A stretch of 39,608 bases of DNA from Acidimicrobiia bacterium. GTDB taxonomy: Bacteria; Actinomycetota; Acidimicrobiia; Spongiisociales; JAENVV01. Positions 1 through 39,608 of this stretch are shown here, piece after piece (positions within the stretch are counted from its first letter, which is position 1; every line of letters begins with the position of its first letter). The position numbers and the translations under genes are program-made. The DNA is taken from positions 1 through 39,608 of the forward strand of contig JAENVV010000096.1 in assembly GCA_016650365.1 (NCBI GenBank). Reading direction: 5' to 3'. The notes beneath the pieces are model-generated. The model saw nothing but the letters and a program-made list of their open reading frames with translations. It searched no databases and was not told where the DNA came from.

Positions 1-674
1 AGTTCTTCCTGCTTGGCAATGGAGCCGGTCACCGTGGCGTCGGCGGTACCCAAACCGCTGATCGCAGCCGTGATCAGCGAGTCGGCCCTGGCGACGGCGT
101 CGGTCTGACTGACCTGGATGGACTTCAGGTAATCGAGAACTACTTCGAGCTGGGCATCGTTCATCGGCCCATTACCGGCCAGACCCCAGGCCGGCATCGG
201 GCTACCCGCCCGACCGTACGTGAGCCAGAACTTCACCTCGTCGCGGTCATACCGATAAAAGATGTCATTCAGCGATGGGGCCGCCCAACTGACGGTAACC
301 CCGGACCGGGCGTCCACATAGGTCGCGACCCCACCAACGAGACCCTCGCCATGGCAGCCGGCACACTTAAACTCAGTCACGTGAAGACTGCCGCGGTGAA
401 CGGCGACGTCATCAAATTCAACCACAAACGACTCCTGCCGGTTGCGTTCGCCGAGGTAATACACCGGCAACGAAACCGCCAGAAAGGCAGAGAGAATGAC
501 CGCTACTCCGAGGACGCGATCGAGGCGACGGTTCTCAAGCTCGTCATCAGTCTTGTAAAGCGACAAGTTGGGAGCCACGGCATCCTGGCTTCGACCCCGT
601 AACCCGTTGGCTACGAGGAACGCCAGCCACCCGATCGCAACAAGCGCGGCAACAACAATGACCATCCCGCTCAT
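1..674 (-). CDS. Membrane-anchored monoheme cytochrome c of the bc complex (3' end beyond window)
   Basis: Partial gene: 224 codons are visible and the C-terminus lies beyond position 1. The product has two hydrophobic segments (about residues 3-22 and 54-73). A class I cytochrome c domain follows, with heme motif CAGCH at residues 104-108 and a likely axial methionine at M160 in SPMPAWG. It should receive electrons from the Rieske protein and pass them to the next carrier on the outer face of the membrane. The start ATG at 674 overlaps the Rieske stop as ATGA, so translation is probably coupled, and it is the last visible gene of a six-gene operon. It replaces the diheme QcrC usual in Actinobacteria. 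It lacks the N-terminal docking module shared by subunit IV and the plus-strand cytochromes. The heme motif is seen directly; the role is inferred from the operon. Confidence 0.88.
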   Translation of the reverse strand, partial: MSGMVIVVAALVAIGWLAFLVANGLRGRSQDAVAPNLSLYKTDDELENRRLDRVLGVAVILSAFLAVSLPVYYLGERNRQESFVVEFDDVAVHRGSLHVTEFKCAGCHGEGLVGGVATYVDARSGVTVSWAAPSLNDIFYRYDRDEVKFWLTYGRAGSPMPAWGLAGNGPMNDAQLEVVLDYLKSIQVSQTDAVARADSLITAAISGLGTADATVTGSIAKQEE

Positions 675-1537
675 TCGGCAGCCGCCGCTGTGCAGAAAAC
701 ACCCTGTGGGTATTTGACACTCTTGACCGGAGCCCGTTCCGTCGGAATGACCGAACCAGTTTTGATGATGAACTCACCTTTGGAGTCAATCTCCACGACG
801 AACCGGTCGAGATTACGGGGGGCAGGGCCTGCTTCGTACTCGCCGATCTGATTGTATTTCGAACCGTGGCAGGGACATTCGAAGCCCTGCGAGCTCTGGC
901 ACCATGGCACCGCACAACCGAGGTGGACGCACTTCTGCCAGAGGGCGCTCAACCCGTCGGCGACGGTTAGGTCTTCGGCGAATTGAGAATTGGGAAGAAC
1001 GGAGTCTGAAACCGGCACGATCCACGCCTTGGCGGCCGGCAGATAAAATGGAGTGATGGTGCCATCTGGTTGGGCAATGGCATCCTTGATGGCTTGAACT
1101 GGTCCGGCACTCACATCCGATCCGAATCCGCCACTCACCTTCGGCCAGCTAAACGCCAGCGAGGCAACGCCGAACGTACCGAGGGTCCCGAAGAACGAGG
1201 CGGCCAGTGCCCGGTTGAAGAATTGGCGACGGTTGACACCCTGCTCGGAAGCCGATAGCTCCACCACCGGATGGACCTTCTCGATGGGTTCCTCAGCGAC
1301 CGCCACCGCCACCGCCACCGAAGCCACCGGGGATTCGACGGTCGGTTCGGATACTTCAGCCACCTTGGACCGTGTAAACATGGACGGAATCCGGCTCCGG
1401 TCTGCCTTGCGGGCATCCTTATCCAACTGTTCTTCCCATGAGTTCGGCCCCCGCCGATAAGCGATGACAAAGGTCGCCAAACCGCCAAGGACGAACAGGA
1501 TCGAGCCCAATATGGTGAGAATCTGGGGCGCGGTCAT
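671..1537 (-). CDS. Rieske 2Fe-2S protein of a b6f/bc-type quinol oxidase
   Basis: High-potential 2Fe-2S subunit that takes electrons from quinol at the Qo site and hands them to cytochrome c. Both cluster loops are intact near the C-terminus: CVHLGC and CPCHGS, giving two Cys and two His ligands. The 288-residue protein begins with one TM helix (about residues 5-27). A low-complexity Ala/Val/Glu linker follows, then a twin-arginine-like RRQFFNRAL before a second hydrophobic helix. This suggests Tat export of the Rieske head with the helix kept as an anchor. The linker includes a VAVAVA run encoded by a short CCACCG tandem repeat near 1299-1320. I place the start at the ATG at 1537, which overlaps the subunit IV stop by one base; a longer upstream reading would run into that gene. 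The family call is firm. Confidence 0.94.
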   Translation of the reverse strand: MTAPQILTILGSILFVLGGLATFVIAYRRGPNSWEEQLDKDARKADRSRIPSMFTRSKVAEVSEPTVESPVASVAVAVAVAEEPIEKVHPVVELSASEQGVNRRQFFNRALAASFFGTLGTFGVASLAFSWPKVSGGFGSDVSAGPVQAIKDAIAQPDGTITPFYLPAAKAWIVPVSDSVLPNSQFAEDLTVADGLSALWQKCVHLGCAVPWCQSSQGFECPCHGSKYNQIGEYEAGPAPRNLDRFVVEIDSKGEFIIKTGSVIPTERAPVKSVKYPQGVFCTAAAAE

Positions 1538-2682
1538 CAGAAGTTCACCCAGTCTTTCAAGTCGTCGAAGAATATGCCATCCGCCCATGGGTAGGTGAAG
1601 TTGAACCCAGGCCCCCGGAACAAGACTCCGAAGATGGTGAGCGTGGCGGCACCCATCATGAAGAACGTGTACATGAAGATCGCGAACTTACGGTCAGATG
1701 GTTTGGTTGAAGGGTTCCGGTCAACGTAGGGGATCGCCATGAACCCGACGAGGCCGATGATGGTCGGAACCGTTACGCCCGCGATCTGCGGATCGAAATA
1801 CGACAACAATTCCTGGAGACCGAGGAAGTACCACGGTGCCTTCGACGGGTTCGGGGTCGCATTGAAGTTGGCAGACTCGAGCAGTGGTGCCTGCAGAATC
1901 ACCGACAACACAATGAGGACCGCGGTCACCGCCAGGAGTGCCGCAAACTCCATGATCATGAGATGCGGCCACGTGCTGACCTTATCGGTCGGCTCTGATT
2001 TGACCTGTTGAATAGCGTTCGCCTTGACGACCGTGAGCAGTCGCTGGGTCCGAACTCCCTCCGGCACGGCCTCCGGTTGAGCGAGCGGGCGAGCCGCAAC
2101 CGCGGTGGCTCCTCCAGAACGACCCACCGCCGGAGGTTCGGCGGCAACACTGGCTGCTGCGGCCGGCTCGGCGACCGGAATCTCGACAACTTCGGCGACC
2201 GACTCGGTGATCTCCGCAACCGGTGCGGACTCATCGGCGGGCGGAACTGAGGCCGCCGTCGACGCAGCCGGGGCTTCTTCGCCCAACATTTCGGCCAGAA
2301 CGCTGGCAGCCGAAACACCACTTGCCTTGGCTTTCGCCTCGACGGAGCGTTTAAGCAGCGACGCCGGCATCCCGGCTTTGGCGGCCGCCGCGTCATAGTC
2401 AATTTCTCCAGCTGCACCGGCATCAGGCGACGAGGCGGCTACTACCTGCGCCTGGGGCGCCGGCTCCTGGGACGGAGTCTCCGGCTCGGCGACTGGCCCC
2501 GCGGCTGGGGTAGCCGGTTCGGCGGCCGCCACCGTTTCGACCTTTGGCTGTTCGCCAATGTCCATGGGCGTTGGAGGGGCTTCCCCCGTCATTTCAGCGA
2601 GAATCTCTTCGACCGGAACGCCGAGTGCTTTGGCTTTGGCTTCGGCCGATCGCCGGAGCAAATGTTCTGGAATGTCAGACAC
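1537..2682 (-). CDS. Cytochrome b subunit IV (PetD-like) with duplicated N-terminal docking-like module
   Basis: C-terminal half of a split cytochrome b, carrying the Qo-site loop. The last ~150 residues hold three TM helices and the sequence KAPWYFLGLQEL (281-292). This is the place of the PEWY motif, but the glutamate is replaced, giving APWY. The first ~230 residues are not part of any subunit IV I know. They hold two copies of a ~30-residue helical module (residues 5-34 and 105-135, pattern P-x2-L-L-x-R-S-x-E-A-K-A-K-A-x-G-V ... L-A-E-M) joined by Ala/Pro/Glu-rich linkers. Related modules start the two cytochromes at 6232 and 7023. The start is GTG at 2682, set by AAGGAG six bases upstream; a nearby ATG at 2686 is out of frame. 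The gene lies 10 bases after the b6 gene. Confidence 0.92.
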   Translation of the reverse strand: MSDIPEHLLRRSAEAKAKALGVPVEEILAEMTGEAPPTPMDIGEQPKVETVAAAEPATPAAGPVAEPETPSQEPAPQAQVVAASSPDAGAAGEIDYDAAAAKAGMPASLLKRSVEAKAKASGVSAASVLAEMLGEEAPAASTAASVPPADESAPVAEITESVAEVVEIPVAEPAAAASVAAEPPAVGRSGGATAVAARPLAQPEAVPEGVRTQRLLTVVKANAIQQVKSEPTDKVSTWPHLMIMEFAALLAVTAVLIVLSVILQAPLLESANFNATPNPSKAPWYFLGLQELLSYFDPQIAGVTVPTIIGLVGFMAIPYVDRNPSTKPSDRKFAIFMYTFFMMGAATLTIFGVLFRGPGFNFTYPWADGIFFDDLKDWVNF

Positions 2683-2692
2683 TCATCACTCC

Positions 2693-3466
2693 TTACAACG
2701 GACCGGAAATTCCGCCATCTTTGCGGACCCGCCAGAAATGCACGGCCATGAAGATGACAATAATGAATGGGAAAAAGAGAACATGGAGCACGTACCATCG
2801 CAGGATGGTGTCAGCGGTTACCTCTACGGAACCCAGCAGGAGGAATTTGACCTGGCCGCCGAACACGGGCACGAATCCAGCCATGTTGGTACCGACCGTG
2901 ACAGCCCAAAGTGCCAACTGGTCCCACGGCAACAGATACCCGGTGAAGGACAACAGCAGGGTCAGAAGCAAGAGGATTACCCCGACTACCCAGTTGAATT
3001 CGCGAGGCGGTTTGTATGCACCGTGATAGAACACCCGGCTCATGTGCAAGAACACCGAAAGCACCATGAAGTGAGCACCCCACCGGTGCATGTTCCTGAC
3101 CAGCGAACCAAACGCCACCGACGTAGACAAAGCGGCGACATCCGAGTAGGCCGCCTCTGCGGTTGGGGCGTAATAGAACATCAGGAAGATGCCGGTAATG
3201 GTCAACAGGATGAACAGGAAGAAGCTGATCCCACCCAGGCACAGCGTGTAAGAGAGTCGCACCCCGTGGCGCTTCACCTTTACCGGGTGGAGGTGGTAGA
3301 GAACGTTGTTCATGATCACGTAAGAGCGGTTACGTGGCGTGTCCGAGTAGCCCTTCTTAAACGGTGAACCGGGCCGCAGAATCGACTCTGCCACCTGACT
3401 TCCGTGGACCTTCTCCCAGATGGAGGTGGCTTGCTCTTTGACTTTTTCGATGATTCCGTTTGCCAT
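2693..3466 (-). CDS. b6-type cytochrome b (PetB-like) with heme c_i cysteine
   Basis: Four-helix, diheme N-terminal half of a split cytochrome b, 257 residues. Heme ligands are complete: H127 and H141 on helix B (14 apart) and H228 and H243 on helix D (15 apart, the b6f-type spacing). C76, in TLCLGGIS, lines up with the cysteine that covalently holds heme c_i/c_n in cytochrome b6 and in Firmicutes homologues, so a third heme next to the Qi site is expected. PREFNWVVG also follows the b6 pattern. The protein works with subunit IV to move electrons across the membrane from quinol. This differs from the unsplit QcrB of typical Actinobacteria. The gene starts at ATG 3466, six bases after the ferredoxin stop. 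The c_i attachment is inferred from the conserved cysteine, by recall of the family. Confidence 0.94.
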
Positions 3467-3472
3467 CAGTTC

Positions 3473-3922
3473 CTACATCCGTAGTCCGTAGACGTAACCG
3501 TTCTTGTAATCGCGCTGCCCGGTATCGATGTCCCAGGGAGCCAGTCCTGCTGTCTCGACTTCGGCAGATAGAGAGCCTTCGAACTTCCCAAGCGTGATGA
3601 CGCCAGTCGGACACCGATCAACACAGAGCGCACAACGGGTGCACTCGTTCTCGTCGACCAGGAAAAACCCCTTGGCGCCTTCGCTCTCTCTGGGGTGGGC
3701 AACGTTGCTCCCTTCCTGGATGGCATCAAGCGACAAGTAGTGGATACATTTCCATGGGCAAATATCCACACATCCTTCACACAGGATGCACTCTGACTGG
3801 TCGATGTGGAGAAACTGCTTTGGCTTGACCTGGCCCAACAAGTAGGCGCCATCGACCACGGCCAACTGATAGTCGTCGCGGATCGGCGGAACCTCCACCC
3901 ATACGTCGCGAGCCGTTGCCAT
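3473..3922 (-). CDS. 2x[4Fe-4S] ferredoxin-type subunit in the bc operon
   Basis: A 149-residue soluble iron-sulfur protein with two ferredoxin motifs: CILCEGCVDIC followed by PWKC, and CTRCALCVDRC followed by PTG. Each supplies four cysteines for one [4Fe-4S] cluster. The N- and C-terminal extensions (about 40 residues each) have no motif I recognise. There is no signal peptide and no TM helix, so it should sit on the cytoplasmic face. The ATG follows the upstream stop codon with no gap, and the gene lies between the unknown membrane protein and cytochrome b6. That placement suggests a dedicated subunit or electron partner of the quinol complex, for instance passing electrons into or out of the Qi-side heme c_i. 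A ferredoxin gene inside a bc operon is unusual. The cluster count is clear; the partner is inferred. Confidence 0.9.
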   Translation of the reverse strand: MATARDVWVEVPPIRDDYQLAVVDGAYLLGQVKPKQFLHIDQSECILCEGCVDICPWKCIHYLSLDAIQEGSNVAHPRESEGAKGFFLVDENECTRCALCVDRCPTGVITLGKFEGSLSAEVETAGLAPWDIDTGQRDYKNGYVYGLRM

Positions 3923-4525
3923 CTACTTGATCGCCTTCGAAAGCGGACGCCCATATGGAGAGGAGACCTCAGCCTTCGGGCTGGGAGCGCCGAGGCCAAA
4001 TCCCTGGATCTTGGAGGCAAGCAAAATACCCAACCCAAGCACAACCGCATGATATCCACCGGACACGGCGTCCTTGAGGACGGCAAAGGAAATCTCGACG
4101 TCGTTGTTGAGAACGAGCCATTTGGGGACGGTTAGGAACACCTTCTGCGTGGTCCAACCGAGCGGACCCTGGGTGAGGTTCAGCCACTCAGAGGGAATAA
4201 TGCCGTAAAAGAGGACGAGTTCGTACCACGTGAGAAACGTGGCAAACCCCGCTCTGGCCCAGGTCATCGGTTTGCCGGTCACCCACACAAGGAAGGCACC
4301 GGCAATGATGAATTGCGAACCGGCCGCCGCGGTGATCTGACCGAACGTAACCGGTAACCAGCGCGGCATGTCGAGGAAGCTGTCTCTCAGGAATTCGGGC
4401 GAGACCAGTAGCTCGTTGCCGAACACAACCGCTATGGATAGACCAGCCACCGCGGCAAACAAACCAAACACCATCGCGGCGCTGCCAATCCGAGTGCGTT
4501 TCTTTTGGTCGTATACCCAGTTCAT
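3923..4525 (-). CDS. Unknown four-helix membrane protein heading the bc operon
   Basis: A 200-residue integral membrane protein that I do not recognise as a named family. It has about four hydrophobic segments (roughly residues 12-33, 56-78, 87-107 and 138-160). Polar loops contain MPRWLPVTFGQ and YGIIPSEWLNL. It has few histidines and no c-type heme motif, so it is more likely an anchor or assembly subunit than a redox protein. The ATG at 4525 (MNWVYDQKK) is preferred over upstream codons because it starts just before the first positively charged flank and helix, and GAGGA lies upstream. It is the first gene of the operon; its stop is directly followed by the ferredoxin ATG. A role as membrane anchor for the ferredoxin is my inference from that junction. 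Confidence 0.72.
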   Translation of the reverse strand: MNWVYDQKKRTRIGSAAMVFGLFAAVAGLSIAVVFGNELLVSPEFLRDSFLDMPRWLPVTFGQITAAAGSQFIIAGAFLVWVTGKPMTWARAGFATFLTWYELVLFYGIIPSEWLNLTQGPLGWTTQKVFLTVPKWLVLNNDVEISFAVLKDAVSGGYHAVVLGLGILLASKIQGFGLGAPSPKAEVSSPYGRPLSKAIK

Positions 4526-4552
4526 AGGCTTTTGGTCTGTTCCTCTTCGGAC

Positions 4553-4582
4553 CCGATAGCAAGTGACGGCGAGCGAGTCCAA
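4553..4582 (-). promoter_or_regulatory. Possible promoter of the bc operon
   Basis: On the minus strand, TTGGAC (4582-4577) is followed after 17-18 bases by TGCTATCGG, which has an extended -10 look (TGnTAT). It lies about 30 bases upstream of the ATG at 4525. The match is modest; it was chosen because it is the best pair in the 270-base divergent gap 4526-4795. Confidence 0.25.
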
Positions 4583-4680
4583 GCTGCGTAACTGCCATCG
4601 CAGTTCTAGCACATCGAGGTCCCGTTGCTCAATCCACAATACGCCACGAACAGGCGATCACATAACCTTTCCCGTCCACT

Positions 4681-4710
4681 TTGACTCACCATACGTGGGC
4701 CGGGCAGAAT
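4681..4710 (+). promoter_or_regulatory. Probable promoter of the CcoN-like operon
   Basis: TTGACT (4681-4686), an 18-base spacer and CAGAAT (4705-4710) resemble a housekeeping sigma promoter pointing to the TTG start at 4796. It lies in the divergent gap shared with the bc operon, so the two operons could be controlled from one region. Confidence 0.4.
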
Positions 4711-4795
4711 GCGAGCCAAGATATCGAACGCGGGCCGTCAGTCGAGTATGCTGCGCTCCGCCCACACAGTCACGGATAGCTGAAGGAGCGCCAGC

Positions 4796-6235
4796 TTGAC
4801 CATCACCGCAGAAGAGAACCGCTCAGCAGCGGGAATCATTCGGGGAGCCGATTCGGCCGGCCGGGTGGCACTCCTTCTGGCCGGGATCTTTCTTCTCCTC
4901 GCCGGCGGCCTTCAGGTTCTTGCGACGCTGAAGCTGGCCTATCCGGACTTCTTGTCAAACACATCCTTTCTGTCGTACGGTCGCCTCCAGCCGATGGCCG
5001 ATACCACCGCTCTTCTTGGTTGGCTGACGTTCTCGAACCTGGCCATCATCTACTACCTCCTGCCCCGATTGACCGGTGCCCGGCTCTGGAACGAGCCGGT
5101 GGCGGTGTTGGCGACGTTCGCCAGCGCAGCGGTAACAGTCCTGGCGGTAGTAGGGATCGGTCTCGGGTACACCGACGGGCGCCCACTCGCCGATGTTCAC
5201 TTCATCGCCGATGCGGTGTTGCTCGCCACCTATCTCGTACCGCTGGCCGTGACGGCCCAAACCATCCGTCATCGAACCGAGACCTCAACGTACGTCAGCC
5301 TCTATTACGTGCTGGCAGGCCTGGTCTGGCTGATCGGAGCGACCATCGTCGGCAATATCCCCGGGGAAGCCGTGGTCGGTGGCCTGATCCAGAATGAGTT
5401 CTACACCTCGACCATCTACGCGATGTGGGCGGTAGGAATTGGCATCGGTGGCGCCTATTACATCGTTCCGAAGACGACCGGAAACCCGCTGTACAGTCGT
5501 TCGCTGGCCATGGTCGGCTTTTGGTCACTCGTCATCACCTCTCTCTGGGCCGGTTTGGCCAGCCAGATATACGGCCCGGTCGGTGACTGGGCCGAAAGCA
5601 TCGGGGCAGTTTTCGCCCTCGGAATGATCATCCCGGCCGTGGCAGTACTGGCCAATCTGGTCGGGACCATGAGCGGGAAGTGGGACATGCTCCGCACCCA
5701 CGCCGATGTCCAATTCGCCATCGTGGGCAGCCTGGCAGCCGTATTCGTGGCGCTCGTGGCCGGAACGCAAGGATTCCGCAGCGTGTCAGCAGTGGTGGGC
5801 CTGACGACGTTTGTTTCAGGAACCCAGTTGGCTTCGGTGTGGGGGGTCGGAACGCTGTTCGCCTGCGCGTTTGGGTACCACGCCATTCCACGGACCGCAG
5901 GACGTCGCATATTCTCGCCATCACTCGCCAGAACCCAGCTGCGACTGCTGTTGACCGGGGTCCTATTGGCTTCCGGAGCGTTATGGGCCGCAGGCCTTGC
6001 GTCTGGCTACACGTGGGTCTCAGCGGCCTATTCAGGTACCTCAGCCATCGCCGGTGACGGCTTCTCGGCTACGGCTGACGCGGTGGGCGGTCTCTATTCA
6101 CTCGGACTCCTGGGAATGCTCGTGATCGCGGCCGCCGCCCTGTTGTACGTCTACAACGTCTGGCGCACGTTCACATCGGGCCAGACCACGACAAGGGAAT
6201 TGCTTGTGTTCGCCGACGAGGAGGTGGCGTCGTGA
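4796..6235 (+). CDS. CcoN-like (cbb3 oxidase subunit I family) protein lacking all heme and CuB histidines
   Basis: A 479-residue membrane protein with about twelve helices. Family landmarks of CcoN are clear: PDFLSNTSFLSYGRLQP (50-66), YYIVPKTTGNPLYS (221-234), FWSLVITSLWAG (242-253) and SGKWDMLRT (293-301). Yet the whole protein has only four histidines (H135, H159, H302, H362). Aligning to remembered CcoN motifs puts A68 at the low-spin heme ligand; S205, A255 and S256 at the three CuB ligands; and T343 and L345 in place of the GHVH heme ligands. It cannot bind the usual hemes and copper, so it should not reduce oxygen and is better read as a scaffold. The start is TTG at 4796, supported by AAGGAG (4783-4788) seven bases upstream. 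It overlaps the next gene by four bases. No true catalytic oxidase subunit is in the window. Confidence 0.85.
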   Translation: MTITAEENRSAAGIIRGADSAGRVALLLAGIFLLLAGGLQVLATLKLAYPDFLSNTSFLSYGRLQPMADTTALLGWLTFSNLAIIYYLLPRLTGARLWNEPVAVLATFASAAVTVLAVVGIGLGYTDGRPLADVHFIADAVLLATYLVPLAVTAQTIRHRTETSTYVSLYYVLAGLVWLIGATIVGNIPGEAVVGGLIQNEFYTSTIYAMWAVGIGIGGAYYIVPKTTGNPLYSRSLAMVGFWSLVITSLWAGLASQIYGPVGDWAESIGAVFALGMIIPAVAVLANLVGTMSGKWDMLRTHADVQFAIVGSLAAVFVALVAGTQGFRSVSAVVGLTTFVSGTQLASVWGVGTLFACAFGYHAIPRTAGRRIFSPSLARTQLRLLLTGVLLASGALWAAGLASGYTWVSAAYSGTSAIAGDGFSATADAVGGLYSLGLLGMLVIAAAALLYVYNVWRTFTSGQTTTRELLVFADEEVAS

Positions 6236-7026
6236 GCGATGCAGCGTCCATCGCGGCGGCCACCGGAGTTCCCGAATCACTGGTGATGAGGTCGGCCCAG
6301 GCACGGGCGACGGCCACCGGGACCAGCGTCGAAGCCGTGCTCGGCGCCTGGGGTGGAGGCGAAGCGATCACTCCCACGGCAGCAGCCGCCCCGACGGCAC
6401 CGGCTCCTGAGCCCCCGTTGGCAGAGACCCCACCATCGACAATCGTCCCCACCGAAGTGGCAGCCAGCGTGGCACCGCCGGAGACCGTTGCTCCAGCCCC
6501 GGTCCTGGTGGCGGCTCGCCCCGATCCCGATGCAGCTCCCCTGCTCGTAGGACGTACCGATCACCCCATCATGGCACTGGCCGTCCTGGTGATCATCTTC
6601 ACTGTGAGTGCCCTGCTGGCAGTCGGAGTGCCGGCGCTTGATGCTCGCAATGCGGCCGCCGATCAAATACCAGGAACGACTCCCATACTTTCGAGTCAAG
6701 CACTGGCCGGTCGAACGGTCTACCTGCAGGAGGGCTGCATGTACTGCCACACCCAGCAGGTCCGCTCGGTCGTCACCGATGTCGGTCTCGGCCCGGTTTC
6801 TGAACCAGGGACAAGTCCGGCCGTCGGTCCCCCCACCCTCGGCTTCGTCCGGATCGGGCCCGACCTAACCCACGTCGAGACCCGCTACGAGGACGATGAG
6901 GCCAAGTTGCGAACCGTCCTGGTCGACCCGAAGAGTCTCAATCCCGACTCGTTGATGCCTAGCTTCGCGCATCTGTCACCAGATGATCTGAACGCGTTGC
7001 TCACATACCTTAAGGAATCCGAATGA
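6232..7026 (+). CDS. CcoO-like monoheme cytochrome c with N-terminal docking-like module
   Basis: Membrane-bound cytochrome c of the CcoO/FixO family, 264 residues. Order: a helical module (residues 13-44, PESLVMRSAQARATATG then VEAVLGAW), an Ala/Pro/Thr linker (45-105), one TM helix (111-133), and a periplasmic heme domain. That domain has GCMYCHTQQVRS (CMYCH at 169-173) and a likely methionine ligand M242 in LMPSF. The phrases RIGPDL, RYEDDE and LVDPKSLNPDSLMPSF follow CcoO closely. It should accept electrons from another cytochrome and pass them within the complex. The start GTG at 6232 overlaps the CcoN-like stop as GTGA. The N-terminal module is absent from standard CcoO and matches those of subunit IV and the next gene. 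Confidence 0.9.
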   Translation: MSDAASIAAATGVPESLVMRSAQARATATGTSVEAVLGAWGGGEAITPTAAAAPTAPAPEPPLAETPPSTIVPTEVAASVAPPETVAPAPVLVAARPDPDAAPLLVGRTDHPIMALAVLVIIFTVSALLAVGVPALDARNAAADQIPGTTPILSSQALAGRTVYLQEGCMYCHTQQVRSVVTDVGLGPVSEPGTSPAVGPPTLGFVRIGPDLTHVETRYEDDEAKLRTVLVDPKSLNPDSLMPSFAHLSPDDLNALLTYLKESE

Positions 7027-8018
7027 GCGACCTAGCTGCGGCAGCCGCCAACATCGGCGGGCCAGAAGATCTCGTTATGCGCTCCGCCAAGGCACGAGCC
7101 GAAGCCACCGGAACCACGGTGGATGCCGTGCTGGCGGCCTGGGCTGGCGGCGGGGCCACCCCGGCAACCACAGCAGCCACTCCTGAACCTGGTTCCGCCC
7201 CTGAAGCGGCCGGGTCCGTCGTGGAAACGGCCACCCCGGAACCGGCCCCCCAAGCGGCGCCGGCGGCATCTGCGCCGATACCCGCGCCGGATGACGCACC
7301 AACTCGCATGGTGGCGGCGGCCCCGATCCCCGAGACCGTCACGATCGAAGAGTCATACGAATGGGATCAAGTCACGACCGTTCGAACCGCCGGGATCAAA
7401 GAACGCACCAGATCCGTCATACCGATATGGATGCTTGGCCTCTTCACAATCCTACCGTTGTTCGCTGTCGGATACATTACGGTCAACTCGGCCGGACCCG
7501 ATTGCGGTAAAGCCGGGCAACTTGCCATCGATTTTCGCAACGAGCTCGTCAATTGCGACCTGTCTGCCTATAAGGGGGTCGGAGGCGGTGGCGGCGGCCA
7601 GACCGACTTCATCGCCAATGGCAGTGCGACATACGTAACGTGCGCCGCCTGCCACGGAGCCAACGGACAAGGTGGGGCCGGACCAGCTCTTAGTGGTGGA
7701 TCCGTCTTGACCACGTTCTCGTCTTGTTCGGATCATGTGACCTGGGTCACACTCGGATCAGCCGGGTGGCAAGCCCAGTTCGGAAATACCTACGGTGACA
7801 TCAGTAAGCCGGTGGCTGGCGGCATGCAAGCCTGGGGGGAGTCGCTTTCCGAAGAAGAGATTCGTTCGGTGGTGCTGTACGAGCGGGTGGCATTCGGAGG
7901 CGAGCCCCTCGATACCGCCATCGCGGATTGCGGTCTGGCAGCAGCTCCGGCGGATGGCACAACCACCACGGACTCGACGGTTCCAACCGGCGAAACGCCA
8001 ACCACCACGGCCCCTTAG
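7023..8018 (+). CDS. CcoP-like membrane monoheme cytochrome c with N-terminal docking-like module
   Basis: A 331-residue cytochrome c in the place of CcoP but with one heme, not two. The N-terminal module (residues 14-44, PEDLVMRSAKARAEATG then VDAVLAAW) is nearly the same as in the preceding gene. An Ala/Pro linker, a TM helix (about 131-154), a Gly-rich stretch, and a heme domain with CAACHGANGQGGAGP (CAACH 207-211) and a likely M268 follow. Two further cysteine pairs may form disulfides (C161/C178 and C235/C303). The C-terminus is a Thr/Pro tail. The ATG at 7023 overlaps the previous stop as ATGA, and a strong hairpin follows the stop, so this is the last gene of the operon. It could be the exit cytochrome of the complex; the electron acceptor is unknown. 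Confidence 0.87.
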   Translation: MSDLAAAAANIGGPEDLVMRSAKARAEATGTTVDAVLAAWAGGGATPATTAATPEPGSAPEAAGSVVETATPEPAPQAAPAASAPIPAPDDAPTRMVAAAPIPETVTIEESYEWDQVTTVRTAGIKERTRSVIPIWMLGLFTILPLFAVGYITVNSAGPDCGKAGQLAIDFRNELVNCDLSAYKGVGGGGGGQTDFIANGSATYVTCAACHGANGQGGAGPALSGGSVLTTFSSCSDHVTWVTLGSAGWQAQFGNTYGDISKPVAGGMQAWGESLSEEEIRSVVLYERVAFGGEPLDTAIADCGLAAAPADGTTTTDSTVPTGETPTTTAP

Positions 8019-8043
8019 TCCGCTGCCGAATACGAGCTTAAAT

Positions 8044-8077
8044 AAGTGTCGGACCCCGAAGGGTCCGACACTTTCTT
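8044..8077. terminator. Bidirectional rho-independent terminator
   Basis: Perfect 13-bp stem (8044-8056 with 8061-8073) and a four-base loop, followed by TCTT on the plus strand and TTATTT on the minus strand. It ends the CcoN-like operon. On the minus strand the loop is the very stable C(UUCG)G type, suggesting that a minus-strand transcript also ends here. Confidence 0.85.
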
Positions 8078-8083
8078 AAGGAG

Positions 8084-8227
8084 TCAACATCCACACCACT
8101 GGGGCGGGCTGGGAGGCTTCCGATACACCTTGGGTTCTTTGAACGTGCCCAAGGGTTTCCGTAGCGCTTCAGTTGTCTCCTTTACGGGAACACCGAAGCG
8201 CTCCCGTACCCCCCTAGTATCGGTCAC
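8084..8227 (-). CDS. Candidate 47-residue small protein with C-terminal CGC
   Basis: Short reading frame from GTG at 8227 to TGA at 8084. The product is basic and Pro-rich (RKPPSPPQWCGC at the end), with no TM helix or signal peptide, and I know no family for it. Support comes from context: it fills the otherwise empty gap 8078-8266 and stops seven bases before the hairpin at 8044-8077, whose UUCG loop is on this strand. Against it, no good ribosome-binding site precedes the GTG. It could instead be a non-coding transcript: overlapping hairpins (TACGGGA/TCCCGTA around 8187-8212 and AGCGCTTC/GAAGCGCT) lie inside it. Confidence 0.3.
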   Translation of the reverse strand: MTDTRGVRERFGVPVKETTEALRKPLGTFKEPKVYRKPPSPPQWCGC

Positions 8228-8266
8228 AACCCTGACCAGCTTGAGCCTTTTTTGGAGTTTTTCATA

Positions 8267-9073
8267 ATGACAACGTTCGTATCTTTCCTTTCTGACTTCG
8301 GATACGAGGATGAGTTCGTAGGAGTCGTCCATGGAGTCATCGCCAAGATGAGCCCGGAAACCCGGGTCATAGACGTGAATCATTCCGTCCATCCGGGATC
8401 CGTCCGCTCAGGCGCCCTGTCGCTCATGCGAGCCATTCAGTACCTGCCAGAAGGGGTGGCGTTGGGGGTCGTCGATCCAGGAGTTGGCACCGATCGACTC
8501 CCGATCGCTGTCGAGACGGACTGGGGATACTTTGTCGGACCCGACAATGGACTTCTGTCTCCAGCGGTGGCTCTCGTGGGCGGAGCCCGGGCCGCCTATA
8601 CGCTGGTGAATCCCGATTTTGTCATCCCGTCGGCCGGAGCCACCTTCGACGGCCGGGATCGGTTCGGACCGGCCGCAGCCGTGCTGGCATCCGGCGAGGC
8701 CCGCATTGAAGATCTTGGTGACGCCATCGATCCCGCCTCGCTCAAGCCCATGATCCTTCCGCTGCCGGAGGTAACTGATACCACCGTCAGTGGACACACC
8801 TGGTGGATCGATCGATTTGGGAATGTGCAAACGAATATTGGACCAGAAGACCTGGCAGAAATCGGGATCGGCTTCGGCGACACCATGACCATCAAAGTTG
8901 GACTCAACGAACGAGTGGTCCAATTGGTCGACACCTACGGCCGAGTCGAAGAGGGCACGTTGATGGCGGTGGTGGATTCGCAAGGTCTGGTGGCTCTATC
9001 CGTCCGCCAGGGACGCGCCTCGGACGAGCTCTCGATCGGGCTGGAGCGCCCGGTCACGTTCGCCAGGTCCTAA
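8267..9073 (+). CDS. S-adenosyl-L-methionine hydrolase (adenosine-forming), DUF62 family
   Basis: 268-residue cytoplasmic enzyme of the SAM hydroxide adenosyltransferase family, which splits SAM with water to adenosine and methionine. Family signatures are present in order: SFLSDFGYEDEFVGVVHG near the N-terminus, VVDPGVGTDR, YFVGPDNGLL, TFDGRDRFGPAAA and WWIDRFGNVQTNI. These line the SAM/adenosine pocket in the trimeric fold, by family knowledge. I chose ATG 8267, with GGAG at 8254-8257 ten bases upstream, over a TTG at 8252 that would overlap the ribosome-binding site. The gene stands alone downstream of the respiratory operon's terminator. It may adjust SAM levels or salvage adenosine. Confidence 0.9.
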   Translation: MTTFVSFLSDFGYEDEFVGVVHGVIAKMSPETRVIDVNHSVHPGSVRSGALSLMRAIQYLPEGVALGVVDPGVGTDRLPIAVETDWGYFVGPDNGLLSPAVALVGGARAAYTLVNPDFVIPSAGATFDGRDRFGPAAAVLASGEARIEDLGDAIDPASLKPMILPLPEVTDTTVSGHTWWIDRFGNVQTNIGPEDLAEIGIGFGDTMTIKVGLNERVVQLVDTYGRVEEGTLMAVVDSQGLVALSVRQGRASDELSIGLERPVTFARS

Positions 9074-9162
9074 GGCGAATTCAACTGAATAATCGAAACG
9101 GCTCCCGCAACGGCGAGAATGGCTAGCAGCGCAATAATCACGAAGGTGGTGGCGGGTCGCAT
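9070..9162 (-). CDS. Candidate 30-residue single-TM small protein
   Basis: ATG at 9162 to TAG at 9070. The product is almost one hydrophobic helix (TTFVIIALLAILAVAG) with a basic N-terminus and short polar tail, the composition of a real membrane miniprotein. Its stop overlaps the convergent SAM hydrolase stop, and it fills most of the gap 9074-9170. No Shine-Dalgarno is seen, so it would need leaderless translation. It could be chance. Confidence 0.3.
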   Translation of the reverse strand: MRPATTFVIIALLAILAVAGAVSIIQLNSP

Positions 9163-9170
9163 AGGGGGCC

Positions 9171-10103
9171 ATGCTACCGAGCGATCCACGTAACCCCGCC
9201 GCCAGTTACCATTCGCTGGTGACTGATCACACACAGCTTGCGTCCTCCGTCGCAGCCCAAGGCGGCGTCGTCATGCTCATCGGGGCGCCCGACACCGGGA
9301 AATCGACCCTGGCCGGCGAGATCCTGCGACAGGCAGCCAGCCAGGGCAAGGTGACCGCCTATGTCGATGCCGACGTTGCTCAGTCGACGGTCGGACCTCC
9401 AGGATGTGTAGGACTGAAATGGGTCCGCAGCGTCGAGGACCTCGGGACCATTTCAGAGGCAGACGCGGTGCGCTTCGTCGGAAGTACCAATCCGGCCCGC
9501 CTGGTCCTTCAAATGGTCTTGGCGACGGCGGCGCTCGTTGAGCAAGCTCATGCCTCAGCCGACCTGGTCGTGATCGACACCACCGGAACAGTGTCGGGCG
9601 TGGTCGGCCAAACGCTGAAATACCACAAAGTCGAGACCTGCCACCCGCGACTGGTGGTCGGCCTGCAACGTGGGTCTGAACTTGACCCAATCATCGGTAT
9701 GCTCCAACGGTTTTTCTCAGTCGATGTGGTAACTGCCGAAGTGCATCCCGACCTGGTACCGGTGTCACCTGATGTTCGCTCGGAAGTACGGGTTCAGCAG
9801 TTTGGCAAAGCCTTATCCCATCCCCTCGAAGCCTGGCGCATAAAGCCAACCGTATTTGCTCCGACGCTTCCGACCGGTCTCGATCTCGATCGACTGGCGG
9901 GGATGGTCGTGGGCGTCCAGGATGGTTTCGGTGCTTGCCTGGGTCTGGGTGTTCTGGAATACACCGAGGGAGTCTTACGGGTTCGGACCAACCACGGAGA
10001 AGGTATGCAGGGCCTCCGGCTCGGCTCGATGCGGATCGACCTGCATACCTACGAGACCAAGCCGGTCAATCTGCGTGAACTCATGTTCGGGCTCGCCCTG
10101 TAG
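9171..10103 (+). CDS. Clp1/Grc3-type polynucleotide 5'-hydroxyl kinase
   Basis: 310-residue protein of the Clp1/NOL9/Grc3 kinase family, which phosphorylates 5'-OH ends of RNA or DNA using ATP. P-loop GAPDTGKST at residues 38-46. The family-specific second motif, VDADVAQSTVGPPG, spans about 65-78 (compare D-x-D-x-G-Q and PPG in Clp1/Grc3). Later come VVIDTTGTVSGVVGQTLKYH and VVGLQRGSELDPI, also typical. The C-terminal ~100 residues form the accessory domain. The ATG at 9171 is used here; GTG at 9220 (VTDHTQ) is a possible shorter start, since the first ribosome-binding-like run (AGGGGG) lies only two bases from the ATG. The RNA substrate in this bacterium is unknown; repair of cleaved RNA is a reasonable guess. 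Confidence 0.85.
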   Translation: MLPSDPRNPAASYHSLVTDHTQLASSVAAQGGVVMLIGAPDTGKSTLAGEILRQAASQGKVTAYVDADVAQSTVGPPGCVGLKWVRSVEDLGTISEADAVRFVGSTNPARLVLQMVLATAALVEQAHASADLVVIDTTGTVSGVVGQTLKYHKVETCHPRLVVGLQRGSELDPIIGMLQRFFSVDVVTAEVHPDLVPVSPDVRSEVRVQQFGKALSHPLEAWRIKPTVFAPTLPTGLDLDRLAGMVVGVQDGFGACLGLGVLEYTEGVLRVRTNHGEGMQGLRLGSMRIDLHTYETKPVNLRELMFGLAL

Positions 10104-10173
10104 ACCTGGTTCAGGCTTGAGTCGCCAGCGCGGCGTGGCTCAATGTTCGTGGTCACGTGCCGATACAACCGGC

Positions 10174-10737
10174 ATGCGCCTGGCGATAGTTCTTACTCTT
10201 ACAGTCGCCTTGACGGTCGGTTTGGTAACCGCCGTGGCGGCCGCTCCCCCTCGACCCGGGCCATCCCAGGCGCCAATAGTGGCGACTGCCATCGCCGATG
10301 GGGATCTTGATGGCCAGTTTGTGGCACTGCTGAACGACGAGCGAATCGCCGGGGGGCTTAGCCCACTCGTCCCATACGACGACCTCGTAGATGACGCGAT
10401 CGTCCACACGGCGGCCATGATGGCGCACGGCGACATCTACCACTCATCCGACCTTACGAATTTCACCACCGGTTGGCAGTCAATCGGCGAAAACGTTGGT
10501 TATGGGCCTAACGTCACGAAGCTCCATAAGGCATTTATGGCCTCACCAACCCACCGCGCCAACATCATGGGCGATTATGACCGGGTAGGGGTTGCGTCCG
10601 AGGTCGACCCGAACGGTCGCATCTATGTCACGGTTCTCTTTATGAAGACCCTCGGTGGGTATCAACCCAAACCAGATTTCGAGCTGATGATCGATGCCGG
10701 GGTGGCGGCGACACTCGGAGTGGGTCTGGAGCCATAG
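10174..10737 (+). CDS. Secreted CAP (SCP/PR-1) domain protein
   Basis: 187-residue exported protein. An N-terminal signal peptide (MRLAIVLTLTVALTVG then Ala-rich) ends near VAAAPP. A CAP/SCP fold follows: FVALLNDERIAGG, the HTAAMMAHGDIYHS helix with candidate metal-binding histidines, SIGENVGYG, and SPTHRANIMGDYDRVGV. These four boxes match the bacterial SCP family (YkwD-like). The function of bacterial CAP proteins is mostly unknown; extracellular lipid or wall binding has been proposed. ATG 10174 is chosen because it opens the signal peptide; upstream in-frame codons would add a polar leader. The last ~30 residues beyond the fold are unassigned. It is followed by a long hairpin. Confidence 0.88.
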   Translation: MRLAIVLTLTVALTVGLVTAVAAAPPRPGPSQAPIVATAIADGDLDGQFVALLNDERIAGGLSPLVPYDDLVDDAIVHTAAMMAHGDIYHSSDLTNFTTGWQSIGENVGYGPNVTKLHKAFMASPTHRANIMGDYDRVGVASEVDPNGRIYVTVLFMKTLGGYQPKPDFELMIDAGVAATLGVGLEP

Positions 10738-10747
10738 GCCTCACAAC

Positions 10748-10830
10748 GCAAACGCCCAAGGAACCCCGACAAAACGTACTCCCGCACTTCCCCGAACGGT
10801 TGTTGATTGCCGCAGCACCTTGGGCGTTGC
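10748..10830. other. Long-armed hairpin in convergent intergenic region
   Basis: Arms 10748-10761 and 10818-10830 pair over 13 bp with a single one-base bulge, enclosing a 56-base loop without a clear second stem. No T-run follows either side. It may end the CAP gene transcript or be part of a structured RNA. I could not match it to SRP RNA, 6S RNA or tmRNA motifs. Confidence 0.45.
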
Positions 10831-10959
10831 TTGTAACCGAATCTACGAGACATAGTTCTATGCGTCAACCCTCTTGATCCCGACGGTTAACGACGTATAA
10901 CTAACGCTAACTATCACGGGCCGACCCTGTGTATGCACGCCGGGCACTCCACGAGTGAA

Positions 10960-11015
10960 TAATCCACAGTATCCACAGGTTTCCACAGGCGCTTGTGCAC
11001 AACCGGTGTGAACAA
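10960..11015. promoter_or_regulatory. Cluster of five DnaA-box-like 9-mers
   Basis: Five sites, each one mismatch from TTWTNCACA: TAATCCACA (10960), GTATCCACA (10969), GTTTCCACA (10979), TTGTGCACA (10993) and, reversed, TTGTTCACA (11007-11015, minus). The last two are also one mismatch from the actinobacterial form TTGTCCACA. A more AT-rich stretch follows (11016-11035). The cluster fills the end of the convergent gap 10738-11026, which has no gene. No dnaA, dnaN or rpmH is nearby, so a DnaA titration or secondary binding site is more likely than oriC. Confidence 0.5.
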
Positions 11016-11026
11016 GTTTCTCAACC

Positions 11027-11473
11027 CTATTTTTCGCGACCCGTTTCGGTAGGCCATCCAGCCCGTATTAACGGGCGAAAACCGACTTCGATGGCGTCGT
11101 AGATCTCGGCGAGCAGCAGGCTCAATTCGGAGCTGTTGACAACTTCATTGGCGAGCCGCCCGTGGAGCACAAGTCCGCCGTCTTGTCCCACCATGTAGTG
11201 AACCCGCCAGGCCTTTCGGTTCCGCACCAGACATTGCCGGAAAACCGCTGAGTGGTCGTCGTCTGGCGCCGGTAGCACATAGGCTTCGATCTGAATCGAC
11301 CGCTCACCAACCATAAACCATACGGACGTGAAATCTCTCACCGACTGACGCATCCTGATGACGAGGTAGCCATCAACCTCCTCGGAATACACAACGTCGT
11401 TTTCGGAGTCGGCCAGCCATGCCTCAACCGTCTCGGCGAGAACTGCGGCAGCTTCAGCCCTGGATACCGGCAT
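11027..11473 (-). CDS. YbjN-like (sensory transduction regulator family) protein
   Basis: 148-residue cytoplasmic protein of the YbjN type, with the alternating alpha/beta pattern seen in this family: an N-terminal helix, then YLVIRMRQSVRDFTSVWF, RSIQIEAYVLPAP and WRVHYMVGQDGGLVLHGRL. A C-terminal helix starts at SELSLLLAEIYDAI. No catalytic motif is visible. A YbjN-family gene also follows mshA in mycobacteria, which supports both calls. The ATG at 11473 lies 20 bases inside the mshA 3' end; a TTG at 11482 would add three residues. Close overlap suggests translation coupled to mshA. Its molecular role is not known; a link to mycothiol glycosylation is inferred only from repeated neighbourhood. 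Confidence 0.72.
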   Translation of the reverse strand: MPVSRAEAAAVLAETVEAWLADSENDVVYSEEVDGYLVIRMRQSVRDFTSVWFMVGERSIQIEAYVLPAPDDDHSAVFRQCLVRNRKAWRVHYMVGQDGGLVLHGRLANEVVNSSELSLLLAEIYDAIEVGFRPLIRAGWPTETGREK

Positions 11474-12674
11474 ACAACTCAAGTAGCCGATGGGCGGTCG
11501 ACGCCCAGGAGAACTGCTCAGAAAACGCGATCGCTCCAGCAGATAGCTGTTGGCGGTAGTTCGCGTCGGTAAGGATCCGGGTCAACGCATCGGCATAATC
11601 GCCTGATTCCCACCCGTCGATAAGCACTCCGGAGTTGCCGTCTGAAACGACATACGGAAGGCCGCCCACCCTGGCGGCGACCACTGGCGTACCGCACGCC
11701 TCGGCTTCGGCCGCCACGAGGCCAAACGATTCGGACCTTGATGGGAACACCAGGACGTCGGCCGCCTGATAAAAGACCCCCAGCTCACGGTGGGGAACCG
11801 GGAGATAAAAATCCACCAGATGTCCCAGGCCACGATGGTCGATGTTCTCACGAAGCGCCGAAGCCTCCGCCTCCCCGTTCGGTCCGCTTGGCCCGCCGAC
11901 GATGATCATCCGGGCGGCCGACAGCCCGGCCTGCACCTTCTCGAAGGCATCGAAAGCCACGTCGACTCCTTTGAGAGCCTGGATACGGCCGACAAACAGA
12001 ACCAATGGATCGTCAAGCGGGAAACCCAGAGAGGTACGGGCGGCTTTCTGGTCGCCGGGTTTGAACAGTTCGTGGTCGACGCCAGGAGGTGAGGTGCAGA
12101 GCCGGGTCGGGTCGGCGCCGTAGTGAGTGAGCAAATCGTCATACTCGGCCCGAGTGGACGAAATGACGCAATCGGAACCGGCGATGACGTCATGTTCGGC
12201 GGCGATCCTCACCAGGGCGCTCGGACGTTCGTCTGGCCTGCGCGTAGCATCCTTGACTCTGGCGAGCGTATGGAAAGAGTTTGCGAGGGGAATTCCCAGA
12301 ATCCGTTTGACCATCAGACCCGCCCAGCCAGACAGCCAGTAGTGGGAGTGAACGATGTCATATCTGGTACCGGTTGTTTTGGCCCATTCGCAGACTGACT
12401 CGGCAAACTCGAACACATACTCGGTGAGTTGGATAATCGGCAGGTCAAACATGGGTCCGGCCGCGATGTGGATAACCCGATAGTGATCATTGACGATGAC
12501 GATGGGAGGCTGGTTGGGATCAACTGCCCTCGTGAAGACGTCGACATGGACGCCGCGCCCGGCCATGGTTCTGGCCAGTTCATCGATGTAGACATTCATG
12601 CCTCCGGCGTCGCCGCTGCCCGGTTGGACGAGTGGCGAGGTGTGCAAGCTGAGATAGGCAACGCGGTCGATCAT
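11454..12674 (-). CDS. mshA: MshA, D-inositol-3-phosphate glycosyltransferase
   Basis: First enzyme of mycothiol synthesis: it moves GlcNAc from UDP-GlcNAc to 1D-myo-inositol 3-phosphate. 406 residues, GT4 family, GT-B fold. The N-terminal acceptor-domain signature SLHTSPLVQPGSGDAGGMNV (residues 9-28) is diagnostic. Further on: HSHYWLSGWAG, SFHTLARVKD, PPGVDHELFKPG, LVLFVGRIQALKGVD (donor domain start), and the nucleotide-sugar E-x7-E site in PSRSESFGLVAAEAEACGTP. Length fits the family. ATG 12674 overlaps the stop of the upstream acetyltransferase as ATGA. Mycothiol is restricted to Actinobacteria, so this gene is the best lineage marker here. mshB, mshC and mshD are not in the window, though the acetyltransferase upstream could tempt an MshD reading. 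Confidence 0.95.
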   Translation of the reverse strand: MIDRVAYLSLHTSPLVQPGSGDAGGMNVYIDELARTMAGRGVHVDVFTRAVDPNQPPIVIVNDHYRVIHIAAGPMFDLPIIQLTEYVFEFAESVCEWAKTTGTRYDIVHSHYWLSGWAGLMVKRILGIPLANSFHTLARVKDATRRPDERPSALVRIAAEHDVIAGSDCVISSTRAEYDDLLTHYGADPTRLCTSPPGVDHELFKPGDQKAARTSLGFPLDDPLVLFVGRIQALKGVDVAFDAFEKVQAGLSAARMIIVGGPSGPNGEAEASALRENIDHRGLGHLVDFYLPVPHRELGVFYQAADVLVFPSRSESFGLVAAEAEACGTPVVAARVGGLPYVVSDGNSGVLIDGWESGDYADALTRILTDANYRQQLSAGAIAFSEQFSWASTAHRLLELYAGIQG

Positions 12675-13576
12675 GTCATGGCCGTCACGATGTACAAGGG
12701 TCGCGGCTCGGCACCGAGTCGGAACTTGTAGTTCTCGTCACCTTTGAGAAAATCGAATACGGTCGCGCCGTTGTCGATGGCAAGATCGATCAGGCTAGAA
12801 ATGAGTACGACACCTGGCGATAGGTCGCCCCTGGCTGGGTCGAACGTACTGTTATACAAGAAATAAGCGTCTTGAGCCTGGTAGCCAAACCCACCTGCGA
12901 CCATCGCATCGCGGTCATCAACGAGCGCATCAATACCCCATCCATCGAGTTCCAACAGGTCTCGGAAGTAGGCCACCATCTCATCTGTCATGAAACCACC
13001 TTTGTCACCAGGTGACTGGCGATGAAACATGACAAACTCGTCAAATCGGGGGCCAGGCAAAGATTCGCGATCGAAACGAACCTCGCCGAGTTCCGCCTCG
13101 TACCGACGGCGTTTCCGGCGGGTCTCGTGCCGCTCTTTCTTGCCGAGGCGCTCCAGATACTCTTCAAAACTATCCGGAAGCTGAAGCACGGCTGCCAACG
13201 AGTGTTCCTCGACGGTTGCCTCAAGACCGGCCGCCGCAAGTCCCTTGACCACGACATCGGCGGCCGGACGGGGCAGTGAATCGGCGACGATCCTTAGTCC
13301 CTGCGGCCGGGACCCAATAGCGCCGGCGATGAGGTCAGCAGTGCTCTCCCCCAGCGGACTGCGATAGTCGACCAAGTCGGCACTCCCCACGAACCGGATC
13401 GTGTTTCCAACCACCGATAACGGGACCAATCCCCGCTCATCACTCACAATCCACAGCTCGTCGGTTGGACCAGCTGTGTGTTTCCAAACCGTGTCGAGGA
13501 AGTCGCCGTGCGGAAAAGGTCCGAGTCGATCCGCCACAGGCGACATCAGAAATCGAGGATCAGAAAATGAACTCAC
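12671..13576 (-). CDS. CelD/BcsL-type GNAT acetyltransferase
   Basis: 301-residue protein of the BcsL/CelD GNAT family, with two tandem GNAT-like halves. Useful marks are FEEYLERLGKKERHETRRKRRR (about 137-158, a basic helix typical of this family; also resembling FemAB-like proteins) and the C-terminal half with FVMFHRQSPGDKGGFMT, MVAGGFGYQAQDAYFLYNSTFDP and FDFLKGDENYKFRLGA. It probably moves an acyl group from acyl-CoA to a sugar, amino sugar or peptide. Start GTG 13576 overlaps the asparaginase stop as GTGA, and its own stop overlaps mshA. That tight link suggests a role near mycothiol or cell-surface glycan metabolism, but the sequence does not match MshD (two clear GNAT domains), so I leave the substrate open. 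Confidence 0.8.
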   Translation of the reverse strand: MSSFSDPRFLMSPVADRLGPFPHGDFLDTVWKHTAGPTDELWIVSDERGLVPLSVVGNTIRFVGSADLVDYRSPLGESTADLIAGAIGSRPQGLRIVADSLPRPAADVVVKGLAAAGLEATVEEHSLAAVLQLPDSFEEYLERLGKKERHETRRKRRRYEAELGEVRFDRESLPGPRFDEFVMFHRQSPGDKGGFMTDEMVAYFRDLLELDGWGIDALVDDRDAMVAGGFGYQAQDAYFLYNSTFDPARGDLSPGVVLISSLIDLAIDNGATVFDFLKGDENYKFRLGAEPRPLYIVTAMT

Positions 13577-14514
13577 ACCAGTTCCACAGTCGGTTCGACA
13601 TGACCTTGAGGTTCGCCCCCGCCAAGCACGATGAGGCGCTCACGTAACAGACGACGTGAAGAACCATTCAGTAGCCCGAGTTGTTCCATCGTTCCCACCA
13701 GTCCAGCTTCGATTCCTCTTATGGAACCATCCCACGATTTGATCGCTATGCCGAACTGAGACCGTAAGCCGACCCCGATAAGTCCTTCCGCGCCGACCTT
13801 GGCAGCCGCCTCAGCCACCGTCGCAGCCAACTGATCGGCTCGCGGGTTCTCACCAACCAGGGCGGGATAACGGTGCATCGCCGTCCAGATGTCCCGATAC
13901 TCTGGGTGAACGGCTAGCCGGGCGAAGGCCCCTGCCAATGATCGGACGGACACCTCGTACACCGGGGCTCCGCACCCGTCGACCGCGGGATCCGAGAGAT
14001 CGTGCCCAAGCGCTTCCGCCAGGCGATTCCGGATCCGGGCTTGAAGGGGATGATCGAACGAAAGGTATGACTCAGTTGGGAAACCGGCGACTACGCAGGC
14101 CTGGAGCATGGCAGCGTGCTTACCCGAGCAGCCGTGCCAGATCGGAAGGGGATGGGTCTGGCCGGCAGCGAAGTAACGCCGACCCTGGTCATCACTGGCG
14201 GGCCAGGTCGCCGGCGTGAGGAGCGACGCTTCGGTGAGACCGACCCGGGCAAGCATGCTTCTGACATAGGCGACATGAATCGGAAGTCCACCGTGGCTGG
14301 CGCAGGAGACGGCCAGGGAAGGTCCGGTCACCAACGCCCCCAGATCAAGAGCCGCCCTGGCCTGGAAGGGTTTCAGAGACGAACGACCATGGAAGACCCG
14401 ATCAATGTCACCCATGGATGCAATCAACCGACCGTCAGGGGCCACCACCGCGACCGCACCGTGGTGTTCTGCTTCGACAACCCCGCTACGAATTACTCGA
14501 CCGAGCAGGGTCAA
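13573..14514 (-). CDS. L-asparaginase II family protein
   Basis: 313-residue member of the L-asparaginase II family, which hydrolyses L-asparagine to aspartate and ammonia. Conserved stretches: RSSLKPFQA near residue 45 with the SLKP catalytic-type motif, CASHGGLPIHV, HGCSGKHAAMLQ, PAVDGCGAPVYEVSV and GVGLRSQFGIAIKS. No signal peptide, so cytoplasmic. The start is taken as TTG 14514, which overlaps the RsiG-like stop (TTGA). No Shine-Dalgarno is seen, so it may depend on coupling. An alternative start a few codons later is possible. Confidence 0.88.
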   Translation of the reverse strand: MTLLGRVIRSGVVEAEHHGAVAVVAPDGRLIASMGDIDRVFHGRSSLKPFQARAALDLGALVTGPSLAVSCASHGGLPIHVAYVRSMLARVGLTEASLLTPATWPASDDQGRRYFAAGQTHPLPIWHGCSGKHAAMLQACVVAGFPTESYLSFDHPLQARIRNRLAEALGHDLSDPAVDGCGAPVYEVSVRSLAGAFARLAVHPEYRDIWTAMHRYPALVGENPRADQLAATVAEAAAKVGAEGLIGVGLRSQFGIAIKSWDGSIRGIEAGLVGTMEQLGLLNGSSRRLLRERLIVLGGGEPQGHVEPTVELV

Positions 14515-15035
14515 TCGGGGAGGTCGCCGACAACAGTCTCTCGATATCGATCGGAGATGACTTGTTGAACCGTGTCGAAGACAACCTGGATCGACCGTCG
14601 GGTCTCCGACACCTCGCGTTCGGCCTCGGTGAGAGCCGTGAGAATATCCTCGAGTTCGGCCACTTCGAGGTCATAGACATGTGTTAGGAAATCGTCCTGG
14701 AGGGCTGCGTCGATCGGACGATTCCCGTCACCGGCGAACGCCAGGTCGAACTCTCCCCGGACCCGGCCGGTCTGCCCGCCAGCGCGCTCCCCTGCCCCGA
14801 GAATTTCGGGCAGCGCTTCAATGAGGGAGCGCTTCTCGTCTCCGCGGCGGCGCGCCAACTCAAAGTTGAGCAGGTCCATGCGACCGTGCAGCATCCGGCG
14901 ATAATACGAAAGCTCGCTTTCGACGTCAGCAGCCAATTGGCGCCGATCACGAAGCTCGCCAAGCTCAAGGCCCGTCAGGTTCACAACATAGGCCGGGTCG
15001 AGAATCTGATCGATTCGACGTCGTTTCTCGCTCAC
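14511..15035 (-). CDS. rsiG: RsiG-like c-di-GMP-binding anti-sigma factor
   Basis: 174-residue, mostly helical protein. Two copies of the RsiG c-di-GMP signature E-x3-S-x2-R-x3-Q-x3-D are visible. The C-terminal one is perfect (EREVSETRRSIQVVFD) and the first has His for Gln (ESELSYYRRMLHGRMD). In Streptomyces RsiG binds c-di-GMP through these two helices and holds the sporulation sigma factor WhiG. The surrounding sequence (SYYRRMLHGRMDLLNFELARRR) also resembles RsiG. The start is GTG 15035, set by TAAGGAG four to five bases upstream; a TTG at 15053 would place that site inside the gene. It sits eight bases after the M23 peptidase stop. No whiG-like sigma gene is in the window, so the partner is unknown. 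Confidence 0.82.
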   Translation of the reverse strand: MSEKRRRIDQILDPAYVVNLTGLELGELRDRRQLAADVESELSYYRRMLHGRMDLLNFELARRRGDEKRSLIEALPEILGAGERAGGQTGRVRGEFDLAFAGDGNRPIDAALQDDFLTHVYDLEVAELEDILTALTEAEREVSETRRSIQVVFDTVQQVISDRYRETVVGDLPD

Positions 15036-15043
15036 AATGCTCC

Positions 15044-16135
15044 TTATCCGCAAGTTCGTGCCAACGTAGGATAGGGGTTAACCCAGCTCCCCGCCGACGC
15101 TCGTATTCCAAAATGAAGATGAGGCGGTGTTGTCCTGGCGTTGCCGGTGTTCCCGGTGTATCCGACAAGGTCGCCAATGGCCACGGTTTGGCCGTTCGTC
15201 AGTCCCGGCGCATACCCGCTCATGTGAGCGTAATAGAAACGGACTCCATAGTCTGACACCAACCAGATGGCAGTCCCGCCGAGGCCACCAGATAACAGTT
15301 CGATGGTTCCGTTGGCGACGGCATACTGCTCCTGGCCGTACGGGGTAAACACATCCGTTCCTTTGTGGGTTCGAGCGCCACCGTCGCGGGGGAACCCCCA
15401 GTCGTTGACAAACGAGAATGGCTGGCGGACCGGGCATACAAACCCCGGCGTGGCCTCCATCGACAGACCACCGGTGGCACGGGCCACTCGTTCGGCCTCA
15501 AGTCGCCGCTGCTCGGCCTGATATTCGTTGTAGAGCCGGGCACATTCGGTGTCGAGGTCGAAGTAGGCCATCTGGGCAGCCTGCAGGGCCTGGTTGGTCT
15601 CCAGGGCGAGCTGTTCCAGCTCGGCTCGCAGGTCATCGAGCTGATCGTTGCGAGCCTGCAACTCGTCATTCAGTGCAAGAAGATCCTGAATTTGGCTTTC
15701 CAATTCGACCGCGGTGTCAAAACTGCGCTCGCTCAGGCCGGAAAGCATTTGACGGCCAGTCAAGAAGTCTGTGATGGACTGAGAACCAAGTAGCGATGAC
15801 CCTTGCGTGGCCGAACCGGTCATGTAGAGCTTTACGGCCTGATCATTGACAACCTGGCGAAGACCCGACACGGCATCGGACTTATCTGCTGCTTCGGCCC
15901 GCAGCCCGAAGGTTTCCAGGGATTGTTGCTCAAGCTGATTGTTGATCTCAACGTATCGCCTGACCGCCACATCGAGCCGGGACGCTCCGTCCTCAACGAC
16001 GGTCAAGGCGTGTTTTGAAGCCGCACAAGCTTCATCAACCGCTTGACGGTCAATCGAAATGGCTGGGGTGGGATCCCAGGCCGTCAGCCCGAGCACCAAC
16101 GACAGCACCAGAAAAACTGATGTAGAGATTCGCAC
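15044..16135 (-). CDS. Secreted M23 peptidase with coiled-coil region
   Basis: 363-residue exported protein. It starts with a hydrophobic signal (RISTSVFLVLSLVLGLTAW). A long coiled-coil region follows (about residues 40-225, rich in Glu/Gln/Leu; LESQIQDLLALNDELQARND is typical), and then a LytM/M23 zinc peptidase domain. The zinc set is complete: HKGTDVF gives the H-x3-D pair and HLHFG the H-x-H pair. The family cuts peptidoglycan peptides or, as in EnvC/NlpD, activates amidases; coiled coil plus M23 resembles RipA- or EnvC-type division proteins. The start is GTG 16135, before the signal peptide; an earlier start would add an improbable leader. It is probably the first gene of the operon leading to mshA. 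Confidence 0.87.
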   Translation of the reverse strand: MRISTSVFLVLSLVLGLTAWDPTPAISIDRQAVDEACAASKHALTVVEDGASRLDVAVRRYVEINNQLEQQSLETFGLRAEAADKSDAVSGLRQVVNDQAVKLYMTGSATQGSSLLGSQSITDFLTGRQMLSGLSERSFDTAVELESQIQDLLALNDELQARNDQLDDLRAELEQLALETNQALQAAQMAYFDLDTECARLYNEYQAEQRRLEAERVARATGGLSMEATPGFVCPVRQPFSFVNDWGFPRDGGARTHKGTDVFTPYGQEQYAVANGTIELLSGGLGGTAIWLVSDYGVRFYYAHMSGYAPGLTNGQTVAIGDLVGYTGNTGNARTTPPHLHFGIRASAGSWVNPYPTLARTCG

Positions 16136-16197
16136 GCTCAATAGGCTAAACCCGCACCCCGACACAAAGATGGTTTTCGCGACCATTAGGCTGGCGA

Positions 16198-16578
16198 GTG
16201 GTGAAGACACTTATGTTTGTGGCCCTCGGTGGAGCCGTCGGCTCGGCCGGACGATACGCCATTGGAAGCTGGATGAAGGATCTCCCGGGAATCCATTGGG
16301 GAACGTTCTTCGTCAACATAACCGGTGCGTTCATCCTCGGGCTTGTGGCGTCGCTCGCCTCCAATCACCCGGAATGGGACATAGCCGCTCGCACCGGCCT
16401 AACGGTCGGGGTACTGGGTGGGTTTACGACCTTCAGCACCTGGACCGTTGAGTCGGTGGAGCTGGTTAGTCGCGGTGAGATGGCCCTCGGATTGACGAAC
16501 CTGTTTGGATCATTGCTCGCCGGTGTCGCGGCTGCCGCAGCCGGATTGGCCCTCGGACGCCTCTTCTGGACGGGCTAG
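16198..16578 (+). CDS. crcB: FluC/CrcB fluoride ion channel
   Basis: 126-residue, four-helix membrane protein that exports fluoride as an antiparallel dimer. Signature blocks are present: GGAVGSAGRYAIG at the N-terminus, GTFFVNITGAFILG with the pore Asn, and GVLGGFTTFSTWTVE with the Phe-box region. A start at GTG 16198 or GTG 16201 is possible, since two codons are in tandem (MVK or MK). The gene is divergent from the M23 peptidase with only a 62-base gap. I looked for a fluoride riboswitch there and saw only a short GATGG hairpin, not the full motif. Confidence 0.93.
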   Translation: MVKTLMFVALGGAVGSAGRYAIGSWMKDLPGIHWGTFFVNITGAFILGLVASLASNHPEWDIAARTGLTVGVLGGFTTFSTWTVESVELVSRGEMALGLTNLFGSLLAGVAAAAAGLALGRLFWTG

Positions 16579-16596
16579 CACCTCTGGCCGGGGCGG

Positions 16597-17604
16597 CTAT
16601 GCGGCCGTAACCAACAAGAAGATCGGCAGCATGATCCCGGCGGCCAGTACGGCCCCATCGAGGTCACCAAGAATCCCGGGCGGACGGTCGATCACGTACG
16701 GCTCACCGGTTCGGCACAGTCCGCCAAAACCCTTCCCGGCCAACAGCGCCAAAGCAACGGCTACCCCGACGAGGACGAACTCAACGATCGGTAGACCCCA
16801 GAGACTGGCGGCAATGACACCGGCGATGATGGCGCCAAGCGACCCAACGATGCTGGGGTCAAGGATCGCTACCCGGAAGGCAACGACCGTCGCAACCGCA
16901 GCCACGATCACCTGCACGAGGAACACTCCGAGAACGGTCGGCCCTCCAACCAATCGGGCAGCCATCATGGAGGCGGCCGCCAAGGCCGCCATCGTCGTCA
17001 TCACGGTCGTGCTCGCCACCGCCGACAAATGGCGGGCCTCCTCAACGGCGACCGACCAAACGAGCGAGACGATCAACGAGACGACCATCACCAACCCGAA
17101 CGCCTCAAAGCCCCTGGTATCACCGGGCGAGGCCACCACGAAGGCGGTCCCTGCCATGATCCCGATGAGAACCGGCGGAAGCTGCATAGCCATCCCACCC
17201 GAGTTGGTTTGCCGGACGATGTCGACCGCCCAGAGGCTCAGTACGAGGACCACCGCTGCCGCAAACCAGGCAACGGACAGATAGGCGTTGGCGACAGATA
17301 TGAGAATGGCCGATCCGACGACGCCCACCGGAGCCAGCATGGGATTGTCGAGGATCGTGGCCGCACCGCCAGACACCGGTGGGATCACAGCTACCTCGTC
17401 GCCAGGCTTCACAGCCTCCGCGGCCGTCGCCGGCTCACCGTTGACCCAGACTTTGGCGGTGTCCAGGGCCGCCACGAAGGAAGGACCATAGGTCGACCCG
17501 GCCTGGGTCAAGAGGTCACCGACCGTATCCGCGTCGATGTCGACGCTTCCGGTCCCGGCCAGTTCTCTCAGATTGGCGAAGAGACGAAGACGTGCCACCC
17601 GCAC
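16597..17604 (-). CDS. MoaD/ThiS-like domain fused to a multi-helix membrane domain
   Basis: 335-residue fusion. Residues 1-80 form a complete MoaD-type beta-grasp domain: RLFANLRELAGTG at the start, TVGDLLTQAG, VWVNGEPA, and PGDEVAVIPPVSGG ending in the Gly-Gly tail (79-80). In free MoaD that tail must be C-terminal to be adenylated. Here it runs straight into about seven to eight TM helices (85-335). The far C-terminus (GILGDLDGAVLAAGIMLP) faintly recalls the last helix of CdsA-type cytidylyltransferases (DRxDS), but the catalytic residues are not clear. Start GTG 17604; GTG 17598 is an alternative. It is the last gene of the flotillin cluster, 33 bases downstream. I cannot assign a reaction. 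Confidence 0.72.
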   Translation of the reverse strand: MRVARLRLFANLRELAGTGSVDIDADTVGDLLTQAGSTYGPSFVAALDTAKVWVNGEPATAAEAVKPGDEVAVIPPVSGGAATILDNPMLAPVGVVGSAILISVANAYLSVAWFAAAVVLVLSLWAVDIVRQTNSGGMAMQLPPVLIGIMAGTAFVVASPGDTRGFEAFGLVMVVSLIVSLVWSVAVEEARHLSAVASTTVMTTMAALAAASMMAARLVGGPTVLGVFLVQVIVAAVATVVAFRVAILDPSIVGSLGAIIAGVIAASLWGLPIVEFVLVGVAVALALLAGKGFGGLCRTGEPYVIDRPPGILGDLDGAVLAAGIMLPIFLLVTAA

Positions 17605-17637
17605 AGGCTAATGCACGGCGGGTGACGCGCCGAATGT

Positions 17638-18945
17638 CTACTCGTCTGTGGTAACCGGGATCGGTGGCACCAACTCCACCGGAGGCTGCGGGTCCTGGTT
17701 CGTTTCAGTGCGGTTCAGACCAGACAGAATATTGACGCCGGTGGCGTTCTCGATCTGTTCTGTGATCTTGATCACCGAAGCCGGCAACTGCGATAACAAT
17801 CCAGGGATTCCCTGACCGGAGCCGTTGCTCCCACCGTCAATGACCGACACCTTGTCGATCGACACGTTGTTGACGGTATCGACGATCTTGGCAACCAGGT
17901 CGGGAAGCATGTTGAGGACAAAGATTCGCTCAGCATCGACGCCGGCCGCCTTGTACTGCGTGACCAGTCGGTTGAACACTTCAATCTGAGCAGTACCGTC
18001 TTCGATAATCGAGGCCGCGTTACCTTTGGCTTCGAGTTCCGACGCTTCTTTCTTGGCTCTGGCCGGGGTGATGACGTCAGCTTCGAGCCGACGCCTCTGG
18101 AGTTCGATGCGGGCCTGCTCAAGTTCTTGCTCGGCGATGGCCCGGGCTTTTTCGCCGGCGACCAGCGCTTGCTGCTCCTTGACGACTGCTTCGGCTTCCA
18201 AGTCGGCCGTTCGCATACGAAGTTCGTTGCGCTGCACGATGATGGCCTCATCGGCCTGCAGTCCAGCCATTTCGGCACGCCGGCGGGACTCGGCTTCTTG
18301 CTCTTCTGCCTCGGCGCGTTGCGCGGCTTCCGAAACCCGGGCTTCTTTGAGGACCTGGGCCGTCTGCCGGCGACCGACGGACTCCAGATACCCGACCTCA
18401 TCGGTGACATTCTGAATCTTGAGAACATCGAGTTCGAGGCCGAGCGTCCGCATGTCGTCGTCCGCCTCGTCGATCAAGGTCGTCGCAAACTTCAATCGAT
18501 CCTCATTGACCTCTTCAGGCGTCAAGGTCGCCAGTACGCCACGCAGGTTCGCTTCGAGTGTTTCTTTGGCGATCTTGGCCACGGCTTCTATCGGCCGCCC
18601 GAGAAAGCGCTCGATGGCATTGTCGAGGATCCCTTCCTTTGAGGAGATCTTGACGTTGGCTACACCCTGGACGTTGAGCGGAATTGTTCCTTTGCAATAG
18701 GCATTGCTCACTGAAACATCGATCGCGATGGTGGAAAGATCCATCCAGTCGACCTTCTCGATGATGGGCCGTCTGACTTTTCTACCTCCGACAACCACCT
18801 TGTAGCCCTGACGGGCCCCACCTCCGGAGCCGGAAAACACCGCCACCCGGTTGGGCGGAACGACGACGACGAGGCTCGAAATTACGGCCGCGATGATTAT
18901 GAAACCAACAACAACCAGCCCTGCACTAATGACCCATGGCAACAT
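17638..18945 (-). CDS. Flotillin-family (SPFH/Band 7) membrane scaffold protein
   Basis: 435-residue flotillin. One N-terminal membrane segment (about 4-30) is followed by an SPFH domain (VVVVPPNRVAVFSG, FLGRPIEAVAKIAKETLEAN, MRTLGLELDVLKIQNV). A long Glu/Ala/Arg-rich coiled coil (about 200-330) follows, with the repeated AEAE-type heptads of flotillins, and a C-terminal tail with ERIFVLNMLPDLVAKIVDT. Flotillins gather in membrane microdomains and organise signalling and transport complexes. ATG 18945 has AAAGGTGA eight bases upstream. An NfeD-like gene lies just upstream, the pairing seen for floT/yuaF in Bacillus. Confidence 0.93.
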   Translation of the reverse strand: MLPWVISAGLVVVGFIIIAAVISSLVVVVPPNRVAVFSGSGGGARQGYKVVVGGRKVRRPIIEKVDWMDLSTIAIDVSVSNAYCKGTIPLNVQGVANVKISSKEGILDNAIERFLGRPIEAVAKIAKETLEANLRGVLATLTPEEVNEDRLKFATTLIDEADDDMRTLGLELDVLKIQNVTDEVGYLESVGRRQTAQVLKEARVSEAAQRAEAEEQEAESRRRAEMAGLQADEAIIVQRNELRMRTADLEAEAVVKEQQALVAGEKARAIAEQELEQARIELQRRRLEADVITPARAKKEASELEAKGNAASIIEDGTAQIEVFNRLVTQYKAAGVDAERIFVLNMLPDLVAKIVDTVNNVSIDKVSVIDGGSNGSGQGIPGLLSQLPASVIKITEQIENATGVNILSGLNRTETNQDPQPPVELVPPIPVTTDE

Positions 18946-18970
18946 GGTATTTCACCTTTCTCTATGCGAT

Positions 18971-19615
18971 CTATTCGTTGGCGAGCGAATCGAGGCGCGC
19001 AATAAGCGCCGTACCTGACTCATCAACTTCGACGACCACTACCTGGTCGCCTACTGAAAGCTCTCCGCCCTTGTTGCTGAACAACTGGGCAGTCATCTGC
19101 GTCGGCTTGCCCGATACCAACAGGGTCACTTTGCCGCGCTGGTCGATGGCCACCGGCACGGTAACCCGGGCCGCCTGGCCCTGAAGGTCGACGCGCCGTA
19201 CCTCCGAATTTGTCTCGTTTCCTTTGATCCAGGCCATGGCGAATGACGACGCAAATGAAAACCCGAGACCACCGACGATCGCCATGATGAGGTGAATCGG
19301 GAACGCCAGTCCAGACCACCACCCCACCAGTCCGGCGGTGCCGAAGCCAGCCAGGGCAAACAGGACAGACCGTACCGAGAGCATGCCCGAGAAGGCTGCT
19401 CCCACCACCCCACCGGCACCTGAGACGTCCAGACCGGTCTCCAGATCGGTATCAACATCCAGGTCAACATCCACGTCCAAGTCAACATCCAGGTCGAGGT
19501 CAAGATCAAGGTCAAGATCCGTGTCGAAGTCGAAATCTGTGTCGCCCCCAAGGAACGCCATCATGAGTACGAGCGGAATACCCACGATCGCACAGAACAG
19601 GTACAAGCCGAACAC
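18971..19615 (-). CDS. NfeD-like membrane protein with extreme Asp-X repeat
   Basis: 214-residue partner of flotillin. One TM helix at the N-terminus is followed by a ~40-residue low-complexity loop (about residues 25-66) where Asp alternates with Leu, Val, Phe or Thr. Two or three TM helices come next, and then a C-terminal OB-fold domain typical of NfeD (RRVDLQGQAARVTVPVAI ... GDQVVVVEVDES). The repeat is encoded by near-tandem CAGGTC/CAAGAT units at about 19439-19550. The start is GTG 19615 with AAGGAG seven bases upstream; longer reading into the preceding gene is rejected for that reason. The Asp-rich loop may bind divalent cations, but that is a guess. Confidence 0.83.
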   Translation of the reverse strand: MFGLYLFCAIVGIPLVLMMAFLGGDTDFDFDTDLDLDLDLDLDVDLDVDVDLDVDTDLETGLDVSGAGGVVGAAFSGMLSVRSVLFALAGFGTAGLVGWWSGLAFPIHLIMAIVGGLGFSFASSFAMAWIKGNETNSEVRRVDLQGQAARVTVPVAIDQRGKVTLLVSGKPTQMTAQLFSNKGGELSVGDQVVVVEVDESGTALIARLDSLANE

Positions 19616-19634
19616 AGTTCTTCTCCTTTCGATA

Positions 19635-20273
19635 TCAACTGCCAGGGTCGGCCTTCGGTTCCTTTTTTCGACCCGACACCGCCACCCACAGGGCATCTCC
19701 GATCCACACGAACACCGCCGCCACCAGCGGAGACAAGAGGAGGACCGCCACCAGCGGGCCCCGGCCAAGATCGCCGATTCGGCCGAGCGGCCACACGGTG
19801 GCCACGACGGCCGCGATGAGCATCGGCAACCCTCTGGCGGCAATCCGACCCGGCCGGTTGGCCGGTATGGCACTCCCCCACCCGGCGGCCAGACCGGCGG
19901 CGGCGAATCCAGATGCTCCCACGCCGAGCAATGCAGCTCCGATCGCAACGCCCACAACGGTGCCGGCGACCGTCCGAGGGAACGATCGAGACTCAGTCGA
20001 TCCATAGGCAGCACCGGCGACGGCAACTCCGACGGTGACCGGACCGGCGATCCAGAGACCGTAACGGATCACTTCGCCTGCCGATCCACCAATGGCCAGT
20101 TCCCGTTTGAAGACCCACACCCCCGATGCGACGATAAGTGCCAGCAGCCCGACCAAACCCACCAATAGAGCGGCAAAAAACGCCGCTACATACGCCCATA
20201 CCAGCGCTGGCCGCAGCGCTTTAATGACTGTTCGGTGGTTGATAGGTCGGAAGAAGAGCTGCCTATCGGTCAT
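19635..20273 (-). CDS. Unknown multi-helix membrane protein
   Basis: 212-residue protein with about six hydrophobic helices (first near residues 24-50) and Gly/Ala-rich packing segments, no cysteines, and a charged tail (RKKEPKADPGS). I do not recognise a family. It starts at ATG 20273, four bases after the dienelactone hydrolase stop, and ends 19 bases before the NfeD start, so it is likely cotranscribed with the flotillin cluster. It could be another component or client of the flotillin microdomain. Confidence 0.7.
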   Translation of the reverse strand: MTDRQLFFRPINHRTVIKALRPALVWAYVAAFFAALLVGLVGLLALIVASGVWVFKRELAIGGSAGEVIRYGLWIAGPVTVGVAVAGAAYGSTESRSFPRTVAGTVVGVAIGAALLGVGASGFAAAGLAAGWGSAIPANRPGRIAARGLPMLIAAVVATVWPLGRIGDLGRGPLVAVLLLSPLVAAVFVWIGDALWVAVSGRKKEPKADPGS

Positions 20274-20277
20274 TCAC

Positions 20278-20958
20278 TCACAAACGATCTCGGAAAAAGT
20301 CGATCGTCCGTTGCCAGGCAACAAGGGAAGCTGCCTCGTCATAGACCTCCGGGCGATCGTCGTTGAAGAATGCATGGTCGGTTCCCTCATAGAAGTGGAA
20401 CTTGACATCCTTGCCAAGACCAATGAGATGCTGTTCCAGATTACGGGCGCCCTCCTGGGTTGCCCAGCCGTCGTTTTCGGCATAGTGGCCCAGATAGCCG
20501 GCATTCGAGGCGGCGTATTCGGGTTGCATCGAGTCCCAGGGAATTGCTCCGTAGAACGGAACACACGCAACGACCTCCGGTTTGAGCGTCGAGAGCCAAA
20601 GCACCAGGCCACCACCCATACAAAAACCAACCGCCCCGATCCGATCGCTCGTCGTGGAATCGTGCCCAACCAGGAAGTCAACCGCTCCCATCATGTGGGT
20701 AGCGGCCCTTTCGAGTTCCATGTTCATCATGATCTTCCCGGCTTCATCCGGTTCGGTTGTCTCCTGGCCGTCGTAGAGGTCGGGGGCCAGGGCCACAAAC
20801 CCGGCGGCCGCGAATCGGTCGGCGACATCCTTGATGTGCGGGACCAGGCCCCACCATTCCTGGATGACAACCACCCCGGGCCCCAAACCGCTTGGCGGAA
20901 CCGCCAGGTACCCACTCGCCTTCGACCCATTCGACGCAAACTCAACCATCTGACCCAT
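20278..20958 (-). CDS. Dienelactone hydrolase family protein
   Basis: 226-residue alpha/beta hydrolase of the dienelactone hydrolase type. The nucleophile elbow is GFCMGGG with C113, the oxyanion-side glutamate is in VIQEWWG (E34), and the catalytic His is in EGTDHAFFND near the C-terminus. Substrate may be a dienelactone or another ester. The start is ATG 20958 (MGQMVEF) with AGGAGG five bases upstream; the ORF opens further to 21012 but that extension would hold the ribosome-binding site. It heads the run of genes toward nfeD and flotillin. Confidence 0.9.
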   Translation of the reverse strand: MGQMVEFASNGSKASGYLAVPPSGLGPGVVVIQEWWGLVPHIKDVADRFAAAGFVALAPDLYDGQETTEPDEAGKIMMNMELERAATHMMGAVDFLVGHDSTTSDRIGAVGFCMGGGLVLWLSTLKPEVVACVPFYGAIPWDSMQPEYAASNAGYLGHYAENDGWATQEGARNLEQHLIGLGKDVKFHFYEGTDHAFFNDDRPEVYDEAASLVAWQRTIDFFRDRL

Positions 20959-21138
20959 GGCCACCTCCTCCTGACCCAGCCTAGGTGACCGGTTCTTGCG
21001 ACGACCGGTCACGGAAGCGAATTGGCAAAAGCCCGAACGTTGAGATCCCGTTCATCGACGCGACCGTCGGCGTTTACATTCCTGACACAATCCACAACCA
21101 GAGTTCTCCCAAGCACAGTCCTCCTCCGGCCTGCGTTG

Positions 21139-21171
21139 ACGATGGGGTTCGCTTCTGGCGGACCCCATCGT
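21139..21171. terminator. Perfect 10-bp hairpin, probable terminator of the chagasin-domain gene
   Basis: Arms ACGATGGGGT (21139-21148) and ACCCCATCGT (21162-21171) with a 13-base loop. It lies 26 bases beyond the stop at 21197. The T-run is weak on both strands, so it may be a rho-assisted or processing hairpin. Confidence 0.5.
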
Positions 21172-21196
21172 TTATGTGGCGCACGCTCCAAATAGC

Positions 21197-22396
21197 TCAG
21201 GGACCGAACAGATCAAGGGTCACGGCCTTAACCAGACCGGCATCATCAACGAAGAAGTCGACTGTCCACCATTCAAGGCAACTCGTTGCCGTAGTGGGCT
21301 GAATGCTCACCCGCCGATACCCTTCGAATCCTTGCGGGGCCGGAACCGGCGGACCGGCACACCGAGCATGGGAGCCGATCGTTATCTCGATCGGCCGCTT
21401 GGCGACGTCGAGAATCGAGAAGGGCCCGGCGTAACCGTCGTATTCCGACTCGTCGATGACCCAGGTAGCCGGATCAGCGAGTTCATTACGGCCGAAAGAC
21501 GCCGCGACCACATCGCTCAGACCGAGGATGACCTCATCACCAAACGAAATGGCCGCCACCGTATCGGCGGATGGATTCTCGACCAAAGACATGAACCCCT
21601 CAGCGAGTGCGGAGTCGGCAGCTGTCGGCACCACACTGTTAGCGGGATCGTCAAGGACCAGTCGGTCGCCATCGAATTGCGCATCTATCACGAACGGAAG
21701 GTCCGTCCATCGAATGCCTTGCGCCTCCCTCAACTCGGGATCGAGCGAACCGGGATTGGCAATGACAACCCATGCCCCGCCGCATTGAGGCGGGAACGAT
21801 TCCATCAGCAATTCACAAAGCCGGGTACTGGCCCCGTCGTCGAGGAGGAACCCACTCACACGGACCAAGCGAGCCCCTTCTCCGTCAAACAGGGAAGACA
21901 CTTGGACCGCGCTGTCAATCATCGTGCTTGATGTCACCGCGGTCACAGTGGGGGCGGTCGCAGTCGATGTCGAAGGAGGTGCGGCATCGTCCGACAGCCA
22001 CGGTGCGTCGTCGACCCGAACCCTGAACTCGACCACCCGCTCGGGCACCGGGGGATCGTCGAACGGCCGAAAGTACTCCATCCGCAGGACCTCGGCTCCG
22101 AACCCCACCCCTTTGAACACGAATACTTCGGTGCCGGCCGCTCCGACAAGATCCGCATCAGCACCTTCAAAGCTGTGGCTCACCAACTCCAGGATGCCCG
22201 GATCGGGTTCCCCGGTGACTTCCCACGAATACCCCGTACTCGGGTTTGACTCGAGGACCACCTGAAACTGGTCTCCCGACCCGACTCGAACTTCCGAACC
22301 GCTGTCGGCGGCCGTGAAGCTTAAGGTATTCACATCGTCACCGCAGCCAGACAGCACCAACACCTGCGCCAAAACACATAGGACAAGACGTTTCAT
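21197..22396 (-). CDS. Lipoprotein with N-terminal chagasin-like (I42) domain
   Basis: 399-residue lipoprotein. Signal MKRLVLCVLAQVLVLSGC ends in a lipobox with C18. Residues ~25-130 form a chagasin/amoebiasin-type domain (peptidase inhibitor family I42): NPSTGYSWEV matches the conserved NPTTGY-x-W loop and GAAGTEVFVFKGVGFG the next loop. Chagasin-family proteins inhibit papain-like cysteine proteases. A Thr/Ser/Pro linker (~135-165) and an unassigned ~230-residue C-terminal region with two or three disulfide-type Cys pairs follow. I use ATG 22396, not 22420, because it starts the signal peptide directly. No cysteine protease gene is in the window. The divergent neighbour at 22477 is an intramembrane protease of a different type. 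Confidence 0.8.
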   Translation of the reverse strand: MKRLVLCVLAQVLVLSGCGDDVNTLSFTAADSGSEVRVGSGDQFQVVLESNPSTGYSWEVTGEPDPGILELVSHSFEGADADLVGAAGTEVFVFKGVGFGAEVLRMEYFRPFDDPPVPERVVEFRVRVDDAPWLSDDAAPPSTSTATAPTVTAVTSSTMIDSAVQVSSLFDGEGARLVRVSGFLLDDGASTRLCELLMESFPPQCGGAWVVIANPGSLDPELREAQGIRWTDLPFVIDAQFDGDRLVLDDPANSVVPTAADSALAEGFMSLVENPSADTVAAISFGDEVILGLSDVVAASFGRNELADPATWVIDESEYDGYAGPFSILDVAKRPIEITIGSHARCAGPPVPAPQGFEGYRRVSIQPTTATSCLEWWTVDFFVDDAGLVKAVTLDLFGP

Positions 22397-22476
22397 CTCA
22401 AAAGCATCGCCCTCGGCCACTCAGGCCGCCACGTACCAAAGTCACTTCGAGCCCGATGCCGGTAGGGTGCCAACTC

Positions 22477-23286
22477 ATGTTTGCCACCTATATCCGACAA
22501 ACCGCCCAGAGCGCCGACGCCGCCTCTGACGCCTATCGCAGGGATAGACCAGGCGACGCCAACCGGCTCATGGTGGTCGTCGCCATCACTTCTGCCCTGG
22601 CCCTCACCATCATCAACTTCTTCGCCAAAGACCCGACCTGGGTTCCCGGCTTCCTGGCGAGTTTCGGGTTGAATTCGGAACCCGCCTGGCGTTGGCTCTC
22701 GTCAGCCGAGACGGGGCAACTCGCCCGGTTGACCGTTTGGACGGTGGTGCAACTGTTCGCCTACGTCGGCCTACCGATCTTGGTCATCAAGCTGATCCTC
22801 CGGAAACGTATTCGTGATTTCGGGATTGCCTGGCATGGCCTCTCAGCCTATTGGAAGCCATATGTAGTGCTGTTCGCCATCTCCGTTCCTATCGTCATCT
22901 GGGCTTCCTACTCACCGGCCTTCCTTGCCAAGTATCCGTTCTACGACCTGCTTCCCGGTGAAGGACTCTGGCCGAATATGTGGGTCTGGTGGGTCATGTA
23001 CGCCGCCCAATTCGTGGCGCTCGAGTTCTTCTTCAGAGGGTTCATGATCCACGGACTCAAGTGGCGACTGGGCTACGCGGCCATCTTCATGATGGTCATT
23101 CCCTACAACATGATCCACTTCACCAAGCCGCTCGCCGAGGCGACCGGGGCAATCCTCGGAGGCGTAACCTTGGGTACGCTATCTCTGCGAACCAATTCGG
23201 TGTGGTGGGGTGCCGCCCTCCACATCGCGATTGCAGCGACCATGGATATCGCTGCCCTGACGCACCAAGGAGTGTTGTGGCACTGA
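22477..23286 (+). CDS. CPBP-family intramembrane metalloprotease
   Basis: 269-residue membrane protein of the CPBP (Abi/CaaX prenyl protease-like) family, with about seven helices. The catalytic pattern is FVALEFFFRGF (E183-x3-R187). The family's usual EExxxR has one Glu less here, with F replacing the second. MIHF gives H214 and ALHIAIAATMD gives H249. These residues fit the Rce1-type glutamate/histidine site, with the E substitution as a caution. The start is ATG 22477, with GTAGGGTG seven bases upstream; ATG 22456 is less likely. The last 10 bases overlap the next gene, so they are probably one operon. Confidence 0.87.
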   Translation: MFATYIRQTAQSADAASDAYRRDRPGDANRLMVVVAITSALALTIINFFAKDPTWVPGFLASFGLNSEPAWRWLSSAETGQLARLTVWTVVQLFAYVGLPILVIKLILRKRIRDFGIAWHGLSAYWKPYVVLFAISVPIVIWASYSPAFLAKYPFYDLLPGEGLWPNMWVWWVMYAAQFVALEFFFRGFMIHGLKWRLGYAAIFMMVIPYNMIHFTKPLAEATGAILGGVTLGTLSLRTNSVWWGAALHIAIAATMDIAALTHQGVLWH

Positions 23287-24008
23287 ATCTGCCAAGACCG
23301 GAACCACAGACAGTCTGGCCACGCCGACTCATGGAGGCCACCTTGACGGGTGTTGTCGGTGGCGGCCTGGCGTGGGTGGTTGGCTGGCTCCTCGGCATTC
23401 CTGTTCCGGCGGCCATTGCCGGGGCGGTCAATGGAGCGATTTCGGGTTGGAGATGGATGTACGACTGGAAAGGCCGCGGAGTTGTCGCCTTCGTCCTCGA
23501 TAGCACCTGGGGTTTGCTCGGCACGACGGCCGGGCTTGTGTTGAACCTCGCGAACTTGCCCCGGGCATCGTCCGGTTACCGATTCGACCTGACGTACCGA
23601 CAGAACCATCAGGTGTACTCGGCGGGGATCAGCCTCAAACGTGGATACGCCCTGACCCTTGGCAACGTCATCTCGGGGGCGGCCGGTTCGATCGATTTCG
23701 ACGACCTGGAAACCTCGGCAAGTCGGCGCCAATTCATCAAGAGGCACGAGGCGCTCCATGTCTGGCAGAACCGGTGGTTCGGACCCTTCTATCAGATCGG
23801 CTACGCCGGCTGGCTTGTTGGGGCCGGCGCCATCGGGGTAGTGGTGGCCCTGGTGCGGCGGCGGGAGTTTTGGTCGACCGTAGAAACCTTCGCCTATTTC
23901 GACAATCCGTTCGAGTACTGGGCCTACCGGAACGACAAATACTGGCCGCCCCGCGACGCACACCAGTCCTTCGTTTGGAGAGCCTCGTCGAAGGTCCACA
24001 TCGAATGA
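23277..24008 (+). CDS. Membrane protein with HExxH motif
   Basis: 243-residue protein with an N-terminal helical region (25-50 and 75-95 hydrophobic), a charged middle part, RQFIKRHEALHVWQNRWFGP (151-170) holding the zinc-protease-type motif H157-E-A-L-H161, then further hydrophobic and aromatic-rich sequence (YQIGYAGWLVGAG). I do not recognise the family, although the HEALHVWQNRWFGP block looks well conserved. Whether it is an active protease is not shown: HExxH alone is a weak mark and no third ligand was identified; FEYWAYR (near 215) is a possible partner segment. Start GTG 23277, with AAGGAG four bases upstream, overlaps the CPBP protease by ten bases. Confidence 0.7.
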   Translation: MALNLPRPEPQTVWPRRLMEATLTGVVGGGLAWVVGWLLGIPVPAAIAGAVNGAISGWRWMYDWKGRGVVAFVLDSTWGLLGTTAGLVLNLANLPRASSGYRFDLTYRQNHQVYSAGISLKRGYALTLGNVISGAAGSIDFDDLETSASRRQFIKRHEALHVWQNRWFGPFYQIGYAGWLVGAGAIGVVVALVRRREFWSTVETFAYFDNPFEYWAYRNDKYWPPRDAHQSFVWRASSKVHIE

Positions 24009-24115
24009 CAAATCAAAACATGGGAGCGAAGTTGAACGAACCGGTGCCATCCAGATCCCCGAAATCGCAGAGGCGTTCGAGCCGCTGACCCCGCGGGGCA
24101 TCGCCGACCAGAACC

Positions 24116-25543
24116 ATGAACCTGTTTTCAACTCTCACCAGCAATCTTGACCTCGAGGCCGCCTTCCTCGACACACCCTCGGCCACGTGGACCTTCGGCG
24201 AGGTGCTCGATCTATCCGCCCGAATGGCCGGTTCCTTGCGCGCGGCGGGCGTCGAACCGGGAGATCGAGTCGTGGTCGTGCTCCCGAAGTCGGCCCATGC
24301 AGTGGCCATCTACCTTGCCTGCTTGCGGATCGGTGCCATCTACGTGCCATTGAACCCGGCCTATACCGCGACCGAAATCTCCTTTTTCATCTCGGATGCC
24401 GGTCCACGAGTCGTGGTCGCCGAGAACGAACTTCCCGATGCGCCAACGTTGACCATGGGGCCGACCGGAGTCGGATCCCTGCTCGGTGTTCGAGAAGTGT
24501 TCGTCGGAAGGGTCGAACGCACCGATGCAGATGTGGCGGCCATCTTGTACACATCGGGAACCACCGGTCGATCAAAAGGGGCGATGCTGACACATGGATG
24601 CCTCAGCGACAACGCCCTAACCCTCTTTGATATCTGGCGTTGGCAACCAGACGACGTACTACTCCACGCTCTCCCGATTTTTCATGTCCACGGACTGTTC
24701 GTGGCACTCCACTGCGCTCTGCTTGGCGGGTCGCGAGTCATATTCATGGAACAGTTCGACGTAGCCGAAGTCCGTGATCGTCTCTCGATGGCCACCGTCA
24801 TGATGGGTGTACCGACCTTCTACGCCAGGCTGCTGTCAGACCCGGAGTTCGGACCCGATGATTGCACCAACATGCGCGTTTTCATTTCGGGCTCGGCGCC
24901 ACTCGCCGAACACGTCTTTGCTGAGTTCGGCCGCCGGACCGGGCACACGATCCTCGAACGCTACGGAATGACCGAGGCCGGGATGATCTGCTCGAATCCA
25001 TACGACGGACCCCGCCAAGCCGGGACAGTGGGATTCCCGTTACCCGGCTACGTCGCAAGGGTGACCGACGAATCCGACCATCCAGTTCCGGTCGGTCAAG
25101 TCGGGGTATTGCAGATTCTGGGTCCCAGCTTATTCGCCGGGTACTGGCAGCTGCCGGACAAGACCGCCGAGTCATACACAGCCGACAAGTACTTCCGGAC
25201 CGGCGACCTCGCCAGGATGGATGACGCAGGGAGGGTGACCCTGCTCGGTCGATCGCACGACCTGATCATCACCGGCGGATTCAATGTCTATCCAAAAGAA
25301 ATCGAACGAATCCTCAATGAAGTCGCCGGCGTGTCGGAGACGGCGGTTGTGGGACATCCTGATGACGACCTGGGCGAAATCCCGGTGGCGTATGTGGTCG
25401 GCGACGCCGAAGAAGCCTCATTGCGCCGTCACGCCGCTTCGCATCTGGCGCGCTACAAACAGCCACGTAGATATGTGTTTGTGGACGCACTCCCTCGCAA
25501 CGCCATGGGGAAGGTTCAAAAATCAGGCCTCCGTCCCGGCTGA
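24116..25543 (+). CDS. MatB-like malonyl-CoA/acyl-CoA synthetase
   Basis: 475-residue ANL-superfamily ligase, which activates a carboxylic acid as its adenylate and forms the CoA thioester. AMP-binding motif YTSGTTGRSKG (145-155). PIFHVHGLFVALHCALLGGS and ERYGMTEAGMICSNPYDG with GTVGFPLPGY are the MatB (malonyl-CoA synthetase) pattern. Later blocks: RTGDLARMD, GGFNVYPKEIE, and the C-terminal catalytic lysine K466 in RNAMGKVQK. Malonate or methylmalonate is therefore a likely substrate. It may supply malonyl-CoA; a matA/decarboxylase partner is not seen. ATG 24116 gives full family length. Confidence 0.9.
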   Translation: MNLFSTLTSNLDLEAAFLDTPSATWTFGEVLDLSARMAGSLRAAGVEPGDRVVVVLPKSAHAVAIYLACLRIGAIYVPLNPAYTATEISFFISDAGPRVVVAENELPDAPTLTMGPTGVGSLLGVREVFVGRVERTDADVAAILYTSGTTGRSKGAMLTHGCLSDNALTLFDIWRWQPDDVLLHALPIFHVHGLFVALHCALLGGSRVIFMEQFDVAEVRDRLSMATVMMGVPTFYARLLSDPEFGPDDCTNMRVFISGSAPLAEHVFAEFGRRTGHTILERYGMTEAGMICSNPYDGPRQAGTVGFPLPGYVARVTDESDHPVPVGQVGVLQILGPSLFAGYWQLPDKTAESYTADKYFRTGDLARMDDAGRVTLLGRSHDLIITGGFNVYPKEIERILNEVAGVSETAVVGHPDDDLGEIPVAYVVGDAEEASLRRHAASHLARYKQPRRYVFVDALPRNAMGKVQKSGLRPG

Positions 25544-25562
25544 TCCCGGTTAGGTTTTGCCC

Positions 25563-26771
25563 ATGACCATCAGGGCGTATCAGGAATCGGACCTTCCCCA
25601 TATCCAGCGGATGTGGAAGGAGATCGGCTGGGCAACCTCACCCGAGGAGCAGGCGGCCCTGGAAGGGTACGTGCAGGACGCCGACGTGGCGGTCGGCACC
25701 ATCAACGGCGAGGCCGAAGCACTGGCATCGATCCATGACGGGACCATCCGATACCTTGAAACCGATTTGAGCCTGGCCTGTGTGACGGCGGTCACCACCA
25801 GCATGATCGGACGAAAGCAGGGCTTCGCCACCGAAACCACGGCCAGGGTGGTCGCCAACGCGCTTGAACGAGGAATCCATGTCGCCGCCCTCGGCATGTT
25901 CGAGCAAGGCTTCTACAACCGACTCGGGTTCGGAACGTCCGCTTACACCAACCAGATGGTCTTTGACCCCAGCTCGCTACAAATCAGCGCTCCTTACCGG
26001 ACGCCGACGCGCCTCGACGCCGGGGACTGGGAAGAAATTCACGCCGCCCACCTGCGAAGGAAACGCTCACACGGCGGCGTAGCCATCAATCCGGCAACCT
26101 ACACGAGGGCCGAAATGGCAACAGACGCCGACGGGGCCGGCTGGGGTTACTACGAAGCTGGTCGCCTCACCCATTTCGTGTGGGCCGCCAAGAAGGACTA
26201 CTTCGGCCCGCTCGTCGTGAACCTCATGTCCTACGAACAACCCGAGCAGATCCTCGAACTGCTCGCATTGTTGCGCGAATTCGGGGATCAGATTCGCAGC
26301 GTGAAGATGGTTGAGCCACCCGAGATCCAACTCCATGACCTACTCAAACATCCCATTCGGCAACGGATCCAGACGGCCAAGTCACCCCACGAGGCGCGCC
26401 ATCAGGCGCTGGCGTGGTGGCAGCTGAGAATCCTCGACCTGAGCCACGTCGTTGCCCAACGCTCCTGGACAGGTGACCAGTTCGCCTTCAACCTTGATCT
26501 CACGGATCCTCTCAGCGCCTACGGGAGCGGAGCCGGGTTGGACGGTTCCTACCGGGTGACGGTCGGCCAGCAATCATTTGTCGAGCCTGGCGTAGACGGA
26601 TCGATCCCGACCCTGACGGCCTCCATCAATGCGTTCAGTCGGATATGGTTCGGCGTGCATCCTGCTTCAAGCCTCGCCTTGACCGACCAGCTACGGGGAC
26701 CGGCGGGACTGCTTGCCGAACTCGACGAGGCGTTCCTGCTGCCAAGCCCGCATCCAGGAATGTTCTTCTAA
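25563..26771 (+). CDS. Eis-like GNAT acetyltransferase
   Basis: 402-residue protein of the Eis (enhanced intracellular survival) family: two GNAT domains and a C-terminal SCP2-like domain. Marks include AALGMFEQGFYNRLGFG (about 108-124), the AcCoA-binding region around TSMIGRKQGFATETTARV, and SLALTDQLRGPAGLLAELDEA with a hydrophobic C-terminal end. Family members acetylate amines, in M. tuberculosis aminoglycosides and peptides. ATG 25563 is used instead of a TTG two codons upstream. It lies 19 bases after the MatB-like gene. Confidence 0.86.
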   Translation: MTIRAYQESDLPHIQRMWKEIGWATSPEEQAALEGYVQDADVAVGTINGEAEALASIHDGTIRYLETDLSLACVTAVTTSMIGRKQGFATETTARVVANALERGIHVAALGMFEQGFYNRLGFGTSAYTNQMVFDPSSLQISAPYRTPTRLDAGDWEEIHAAHLRRKRSHGGVAINPATYTRAEMATDADGAGWGYYEAGRLTHFVWAAKKDYFGPLVVNLMSYEQPEQILELLALLREFGDQIRSVKMVEPPEIQLHDLLKHPIRQRIQTAKSPHEARHQALAWWQLRILDLSHVVAQRSWTGDQFAFNLDLTDPLSAYGSGAGLDGSYRVTVGQQSFVEPGVDGSIPTLTASINAFSRIWFGVHPASSLALTDQLRGPAGLLAELDEAFLLPSPHPGMFF

Positions 26772-26798
26772 CCGGCGGCCACAACCGGCGATCTGCGC

Positions 26799-26804
26799 GA
26801 TACT
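26799..26804 (+). promoter_or_regulatory. Possible -10 box of a leaderless transcript
   Basis: GATACT, seven bases upstream of GTG 26812, fits the spacing where transcription starts at the start codon, as is common in Actinobacteria. Only four of six bases match TATAAT and no clear -35 is seen. Confidence 0.25.
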
Positions 26805-26811
26805 TGGACCC

Positions 26812-27666
26812 GTGAAGGCATCCCAAAACCAACCGAGCCGACGCCAGACAAGCACAGACGACGAGATCGCCGATCGTTTACAGAAGCTATCTCCGGCCCG
26901 TGCCGACCGGATCTTGCGCCGAGCCATCGAACTGCAAACCGACTCGGACTACGACGACACCGACGTGGACGTGGAGACGCTCAATCGAGTCGCCGACGAG
27001 CTGGGCGTCCACCGCGACATCGTGGCCAAGGCTCTCGCCGAGGAGCTCTCGAAGCCGGAAGTCGTTGCGCCGGGAACCCTCTCGGAACGAATTTTCGGCC
27101 CGAAACAAATCACAGACCAGATCCTGTTGGAGGCCAGCCGCCCCCAGGCCGAGGCGAGCATCAACGATTGGATGACCAGGCACGAGGGGCTCCAGGTCAC
27201 CTGGACCACGCCAGAATCCACGGTGTGGACCAAACGAGCGAGTCCGGTCAACTCACTCCGTCACGGCTTGAAAATCGCTCAGGGAACCGGAGCTCTGCGG
27301 ACCGTCAGGGTTGCCCACCGCGTGGAAACCATCACCGACACCCAGCACGTGGTCACACTGCGAGCCAGCACCACCCCTGCCTATTGGACCGGGCTTGGTC
27401 TGGCGGCGTCGGGGGCAGTAGTCGGACTCGGATTGTTCATCGGTCTTGGTATTGGAGTCGGACTGCTGGTTGGTCTGGCGGCAGGGCTCGGCGCACTCAT
27501 CCTCCAGGTGGGCGCAGGCATCATCGCCGCCAGAAGCTGGATCGGGCAGATCCGACGAGGGCTCGGCCGAGCCTTGACGGGCATCGCCCACCCGAAACTC
27601 ACCAACCAGGACACAGTCGGCCAGGCCGTCATCGACATCATCGGGCAGTTCAAGAAGCGGCGCTAA
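26812..27666 (+). CDS. Unknown 2-TM protein with N-terminal helical DNA-binding-like region
   Basis: 284-residue protein. The N-terminus (~20-85) is a helical segment of the kind 'RILRRAIELQ ... LNRVADELGVHRDIVAKALAEEL', known from many bacterial proteins of unknown function. A beta-rich middle follows, and then a long Gly-rich double hydrophobic stretch (~188-240, GLGIGVGLLVGLAAGLG) that should form two TM helices. A Arg/Lys-rich tail completes it. I do not know a function. GTG 26812 has no Shine-Dalgarno; GATACT at 26799-26804, seven bases before the start, fits a leaderless promoter. It lies 40 bases after the Eis-like gene. Confidence 0.7.
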   Translation: MKASQNQPSRRQTSTDDEIADRLQKLSPARADRILRRAIELQTDSDYDDTDVDVETLNRVADELGVHRDIVAKALAEELSKPEVVAPGTLSERIFGPKQITDQILLEASRPQAEASINDWMTRHEGLQVTWTTPESTVWTKRASPVNSLRHGLKIAQGTGALRTVRVAHRVETITDTQHVVTLRASTTPAYWTGLGLAASGAVVGLGLFIGLGIGVGLLVGLAAGLGALILQVGAGIIAARSWIGQIRRGLGRALTGIAHPKLTNQDTVGQAVIDIIGQFKKRR

Positions 27667-27756
27667 GTAACCGCACCGGAACCATCCGCATGCTTGTCTG
27701 CGTCAGATGACCAACGACCGAAAAGGCCGAGAAGTTCAATGTTGCGGAGGATGGGT

Positions 27757-29115
27757 ATGAAACCGAACTTGATCGCTCGACTACTGACCGGACTACTCGT
27801 CCTCGGGATCCTCGCCGCCGCCTGCAGCAGTGGCGACAGTGCCGCGATGACCGACGAAGAGTTCGGCAACCTTCTCAGCCCGGCCACGACCTCGGCCGCG
27901 ACCTCCGGTGGTGATGGGGGCTTCACAGCCGGCGAAGCCGAATCGCCAACCACTCCCTCGGACGTGGCCCTCGGAGACGGTGGAGTGGTCAGTGCCCAGG
28001 TTCCGATCAATCTGGGCCGTGACATCATCTTCACGGCCACCATGACCGTGGCAGTTACGGACGTCGGCGATGCTTCGTCACAAGCGACCTCTGTCATCGA
28101 GGCCCTCGGTGGATTCCTGTTCGGTCAGGACACGGTGGGTTTGCCAGAGCCTCGGACGGTACTCATCTTCAAGGTTCCCCCGAGCCAGTTCCAGAAGGCC
28201 CTCGCCGACCTCGGCAGTGTCGGAGAGATCCGCTCGCAGTCTGTTCATGCCGACGACGTCACCGAGAAGGTCGTCGACCTGGAGAGCCGCATCGGGACCG
28301 CCGAGGCTTCGGTCGAACGCCTCCGGGCCCTTCTTGAAGGCGCCACCGACATCAAGCAGGTCGTCGAACTCGAGAACGAACTTCTCGAACGCGAGACCCA
28401 ACTCGAAACCCTGCGCGGTTCGTTGCGGACCATCAGCGATGCCGTAGATCTTGCCACCATCACCCTGACGATCACCGAAGCGCTCAGCCAGCCAGCGCTT
28501 TCCGTGTCGGTGACCGCCTACCCAGGCCACGAGGACGCCGGCGCTTCTTGCCCGGGCAACTCCCAACTGGCCGTGGATCAAGGTGACGAAGCGACCACGC
28601 TTTGCTACGAACTCTTGAACTCGGGTGACACGCCCCTAACCCTGTTCACACTTCAAGATCCGGTGGCCGACCTCACCATTGAGGACATGATCCTCGTGTT
28701 CGGTGACCTCGAAGACACACTCGAACCAGGCGAATCCATCATTCTCGCCGCCGAGATCACTCCCGAGCGCCGCACCCGGACTCAGACTCGCATCACGGCT
28801 ACGGCGGTCGACCAGGACGGCAACCCGGTCGCCGGTCGAACGGTGTCGAATACTTCCTCGCTCATCATCGAGGTCGTCGATCCCGGCGGTCTACCAGGAT
28901 TCAGCGATGGCCTTGACAACGGCTGGGAACTGCTCCAGATCACCTGGTCAGCGGTCAACGTCATGTTGGGCTTTCTCATTGGCCTGACCCCGATCCTCGC
29001 ACTCGTCCTTGGCTTCCTGTTCTGGCGGCGCCGCAAGAACCGGTCTGACGGCGCTCAAGCAATGGGTGGTGCTAACGGAGAAAGTGGCCCTCCCCCAGCA
29101 CCTATGGGGGAATAG
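27757..29115 (+). CDS. DUF4349-type lipoprotein with C-terminal TM anchor
   Basis: 452-residue envelope protein. Signal MKPNLIARLLTGLLVLGI ends in lipobox LAAAC, then a Ser/Thr/Gly linker. The DUF4349 core spans about 90-260: FKVPPSQFQKALADLGSVG, DVTEKVVDLESRIGTAEASV and a coiled coil ending in VDLATITLTITEA. A beta-rich domain (~265-390) resembles a conserved repeat of surface proteins. The end has a TM helix (~405-430), then RRRKN and a Pro-rich tail. A lipid anchor and a C-terminal TM in one protein are unusual. ATG 27757 has GGAGG six bases upstream, which decides the start. Function of DUF4349 is not known. Confidence 0.85.
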   Translation: MKPNLIARLLTGLLVLGILAAACSSGDSAAMTDEEFGNLLSPATTSAATSGGDGGFTAGEAESPTTPSDVALGDGGVVSAQVPINLGRDIIFTATMTVAVTDVGDASSQATSVIEALGGFLFGQDTVGLPEPRTVLIFKVPPSQFQKALADLGSVGEIRSQSVHADDVTEKVVDLESRIGTAEASVERLRALLEGATDIKQVVELENELLERETQLETLRGSLRTISDAVDLATITLTITEALSQPALSVSVTAYPGHEDAGASCPGNSQLAVDQGDEATTLCYELLNSGDTPLTLFTLQDPVADLTIEDMILVFGDLEDTLEPGESIILAAEITPERRTRTQTRITATAVDQDGNPVAGRTVSNTSSLIIEVVDPGGLPGFSDGLDNGWELLQITWSAVNVMLGFLIGLTPILALVLGFLFWRRRKNRSDGAQAMGGANGESGPPPAPMGE

Positions 29116-29153
29116 GTCACACGACTTGCGTGGCGGGCGGCCTACGACAAGAG

Positions 29154-32100
29154 CTACGCCCAGGCGCCGGCAGAACCGGCCAGCTTGACGATCACCGGCC
29201 CGAGGCTTTCCATCTCATCCTGAAGAAGCTTCCAGGCGGTTTCGGCGTAGGGCGTGAGACCTTCCTTGGCATGGCGCTCGAGTAGCGCGGCGGCCTGGCA
29301 AGCCGGATTCGCCGAGAGGAGGCCAAGGCTTCCTTTCATCCGGTGAGCGATCCTGGACACCCGCTCAAAATCACCTTCGTCAAAGGCGTCCCGGATCAAC
29401 TGGAGATCACTTGGATACTCTTTCTCGAATTCTTGCATCAGCTCCACCGCCAGTTCGGGCATTCCTCCCAACCGCTCAAGCGCTTCGAATCGGTCGATCA
29501 GGTCAGCCGGCCTGGCGGCCCGTTTGGGGATCGACTCGATATCGACGAGACCGGTGAATACTTGCTCCACGGCGGTGAAAAGAGCCTCAGGCCGGAAGGG
29601 TTTCGACACTACGTTGTCCATCCCGGCGTCGAGACAGCGGCGGCGGTCGGACTCAGCGGCGTGGCCGGTGAGGCCAATGATCGGGATATGACCCTGTTCC
29701 TGCTTCCGGATGGCAACGGTGGCTTCAAGACCGTCCATCTCGGGCATCTGGACATCCATCAAGACTGCATCGAATTGAATGGCCAGGGCCAACTCCAGAG
29801 CGTCTCTGCCGTTTTCCACTGCCGTAACCGTGTGACCTCTCTTTTCGAGGAGCCTGGTCACCATGATCCGGTTGGTGGCACTGTCGTCTGCGACCAGAAG
29901 GTTCATGCGAGGCCGGCGGACCCGGAGCCAATGTCGGGTTATCAGCTCACCGTCGGGTCGGCTATCACCTGATACCGCGGAGATCATGTCCGTGAGTTCG
30001 CCTGGCCCGACCGGTTTGGACAAGTACCCGGCCACCCCGGCGGCCCGGTAAATGGCGGCATCGCCCCGCTCGCCAGTGGGCGTCACTACTACGATCGGAA
30101 GGTCCTTGAACGTCGGCTCTTTGACGAGTCGAGTGGCAAGCTCAGCGGTACCGGACCGGATGTCGATGATCACCGCACCCGGATTCGGGTGGCTATGACC
30201 TGCCTCAAAGACGGCGTCAAGGGCTCCTGCCAAGTCGCTGGCCACGATCGACCGAAGCCCACCAAGGCGGAGCAGTTCGGTCGTGCCGCGCCGGGCTTCT
30301 TCGCTGTCGGCGATAACCAGAACCGTGGTCGCACTCCCCGCCCCATCCGACTCGACCACCCACTCGGTCGATGCCGCGGCCAACTTGGCAGTGAAATGGA
30401 ACGTGCTCCCTACGCCAACTTCGCTTTCCACCCACAGCTTGCCTTGCATCATCTTGACCAGCTGCATCGATATGGAAAGGCCAAGCCCCGTACCACCAAA
30501 ACGTCGGGTCGTCGACCCTTCAGCCTGTGTGAAAGCTTCGAAGATCGATTCGAGGCCCTCAGGGGCAATACCGATTCCGGTGTCTTTTACCCAAACGTGT
30601 AGTTCAACGGTGTCGGCGGTTTCCTCGACAAGATCGACCCCAAGCATGACGCTGCCTTCATGAGTGAACTTGAGAGCATTGCCCACCAGGTTGAACAAGA
30701 TTTGTCGGATTCGCCCGGGGTCGCCCACCACCACATCCGGCACATTTGCGGCGACCTGCTGAGACAGAACCAGACCCTTTTCGGAGGCCCGCAGCCCCAG
30801 AGTCCGCAAGGTGTCGATGATCGTGTCCGCCAGCTCAAAGGGAATCGCTTCGAACACAAGCTTGCCCGCTTCGATCTTTGCGATATCGAGTAGGTCATTG
30901 ACCAACGTGACAAGGGCATCGGCCGCCGCCCGCGTGGTGACCAGGTATTCGCGTTGCTCCGGCGTCACTTCAGTCCCGAGCGCCAACTCGGTCATGCCAA
31001 GAATGGCGTTCATCGGAGTCCGGATCTCGTGACTCACGTTGGCAAGAAACTGCGACTTGGCAGCTGTGGCCATTTCGGCAGATTCCTTGGCTTCAACCAG
31101 GGCTTCCTCGACGTGTTTACGTTCAGAAATATCACGAGTTGACGCATGCAACTGCATCACGTCCGACCCATCCGGTTCAAAGATTTTCTTGAAACTCGAC
31201 GAAAACCATCGCCACGATCCGTCGGCATGTTTCATGCGGTAGTCGATCGTCACGACATCCCGACCCGCATCAAATGCCCTCTGATGGGCGCTCGCCATTG
31301 TTTCGACGTCGTCTGGGTGGGCGAGATCATACGGCGTTAGCCCGATCAGATCCTCCGGTAGGCGACCGAGCAACGTGGCGCAAGCCGGTGAAACATAGCG
31401 GTATTCGCCCGTCGGCTCGTGACTCGAGATCATGTCCGTCGAGTTCTCCGCCAACAACCGGAACCGGCTCTCGCTTTCTCGCATCGCCTCCTCAGCGAGT
31501 TCGCGATCGGTTATGTCTCGCGACGAGATTACGAAACCTTCGACAAACTCGTCGTCGATCATGTTGCGAGCGGTTCCTTCAAAGGTCCGCCAACTTCCGT
31601 CCTTGTGCCGAACTCGATGTATGACACCAACGCTGATGAGCCCGGGTCGCAGCCCCATGCCTACCCCGATGACCGCCGCCGCATCCCCTTCGTGGATAAA
31701 GGAGGAAAACGACTGGCCGACAATCTCAGTGATTTGGTAGCCGAGCAACCGTTCCACCGAAGCACCAATCCACGTGACGACACCGGTTTGATCAAGAATG
31801 AAGAACAGATCTGCCGCGTTGGCAGCCATGATCTGGAGCCGCCTCTCTTGCTTGGCAAGCTTGATCTGCAGGAGAGCTTCTCGCTCAGAAGCTTTCATGG
31901 ACGAAACATCTACGAGGGACACGACCACCTTGGAATAATCGAAACCGCCCCGCTTGAGTGGAGCCGTCCAATACAAGACGCAGTCGATCGGTTTGCCAGC
32001 GAACGTACTGCCCGCCATTTCGGTCATTACCGAGCCCTGGCGGTCCCAGACAGCACAGAGTTGAGCCACAACGCTGTCGTGGGTTTCCTCACGGTAGGTT

Positions 32101-32885
32101 TCGGGGTCGATCTGGCCGATCAGCTGCTCCCGGCTGTCTGCACCAAGCAGATCCACGGTCGCCTGGTTGGTATTCGTCACTTTGACCAACCCGAAGACAC
32201 CTCCGACCACATGACGGTTTGCATCGAGATACGCTCTCAGGTCGTCTATCCCTTGCGAACGAAGGTCCTCCAACCAGGCGGCCGCAGCCGAAAAGTCTTC
32301 TTGCCACATGGAAATCGGCGTCTGATCGAAGAGGTTGTCGTACCGATCCTCCATCGCTTCCAAAGTACGAAACATGTGACGTAGCCCGAGGGAGATCACC
32401 ATGTAAACGGCGATTTGGACGGCCATGAAGAACACGTGGTCGGCGTGGTTGTGAAGGAGCGGCTGGACGATCCAGAGAGCTCCGAGGAGCGAGTGATAAC
32501 GCCAGCGCAGTCCCCGCTCTACGAAGGCACTGCCGATCCCACCAAAAACGGCCATGGCTACCCAGAGGGCCTCAAGCGGAACGTGATCCAGCGTAAACGC
32601 TTGTGCCACAGTCAGGGTGACCACGACAGCCATCAATAGGTCGGCACGCGGTTTGTTCAGCCGCAGCTGCAAAAACGCCAGCGACCCTGACAGAGCCGCC
32701 AGGGCACCGAGAAAAATCAGCGCCGGGTCACTTGTGGCAATGGCGATGAACAGCAAGACCGGCGCCACGGCCATCGTCAATCCGCGGATCAGGCGGACAA
32801 ACGCAATCTCCGTTGAGTTGATGACAAAGTCGTCCCGACGCACATCTCCGTCACGATTTGCCAATTCATGGACAAGTTCTGCCAT
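29154..32885 (-). CDS. Hybrid sensor histidine kinase: MASE-like TM sensor, PAS domains, HK, two receivers and Hpt
   Basis: 1243-residue phosphorelay protein. An N-terminal membrane part has about six helices (~28-180). A PAS-like region (~185-330) is followed by two clear PAS domains (~350-470 and 480-600). HisKA comes next ([14 protein letters not shown], phospho-His ~619) and then HATPase_c ([14 protein letters not shown] near 732; [14 protein letters not shown]). Receiver 1 (~870-985) has Asp ~905 and Lys in LSKPV but one acidic residue missing in its pocket (IADSEE). Receiver 2 (~1000-1115) is complete, with Asp ~1043 in [10 protein letters not shown] Hpt domain holds phospho-His ~1181 in [11 protein letters not shown]. 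The order resembles BarA/TorS-type sensors. No response regulator is beside it. The gene stands alone, 38 bases from a convergent neighbour. Confidence 0.93.
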
Positions 32886-32940
32886 TCATATAATTTCGGT
32901 TCCCAGCTGGCCGATCTTGAGTCTCGTTTGAGCGGACGCC

Positions 32941-33927
32941 CTATTTGTCGGAGCGGATTCTTGATACGAGGTAGGCACCCATAGCGAGCCCGATTGCGAA
33001 CCAACCGATCCCGGTAACCGGCCGCTCAGCCTGCACGACACCAGATCCGTGCGACAGCATCATCTTGGACTCCGGGATCTCCCGGAGAGGTTCGTCAAGG
33101 AAATGTACATCAATGATCTCCGCCCCGAACAGAACCACCTGGGCGAGTACGTACACGCTGAAGAGGATCAGAACGAACCCGCCCGCAAAACCCGTGCCAG
33201 TAAAACGGTCAGCATCAAAGTAAATACCGACGACCCCGGCAGCAATGGCAAAGCCGACGGAGGTCAGGGCGCCTCCGATGGCGGCCGGACGCCATGGAAC
33301 CACCCGACTCGGAACCAGCCGGAACATGAGAGTGAACAGGCCAACCACCACCAACCACCCCACCACCGGCGCCAGCCATGCCACGCCCAGTTTAAGCGGT
33401 TCCGACCAGTCGACTCTTGACCTGATCATTCTCCACAACGTTCCCGAGAGCAAAACGGCGAGCAACACCAATCCCATCGACAGCGCAGCTCCCAGCGCCA
33501 ACAACCGTCGAACGATCCACGCCAATAACCCGGTCTTCGGGTGCGGGTTGCCCCCGAACACGAGGTCCAGGGACCCTTGCGCTTCGAGAAACAGCGAACT
33601 CGCCGTCCAGGACATGAGGAGCACACCGATGATCCCGGTCGTGCTGCGACTCTCGGCCGCCTGGCCGAGCAAATCCGACACGAGGCTCGCCAACTCGGAC
33701 CCGACCACCGGTTCGATGTCGGCGACCAGCCTGACCTGAGCATCCACTGATCCATAGACGAAACCGGCCACGGCCACCGCCACCAGAAGCAACGGCGCCA
33801 GAGCGAACACGGTCCGATAGGCCAAGGAGGCAGCCAGTCGACCGCCCTTGTCGTCACCGAAACGCGCCGTAACCGCCAGTACCGCATCCACCCACCGTCT
33901 CGGGCGCTTAGTCCAGGTCTCGTGCAT
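32941..33927 (-). CDS. YihY/BrkB-family membrane protein
   Basis: 328-residue inner-membrane protein with six TM helices. Family marks: GRLAASLAYRTVFALAPLLLV near the N-terminus, IIGVLLMSWTASSLFLEAQGSLDLVFG, the conserved FRLVPSRVVPWRPAAIGGAL segment, and YVLAQVVLFGAEIIDVHF near the C-terminus. Function is not settled; lipid or solute transport has been suggested. ATG 33927 is used because upstream sequence would read into the divergent gene's promoter region; AGGGAT precedes it closely. Confidence 0.88.
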   Translation of the reverse strand: MHETWTKRPRRWVDAVLAVTARFGDDKGGRLAASLAYRTVFALAPLLLVAVAVAGFVYGSVDAQVRLVADIEPVVGSELASLVSDLLGQAAESRSTTGIIGVLLMSWTASSLFLEAQGSLDLVFGGNPHPKTGLLAWIVRRLLALGAALSMGLVLLAVLLSGTLWRMIRSRVDWSEPLKLGVAWLAPVVGWLVVVGLFTLMFRLVPSRVVPWRPAAIGGALTSVGFAIAAGVVGIYFDADRFTGTGFAGGFVLILFSVYVLAQVVLFGAEIIDVHFLDEPLREIPESKMMLSHGSGVVQAERPVTGIGWFAIGLAMGAYLVSRIRSDK

Positions 33928-34027
33928 ATCCCTGAGCTTACCCACGACGACCGGGCCATCCCCGAAGCCATGGTTCGGTGTGGGGCCAAACGAGCGGGTA
34001 GTGTCCACTGAACTATGCGTTCCACCT

Positions 34028-34237
34028 GTGGCTGATATCAATTGGGCAGCATGGCTGCCGCTCATTTTGCTCGCCATCGCCATCGCCGGGTATGGCTTGT
34101 TCGACGTGAGCCGGAGTGAGGTCCGCTACCTGCCGAAGTGGGCCTGGGCGCTCATTTGCCTCTTTTCGGTGCCTTTCGGCACGATCCTCTATCTCACAGT
34201 TGGCCGCCAAGAGCCGAACCGACCCGACCGCCCGTGA
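34028..34237 (+). CDS. Small PLDc_N-domain membrane protein
   Basis: 69 residues with two TM helices: WAAWLPLILLAIAIAGYGLF and ALICLFSVPFGTILYLTVG, separated by VSRSEVRYLPKWA. This is the PLDc_N (cardiolipin synthase N-terminal) pattern, here without a phospholipase domain. It begins at GTG 34028 and its stop overlaps the ABC ATPase start (GTGA), so it belongs to that operon. Actinobacterial ABC exporters often carry such a small leading protein; it may be an assembly subunit. Confidence 0.8.
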   Translation: MADINWAAWLPLILLAIAIAGYGLFDVSRSEVRYLPKWAWALICLFSVPFGTILYLTVGRQEPNRPDRP

Positions 34238-35112
34238 TCCGTACCAAGGGGCTGACCAAACGATACGGCGATGTCCTGGCGCTCGATGACATCGATCTGG
34301 AGGTGGCGGCCGGGTCGGTGTACGGCCTGATCGGGCCGAATGGGGCTGGAAAGACCACTCTGTTGGGCATTCTGGCGGGTCTCAGAAGGCCGACCAGCGG
34401 GTCCGTTGCGATCGAGGTTTCATCATCAGACGTGGCGGTTCTTCCTGACACACCCCGGTTCGATGCCTGGCTGTCAGCCAGAGAAGTGATCGACCTGGCC
34501 AGGACCATCGGTGCCAAACCCGCACCACCGGATCGGGTTGAAACGGTATTGGACGAAGCCGGTCTGGCCGACGCAGCCGACCGCCCGGTCGGAGGGTTTT
34601 CCCGGGGGATGCTGCAACGCCTGGGGCTAGCGGCCACGATCGTCAACGAGCCACAACTCCTGCTGCTTGACGAACCAAGTTCGGCGCTCGATCCGATCGG
34701 CCGCCGCGAGGTTCTCGACCTCGTGTCTCGTCTACGGGGCGAGTCGGCAGTTGTGTTCTCAAGTCACATCCTGGCGGACGTCCAAGAAGTGTGCGACACC
34801 GTCGGGATCCTTCGAAACGGGCGACTGGCCTATCAGGGTTCGGTCGCCGATCTGCTCAGCGAACGGACCACGCCGCGCTACCTGGTCCGCCTCCGCCCGC
34901 CGATCGAGCGGACCGTCGAAGCTCTCAGGCGGTCCGACTGGGTCGTGGCAGTTGATCAACTTGGACCGGACCAGCTACGAATAGAGGCGGCGTCAGTGGC
35001 AGAGGCCGAGTCGTCCCTGGCCGCGGTACTGGCACAAACCCAAGCCAGGGTGGTCAGTCTCGTTCCCGAAGCCGCCACTCTCGAAGACGTCGTGTTGGGG
35101 ATAGTGACATGA
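34234..35112 (+). CDS. ABC transporter ATP-binding protein
   Basis: 292-residue ATPase of an ABC-2 type exporter. Walker A GPNGAGKTTLLG, signature VGGFSRGMLQRLGLA, Walker B LLLLDEPSSALDP and H-loop SSHILAD are all present. A C-terminal extension (~220-292) is typical of drug/antibiotic exporters. GTG 34234 overlaps the previous stop. The permease follows with a four-base overlap. Confidence 0.93.
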   Translation: MIRTKGLTKRYGDVLALDDIDLEVAAGSVYGLIGPNGAGKTTLLGILAGLRRPTSGSVAIEVSSSDVAVLPDTPRFDAWLSAREVIDLARTIGAKPAPPDRVETVLDEAGLADAADRPVGGFSRGMLQRLGLAATIVNEPQLLLLDEPSSALDPIGRREVLDLVSRLRGESAVVFSSHILADVQEVCDTVGILRNGRLAYQGSVADLLSERTTPRYLVRLRPPIERTVEALRRSDWVVAVDQLGPDQLRIEAASVAEAESSLAAVLAQTQARVVSLVPEAATLEDVVLGIVT

Positions 35113-35855
35113 CCCTTTGGAGGCTTGAGTGGCTACGTCTGGTTCGAACCCGAAGATGGGTCGTCCTGATATTTGCCTACCTATTCTTCGGCCTGCTCGG
35201 CCCGGTCACCGCCCGATACATGGGCGAGATCGTCAAGAGATTCGGAGGCGGAGTCACCGTGAGTTTTCCCGATCCGACGCCGGCCGACGGGATCACTCAA
35301 TTCGTTGGTAATGCTTCTCAAATCGGGCTGTTGATAGTGGTGGTGGTGGCGGCCGGAGCTCTCTCGCTGGATGCCATTCCAGAGATCGGGACGTTCTTCC
35401 GCACCCGGGTGCCGAGCCTGGCCCGGATCCTCTTGCCGAGGTTCGCCGTGACGTCCACGGCCGCAATCGGAGCATTCGCCCTTGGCACGTTGGCAGCCTG
35501 GTATGAAACCGTGGTGCTGATTGGGAACCTGCCGGCCGGCCGGTTGTTCGCCGGCTGGATTCTGGGAGCGATCTACCTGGTGTTCGTTGTTTGTGTGGTT
35601 GCGCTCGTCGCGGCCCGGACCTCGTCCGTGCTGACCACCGTGCTCGTGACCGTGGTGATCCTGCTCGGACTGCCGATTATCGGGATCGTTCCGGACGTTG
35701 GCAAATGGCTCCCCAGCCATCTGGTCGGAGCGCTCGACGGTATCGTCCGCGGGGTCGACTTCACCGACTACCTCCGGGCCGCAGCAGTCACGGTCATCGC
35801 GGGGGTCACTGCCCTATGGGCAGCGATCAGATTGACGTCCCGCCGAGAACTTTAG
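35109..35855 (+). CDS. ABC-2 type permease
   Basis: 248-residue membrane protein with about six TM helices (first ~17-36, last ~222-242) and a short periplasmic loop after the first helix. It pairs with the ATPase upstream (ATGA overlap). The substrate cannot be told from sequence. It is the last gene of the operon. Confidence 0.87.
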   Translation: MTLWRLEWLRLVRTRRWVVLIFAYLFFGLLGPVTARYMGEIVKRFGGGVTVSFPDPTPADGITQFVGNASQIGLLIVVVVAAGALSLDAIPEIGTFFRTRVPSLARILLPRFAVTSTAAIGAFALGTLAAWYETVVLIGNLPAGRLFAGWILGAIYLVFVVCVVALVAARTSSVLTTVLVTVVILLGLPIIGIVPDVGKWLPSHLVGALDGIVRGVDFTDYLRAAAVTVIAGVTALWAAIRLTSRREL

Positions 35856-35883
35856 ATTCTGACCTAGTTACCCGGACCGAAGC

Positions 35884-35903
35884 GACCCGAAACTGCTCGG
35901 GTC
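35884..35903. terminator. Possible bidirectional terminator hairpin
   Basis: GACCCGA (35884-35890) and TCGGGTC (35897-35903), a 7-bp perfect stem with a six-base loop. It lies between convergent genes and overlaps the stop of the small acidic protein. No T-run, so modest. Confidence 0.35.
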
Positions 35904-36111
35904 AGGCCTTGCCCTCGTCGTCCTCGTCGTCCTCGTCGTCGTTCCAGGCGGAATCGTGGTCCCATTCCTCGTTGCGGTCCTGGGCCATCTGCAGCGCTTT
36001 CTCCGCCTCTTGCTTGGTGGCATAGGGGCCGAGCCGATCTTTCGCCGGGCATCCCCCGAACGGTTCGACGGTGCCGTGTTCGATGCAGTAGTACCAACGG
36101 GATTCAATCAT
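35902..36111 (-). CDS. Small acidic protein downstream of heliorhodopsin
   Basis: 69 residues: WYYCIEHGTVEPFGGC, AKDRLGPYATKQEAEKAL, then an acidic tail rich in Asp and Glu (encoded by a GTCGTCCTC-type repeat, 35915-35942 region). Two Cys and one His near the N-terminus might bind a metal. I recognise the general pattern as a conserved small actinobacterial protein but know no function. It starts at ATG 36111, nine bases after the heliorhodopsin stop, so the two are likely cotranscribed. No TM helix is present. Confidence 0.7.
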   Translation of the reverse strand: MIESRWYYCIEHGTVEPFGGCPAKDRLGPYATKQEAEKALQMAQDRNEEWDHDSAWNDDEDDEDDEGKA

Positions 36112-36120
36112 GCGGCTTTG

Positions 36121-36903
36121 CTACCCCGTTGCCAGAGTTCCGCCGAAGACCTGCCAGGCCAGGGCCGACTTGGCAAGCAGACTCAACCAGATGTACGCCT
36201 TCTCGCCGTATACATACTCACTCCACTTCCCAACCTGCCGATATTGCAGCACCATATTCACGGCGAATGTATTGAAGAAGATGAAGAGCGAAACAAAGAT
36301 TGCATAGACAAACCCTGGGGGCGAAGCATCGGATCCAGGCGTCCACAAGTTGATGCCGATGGCGATCCATGGGAACAGGCCGGCGAAGACTCCAAACCAA
36401 TATACCAACCAGTTTGTCGAGCCGGGCTGTTCATATTTCTCCATGAGCCAGCCGAAGAGAATCATCGACGCGTTGGCTCCGAAAATCATGAGCAGCGCAG
36501 TGACTTCTGCCATGCCGGTGAGCATGGCGATCAGAACCACCATGAGGGATGAACTAATCGAGTACTCGATCCATCGGGCGTAGTTGCGGCGCTTGGCAAG
36601 ATTGCGGTTGTACCACTCGTTGATGCCGGGAGCAGCTACGAGGAGATGGGCAATCGCCGATATCCACAGGAAGGCTGCCACTCCCCAGGCCACCCGGACA
36701 TCGAACAGCGCCACAACTTCAAAATCACCTGATCCGGGAGGCCCGGCCAGGAAGGAGCCCACTACCGGCAGTGAAAACTCGTTGGCGAGCGCAAGCACAG
36801 CAACTGATTGGATGAGATGAGCGGCGCCCATCACCAGGTTGAACGAACGCAGACGACTCAGCCGCTCCTTGGGTATTTCGGTGATTTCCTGTGCTTTGTC
36901 CAT
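36121..36903 (-). CDS. Heliorhodopsin (retinal-binding membrane protein)
   Basis: 260-residue, seven-helix retinal protein of the heliorhodopsin family, whose N-terminus faces the cytoplasm, opposite to type-1 rhodopsins. The Schiff-base lysine is K245 in LSLLAKSALAWQVF, and the counterion region is WIEYSISSS with E113. Other near-invariant blocks match: LALANEFSLP, GPPGSGDFEVV, FGANASMILFGWLMEKY and GEKAYIW. Heliorhodopsins do not pump ions visibly; light-signalling or regulatory roles are proposed. ATG 36903 has GGAGGG four bases upstream. No carotenoid oxygenase for retinal synthesis is in the window. Confidence 0.96.
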   Translation of the reverse strand: MDKAQEITEIPKERLSRLRSFNLVMGAAHLIQSVAVLALANEFSLPVVGSFLAGPPGSGDFEVVALFDVRVAWGVAAFLWISAIAHLLVAAPGINEWYNRNLAKRRNYARWIEYSISSSLMVVLIAMLTGMAEVTALLMIFGANASMILFGWLMEKYEQPGSTNWLVYWFGVFAGLFPWIAIGINLWTPGSDASPPGFVYAIFVSLFIFFNTFAVNMVLQYRQVGKWSEYVYGEKAYIWLSLLAKSALAWQVFGGTLATG

Positions 36904-36954
36904 GCGTCCCTCCGACTATCTGCCCAGTATACGGAGCGGGCGACATGCCGGATG

Positions 36955-37911
36955 CTACGGCTGGTAGCTGAATTCAAAGACCTTTGTCGCCCCGCTGCCT
37001 TCCGACTTCACGTTGACGGCGAACCACACCCCGGCGGGGGCATCCGGGAACTCAACCCGCAGTTCCCACCCTCCGTCCACGTTGGCTTTGACCGAGCCCA
37101 TCCCGAATTCTGAACTGACGATCACCTTCGAACCGGGCTGGGCAGTTCCCCAAAAGACGTCGAACGGTGGAGAGGATGGACAGGTTCGGTACACCTGATT
37201 AGCCGAAAATTCGACAACGTCTGCAATCGTGGTTGTGGTTGGTTCTTCCTTCGGTCTGGTGGTCGAGGTCGTCTCGACAACCGGTCGCTTGTAATCAACG
37301 GTCACCTGGGCGGTGGACTCGTTCCCGACCTCGTCGACGGCGGTGAAAAGCGCCCGGTTCGAACCGGGGCTGAGGACAAGCACGATCGACCAGCTACCGT
37401 CCGCCGCGACATCGGCTTCGTACCGGCCGGCTCTCACAACCGCACCCGGTTCCGTCACACCCTCGAAGCGAACCACGTCCGTTTCAAAGACGTCGCCATT
37501 GACCGGGTAGGTGATGGCAAGAGACGGGGGCTGAGTGTCGACAGCCACCACCCCACCGGAATTACCCGGATCGTTGGCGTCTGGTTGCGTGACCGGACCA
37601 TCGCTCCGAGCCGTTGTCGTGGAAGAGGTGACCGTGTCTTTCCGTGGACTGGAGTCATCCACCGGGGGGATGACAAACTCGGGAATCACGGTGCCGTCCG
37701 GTGGTTGTGTCACGACCGCTGGTGTGTTCGGGGCCACCTGGATCGTCAATATCGCGACCATCACAACGGCGGCAGCCGTACCGACGGCGGCCAGGAGGCG
37801 GGGAACCCATGTCCATCGGGCCATCCCCGGGATGGGGCTTGAAATCGGAGAAGCGGCCACCGCGGCCTTCAAACCGGAAGATGCCTGACGGGCTCGATCG
37901 TCGAGGTTCAC
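36955..37911 (-). CDS. Membrane-anchored partner of the ECF sigma factor with immunoglobulin-like ectodomain
   Basis: 318-residue protein with a short cytoplasmic N-terminus (~1-36), one TM helix (~38-58), and a long outside part. That part has a Thr/Pro linker, an Ig-like domain (~125-209, YPVNGDVFETD through VTVDYKRP), another linker, and a last domain (~232-318). The last domain contains VEFSANQ, DVFWGTAQPG (251-260) and GGWELRVEFPDAP. No ZAS zinc motif is seen, so a classic anti-sigma domain is absent; the cytoplasmic 36 residues could still hold a sigma factor. It overlaps the sigma gene stop (ATGA). The ectodomain shares both modules with the secreted protein at 38578. Confidence 0.82.
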   Translation of the reverse strand: MNLDDRARQASSGLKAAVAASPISSPIPGMARWTWVPRLLAAVGTAAAVVMVAILTIQVAPNTPAVVTQPPDGTVIPEFVIPPVDDSSPRKDTVTSSTTTARSDGPVTQPDANDPGNSGGVVAVDTQPPSLAITYPVNGDVFETDVVRFEGVTEPGAVVRAGRYEADVAADGSWSIVLVLSPGSNRALFTAVDEVGNESTAQVTVDYKRPVVETTSTTRPKEEPTTTTIADVVEFSANQVYRTCPSSPPFDVFWGTAQPGSKVIVSSEFGMGSVKANVDGGWELRVEFPDAPAGVWFAVNVKSEGSGATKVFEFSYQP

Positions 37912-38420
37912 GCCTCTACCCCCAGTTTGGCAGCCAGATTGGTCCGGCCTTTGTGAAGGTGCACCTTGGCCGTCGATTCCGTACAGCCGAGAATGCGGGC
38001 AATCTCTGCGACTGGTCGATCCTCGAGATAGAACAACGCGATCGCCTGAGCTTGGCGTTTCGGAAGATCTCGAACATGTCCCCAGAACTCGGCGTCATCG
38101 GGTTCCATCTCGCTGAGCGGTTCAAGACGACGAACGCCCAATTTGGCAAGGGCTCTCATCTCGGTGGCAGACCGGCGGAACCCCGAAACAGCCTTGTTGG
38201 CCACGACCCGACGTACCCAGGCTCCCGGGTTGTCATATGTCTGGAGCTTGTCCCACTCGCGATGAGCGGCCATGAACGCCTCCTGAGCCAGATCTTCTGC
38301 GCTGTTGCGCGATCCCGACAACGCATACGCCAACCCGACCACCAATTTGAATTCGCGGCGATAAAAGTCGTCAAAGCGTTCAGGTCGGGAGACGACCTGG
38401 GTTTCTTCCATTTGTCTCAT
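37908..38420 (-). CDS. ECF RNA polymerase sigma factor
   Basis: 170-residue sigma factor. Region 2 (~20-90): YRREFKLVVGLAYALSG, NSAEDLAQEAF and WVRRVVANKAVSGFRR. Region 4 (~115-165): LPKRQAQAIALFYLEDR, EIARILGCTESTAKVHLHKG. There is no region 3, as in ECF factors. Start ATG 38420 (or the next at 38411); neither has a strong Shine-Dalgarno. The longer 5' reading to 38537 would cover the divergent promoter region. It is followed by a membrane protein overlapping by four bases, the usual place of an anti-sigma gene. Confidence 0.92.
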   Translation of the reverse strand: MRQMEETQVVSRPERFDDFYRREFKLVVGLAYALSGSRNSAEDLAQEAFMAAHREWDKLQTYDNPGAWVRRVVANKAVSGFRRSATEMRALAKLGVRRLEPLSEMEPDDAEFWGHVRDLPKRQAQAIALFYLEDRPVAEIARILGCTESTAKVHLHKGRTNLAAKLGVEA

Positions 38421-38429
38421 TTGCGGTCC

Positions 38430-38459
38430 GGAACCGTTTCGTGTCGCTGGTAACTCGTA
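38430..38459 (+). promoter_or_regulatory. Possible ECF-type promoter for the divergent secreted protein
   Basis: GGAACC (38430-38435) and CTCGTA (38454-38459), 18 bases apart, resemble an ECF -35/-10 pair facing the gene at 38578. If real, the sigma factor at 37908 could drive its divergent neighbour. Confidence 0.3.
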
Positions 38460-38472
38460 TCGGCGCCCTCTG

Positions 38473-38511
38473 AGGTTTACTTTCAGGAAAAGTTCTTCTC
38501 CCGGTAAACCT
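38473..38511. promoter_or_regulatory. Inverted repeat operator-like site
   Basis: AGGTTTAC (38473-38480) and its exact reverse complement GTAAACCT (38504-38511), 31 bases centre to centre, about three helical turns. It lies in the divergent gap between sigma gene and secreted protein. Confidence 0.35.
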
Positions 38512-38529
38512 TTCACCCAAGTCGTGCGA

Positions 38530-38550
38530 GTGACCACTCAAAGTGACCAC
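38530..38550 (+). promoter_or_regulatory. Direct repeat GTGACCAC x2
   Basis: GTGACCAC at 38530-38537 and 38543-38550 with 13-base period, 28 bases before the ATG at 38578. It could be a regulator site; it may also be chance. Confidence 0.3.
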
Positions 38551-38577
38551 AAACGAACCAGATACCCGGGGGTAGCC

Positions 38578-39608
38578 ATGCAAAGAAAACTCATCATCCT
38601 TCTGGCGACGTTCTTCGTCGTACTCACGGCTGGCGTCGCCGCCGCTCAAGTAACCGGCCCCGATGGCACAACCGTGCTGTCCTTCTTGGGATTCGACACA
38701 ACGACCACCGCCGCCCCGGTGGCGGATTCCACCCTGCCGAAGGCCGAGGTGATCTTCGAATCCGACCGGCCCATCGACACCGACAACCCAACCGAGGTGG
38801 AGAAACCCACCGTCGACGAGCCCCAGAAACCGATCTCCGACGCAGTGGAGCCTGAGGCCAAAGCCAAGACGGATGAAACGACCGACGCTGCCACAGACAA
38901 GGTCCTCGATGAAGACACCACGGCCCCGATTCTGACGATCACCTCCCCCGAAGACGGCGCCGAAGTCGATGACGAATTCGTCGTGTTCCGGGGGATCACG
39001 GAACCAGGTGCCACCGTGCACGCCGGTGATTGGAAAGCCGAAGTCAATGCCGAGGGCGGTTGGGCCATCAAACTCCGATTGAATCCCGGTCGCAACCTGG
39101 CCTCGTTTATCGCCAAGGATGCAGCAGGCAACCGGTCGGAAGCCTCGATCACGATCGTATATGTGACCCGCAAGATCACGTTCAGCGCCCACCAGAAGTA
39201 CCAAGCCAGCGATGCCGCTATCCCCGGCAATCGGTACTACGGCACCGCCACTCCCGGAGCCAAGATCTTCGTCGCATCCGAGTTCGGCTCCGATTCGACC
39301 AGAGCCAACGAATCGGGCGAATGGGATGTCACGGTGAAGTTCACCGAGGCTCCCAACGCCGTGCCGTTCCGGGTGGTCGTCGAGTCATCCGACGGCGGTC
39401 GGGCCGTATTCGAAATGGTGGCCTACCGGCAAGACGTGAAGGTTGAGTTCACGGCCAAACAGCAACTGGGAAGTAATCCTGAGAACTGGGATGTCTTTTG
39501 GGGAACCGCCCAGCCCGGAACCAAGGTCACCGCCCGCTCCGAATACGGTGGTTCGTCAGCGGAGGTCAACGCTGACGGCGGCTGGGAAATGAAGGTTCGT
39601 TTCGAGGC
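38578..39608 (+). CDS. Secreted multi-domain protein sharing ectodomain modules with the sigma-factor partner (3' end beyond window)
   Basis: At least 343 residues; the end lies outside the window. Signal peptide MQRKLIILLATFFVVLTAGV, Ala-rich cleavage region, and an acidic Thr/Pro/Glu linker (~40-112). An Ig-like domain follows (~113-196, ITSPEDGAEVDDEF through ITIVYVTRK), then repeat A (~199-285, TFSAHQKYQ, YYGTATPGAKIFVASEFG) and repeat B (~288 on, EFTAKQQLG, DVFWGTAQPGTKV, NADGGWEMKV). DVFWGTAQPG is identical over ten residues in the membrane partner of the sigma factor. The Ig domain is also closely alike. It is probably a surface or wall-associated protein and a likely target of the divergent sigma factor. 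Start ATG 38578. Confidence 0.8.
   Translation, partial: MQRKLIILLATFFVVLTAGVAAAQVTGPDGTTVLSFLGFDTTTTAAPVADSTLPKAEVIFESDRPIDTDNPTEVEKPTVDEPQKPISDAVEPEAKAKTDETTDAATDKVLDEDTTAPILTITSPEDGAEVDDEFVVFRGITEPGATVHAGDWKAEVNAEGGWAIKLRLNPGRNLASFIAKDAAGNRSEASITIVYVTRKITFSAHQKYQASDAAIPGNRYYGTATPGAKIFVASEFGSDSTRANESGEWDVTVKFTEAPNAVPFRVVVESSDGGRAVFEMVAYRQDVKVEFTAKQQLGSNPENWDVFWGTAQPGTKVTARSEYGGSSAEVNADGGWEMKVRFE

Follow-up and report, generated by a model that had tools for sequence, protein, structure and literature searches.

A CcoN-like gene from an Acidimicrobiia bacterium was found to encode a heme-copper oxidase subunit I homologue, here called N, in which all six heme and copper ligands and the catalytic tyrosine of helix VII have been lost. 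The gene lies on a stretch of 39,608 nucleotides (the window; contig JAENVV010000096.1), precedes genes for a CcoO-like (O) and a CcoP-like (P) cytochrome c and is divergent to a cytochrome bc operon (Table 1). Because the metal ligands are lost, the gene is maintained intact in many actinobacterial families and complex III genes adjoin it, N is most likely a membrane frame that passes electrons from one respiratory complex to another and does not itself reduce oxygen. Metal ligands are what normally define subunit I of the heme-copper oxidases. To our knowledge no subunit I without cofactors has been described, and neither a ligandless CcoN family nor a cofactor-free subunit I was found in the open-access literature searched.

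Table 1. Positions of the features in the window, with remarks
Feature	Position	Strand	Remarks
CcoN-like protein (N), heme-copper oxidase subunit I homologue	4796..6235	+	Without the six heme/CuB ligands and helix VII Tyr
CcoO/FixO-like mono-heme cytochrome c (O)	6232..7026	+	Heme motif CMYCH; Met ligand in MPSF; single TM helix predicted; three-helix module at the N-terminus
RSA module of the CcoO-like protein	6238..6378	+	AlphaFold2 pLDDT 83
CcoP-like cytochrome c (P)	7023..8018	+	Single heme motif, CAACH; GGM Met conserved; single TM helix predicted; three-helix module at the N-terminus
RSA module of the CcoP-like protein	7029..7169	+	
Uncharacterized membrane protein, first gene of the bc operon	3923..4639	-	About 3-4 TM; true start probably internal
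Ferredoxin-like bc-operon subunit, 2x[4Fe-4S]	3473..3922	-	
Cytochrome b6-type N-terminal half of cytochrome b (b-N)	2693..3466	-	
C-terminal half of cytochrome b (b-C), subunit IV-like	1537..2682	-	Two N-terminal RSA modules (2563-2682, 2260-2400)
Rieske iron-sulfur protein	671..1588	-	ORF extent; true start probably internal
Diheme cytochrome c	1..674	-	Truncated by contig start; first CAGCH present

The N gene is an intact frame encoding 479 aa, with the start codon TTG and the sequence GAAGGAG upstream; its end overlaps the start of the O gene by 4 nt and the O and P genes again overlap by 4 nt. N matched the TIGR00780 (ccoN) model with 163.8 bits (E 6.3e-48), far under the equivalog cut-off of 583 bits, and Pfam COX1 with 119.3 bits, and its only sequence matches in the PDB were cbb3 chains, the best being 9g6b_A (E 3.9e-33). 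N is a homologue of CcoN subunit I and preserves a good part of its helix framework (GRL.P, FW, YY..P). The original prediction, made from the letters of the window, had described a gene that was recognizably CcoN, with an intact frame and a good ribosome-binding site, coupled to two intact cytochrome genes, and all of these points held. The structural model that it had called for was less informative: AlphaFold2, run on an alignment of four sequences, returned a pLDDT of 36, and the CcoN fold of N is an inference supported by sequence homology alone, because this model is poor.

Ligand columns were mapped in three ways, by a phmmer alignment of N to five cbb3 chains (in which the region of S205 was gapped), by a MAFFT alignment with more than 70 homologue entries and by hhalign against five fully liganded actinobacterial relatives, which gave the same correspondences over 456 columns (probability 100%, E 6.5e-63). 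The columns of the low-spin heme histidine pair are occupied in N by A68 and L345, that of the heme b3 histidine by T343, and those of the three CuB histidines by S205, A255 and S256. At the column of the helix VII tyrosine N has S249, and W, A, G, S and other residues are found there across the family. N thus meets neither the cbb3 ligand set of two histidines for low-spin heme b, one for heme b3 and three for CuB, nor the requirement for the tyrosine. The same six columns gave a positive control, as five relatives (L106, L107, L108, L110 and L111) found with the same profile and aligned by the same method keep all six histidines, which counters chance or misalignment as the source of the result. 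None of 37 homologues of the class has a histidine at any of the six columns, the ligand and tyrosine positions are freely variable within the family, and no His, Met or Cys column that could supply a replacement ligand is conserved in half or more of its members.

N contains only four histidines (135, 159, 302 and 362). The corresponding residues in real cbb3 oxidases are E/N, K, D and H/F, respectively, and within the family the four positions vary and are not conserved. The finding that would have refuted the original prediction, namely one of the four at a ligand position or shown by a homologue family to be a heme ligand, was therefore not made. Its count of four histidines in 479 residues and its assignment of the six ligand places held residue by residue, as did the loss of every heme and copper ligand, to which the loss of the tyrosine is now added. 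N is a CcoN homologue that fails the defining ligand test, and the name cbb3 oxidase should not be applied to it. Oxygen reductase activity is not expected without the ligands, an inference from sequence alone. Assignment of N as a nitric oxide reductase of the NorB family was considered and rejected, the ligand histidine columns shared with the hemes and FeB site of that family being empty.

Homologues of N were detected in 150 of the 395 genomes of the class (E<=1e-10), mostly as open frames and with identity down to about 22%. The search for ligandless members covered the Actinomycetota, in which further families (G418, G528, G414, G400 and G428) also contain them. Comparison with congeners gave dN/dS values of 0.127 and 0.118 for N, and values near 0 for the adjoining cytochrome b-N and ferredoxin genes. 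A dN/dS of 0.12-0.13 indicates purifying selection and that N is not a pseudogene, as had been predicted, and the trio of CcoN-, CcoO- and CcoP-like genes that the prediction proposed to seek in relatives was recovered in most of the family loci fetched. All 45 ligandless sequences formed one clade in an IQ-TREE phylogeny (UFboot 85), from which L112-L114 were left out; in the first FastTree tree, the ligandless clade had included the liganded L112, grouped there with a family of small genomes on long branches. The single clade and its support make one loss of the ligands likely, not firmly proven. The liganded CcoN relatives L106, L107, L108 and L110 are the nearest by profile outside the clade, and they differ from it in having the six ligands and a multiheme partner. 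At these loci (L106:2482-5828, L107:8883-12356, L108:3500-7129 and L110:6392-9740) liganded CcoN precedes a fusion of a CcoO domain with a pentaheme cytochrome c.

The divergent operon (1-4639, minus strand) encodes, reading away from N, the membrane protein, the 2x[4Fe-4S] protein, b-N, b-C, the Rieske protein and the diheme cytochrome c. With both parts of cytochrome b (PF00033 and PF00032) and a Rieske-like protein it qualifies as a bc complex operon. It does not qualify as an actinobacterial bcc operon, which has an unsplit QcrB and a QcrC with two adjacent c domains; here cytochrome b is split, and the diheme cytochrome c is of a type of ~495 aa with CXXCH motifs about 300 residues apart (the intact orthologue in L036 has 495 aa). 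The membrane protein had no Pfam match, is conserved at essentially every locus with the motif PSEWLNLTQGPL...IPxWLVLNNxVxIS, and is possibly a new bc-complex subunit.

This arrangement is conserved in the family. The membrane-protein, ferredoxin and b-N genes lay divergent to N and within about 0.2-5 kb of it in 39 of 40 fetched family loci. The lone exception was half of a gene that had been split in its assembly. Genes for b-C, Rieske and diheme c were also present in 37 of the 40. On the strand of N, CcoP was found in 38 and CcoO in 36 of these loci. At L184 (genome G012) a single strand carries N-coxB-coxA-coxC-ctaG-O-P beside the bc operon. In four relatives (G003, G002, G027 and G035) the same ferredoxin-bc operon is present but N and O are missing; a bc complex of the ferredoxin type can therefore do without N. 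Of the 40 loci, 28 had a gene for a SAM hydroxide adenosyltransferase (in the window 8252-9073, plus strand) no more than about 8 kb from N.

The CXXCH motif is retained in all 36 CcoO-like and in 37 of 38 CcoP-like domains, and several families have an N-O fusion. The canonical cbb3 set of a mono-heme CcoO and a diheme CcoP is not met, as O has one CXXCH and P has one instead of two. The axial ligand of the O heme is Met in the window and Met, His or Gln according to clade among L036-L075; such a switch should shift the redox potential of the heme, and because the ligand varies the redox role of O may differ between clades. The CcoO-like protein of G428 (L109:4054-4506) was without a CXXCH motif, and in L071 (genome G033) no CcoO gene was present between N and P, which may possibly reflect assembly collapse between near-identical module repeats.

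O, P and b-C (twice) carry at their N-termini a module of about 40 aa, PExLVxRSAxARA..G..V..VLA.W.GG, here termed the RSA module. AlphaFold2 modelled it as three helices (pLDDT 83), and a Foldseek search against solved folds gave nothing at E<=0.001. From its position before the TM helix of c-type cytochromes it is inferred to lie on the cytoplasmic side. The only carriers in the genome of the window were b-C, O, P and one membrane protein of the aa3 locus. Similar aa3-locus carriers appeared in seven other genomes (G046, G025, G057, G033, G081, G270 and G042); none was seen at the aa3 locus in G257, G001 and G022. Among genomes without N, the module was not found in G002, G027 and G035, and G003 gave one weak match; G006 and G012 do have N, but at their loci the module was missing or gave only a weak signal. 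In G025 and G057 (L207:16-1872 and L206:1222-3096) an RSA module was observed near the C-terminus of what we take to be, by reading the sequence, a 2-oxoacid:ferredoxin oxidoreductase alpha-like protein. This occurrence, in streamlined genomes of ~34% GC, hints at a tie between ferredoxin producers and the ferredoxin-bearing bc complex. Members of the order UBA5794 are reported to lack 2-oxoglutarate dehydrogenase and mostly to use KOR (PMC12008989); membership of the window in this order is only a guess.

Nine genomes of the class, four of them of about 1 Mb (G057, G033, G025 and G081) and the others G022, G270, G001, G006 and G012, have a single cytochrome b locus, which lies beside N, and their COX1 matches above the cut-off were one aa3-type oxidase and N. 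Cytochrome bd was absent from all 13 genomes checked. NrfD, a mark of alternative complex III, was found in only one of ten genomes tested, that of the window. This genome has one aa3 oxidase elsewhere, the subunit II of which carries a heme c domain, and the true oxidase that the original prediction suggested looking for is therefore present. It also has two additional bc operons (L079:752-5075 and L080:6130-10562), in both of which a GltD-like FAD/NAD(P) oxidoreductase and the 2x[4Fe-4S] domain form one fusion; the operon of L080 adjoins NarK-like transporters.

The trio resembles the cbb3 oxidase CcoNOP (PDB 3mk7/5djq, 9g6b and 6xkw) in its homologous N, O and P, their order, the CcoO-type heme c and a near-gapless alignment across the CcoN core. 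It differs in lacking the ligands of heme b, heme b3 and CuB and the catalytic tyrosine, in the single heme motif of P where canonical CcoP has two, and in its link to a bc operon. In the actinobacterial bcc-aa3 supercomplex the diheme QcrC, described in Corynebacterium glutamicum as an electron busbar (PMC8795186), provides a fixed c-heme wire from Rieske to CuA, and a wire of this kind is proposed here; the window differs in its split b6/IV-style cytochrome b, in an operon with a 2x[4Fe-4S] protein and a novel membrane protein, and in the extra hemes on CcoO/CcoP-like proteins together with a CcoN-like frame. An engineered bc1-cbb3 CIII2CIV supercomplex (PMC7876108) likewise pairs a bc complex with CcoNOP-type subunits, but there CcoNOP is catalytic, which the trio of the window cannot be.

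On balance these data favour, with moderate confidence and without biochemical or structural data, a reading in which N-O-P is a non-catalytic, CcoN-derived frame that holds two c-hemes and bridges the flow of electrons within a bc-aa3 assembly. N would keep the heme-copper-oxidase fold, bind neither heme b, heme b3 nor CuB, and hold the c-hemes of the membrane-anchored O and P in place. Menaquinol would be oxidized by the divergently encoded cytochrome b/Rieske complex, and electrons would pass from Rieske to the diheme c and/or the O-P hemes, then to the aa3 subunit II (CoxB, with its own heme c) and to aa3. This route would do the job of the diheme QcrC in other actinobacterial bcc-aa3 supercomplexes, and the RSA module on b-C, O, P and the aa3-locus membrane protein would probably dock the parts together. 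The sequences themselves establish the ligand loss, its conservation, the selection, the synteny, the distribution of the module and the single cytochrome b locus of several genomes; the CcoN fold, the physical assembly, the direction and path of the electrons and the docking role are all inferred. Several observations weigh against this reading: the bc operons of relatives that lack N, the two further bc operons in the genome of the window, the patchy occurrence of the RSA module at loci with N and at aa3 loci, and the varying axial ligand of O. The original prediction, a scaffold or platform for electron transfer that performs no oxygen chemistry, is supported and is strengthened by the conserved bc neighbourhood, its electron-transfer role remaining an inference; to it may be added that the platform is probably not free-standing and belongs with the bc operon.

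Other explanations were weighed. N might help to assemble or mature the bc complex or the aa3 oxidase, through c-heme insertion or the assembly of copper or subunits, without being a stoichiometric subunit. It has no cofactors of its own, some bc complexes of the same type lack it, and L184 encodes it in one run with coxBAC and the assembly gene ctaG; however, its tie to two c-type cytochromes, with translational coupling to O and fusion with O in several families, is the usual pattern of a structural subunit, and this role appears unlikely. Also unlikely is a trio that forms a separate cytochrome c reservoir or terminal transfer unit for some other partner, such as an extracellular acceptor or a nitrogen-oxide reductase. 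The two extra bc operons in the genome of the window and the varying axial ligands of O would allow this, but the synteny with bc genes is strict, the RSA module is common to O, P, b-C and the aa3-locus protein, and the trio is kept in ~1 Mb genomes with only this cytochrome b locus and aa3 as the only other COX1.

Binding of heme or another cofactor by non-canonical ligands, with some redox or gas chemistry, draws support from the largely kept CcoN helix framework; the absence of a conserved His, Met or Cys column and the free variation at the ligand and tyrosine positions speak against it and make it very improbable. A decaying pseudogene, or an artefact of sequencing or assembly, has nothing in its favour beyond the ligand loss itself and is practically ruled out by the intact frame, the low dN/dS and the spread of mostly open frames through the class.

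If the bridge reading is extended, it is possible that an actinobacterial lineage, probably including the streamlined marine Actinomarinales, respires via a ferredoxin-bc complex, a dead CcoNOP bridge and aa3 held by RSA docking, with the RSA module on 2-oxoacid:ferredoxin oxidoreductase coupling ferredoxin oxidation to this complex in the streamlined lineage; that the family of ~1 Mb and 34% GC is Actinomarinales is itself inferred. Should N prove structural in a complex III/IV assembly, a terminal oxidase would have been turned into an electron bridge. This would offer a testable case of a respiratory pseudoenzyme, and would show how actinobacteria without a QcrC-type subunit, probably including abundant marine plankton, link menaquinol to aa3.
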